NCBI GenBank assembly: GCA_016209155.1
Contig: JACQWU010000164.1
Coordinates: 1 to 13,457 of the forward strand
Length of the DNA stretch: 13,457 bases
Source of the DNA: Candidatus Desantisiibacteriota bacterium
GTDB taxonomy: Bacteria > JACRDZ01
Direction of reading: 5' to 3'
Of the stretch, positions 1-13,457 are shown in pieces. Under the pieces are notes generated by a model. That model was not told the DNA's origin and did not search any database. It worked only from the letters and a program-made list of their open reading frames with translations. How positions within the stretch are numbered: position 1 is the first letter of the stretch; every line of letters begins with the position of its first letter. The position numbers and the translations under genes are program-made.

Positions 1-1525
1 ATTCTATGGTTGGATTTGTTCCGCGATTTAAAAAAGTTATCAATACCCCGACAAGATTATCTTTGAAAGTGTTTTTAACTATACGGCATTTTGTAGCGAA
101 TGAAGAATTTGTTCCCTGATACCAAACCCCATCTTCATTATTTATAAAAATACAATGAGTAATTTCAGGTGACGAATCATAAATTCGTAATGCATATTGC
201 ATTGATTCAAATCTACAAAATGAAATTATTGAAGATTCTTGTTTTTCATCCGAATAAACACTAACCTCTCCAAAAGGATAAGGTGTATCGCTGGTAAAAA
301 TAATATATGCATTTTTTTTCCCTATAGCTTTAATCGTTCCATATACATTAAGTTTAGCTGTAGAACTTTTACTGAAAATTATTTTTGTACCGGGAAGGAT
401 ATTAAGAATTGCGCCATCTTCTACTCTTGTTTCACCTGTTAAAGTAACTGTTCCGCTCCATGTGCTTTCTTCGGTTATTGAACCTATCATATTTAAATTA
501 TTAACGGAGGGAGAGATGAAATTTTTAGTAAAACCAAAGGGTTTAAACTGGGTTATCCCACCGGGACTCAATATATATATATTCTGATTTTTATCCACTA
601 AAATTTTATCCGGGTTATCAATAATGAAGCTTAACAATAATTCACCGGTGTCATCAAATGCATATATTCGGCTGTCTTTTTTTCTATATCCGTAAAAAAG
701 TCCGTTTGTATCTGTAGTTATTAATTCCATATCAAAAATATTAATACCCCAAAAATTATCAGGAAAAATATAGCTTTTTATTTCAATATTTTTACCAATA
801 TCGAAAATCCGGATTTCAACTATAAACTCTTTGTTCTTGAGCGCACTGATTTTCAGTTCAAGGTCCTTTTGTTTACTAAAAAGTTTTATAATCTTTTTTT
901 CTAATTCATTACGTTTTTCAACATAATTTTTTTTTATCTCATTCATTTGAGAAACGAAGATTGACGGAGTTGAAGAAGCTTTCTGCGCTGAAAGTTTATT
1001 CTTTTCCTTTTGTTCTTCGGAAGCCAGAGTCTGCAAAGAATAAAGATGATCCTTCTCCTCGCTTTTTAATTCTGTTATTTTTTCCTGCAGGTCATTAAAA
1101 TCTTTTTCTTTTGTTGTATATTTTATCTTTTGAAGAAAATATGATTGATTTTTACCGGGGATGGAAATTATTTTTAGGGTTTCATATTGCAACTGAACTT
1201 GTTTTGTTGAATCTTTTTCTCCGGACTTAGAAAGCTCCAGATCTTTTAATTCGATAGAGTTTTTTAAATCAAGATTATTATCATATTGATATAATTTACC
1301 GGATTCATATACTGACAATACATTATCTGTATCAAGCCAGACAAAATTCGTCGCAGTAATTATTTTACCGCTGGAGACATATTCCTGCGCAAATTCGCTA
1401 TAAGCCAAAAAAGAGAAAGCTTTTATCTCTTTATCAATTTTAGGCTCAGCTATTACTATAGAATTGATCACAAAAATAAATATTATTACTATTATATAAA
1501 AATATTTACTTCTGAATGGATGCAT
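1..1525 (-). CDS. Exported coiled-coil and beta-helix repeat protein (3' end outside window)
   Basis: The frame is open from the ATG at 1525 to the left edge (508 codons, no stop), so the C-terminus is missing. A GGAG ribosome site lies 7 bases before the ATG. Residues 1-26 form a signal peptide (Lys/Arg start, long Ile/Val/Phe core, then VIA-E), so the protein is probably secreted or periplasmic. Residues about 30-135 and 235-335 look like beta-rich, propeller-like sequence (for example DKNQNIYILSPGGITQF). Residues about 135-232 are rich in Lys/Glu/Leu and should form a coiled coil. From about 355 there is a right-handed parallel beta-helix start (TWSGTVTLTGETRVEDGA, then LNILPGTKIIF), continuing with SPEITHCIFINNEDGVWYQG-type rungs. 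Such proteins often bind or cleave polysaccharide, but no catalytic site is visible, so function is unknown. It lies 89 bases downstream of ymdB on the same strand and could be co-transcribed or have its own promoter. Confidence 0.8.
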   Translation of the reverse strand, partial: MHPFRSKYFYIIVIIFIFVINSIVIAEPKIDKEIKAFSFLAYSEFAQEYVSSGKIITATNFVWLDTDNVLSVYESGKLYQYDNNLDLKNSIELKDLELSKSGEKDSTKQVQLQYETLKIISIPGKNQSYFLQKIKYTTKEKDFNDLQEKITELKSEEKDHLYSLQTLASEEQKEKNKLSAQKASSTPSIFVSQMNEIKKNYVEKRNELEKKIIKLFSKQKDLELKISALKNKEFIVEIRIFDIGKNIEIKSYIFPDNFWGINIFDMELITTDTNGLFYGYRKKDSRIYAFDDTGELLLSFIIDNPDKILVDKNQNIYILSPGGITQFKPFGFTKNFISPSVNNLNMIGSITEESTWSGTVTLTGETRVEDGAILNILPGTKIIFSKSSTAKLNVYGTIKAIGKKNAYIIFTSDTPYPFGEVSVYSDEKQESSIISFCRFESMQYALRIYDSSPEITHCIFINNEDGVWYQGTNSSFATKCRIVKNTFKDNLVGVLITFLNRGTNPTIE

Positions 1526-1587
1526 TTTTTTACTCCATTCATTCCGTTTGGGGATAACCTGATCATATACCCTGATACTAACTTAAT

Positions 1588-1610
1588 GGGTAGACACTTT
1601 AGGTCTGCCC
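1588..1610 (-). terminator. Possible hairpin terminator after ymdB
   Basis: GGGTAGAC (1588-1595) and GTCTGCCC (1603-1610) form an 8-base stem with a 7-base loop and one G-T wobble as read on the plus strand. It begins five bases past the ymdB stop. There is no U-tract after it on the minus strand, so it may be only an RNA-stabilising hairpin. Confidence 0.3.
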
Positions 1611-1614
1611 CCTG

Positions 1615-2397
1615 CTAATCATCCACCTTAACATTAACACGCTCTATGCTCTCGGCTTTTCCGGTGGAATTATTAATTGATACAAATAAACCGCATACCC
1701 ATAAATTTTTTTTTGCAGTTTCAAATTTAACAGGGATCTGTGTTAAAAATTTTTCAATCGCATGCTCTTTTTTCATACCTATAACAGAATCTCTTGATCC
1801 TGTCATTCCGGCGTCGGTTATATATGCTGTTCCGCCTGGTAAAATTCTTTCATCTGCGGTCTGGACATGAGTATGTGTCCCTATTACAGCAGAAACTCTG
1901 CTATCCAGATACCATCCGATAGCCATTTTTTCAGATGTAGCCTCAGCATGTATATCCACTATAATACATCCGGTTATATTCTTCATTTTTTCTAATTCTT
2001 TATCAACAGTCTTAAACGGACAATCAAGGTTTGCCATAAATGCCCGTCCGGCTATATTTATTACCCCTATTTTTTGTTCACCCACACAATATATCCCGGA
2101 TCCGTTTCCCGGTACTCCTTCAGGATAATTTGCGGGTCTCAGCAGATTTTTTTCTTTTTCAAATATTTCAATTATGTCCTTTTTATCCCAGATATGATTA
2201 CCGGAAGTAATCACATCTATACCCATTAAAAATAAAACATTTGCAATTTCAGGAGTCAGTCCAAATCCCCCGGCTGCATTTTCTCCGTTTAAGATGGTAA
2301 TATCAATATTAAACCTGTCCTTCAGACCGGGAAGTGCACTTGAAAGTGCTTTGCGTCCGGGGGAACCGATAACATCTCCAATAAATAAAATATTCAT
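1615..2397 (-). CDS. ymdB: YmdB/TIGR00282-family metallophosphoesterase
   Basis: At 260 residues it is the normal family length (B. subtilis YmdB is about 264). All metal-site motifs are present in order: GDVIGSPGR (Asp8), LNGEN (Glu39, Asn40), SGNHIWD (Asn67, His68), VDIHAEATSEK (His150) and GTHTHVQTADE (His175, His177). Glu39 matches the catalytic residue known in B. subtilis YmdB. The family hydrolyses 2',3'-cyclic nucleotides and in Bacillus affects biofilm and sporulation decisions; these roles are known from the family and not shown here. TTGGAG lies a few bases before the ATG. It follows rny directly, as in Firmicutes, and probably works with RNase Y in RNA turnover. A large inverted repeat separates the two genes and may set their relative output. 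Confidence 0.95.
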   Translation of the reverse strand: MNILFIGDVIGSPGRKALSSALPGLKDRFNIDITILNGENAAGGFGLTPEIANVLFLMGIDVITSGNHIWDKKDIIEIFEKEKNLLRPANYPEGVPGNGSGIYCVGEQKIGVINIAGRAFMANLDCPFKTVDKELEKMKNITGCIIVDIHAEATSEKMAIGWYLDSRVSAVIGTHTHVQTADERILPGGTAYITDAGMTGSRDSVIGMKKEHAIEKFLTQIPVKFETAKKNLWVCGLFVSINNSTGKAESIERVNVKVDD

Positions 2398-2421
2398 TTT
2401 ACTCCAATATAATTTAGGTAT

Positions 2422-2480
2422 TTAGACTGAAGGCTATTAGCAATAATATAACACCTAAAAGCCTTCCACCTTCAGTCTAA
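2422..2480 (-). repeat. Long inverted repeat between rny and ymdB
   Basis: TTAGACTGAAGG (2422-2433) and its exact reverse complement (2469-2480) give a perfect 12-base stem around a 35-base loop. A second copy of the arm core, AGCCTTC (2460-2466), can also pair with GAAGGCT (2429-2435), so two alternative stems are possible. On the minus strand it starts 8 bases after the rny stop. No clear U-run follows, so it is more likely a processing or stabilising hairpin, or a small palindromic repeat family, than a classic terminator. Confidence 0.7.
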
Positions 2481-2487
2481 TATCCTA

Positions 2488-4047
2488 CTATTTCGCATAT
2501 TCTACTGCACGGGTTTCTCTTATAACTGTGACTTTTATCTGTCCCGGATATTCCAGATCCTGTTCAATTTTTTTAGCAATATCTTTTGCAAGCTGTAAAG
2601 CCATTGTATCGTCAACTTCTTCATTTTCAACTATAATACGTATTTCACGGCCTGCCTGAATAGCATAAGATTTTTCAACACCATTAAAAGAATCAGCTAT
2701 TTTTTCCAGTTTTTCAAGACGTTTTATATAATTTTCCAGTGTTTCTCTTCTTGCTCCGGGCCTTGCGGCTGATATAGCATCTGCAGCTTGAATAAGCACT
2801 GCCACAATTGTCTTGGGCTCTTCATCATTATGATGAGCGGCAATAGCATGGATAATTTTTGGATTTTCATTATATTTTTTAGCAACTTCTACGCCCAGTT
2901 GAGTATGAGTCCCTTCATTTTCATAATTTAATGCTTTTCCTATATCATGCAGAAGACCTGCTCTTTTAGCAATCTGCACATCTGCGCCCAATTCCGCCGC
3001 CATTGTACCTGCAAGATGAGCCACTTCCTTTGAATGCTGGAGCACATTTTGCCCATAGCTGGTGCGGTATTTTAGTCTTCCAAGAAGCCTTATTTCCTCC
3101 GGATGCAGACTATGAACTCCGACTTCAAAACAAGCCTGTTCGCCTTCTTCGTGAATTGCTTCTTCTAATTCTTTTTTAACCTTTTCTACTATTTCTTCTA
3201 TACGTGTGGGGTGTATTCTTCCGTCTGATATCAATTTTTCCAGAGCAATTTTAGCAACTTCTCTGCGTATAGAATCAAATCCAGAAAGAATTACTGCTTC
3301 AGGGGTATCATCTATAATAAGATTTACTCCTGTAGCATTTTCAAATGTTCTTATATTTCTTCCTTCACGTCCGATTATTCTTCCCTTCATCTCATCATTT
3401 GGTAAAGTTACAACCGAAACTGTAGTGTCAACCACATGATCAGCAGCACAGCGCTGTATTGCAAGACTTAAGATTTCCTTGGCTTTTTTATCCGCAGTTT
3501 CTCTTGCTTCAGTTTCTATCTGTTTTATCATAGACGCTGCTTCATACCGTGCTTCATTCTGCATGGTAGCAATAAGAATTCTCTTGGCTTCTTCAGCAGT
3601 AATACCTGAGATAGCTTCAAGTTTCTGTTTTTGCTCTTCGATCATCTGTTTTAACTGTAAATCTTTTTTCTCAAGATTTTTTTCTCTGGCATTAACACTA
3701 TCCAATTTGGAGGACATTTCTTTTTCTTTTTTCTCCAGAAGTTCAACTCTGCGGTCTAAATTTTCTTCTTTCTGCAGGAGCCGTTTCTCAAGATTAATTA
3801 ATTCTATCCGCCGTTCTTTTGTTTCTTTTTCAAAATTACTGCGTTCCTTATATAACTCTTCCTTTGCTTCAAGAACCACTTGCTTTTTATAAGTTCCGGC
3901 TTCTTTTTGCGCATCCTCGATAATCTTTTTAGACATTTTTTCTGCTGAAGTCACTTTGTTTTCCGATATTAACTTATAGAGAAAATATCCAATTATATTT
4001 CCTATAACAAAAACAACTATACATGTAATTATTATACTTGTATCCAT
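2488..4047 (-). CDS. rny: Ribonuclease Y
   Basis: The 519 residues are full length for RNase Y (about 520), the membrane-anchored endoribonuclease that starts mRNA decay. Domains in order: one N-terminal membrane helix (residues 5-27), a long Lys/Glu-rich coiled coil (about 30-190), a KH RNA-binding domain with [15 protein letters not shown] (222-236), and an HD domain with His338, LLHDIGKAL (His367-Asp368), AAHH (His405-His406) and [15 protein letters not shown] (Asp423). All HD metal residues are there, so it should be active. AAGGAGGG lies about 10 bases before the ATG, a very strong ribosome site. The next gene downstream is ymdB, the usual partner. The nearest convincing promoter is about 500 bases upstream (4564-4592), which gives a long leader. 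Confidence 0.97.
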
Positions 4048-4563
4048 AAAGGTTCTTTCCCTCCTTTACATAAAATTTTTAGGTTTAATCGCACAATTTT
4101 AAAAACATAAACTTTGCTAAAGTAAAAACAAACCCGTAGAAATTATGGTGGATGAATTAAAATGAAGCAAGATGAGGATTAAGACGTGAAAAAAACAAAG
4201 CATAAGAAGACAATATATAAATTTAGACAAAAAAACACATTCTAAGTATGGAAAATTAAGAAATCAAATTATTGCAGGCATAATAGATTTATTTTTTAAT
4301 ATTTTCATGGTTTCTCCATACTTTATAATCATTATTTCCGGTATAATAACAATTAAAATTTCTAAATTTTTGCCTTCTCTTAATCGAACACTCTTCCTGT
4401 TTGCTTTAAGAAGAATGATTGATTAAACTCTTTCGTTCAAAATCCTTTAATTCATCTATTAATAATACATCGACAATATATATAAAAACTTCACAGGAAA
4501 AAAATTCCTTTGAAGATATTCCTATTTTTTTAAATCTTTCCATATTAAGCCATATTATTTTAT
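4048..4563 (-). other. Long rny leader region
   Basis: This 516-base stretch lies between the rny start and its likely promoter. It is very AT-rich. It holds two small overlapping frames (separate entry) and an inverted repeat AAGTATGGA (4244-4252) / TCCATACTT (4315-4323). On the minus strand that repeat is followed within about 12 bases by a 7-base U-run, a weak terminator-like arrangement that could split the small frames from rny. Between the hairpin and the rny ribosome site I see no gene and only weak promoter-like matches. I looked for 6S RNA and zapA, both common upstream of rny, and could not support either. Confidence 0.4.
4264..4543 (-). pseudogene. Small uncharacterised, possibly frameshifted ORF
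   Basis: An ATG at 4543 opens a 45-residue frame (MERFKKIGISSKEFFSCEVF start) ending at TAA 4406-4408. A second frame overlaps its end and runs about 50 codons (KANRKSVRLREGKNLEILIV, then IPEIMIIKYGETM) to TGA at 4264-4266. Joined by one frameshift near 4410-4425 they would make a protein of about 95 residues with a believable composition. There is no good ribosome site before the ATG, and I recognise no family. The position just downstream of a strong promoter (4564-4592) favours transcription. Alternatives are two short leader peptides or chance frames in AT-rich DNA. Confidence 0.25.
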
Positions 4564-4592
4564 ATGATATAATATAAATTGATTTTTGTCAA
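4564..4592 (-). promoter_or_regulatory. Sigma70-type promoter for the rny leader
   Basis: On the minus strand there is a perfect -35 TTGACA (4587-4592), a 17-base spacer and -10 TATCAT (4564-4569). Transcription would begin near 4557, about 510 bases before the rny ATG. Confidence 0.75.
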
Positions 4593-4643
4593 GAAGAAAT
4601 TACGGGCATATCGTAATGGAAAATAAGAGGCTTTGGATAAATT

Positions 4644-4674
4644 TAATGAATAATAATGTTATAATTATTCATTA
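4644..4674 (+). promoter_or_regulatory. Palindrome over the SNF2 gene -10 region
   Basis: TAATGAATAAT (4644-4654) and ATTATTCATTA (4664-4674) are exact inverted arms of 11 bases around a 9-base centre. A TATAAT (4660-4665) overlaps the centre and right arm, 31 bases before the helicase ATG. No good -35 is visible. It could be a repressor operator over the promoter, or a 5' hairpin; AT-rich DNA makes such palindromes more likely by chance. Confidence 0.4.
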
Positions 4675-4696
4675 CTAAAAAATAGGAAAAATATTA

Positions 4697-7348
4697 ATGA
4701 ATCAGGAATTGAATGTAATAATTCTGTCAGATGGTTTTTTAGAACTTGAATGGCAGGATAAAGAAGAACAAATAAATAATGGTCAGCTGCTTCTGCAAAA
4801 AGAACTATATAAACATTACAATGCTGATTTTGACTCCTTTTTATTATTTCTCGGGTTTTGTGATAATTCCGTTTCACTTTCAGTAAGCCTGAATTACTTT
4901 AGAAAACTCACGGGATTATTTACAAAAGCTTTAATCCAAACACCGGATCTGGAAGCTTTAAGGAATAAAATAAACATTACTCCATCGGAAGATGAAATTG
5001 CTGAAATACTGAATGCTGCTCCTTTTATGCCCGGGGCTGAATATTTAAATAAAACATTCCTTGAAAATATATTTGCAAAAATGAATGCAAAATATAAACA
5101 GGGAATTAAAGCATTCAAAGGTCCGGCGGAAGAGTTCGTCAAAACATATAGTCCGGATGCGCATCTTGCCGGCAGAGTCTTTTTCCATCTGGTTGAAAGT
5201 AAAAAAGAAGAATATCCGTTTGCGTTTCTTGCAACATACTCAACAAATTTAAATAAACAGGGAAAATCAAAACATCTTCCATTAAAATATGCTATGACAG
5301 AATATGCTAAAGATAATCAAAAATTACTTGAACTTTTAAAGGCTGTGCATTTAGCCGCAAAAGAAAGCAATATTATTTCCGGTTTTCTTGAGACAGGTGA
5401 AATTTTTCATCCGCTCGCTTTATCGGTAAAAGAAGCATTTAATATTTTAAAAGAAATTCCTGCTTATGAAAAATCCGGTATATTGTGCAGAATTCCTAAT
5501 TGGTGGAAAAATAAAACAGCCGGCTTAACACTTCAAATAAATATTGGAAATAAAAGACCGTCATCTCTTGGCATGGATTCAATTCTTGATTTTAATCTCG
5601 GACTTTTTTTAGGTGATACTTCCATAACAGAAGAAGATGCAAAAAGATTGTTAAATGAATCAGAAGGACTTGCATTTATCAAAGGAAAATGGGTTGAAGT
5701 TGATCCTGAAAAACTTAAAAAGACTCTTGAAGCTTATGAAAAAGCAGAGGAGTTGATGAAAAAAGATAATTTAAGCTTAAAGGATGCGCTTCGCCTGCAA
5801 TTAGATTTACAAAAAAATCTTGAATTAAGAGATGATGAAATAGTCAGTGTTTCAAATGGAGATTGGCTTAAATCAGTAATTGAAAAGCTGCGCAATCCTG
5901 AACTTTTAAATTCCATAACACCGGGAGAGGGTTTTAAAGGCGAATTAAGACCATACCAGCAAAAAGGATTAAACTGGCTTTACTTTTTGTATACATTACA
6001 ATTCGGCGCGTGTCTGGCTGATGATATGGGGCTTGGAAAAACAATACAATTATTGGCATTATTAAATGTTATCAAAAAAGATAAAGCCAGCCTTTTAATA
6101 ATACCTGCGTCTCTTATCTCAAACTGGGTTAATGAAATAAATCATTTTGCTCCGGCAATCAAATATTATATAGCACATCCATCACAGGATAAAAGTATGG
6201 AAGGTGTAAAAATAGATGAAAATTTTTTAAATAAATTTGATATTGTGATAACGACTTATTCATTAACTAAAAAATACATCTGGATTAATGATTATAAATG
6301 GAATTATGTTATTTTGGATGAGGCTCAGGCTATCAAAAATCCCGGGACAGAACAGGCAAAAGCTGTTAAAAAAATTTCCTGCAATAATAGAATCATCATG
6401 ACAGGAACACCTATTGAAAATCGTTTATCGGATTTATGGTCTTTATTCGATTTTCTTAATCCGGGACTCCTTGGCAGTGTGAATGAATTTTCATCGTTTA
6501 TAAAAGATTTAAAAAGTGATTTATCAAGATATGCAAAATTAAAGAAAATTATAAACCCGTATATTTTAAGAAGACTTAAAACTGATAAAACAGTTATTAG
6601 TGATTTGCCCGATAAAGTTGAAATGAAGGTTTATTCCTATTTAAGCAAAAAACAGATTGTGTTATATTCCAATCTCGTTAAAGAACTTAAAGAAAAACTT
6701 GAAAATGAAACCGAAGGTATAAATAGAAAAGGGCTGATTTTAGCGTCTCTTATGAAATTCAAACAGTTATGCAATCATCCTGACCAATATCTTGGAAGAG
6801 ATGAATATCAAGAAGAAGACAGCGGCAAATATTTACGGCTTCGCGAAATCTGTGAAACGATTTATGAAAAGAGGGAAAAGGTATTAATTTTTACTCAGTT
6901 TAGAGAAATATCCGAGCCCTTAAAGGAATACTTAAAAACAATATTCAATCATGATGGATTAATGCTGCATGGTGGTACTCCTGTTAATAAGAGAAAAGAA
7001 ATTGTTGAAAAATTTCAAAGTCATGAATACGTCCCATTTATGGTGCTGACAATAAAAGCCGGTGGAGTGGGCTTAAACCTGACAGCCGCAAACCACGTCA
7101 TCCATTTTGACAGATGGTGGAACCCGGCAGTTGAAAGTCAGGCAACCGACAGAGTGTTTCGGATAGGACAAAAAAAGAATGTGATAGTTCACAAGTTCAT
7201 AACAAAAGGAACCATAGAAGAAAAAATAGATGCCATGCTGGAGGAAAAATCTGATTTATCAGATAATATTATTCAAAAGTCTAATGAAACATGGATTACA
7301 GAAATGGATAATGATAAGCTGATGAATTTATTTAAGCTTTCACTATGA
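4697..7348 (+). CDS. SNF2-family ATP-dependent helicase/translocase
   Basis: This 883-residue protein has a complete SNF2 motor. An N-terminal bacterial SNF2-associated region (DUF3670-like) ends with AFIKGKWVEVDPEKL near residue 335. The first RecA lobe (about 410-690) carries RPYQQKGLNWL, Walker A DDMGLGKT (Lys448), Walker B DEAQ (541-544) and MTGTPIENRLSDLWSLFDF. The second lobe (about 715-830) carries LIFTQFREI, MLHGGTP, IKAGGVGLNLTAA and motif VI QATDRVFRIGQ (815-825). These proteins move along double-stranded DNA and remodel protein-DNA complexes, RNA polymerase in the case of RapA; the target of this bacterial DUF3670 type is not established. AGGA lies 9 bases before the ATG. It is the only plus-strand gene, divergent from rny and convergent with the Uma2 gene 34 bases away. 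Nothing is missing, so it should be active. Confidence 0.93.
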   Translation: MNQELNVIILSDGFLELEWQDKEEQINNGQLLLQKELYKHYNADFDSFLLFLGFCDNSVSLSVSLNYFRKLTGLFTKALIQTPDLEALRNKINITPSEDEIAEILNAAPFMPGAEYLNKTFLENIFAKMNAKYKQGIKAFKGPAEEFVKTYSPDAHLAGRVFFHLVESKKEEYPFAFLATYSTNLNKQGKSKHLPLKYAMTEYAKDNQKLLELLKAVHLAAKESNIISGFLETGEIFHPLALSVKEAFNILKEIPAYEKSGILCRIPNWWKNKTAGLTLQINIGNKRPSSLGMDSILDFNLGLFLGDTSITEEDAKRLLNESEGLAFIKGKWVEVDPEKLKKTLEAYEKAEELMKKDNLSLKDALRLQLDLQKNLELRDDEIVSVSNGDWLKSVIEKLRNPELLNSITPGEGFKGELRPYQQKGLNWLYFLYTLQFGACLADDMGLGKTIQLLALLNVIKKDKASLLIIPASLISNWVNEINHFAPAIKYYIAHPSQDKSMEGVKIDENFLNKFDIVITTYSLTKKYIWINDYKWNYVILDEAQAIKNPGTEQAKAVKKISCNNRIIMTGTPIENRLSDLWSLFDFLNPGLLGSVNEFSSFIKDLKSDLSRYAKLKKIINPYILRRLKTDKTVISDLPDKVEMKVYSYLSKKQIVLYSNLVKELKEKLENETEGINRKGLILASLMKFKQLCNHPDQYLGRDEYQEEDSGKYLRLREICETIYEKREKVLIFTQFREISEPLKEYLKTIFNHDGLMLHGGTPVNKRKEIVEKFQSHEYVPFMVLTIKAGGVGLNLTAANHVIHFDRWWNPAVESQATDRVFRIGQKKNVIVHKFITKGTIEEKIDAMLEEKSDLSDNIIQKSNETWITEMDNDKLMNLFKLSL

Positions 7349-7382
7349 AAATGAATAAATATATTCTGCAACTAAATTGTAT

Positions 7383-7937
7383 TTAAAATGCAAAAATATC
7401 AGAAAGCTTTATTTCAATATTTATCAAAGGTGATTTAAGAATATCTTTTTCAGTGAAAGTATTTATAATTATAAACATATTATCTTTTAAAGAATATAAT
7501 TCAACAATTTTTTCCTGAGGATCAACAATCCAGTATTCCTTCACTCCAAATCTTGCATATAATCTTTTCTTTTTACCTAAATCCATATATGCTGTTGCTT
7601 CTGAAAGTATTTCTATTATAAGGTCGGGGGCACCCTGTACATTTTTTTTGCCGATGATATCAAGCCGGTCTTTTGAAATAAATAAAATATCCGGTTGCAA
7701 TACATTTTCATTATCAAGATACACATCATAGGGTGCATAAAAGACTTCCCCCATTTTTTTATCCCTGACAAATTTTTCTAATTCAAAGTTGATTTTCTTT
7801 GAAATTCTTTGATGAAAAGTTATCGGGGATGGTGTCATTAATAATTCTCCTTCAATAAGTGAATATCTTTTATCTTCAGGTGTTTTTAGATAATCTTCAT
7901 AGGTGAATTTTCTTTTTTCAATTGTTGCAGTTGTCAT
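7383..7937 (-). CDS. Uma2-family (DUF820) PD-(D/E)XK endonuclease
   Basis: This is a full-length Uma2-type protein of 184 residues from the chosen start. Family motifs are clear: YSLIEGELLM with HQRI, then VLQPDILFIS (Asp83), APDLIIEILSEAT (Glu109), and KKKRLYARFGVKEYWIVDP with the Lys-rich segment. They form the PD-(D/E)XK nuclease core common to the family, which spreads in cyanobacteria and other bacteria; the real substrate is mostly unknown. I chose the ATG at 7937 because GGAAGGG lies 6 bases before it; an in-frame ATG at 7952 has no ribosome site and would add five residues. It has its own promoter (8009-8036) and lies between a res-like remnant and the convergent helicase gene. Confidence 0.88.
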   Translation of the reverse strand: MTTATIEKRKFTYEDYLKTPEDKRYSLIEGELLMTPSPITFHQRISKKINFELEKFVRDKKMGEVFYAPYDVYLDNENVLQPDILFISKDRLDIIGKKNVQGAPDLIIEILSEATAYMDLGKKKRLYARFGVKEYWIVDPQEKIVELYSLKDNMFIIINTFTEKDILKSPLINIEIKLSDIFAF

Positions 7938-8008
7938 TTCTATCCCTTCCATTTACATATATTATTGCTTGAACACGCTGCAAAATTTCATTTGGGAATT
8001 TATGTTTA

Positions 8009-8036
8009 ATTATAACATATTTAAATAATTTTTCAA
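8009..8036 (-). promoter_or_regulatory. Extended -10 promoter for the Uma2 gene
   Basis: On the minus strand there is TTGAAA (8031-8036), a 16-base spacer and TATAAT (8009-8014). A TG one base before TATAAT makes it an extended -10. The 5' leader to the ATG at 7937 would be about 65 bases. Confidence 0.65.
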
Positions 8037-8042
8037 AATATT

Positions 8043-8421
8043 TTAAAGCAAACCTGCAATTGTTGAACTTATAGTTATTCTCTCTGTGGGAACAATCACA
8101 TATCGCCAGGGTTTTACAATTCCGAATTTCCCAATATTTTTTGAAATTAATTCACAATATTTTTCCGCTGTTTTCTTTTTTTCCTGTACATCCGGGAATT
8201 CAATTTCAGAGGCTGGCTTTACTTCTATTATCACGATCTCATGTACAAACTCAACCACAAAATCAGGCTCGTAAAAATGATTTGTATCACCGGTCTCATC
8301 ACGCCAGCATAATCCTTCATCAAAGATAACTTTCGTTTATATATTCTTTATGTTTTAATATCTGATCAAATATTTCCTTGGCAATTTGCCGGAAATTATT
8401 TTCAATCATCATTTTATAATC
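8043..8421 (-). pseudogene. Remnant of a type III restriction (res-like) subunit C-terminus
   Basis: The C-terminal frame runs from a TAA at 8337-8339 to the stop at 8043 and reads KVIFDEGLCWRDETGDTNHF, then YEPDFVVEF and IVIIEVKP. PD followed about 15 residues later by ExK is the PD-(D/E)XK nuclease core found at the end of type III Res proteins, and the following KTAEKYCELI plus PWRYVIVP fit the usual tail. Upstream, in another frame, MMIENNFRQIAKEIFDQILK runs from 8412 to TGA 8320-8322; the two join by one frameshift near 8320-8340. About 120 codons are left of a protein normally near 1000, with no helicase motor. The left-over begins directly at a REP palindrome (8423), which suggests a REP-linked deletion. 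Another PD-(D/E)XK restriction enzyme is possible. Confidence 0.6.
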
Positions 8422-8422
8422 T

Positions 8423-8471
8423 GTAGGGAACGGTTTCAAACCGTTCCGTACCAAACCGTTTCGTTCCCTAC
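8423..8471 (+). repeat. REP palindrome, compound copy 1 (RAYT 3' end)
   Basis: It begins GTAG followed by GGAACGG-TTTCAAA-CCGTTCC and then a second CCGTTT half ending CCCTAC. GTAG before a hairpin is the hallmark of REPs recognised by RAYTs. On the minus strand it encodes RAYT residues 175-185 and the TGA stop. Confidence 0.85.
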
Positions 8472-8993
8472 GTCATCCAATCCCCATTTTAATGGATTTT
8501 CTTGAATGTATTTACGAATGTCATGCAATGATTTTTCATCACGAACAACATGATCATAAAATGATTTTTGCCATTGGAATTTTATATCATCCGATATTTT
8601 TTCATTAATCCTTCTTGACGAAAATGTCTTAAATCCTCGAATAATTTCCGATAATCCATGATTATTTGTAGGGAACGGTTTCAAACCGTTCCGTACCAAA
8701 CCGTTCCCTACATTATCAATCACAACAATCCCATGAACATGATTTGGCATAATAACAAATTCATCCAATTTTATATTTTTATAATGTTCAGGTAAATCAA
8801 TCCAACATTTAAAAACAATTTCTCCATATTCATTTAACACTGTTTTTTCATTTTCAATCTTTCCAAACCATTCTTTTTTATCATGTATGCATATTGTAAC
8901 AAAATAATATCCATTTTGAGAATAATCATAATTTTGCAATCGCTGATTTTTACGAATTGGATGTTTTTGTATTTGTTTATTTTCTTGCATCAT
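8436..8993 (-). CDS. REP-associated tyrosine transposase (IS200-like, Y1_Tnp)
   Basis: This 185-residue single-strand transposase acts at REP hairpins. It has the N-terminal NYDYSQNGYYFVTICIHDKK, the metal-binding HUH site in FVIMPNHVHGIVV (His85, His87), LSEIIRGFKTFSSRRIN, and the tyrosine region WQKSFYDHVVRDE (likely catalytic Tyr146) followed by IRKYIQENPLKW. AGGA lies 7 bases before the ATG at 8993. A REP inside the gene (8668-8711) is read through in frame as residues 95-109 (VGNGLVRNGLKPFPT), in the variable loop between the HUH site and the next conserved block. The last 11 residues and the stop come from another REP. The catalytic core is intact, so it may be active. Confidence 0.9.
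   Translation of the reverse strand: MMQENKQIQKHPIRKNQRLQNYDYSQNGYYFVTICIHDKKEWFGKIENEKTVLNEYGEIVFKCWIDLPEHYKNIKLDEFVIMPNHVHGIVVIDNVGNGLVRNGLKPFPTNNHGLSEIIRGFKTFSSRRINEKISDDIKFQWQKSFYDHVVRDEKSLHDIRKYIQENPLKWGLDDVGNETVWYGTV
8668..8711 (+). repeat. REP palindrome, compound copy 2 (inside the RAYT gene)
   Basis: It is nearly identical to copy 1: GTAG, the GGAACGG/CCGTTCC hairpin, then a second half ending CCCTAC. It is preceded by ATTATTT, as is copy 4. It lies within the RAYT reading frame without breaking it. Confidence 0.85.
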
Positions 8994-9011
8994 AATTTTC
9001 CTATTATCATT

Positions 9012-9056
9012 GTACGGAACGGTTTCTGTACGGAATGGTTTGAAACCATTCCCTAC
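9012..9056 (-). repeat. REP palindrome, compound copy 3 (RAYT 5' side)
   Basis: On the minus strand it starts GTAGGGAATGGTTTCAAACC, a diverged copy (AATGG for AACGG), followed by a second half. Its orientation is opposite to copies 1 and 2. Its first bases supply the TAG that ends the mod frame. Confidence 0.8.
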
Positions 9057-10433
9057 ATATTTTTATCATTTGTCTTTATTGTTTGGTACTGCTGAACCAT
9101 AGCCACAGAGAGCATTTGCGTTGTTACATAAATACTGTTATTCCCTTGCCCTTTGCCATGCTTCCAATAGTCTTTTTGGCCTGGCGCAAAGGTATAGTTC
9201 AAGAGCTTACACATAGCGCGGATGAGTTTGGTGTCGTTATAAAAACTATCAATTACCGGGTTGCCAAATTCATCAATTGTAATAAAGCTTGGGGCGAGTT
9301 CATAGAATTTAAAACCGCCACCGCCTTTCCAGTTGAGTGCTTTGCTAATACCGCTTTGATCTTCACCACTTACAACAGACTTCATACGTTTATGTACATG
9401 TGAATAAGCATGCTCACCCATTTCAATTCCAATGTATTTGCGCCCCATCTTGTGGGCAACTGCCGCAGTTGATCCTGATCCGAGAAAAGAATCGAGAATC
9501 ATATCTCCACTAATGGATGAGAGTTCCAATATTCTTTGAAGTAATGCCTCTGGTTTTTTACCATTAGGAAATAAAACATCTCCCTCTTTTGTTAAATTAT
9601 TCAATGGAAATCCATCCCAATAGGTTCCAAGCTTTCCAAACTTTATAAGAGAGTTTCCTCTTTTAACAGCTATATCTTTTAGCCATGCAATCAGGAATAG
9701 TCTTTATTTGTAAATTTTTGTGTTTAAATATTTTTATAGGCATTCCAGAACCATCTTGTATTTCAGAAAAAAAAGAACGCTCTCCCATATCAATAAATAC
9801 TCTGGTATATTTCCAGCTTTTTCCTTGATCTCTCATCTCATTTATTAATTCAAAGAGATCCTCTTCTTCCAATACCTCATTAAACTTTGGAAAACAAATA
9901 TAATTTTTTGTATAAATTAATATATATTCAATATTTTTCTTAAGACGTTTATCTTCACCGCCTCCGCTAGCTCCGGAGGTTTGTTTCATCTTTACACTTA
10001 TTTGATTAATAAAATTTGATCGTCCAAATACCTCATCAAGAAGTACTTTTCCATATGCCATTTCATCATCACTTAATTGACAAAATATTGTGCCGTCTTC
10101 CCTCAAAAGCATTAGTAAAAGCTCCAATCTCGATTTCATAAGCGAAAGCCAAGTTGAATGTTCCACACTATCATCATATTTTTGATTTTCAAAAGCATTC
10201 CCTGTATTATACGGCGGATCAATATAAATACATTTTATTTTCCCCTCATATTCCGGCAAAAGCGCCTTGAGCGCCAGAAGGTTATCCCCATGTATAATCA
10301 TATTTTCAGTCTTCGGATCCCCATACGACAAATCCGCCCGCTCTTCCAAAATCCGCGGCTCAATATTAGCAATATCATATTCCGGATTATTTTTACCAAT
10401 CCAAGTAAGTTCCAATTTTTGTTTTTTAGACAT
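9053..10433 (-). pseudogene. mod: Type III DNA methyltransferase (Mod), frameshifted and 3'-truncated
   Basis: The N-terminal part (10433 to TAA 9663-9665, 256 codons) starts MSKKQKLELTWIGKNNPEY and carries NMIIHGDNLLALKALL and the catalytic DPPYNTG (residues 72-78). The C-terminal part continues in another frame from about 9700: LIAWLKDIAVKRGNSLIKFG, then PNGKKPEALLQRILELSS and the AdoMet-binding FLGSGSTAAVAHKMGRKY. Motif IV before motif I marks a beta-class type III Mod, which methylates adenine and guides Res. The shift lies within 9666-9703 and equals one extra base. Read through, the product is about 460 residues. The tail stops soon after NSIYVTTQMLS, where family members usually continue, and its TAG is made by a REP, so the 3' end looks cut. 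A sequencing error could explain the frameshift but not the REP junction. AAAGGG lies 11 bases before the ATG. Confidence 0.85.
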
Positions 10434-10457
10434 AAAATTTAATTCCCTTTATTATTT

Positions 10458-10486
10458 GTAGGGAACGGTTTCAAACCGTTCCCTAC
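10458..10486. repeat. REP palindrome, single copy 4 (upstream of mod)
   Basis: This is a perfect 29-base palindrome with 14-base arms (GTAGGGAACGGTTT and its complement) around one central C. It follows ATTATTT, like copy 2, and lies 25 bases before the mod ATG between mod and the AlbA_2 remnant. It could form a hairpin in the mod leader. Confidence 0.85.
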
Positions 10487-10524
10487 ATTTTATTTGAAAA
10501 TACTACTAATTTTCTACTTAAATA

Positions 10525-11168
10525 CTACTTTATTATCCATTTAGGTTTTTTGAATGAACCTGTATTTTTAATAACTTCATCTTTATGCGACATTTCATAT
10601 AACAAGTTATCAATTCTTTTTTTATTTTGATTTTCTGTTAGAATATCGGATAATTTATTCAGCAACAAGTCGTCTATTTCTTTTCTACTTGCTGAGCCAA
10701 ATTTTCCGACTAGTTCAGTAACCAGTTTTTTTTAATATTCTTTATCAAATGCACGATGTTTTATATAATGTATCTTTTCCCCTGTTATTTCTGCAATTTT
10801 AGAAACTACAAAAATTGAAGGATAACTGCCCTCAACCAATTTTTGTTTCTTTAATTTTTCATATTTTTTTTTATCTAATTTTTCTTTCTTCTGTACTTTA
10901 TCTAAAGATATAATTGTTCTAATATCCAAATCTGTGTTTTCTTATAAATTTGCGTTCCTATTATATTTCTTGTTTTATCTTCAATTCCAAAAATCAACCA
11001 CCCGTATTCTTTTCTTTTAAGATTTGCTTCATTGCTTAAAGCAGAGAAATATTTCCCTATATCATTAAAATTAAAAGTAGTTTTTGCAGATTTAAACTCT
11101 ATCCACTCAGTTTCCGCTGGAAGTTTTCGTAATACATTTAATAGATTTTTCAAGTCATCATGTGTCAT
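10525..11168 (-). pseudogene. AlbA_2-type (divergent AAA/Schlafen-like) ATP-binding protein, deleted and nonsense-mutated
   Basis: The N-terminus (ATG 11168, GAGGTG ribosome site) reads LPAETEWIEFKSAKTTFNF, then YFSALSNEANLKRKEYGWLI and FGIEDKTRNIIGTQIYKK, the start of the AlbA_2 fold. It then shifts frame near 10930 and resumes at the family's C-terminus: DLDIRTIISLDKVQKKEKLD, then LKKQKLVEGSYPSIFVVSKI and HRAFDKEY. An in-frame TAA (10732-10734) interrupts there, but the same frame goes on KKLVTELVGKFGSASRKEI, then KPKWIIK to TAG 10525-10527, exactly as homologues end. About 210 codons remain of a usual 450-500, so the middle is lost. Family members are often in defence or toxin-like contexts; this copy must be dead. 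Confidence 0.8.
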
Positions 11169-11173
11169 AATAA

Positions 11174-11246
11174 TTACACCTCTTTCCTGATCCAGATTAG
11201 ATCAGGTTTTTGTTTTTTTGACAGACTATCCAATTCCCTTTATTAT
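11174..11246 (-). pseudogene. Relic of a mod-gene start (leader plus 16 codons)
   Basis: The leader AATAAAGGGAATT and the following coding stretch align without gaps to the start of mod at 10433. The peptide from CTG 11222-11224 is (L)SKKQKPDLIWIRKEV-stop, against MSKKQKLELTWIGKNN for mod, with the same 11-base spacing from AAAGGG. The ATG has become CTG and the frame ends at TAA 11174-11176, six bases before the AlbA_2 ATG, whose ribosome site lies in the relic. It appears to be what is left of a second mod copy or of an ancestral mod start. Confidence 0.6.
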
Positions 11247-11377
11247 CGACTATTAATTTCGGGATTTTCGGGTTTATTTGAATTCCATATTTTTACATTT
11301 TTTCCAAATTCCTTAAAAATTCCTTTCCGGGATAGTTCTGTTAAATAAAACAATATTATTTTATCTCTTAACGAATT
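11243..11377 (-). pseudogene. Unidentified C-terminal gene fragment
   Basis: An open frame without ATG runs from after TAA 11378-11380 to TAA 11243-11245, reading LFYLTELSRKGIFKEFGK, then VKIWNSNKPENPEINSR. The pattern resembles the winged-helix tail that ends AlbA_2-type proteins (compare LLYEMSHKDEVIKNTG, then KPKWIIK, in the neighbour). Its stop touches the leader of the mod relic, so it may be the end of the gene that once preceded mod. It begins within the end of the KTSC gene. It could also be chance. Confidence 0.3.
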
Positions 11378-11583
11378 TTAGTTTGTCTATATATCTTAAA
11401 TATATTTTTATGGGCATAAGTTCCTTTATTATCAGCAGCATACAGTTCATCGTAAACATGTTGAGGTACATCAAAATATTCATAAATTGAACCATCATTA
11501 AACTCTATACGGAGAGTTGCACTATCAGGATCATATCCTATGTAAGATAAATGTGATGAATTCACTGCAATCATGTCTATCAT
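11368..11583 (-). CDS. KTSC-domain small protein
   Basis: This 71-residue protein is a single KTSC domain: SSHLSYIGYDPDSATLRIEF, then NDGSIYEYFDVPQHVYDEL and YAADNKGTYAHKNI. The domain is named after the C-terminus of some lysyl-tRNA synthetases and also occurs as small free-standing proteins; its biochemical role is not settled. The ATG at 11583 overlaps the HerA stop as ATGA, and AAGGAG lies in the last HerA codons, so translation should be coupled. A second ATG three codons on is less likely. The coupling suggests it works with, or regulates, HerA and its partner. Confidence 0.88.
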   Translation of the reverse strand: MIDMIAVNSSHLSYIGYDPDSATLRIEFNDGSIYEYFDVPQHVYDELYAADNKGTYAHKNIFKIYRQTKIR

Positions 11584-13379
11584 GTCTTCTCCTTTTTAAT
11601 ATGTTTTTGTTCTCTTAATGCAGTAATAATTTTTTTATAGTGATTTTTGTTGAGCGGATATTGCTTTTTCCAGCTTTCAACAAGTTCCGGGTCAGTGCTG
11701 CTAGGTCTAGGCTCTATAAGATCAATACGAACTCTAGATGGGATAACAATACTTTCTCCAACCACAATTGCTTCTCCCACTCTTAAAGATGGCAACAATT
11801 CCATAAGACTGGACATATTATTTGGGGCAACAGCTTGAACAGAATTTTTATCACTGGTATTTGTCAATCTTAAAGCTATTACGGTTCCAACTTGAGCAAG
11901 AATAGTTTCTGATATCTCGGATGGTCTTTGAGTTACAACCATTGCTCCGATACCAAATTTTCTTCCCTCTTTAAATATTTTCTCAACCGCTTTACGAGCA
12001 TAACCATAAATATGAGAACTGGATTCTGTTTTGGGAAGATATGCATGCGCTTCCTCATATATCATTAATAATGGTCTGTTTCTTCCGGTATATTCTTCAA
12101 ATCTTCCCCAATACATAGAATCAAAAATGAATCTAGTAATTAAACCAACCGATATGTCTATAAGTTCAAATGGAATACCATTTAAATCTAATATAGTTAA
12201 ACGGTGCTCATGATCAATCCATAATCGCAGCATTTCATCTATATCATCTTTACTTTTTGCGGTAGCAAAATTACCTGGATTAAACATAAAATCAAATTTT
12301 GAATCTTTTAGTCTTGAATGAATTTTTTTTTCATATGCATACATCGTTTGCTCTTTTGCTTTATACGGTGCTGAATTTGTAGGTGAATACGGTTTAAATT
12401 TAGCTGGTTTGAGATTATCAGGATCACCTTCGGAATCAAGCTCTTCGTTTTCTTTAGTTTGACTATTTTGATCTGCTGATTTGTATGTAGCGTTTACTTC
12501 TCTATTAAATGTGTACCATAATTCTTTTAAATTGAAAGGAATTGGAGAATCAGCAGTAATAAACTCAGGATTAATTTTACCAGCTTTAAGCTTATCTGCA
12601 CTTAACCTTTTCAATTTGACTATCTCTTCACGCAGCTTTTTGTCTTCAGGTTTTTCTTGCCCCTCTTGCCTCCCAACAAGAAAAAAGGATAGTTCATCAA
12701 AAGTCATTGTCCAAAAAGGTATAAAAAGAGGATTCTCTGGATTATTGATTTTAAAAATTTTCGCATTTTTATCAAAAGCACTTGAATATTCTCCATGGGG
12801 ATCAACTAAAATTATTCTAGAACCAGGATAATCTGTAAGAATTTTTTTAGCAATATTAGCAGTTGCATTTGATTTACCGCTTCCAGTTGAACCTAATACT
12901 GCTGAATGTCTTAAGACTAAATGTTTTAAATCCAAATAAATGGATAACGTGTCAGAGGATGAGTGGCGTCCAATCTCAATATACCCATCTTTACGTCCTC
13001 CATATATTCCTTTTAAATCTTCGTCAAGAACTAAATGAACTTCATCATTAATAGTTGGATATCCGCCAACACCTTTTACAAAATCGTTGTTCCCTAATTT
13101 CTCACCTAATAATTGAATTTGAATAAAACGATGACCGTAATCCGGTTCTGCTAATAAATTAACGTTATTTGTGCTGGGAGAATTACTAACTGAGGATACA
13201 ATGCCAAATAATAATAAATTGCCAATTGGAATCTTAACTAAAGTTCCTATTTGCCCAATTCTATGGACACGCCCATTAATTATCGGAGCTGAGGATGGAA
13301 TTTCTTTTGAAATTTCTGCTTCAACAGTATTTGAATTAACATTAATTATTTTACCAAGAAAAGTTATGTCTGATTTCAT
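11580..13379 (-). CDS. herA: HerA-like ATPase/DNA translocase
   Basis: This 599-residue protein starts with a HAS-barrel (about 5-90; FLGKIINVNSNTVEAEI, IGQIGTLVKIPIGNLLLFGI). The FtsK-HerA motor follows: Walker A GSTGSGKS (163-170), LVDPHGEYSS, Walker B LLMIYEEAHAYLP (437-449) and VVTQRPSEIS, with RLTNTSDKNSVQ as likely sensor/arginine region. Between about 240 and 345 there is a charged, partly low-complexity insert. HerA forms hexameric rings that pump DNA; in archaea it pairs with NurA, and in bacterial phage defence with SIR2 or DUF4297 partners. Here it overlaps an upstream gene and the downstream KTSC gene by ATGA each, so all three should be made together. All motor residues are intact. 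The partner lies beyond the right edge. Confidence 0.93.
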   Translation of the reverse strand: MKSDITFLGKIINVNSNTVEAEISKEIPSSAPIINGRVHRIGQIGTLVKIPIGNLLLFGIVSSVSNSPSTNNVNLLAEPDYGHRFIQIQLLGEKLGNNDFVKGVGGYPTINDEVHLVLDEDLKGIYGGRKDGYIEIGRHSSSDTLSIYLDLKHLVLRHSAVLGSTGSGKSNATANIAKKILTDYPGSRIILVDPHGEYSSAFDKNAKIFKINNPENPLFIPFWTMTFDELSFFLVGRQEGQEKPEDKKLREEIVKLKRLSADKLKAGKINPEFITADSPIPFNLKELWYTFNREVNATYKSADQNSQTKENEELDSEGDPDNLKPAKFKPYSPTNSAPYKAKEQTMYAYEKKIHSRLKDSKFDFMFNPGNFATAKSKDDIDEMLRLWIDHEHRLTILDLNGIPFELIDISVGLITRFIFDSMYWGRFEEYTGRNRPLLMIYEEAHAYLPKTESSSHIYGYARKAVEKIFKEGRKFGIGAMVVTQRPSEISETILAQVGTVIALRLTNTSDKNSVQAVAPNNMSSLMELLPSLRVGEAIVVGESIVIPSRVRIDLIEPRPSSTDPELVESWKKQYPLNKNHYKKIITALREQKHIKKEKT

Positions 13380-13457
13380 GATATTTTCTCGAGTTCCTGC
13401 TCAATTTTTCTTTTTTTATCGGAACTTGCAATAAAAAAACTAACTAATTTTCTAAAA
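13376..13457 (-). CDS. C-terminal end of an unidentified gene, likely HerA partner
   Basis: The last 26 codons (FRKLVSFFIASSDKKRKIEQ, then ELEKIS) end at TGA 13376-13378, overlapping the HerA ATG as ATGA. The tail is charged and helical and names no family. Position and coupling suggest the effector of a HerA system, such as SIR2, DUF4297 or another nuclease or NADase, but this is inference. Confidence 0.6.
   Translation of the reverse strand, partial: FRKLVSFFIASSDKKRKIEQELEKIS

Follow-up and report, generated by a model that had tools for sequence, protein, structure and literature searches.

In-frame REP sequences inside tnpAREP genes have been known since 2018, when Quentin et al. (PMC6006769) described them as a unique and predominant feature of TnpA-REP subclass 2.4 (Bertels group 4), generally positioned between the HuH and Y motifs. 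According to that paper, the subclass is associated with double-foot REPs, the in-gene REPs were suggested to affect activity little, and only subclasses 2.3 and 2.4 are reported to have an enlarged β3-αC loop. Palindromes also lie in frame within genes for unrelated proteins, as described for the Rickettsia palindromic elements and the intragenic GTAG/CGTC REPs (PMC3733652), which are often dimers and presumably occupy tolerant loops. In the passages of PMC6006769 considered here, we found no account of cognate matching, frame statistics, codon conservation, or covariation; we show, by nucleotide sequence comparison, that the REPs inside these genes tend to match the repeats flanking their own gene and that conservation is seen in their DNA and not in the encoded peptide.

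The locus considered here lies in the window, by which we mean the whole stretch of 13,457 nucleotides that was analysed. Its features are as follows.

8436..8993, minus strand: intact RAYT (TnpA-REP) gene encoding 185 aa, its frame uninterrupted between ATG and TGA, with matching motifs, profiles, and structure
8733..8750, minus strand: HUH motif MPNHVH, residues 82-87, from motif reading
8668..8711, minus strand: in-gene double-foot REP, 44 nt, GTAG...CTAC plus one extra 15-nt half unit, covering residues 95-109; from the palindrome, its further copies, and the translation
8508..8510, minus strand: Y162 in YIQENP, the predicted catalytic tyrosine by analogy with the family; invariant in 56 relatives
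8423..8471, minus strand: second extended REP, at the RAYT 3' end, which encodes the C-terminal VGNETVWYGTV together with the stop codon TGA (8436-8438); from the palindrome and ORF reading
9012..9056, minus strand: third extended REP, a short way upstream of the RAYT start codon; the TAG stop of a methylase ORF (9053-9055) lies within its GTAG; from the palindrome and ORF reading
10458..10486, no strand: fourth REP, a simple 29-nt palindrome, intergenic; from the copy search

The RAYT start codon is preceded by AGGAAA, a likely Shine-Dalgarno sequence, and the encoded protein possesses a complete catalytic set (MPNHVH, W141-Q142, and Y162), of which H85, H87, and W141 are, like Y162, invariant in the alignment of 56 relatives. 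The protein matched PF01797 (1e-8) and, in two stretches, the NCBIfam model NF047646, "REP-associated tyrosine transposase" (E = 8.4e-21, 74.4 bits against a cut-off of 80). This near miss is consistent with a loop insert splitting the match; moreover, the cut-off is an NCBI naming threshold that does not define RAYTs, and membership is not decided by it. An alignment-based AF2 model (mean pLDDT 87, pTM 0.80), which replaced a single-sequence model with a pLDDT of 34, had as its best PDB match by Foldseek the RAYT bound to a REP hairpin, 4er8 (E = 2e-7). The window protein thus has the Y1 HUH transposase fold with the HUH, W-Q, and Y motifs characteristic of RAYT/TnpA-REP proteins, and GTAG-footed REPs, another mark of these genes, are present on both sides of it (9012-9056 and 8423-8471). 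The HUH-Y1 fold is shared with E. coli TnpA-REP (4er8) and the IS200/IS605 transposases, but identity to the E. coli protein is only ~18%, and the enlarged loop sets the two apart.

On the basis of motif and REP features, the best explanation is that the window RAYT belongs to subclass 2.4 (group 4) of TnpA-REP. The subclass motifs NH[IFV]H and WQ are present (NHVH and WQ), the Y motif YIQENP is one position off the consensus YIxNNP (several relatives have YIINNP), the gene carries an in-frame REP in the β3-αC loop, and the GTAG...CTAC structure is that of a double-foot or canonical long REP. The variable loop, the flanking REPs, and a patchy distribution over many phyla are further likenesses to the subclass as portrayed in PMC6006769, from which the window differs in that its REP is extended by a 15-nt half unit and that a second REP furnishes the C-terminus and stop. 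Upstream of the RAYT, a DNA methylase gene (PF01555) is seemingly split into two ORFs on the minus strand (9053-9604 for the C-part and 9663-10433 for the N-part), which suggests a frameshift or decay.

The in-gene REP consists of a 29-nt GTAG...CTAC palindrome with one 15-nt half (five codons) repeated once, and since the repeated half unit keeps its length a multiple of 3, the RAYT frame is kept. The coding stretch (GTA...ACA, 45 nt, 8667-8711) encodes VGNGLVRNGLKPFPT, a segment that follows the HUH motif and precedes the next helix; ORF and translation confirm the sequence-only reading of this element as a REP in frame inside an intact RAYT, between the HUH site and the next conserved block. 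According to the AF2 model, the peptide falls in a flexible, low-confidence surface loop (β3-αC) lying between strand 85-92 and helix 114-132. Loop residues 91-110 are the main internal weak stretch of the model (pLDDT ~54 for 101-110), the other being the REP-encoded C-terminus. Folded as single-strand RNA, the REP hairpin gave -28.1 kcal/mol with a z of -5.9.

The genome containing the window (3.1 Mb, a fragmented metagenome bin of 352 contigs that is 79% complete) has eight places where the window REP was found, four at the RAYT locus and four elsewhere. With three more copies at the locus and four others genome-wide, the in-gene REP is, as judged by sequence, the cognate REP of the window RAYT, and the hairpin is probably the sequence on which the enzyme acts. 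All four copies away from the RAYT locus are intergenic, in contrast to the Rickettsia elements and intragenic REPs, which are inserted in many unrelated host genes; the present REP resembles them in being a palindrome in frame in a protein gene, but its host is the RAYT itself, in one fixed loop and with the enzyme's own REP. A paralogous RAYT in the same genome (L005) has a different type of REP in the same loop, arranged as a REPIN-like inverted pair of 64 nt. We also sampled 55 REPs outside RAYT genes in three other genomes. Nearly all were intergenic, with a few in short dubious ORFs and one in a very long ORF, so that the RAYT loop stands out as the intragenic site. The long ORF (L200, in an Omnitrophica genome) encodes ~1000 aa unrelated to RAYT and carries the VGAGLKPAPT REP in frame.

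We surveyed 100 distinct relatives from several phyla, chosen for their resemblance to a seed in which some members carry a REP; a scan of viral contigs provided only two relatives. The loop was taken to begin 11 residues past the start of the HUH motif and to end 12 residues short of the near-invariant lysine in the next helix, and strict palindromes were those with a stem of at least 10, a loop of at most 3, and one mismatch. There were 51 strict palindromes in 7.3 kb of loop, 50 of them differing in sequence, as compared with 12 in the remaining conserved core (~40 kb), and GTAGGG/CCCTAC occurred 125 times in the loop versus 3 times elsewhere in the core. A looser REP signature (a strict palindrome or GTAGGG/CCCTAC) was present in the loops of 79 of these 100 similarity-selected genes. 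Palindrome density was 7.0/kb in the loop and 0.3/kb in the rest of the core; in the flanks it was 1.9-2.6/kb up to 150 nt from the core and 0.2-0.4/kb at distances above 300 nt. We conclude from these sequences that, in the relatives, REPs accumulate at a single site within the conserved gene core, namely the β3-αC loop. Chance palindromes were ruled out by codon shuffling, which gave 0.7 strict palindromes expected in the loops of 100 genes against the 51 seen; its folding z and its three further copies at the locus likewise place the window REP far beyond chance. That the window element might itself be a chance palindrome or an assembly artefact of the metagenome bin is barely conceivable: the assembly is fragmented and incomplete, but the same arrangement recurs in many independent genomes, and the frame and gene are intact.

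The GTAGGG motifs of the loop were read in frame 0 in 46 cases, in frame 1 in 15, and in frame 2 in none, the empty class being the one that puts the TAG of GTAGGG in frame. The peptides from the two frames are unrelated (VGAGLKPAPT, RGGSRTAPT, and GTARRAPT), and loop lengths among the relatives range from 1 to 83 residues. In the family alignment, REP-derived peptides accordingly recur at the loop with different sequence, length, and frame, and relatives without a loop REP (e.g., L018, L023, L086, and L125) have short unrelated loops rather than the 15-residue segment of the window protein. The latter result rules out a conserved protein insertion unrelated to REPs, and the variation among loop REPs supports well the proposal, made from the window sequence, that the REP is a tolerated in-frame insertion. 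Several individual loops deserve mention. A Gracilibacteria RAYT using code 25, in which TGA encodes Gly (L017, positions 918-1427), has an in-frame palindrome with a VGTGLKPVPT REP; the loop of L004 after the HUH motif has tandem QGEDQK/QGEHQI repeats that end in what resembles half a REP, as though amplification of one half unit had taken place; and that of L050 has in-frame tandem half-REP units (RAGLEPVTN), which recall the additional half unit seen in the REP of the window.

Among 20 gene pairs sharing at least 7 loop residues (pairs that are not independent of one another), codons were identical at 143 of 169 loop positions (85%) compared with 670 of 1550 identical residues elsewhere in those genes (43%). 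One shared loop peptide, RNYRKFG, is not REP-derived, and its codons were identical at 3 of 7 positions, like the rest of the gene. In one clade with a common site and frame, the 8-bp stem was 97.7% paired, and 5 of the 8 pairs had changed on both sides, as compared with 0-2 when the partners were slid. It follows from the codon agreement and the stem covariation that the conserved entity is, at the nucleotide level, a hairpin in DNA or RNA and not a peptide, and that selection or turnover acts on this hairpin; vertical conservation and repeated replacement by a cognate REP would both give such a pattern. A functional role of the REP-encoded peptide, for example as a specificity loop, is therefore very improbable. 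The segment is translated in most relatives and its frame is kept, but the two frames yield unrelated peptides in loops of widely varying length, synonymous sites are more conserved than elsewhere, and model confidence is low; we rejected peptide-level function because frame and sequence both vary. Regulation of the RAYT mRNA by the hairpin, whether through paused translation, decay, or protein-mediated autoregulation, would draw on the strong RNA hairpin potential noted above and on a covariation that fits RNA as well as DNA. We nevertheless judge it improbable, since the position of the REP after the HUH motif varies, as does its frame, many relatives have no REP, and the REP-binding enzymes of the family act on ssDNA (PMC8266576).

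To compare each loop REP with its surroundings, the 20 central bases of each strict loop palindrome were searched against 1.4 kb on each side of the gene that carries it and, likewise, of every other gene, with 17 of 20 or better counted as a match. Matches to the own flanks were obtained for 25 of the 51 palindromes, versus 1.0 expected from other loci; the other 26 had no 17/20 match within 1.4 kb, and a nearby cognate REP is thus not universal. For paralogues in the same genome, 17 of 31 matched their own flanks and 2 of 69 matched the flanks of paralogues. Loop REPs, as far as these alignments indicate, tend to match the REPs flanking their own gene and hardly ever those flanking paralogues, and the suggestion of the REP as a target of the enzyme is supported indirectly by the match to the own flanks. 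In the close paralogues L071 and L104, stem pair differences are compensated on the other arm, but the matching flank REPs are absent or diverged, so that this pair does not decide between change in place and replacement. On a tree built without the loop (97 members, 142 columns, poorly resolved), the presence of a loop REP, which 18 of the 97 members do not have, changed 17 times, as compared with 16.7 times with shuffled labels, and the REP frame changed 8 times, as compared with 11.7 (1% of shuffles were as low). These sequences suggest that REPs are often gained and lost and that site and frame are to some degree inherited.

The account that we favor, and regard as probable, is that the in-gene element is the cognate REP of its own RAYT, placed near its gene, surviving and translated as a passive linker in the one tolerant loop, and kept matched to the enzyme. 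The RAYT would move or copy REPs, as ssDNA hairpins, preferentially near its own gene; copies arriving at other positions in the gene, or so placed as to create an in-frame TAG, would be lost; those in the β3-αC loop would survive as a passive linker; and the loop REPs would be renewed or otherwise kept matching the current specificity of the enzyme. REP density was higher in the loop than in even the closest flanks, which simple local insertion with tolerance does not require, and this excess leaves some room for selection or a role in cis. The in-gene REP might then be selected because it ties enzyme to target, such that a transferred or copied RAYT gene always brings its own founding REP. 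Consistent with such selection are the loop REP signature in most of the surveyed genes and its excess over the flanks, the match of loop REPs to their own flanks, the DNA-level conservation with stem covariation, and the location of half of the window genome's REPs at the RAYT. We consider it unlikely, though distinctly less so than a regulatory role in the mRNA, since the REP is scattered over the tree no less than shuffled labels are, the members without a REP indicate that it is dispensable, and flanking REPs could give the same enzyme-target linkage.

Preferring local insertion into a tolerant loop, we put forward only tentatively, and with more doubt than belief, the proposal that this subfamily's RAYT genes are maintained as units complete in themselves, the REP in the loop being a built-in copy of the target that is selected and co-evolves. 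If this is true, the enzyme and its cognate hairpin would always travel together, and the in-gene copy could found each new REP family. The finding bears on the matching of REPs with transposases and on the dependence of REP spread on RAYTs. RAYT genes carrying their own REP, matched to their own flanks but not to the flanks of paralogues, would make up a natural catalogue of enzyme-target pairs that is readable from single genes, and a RAYT's own loop could serve to predict its specificity.
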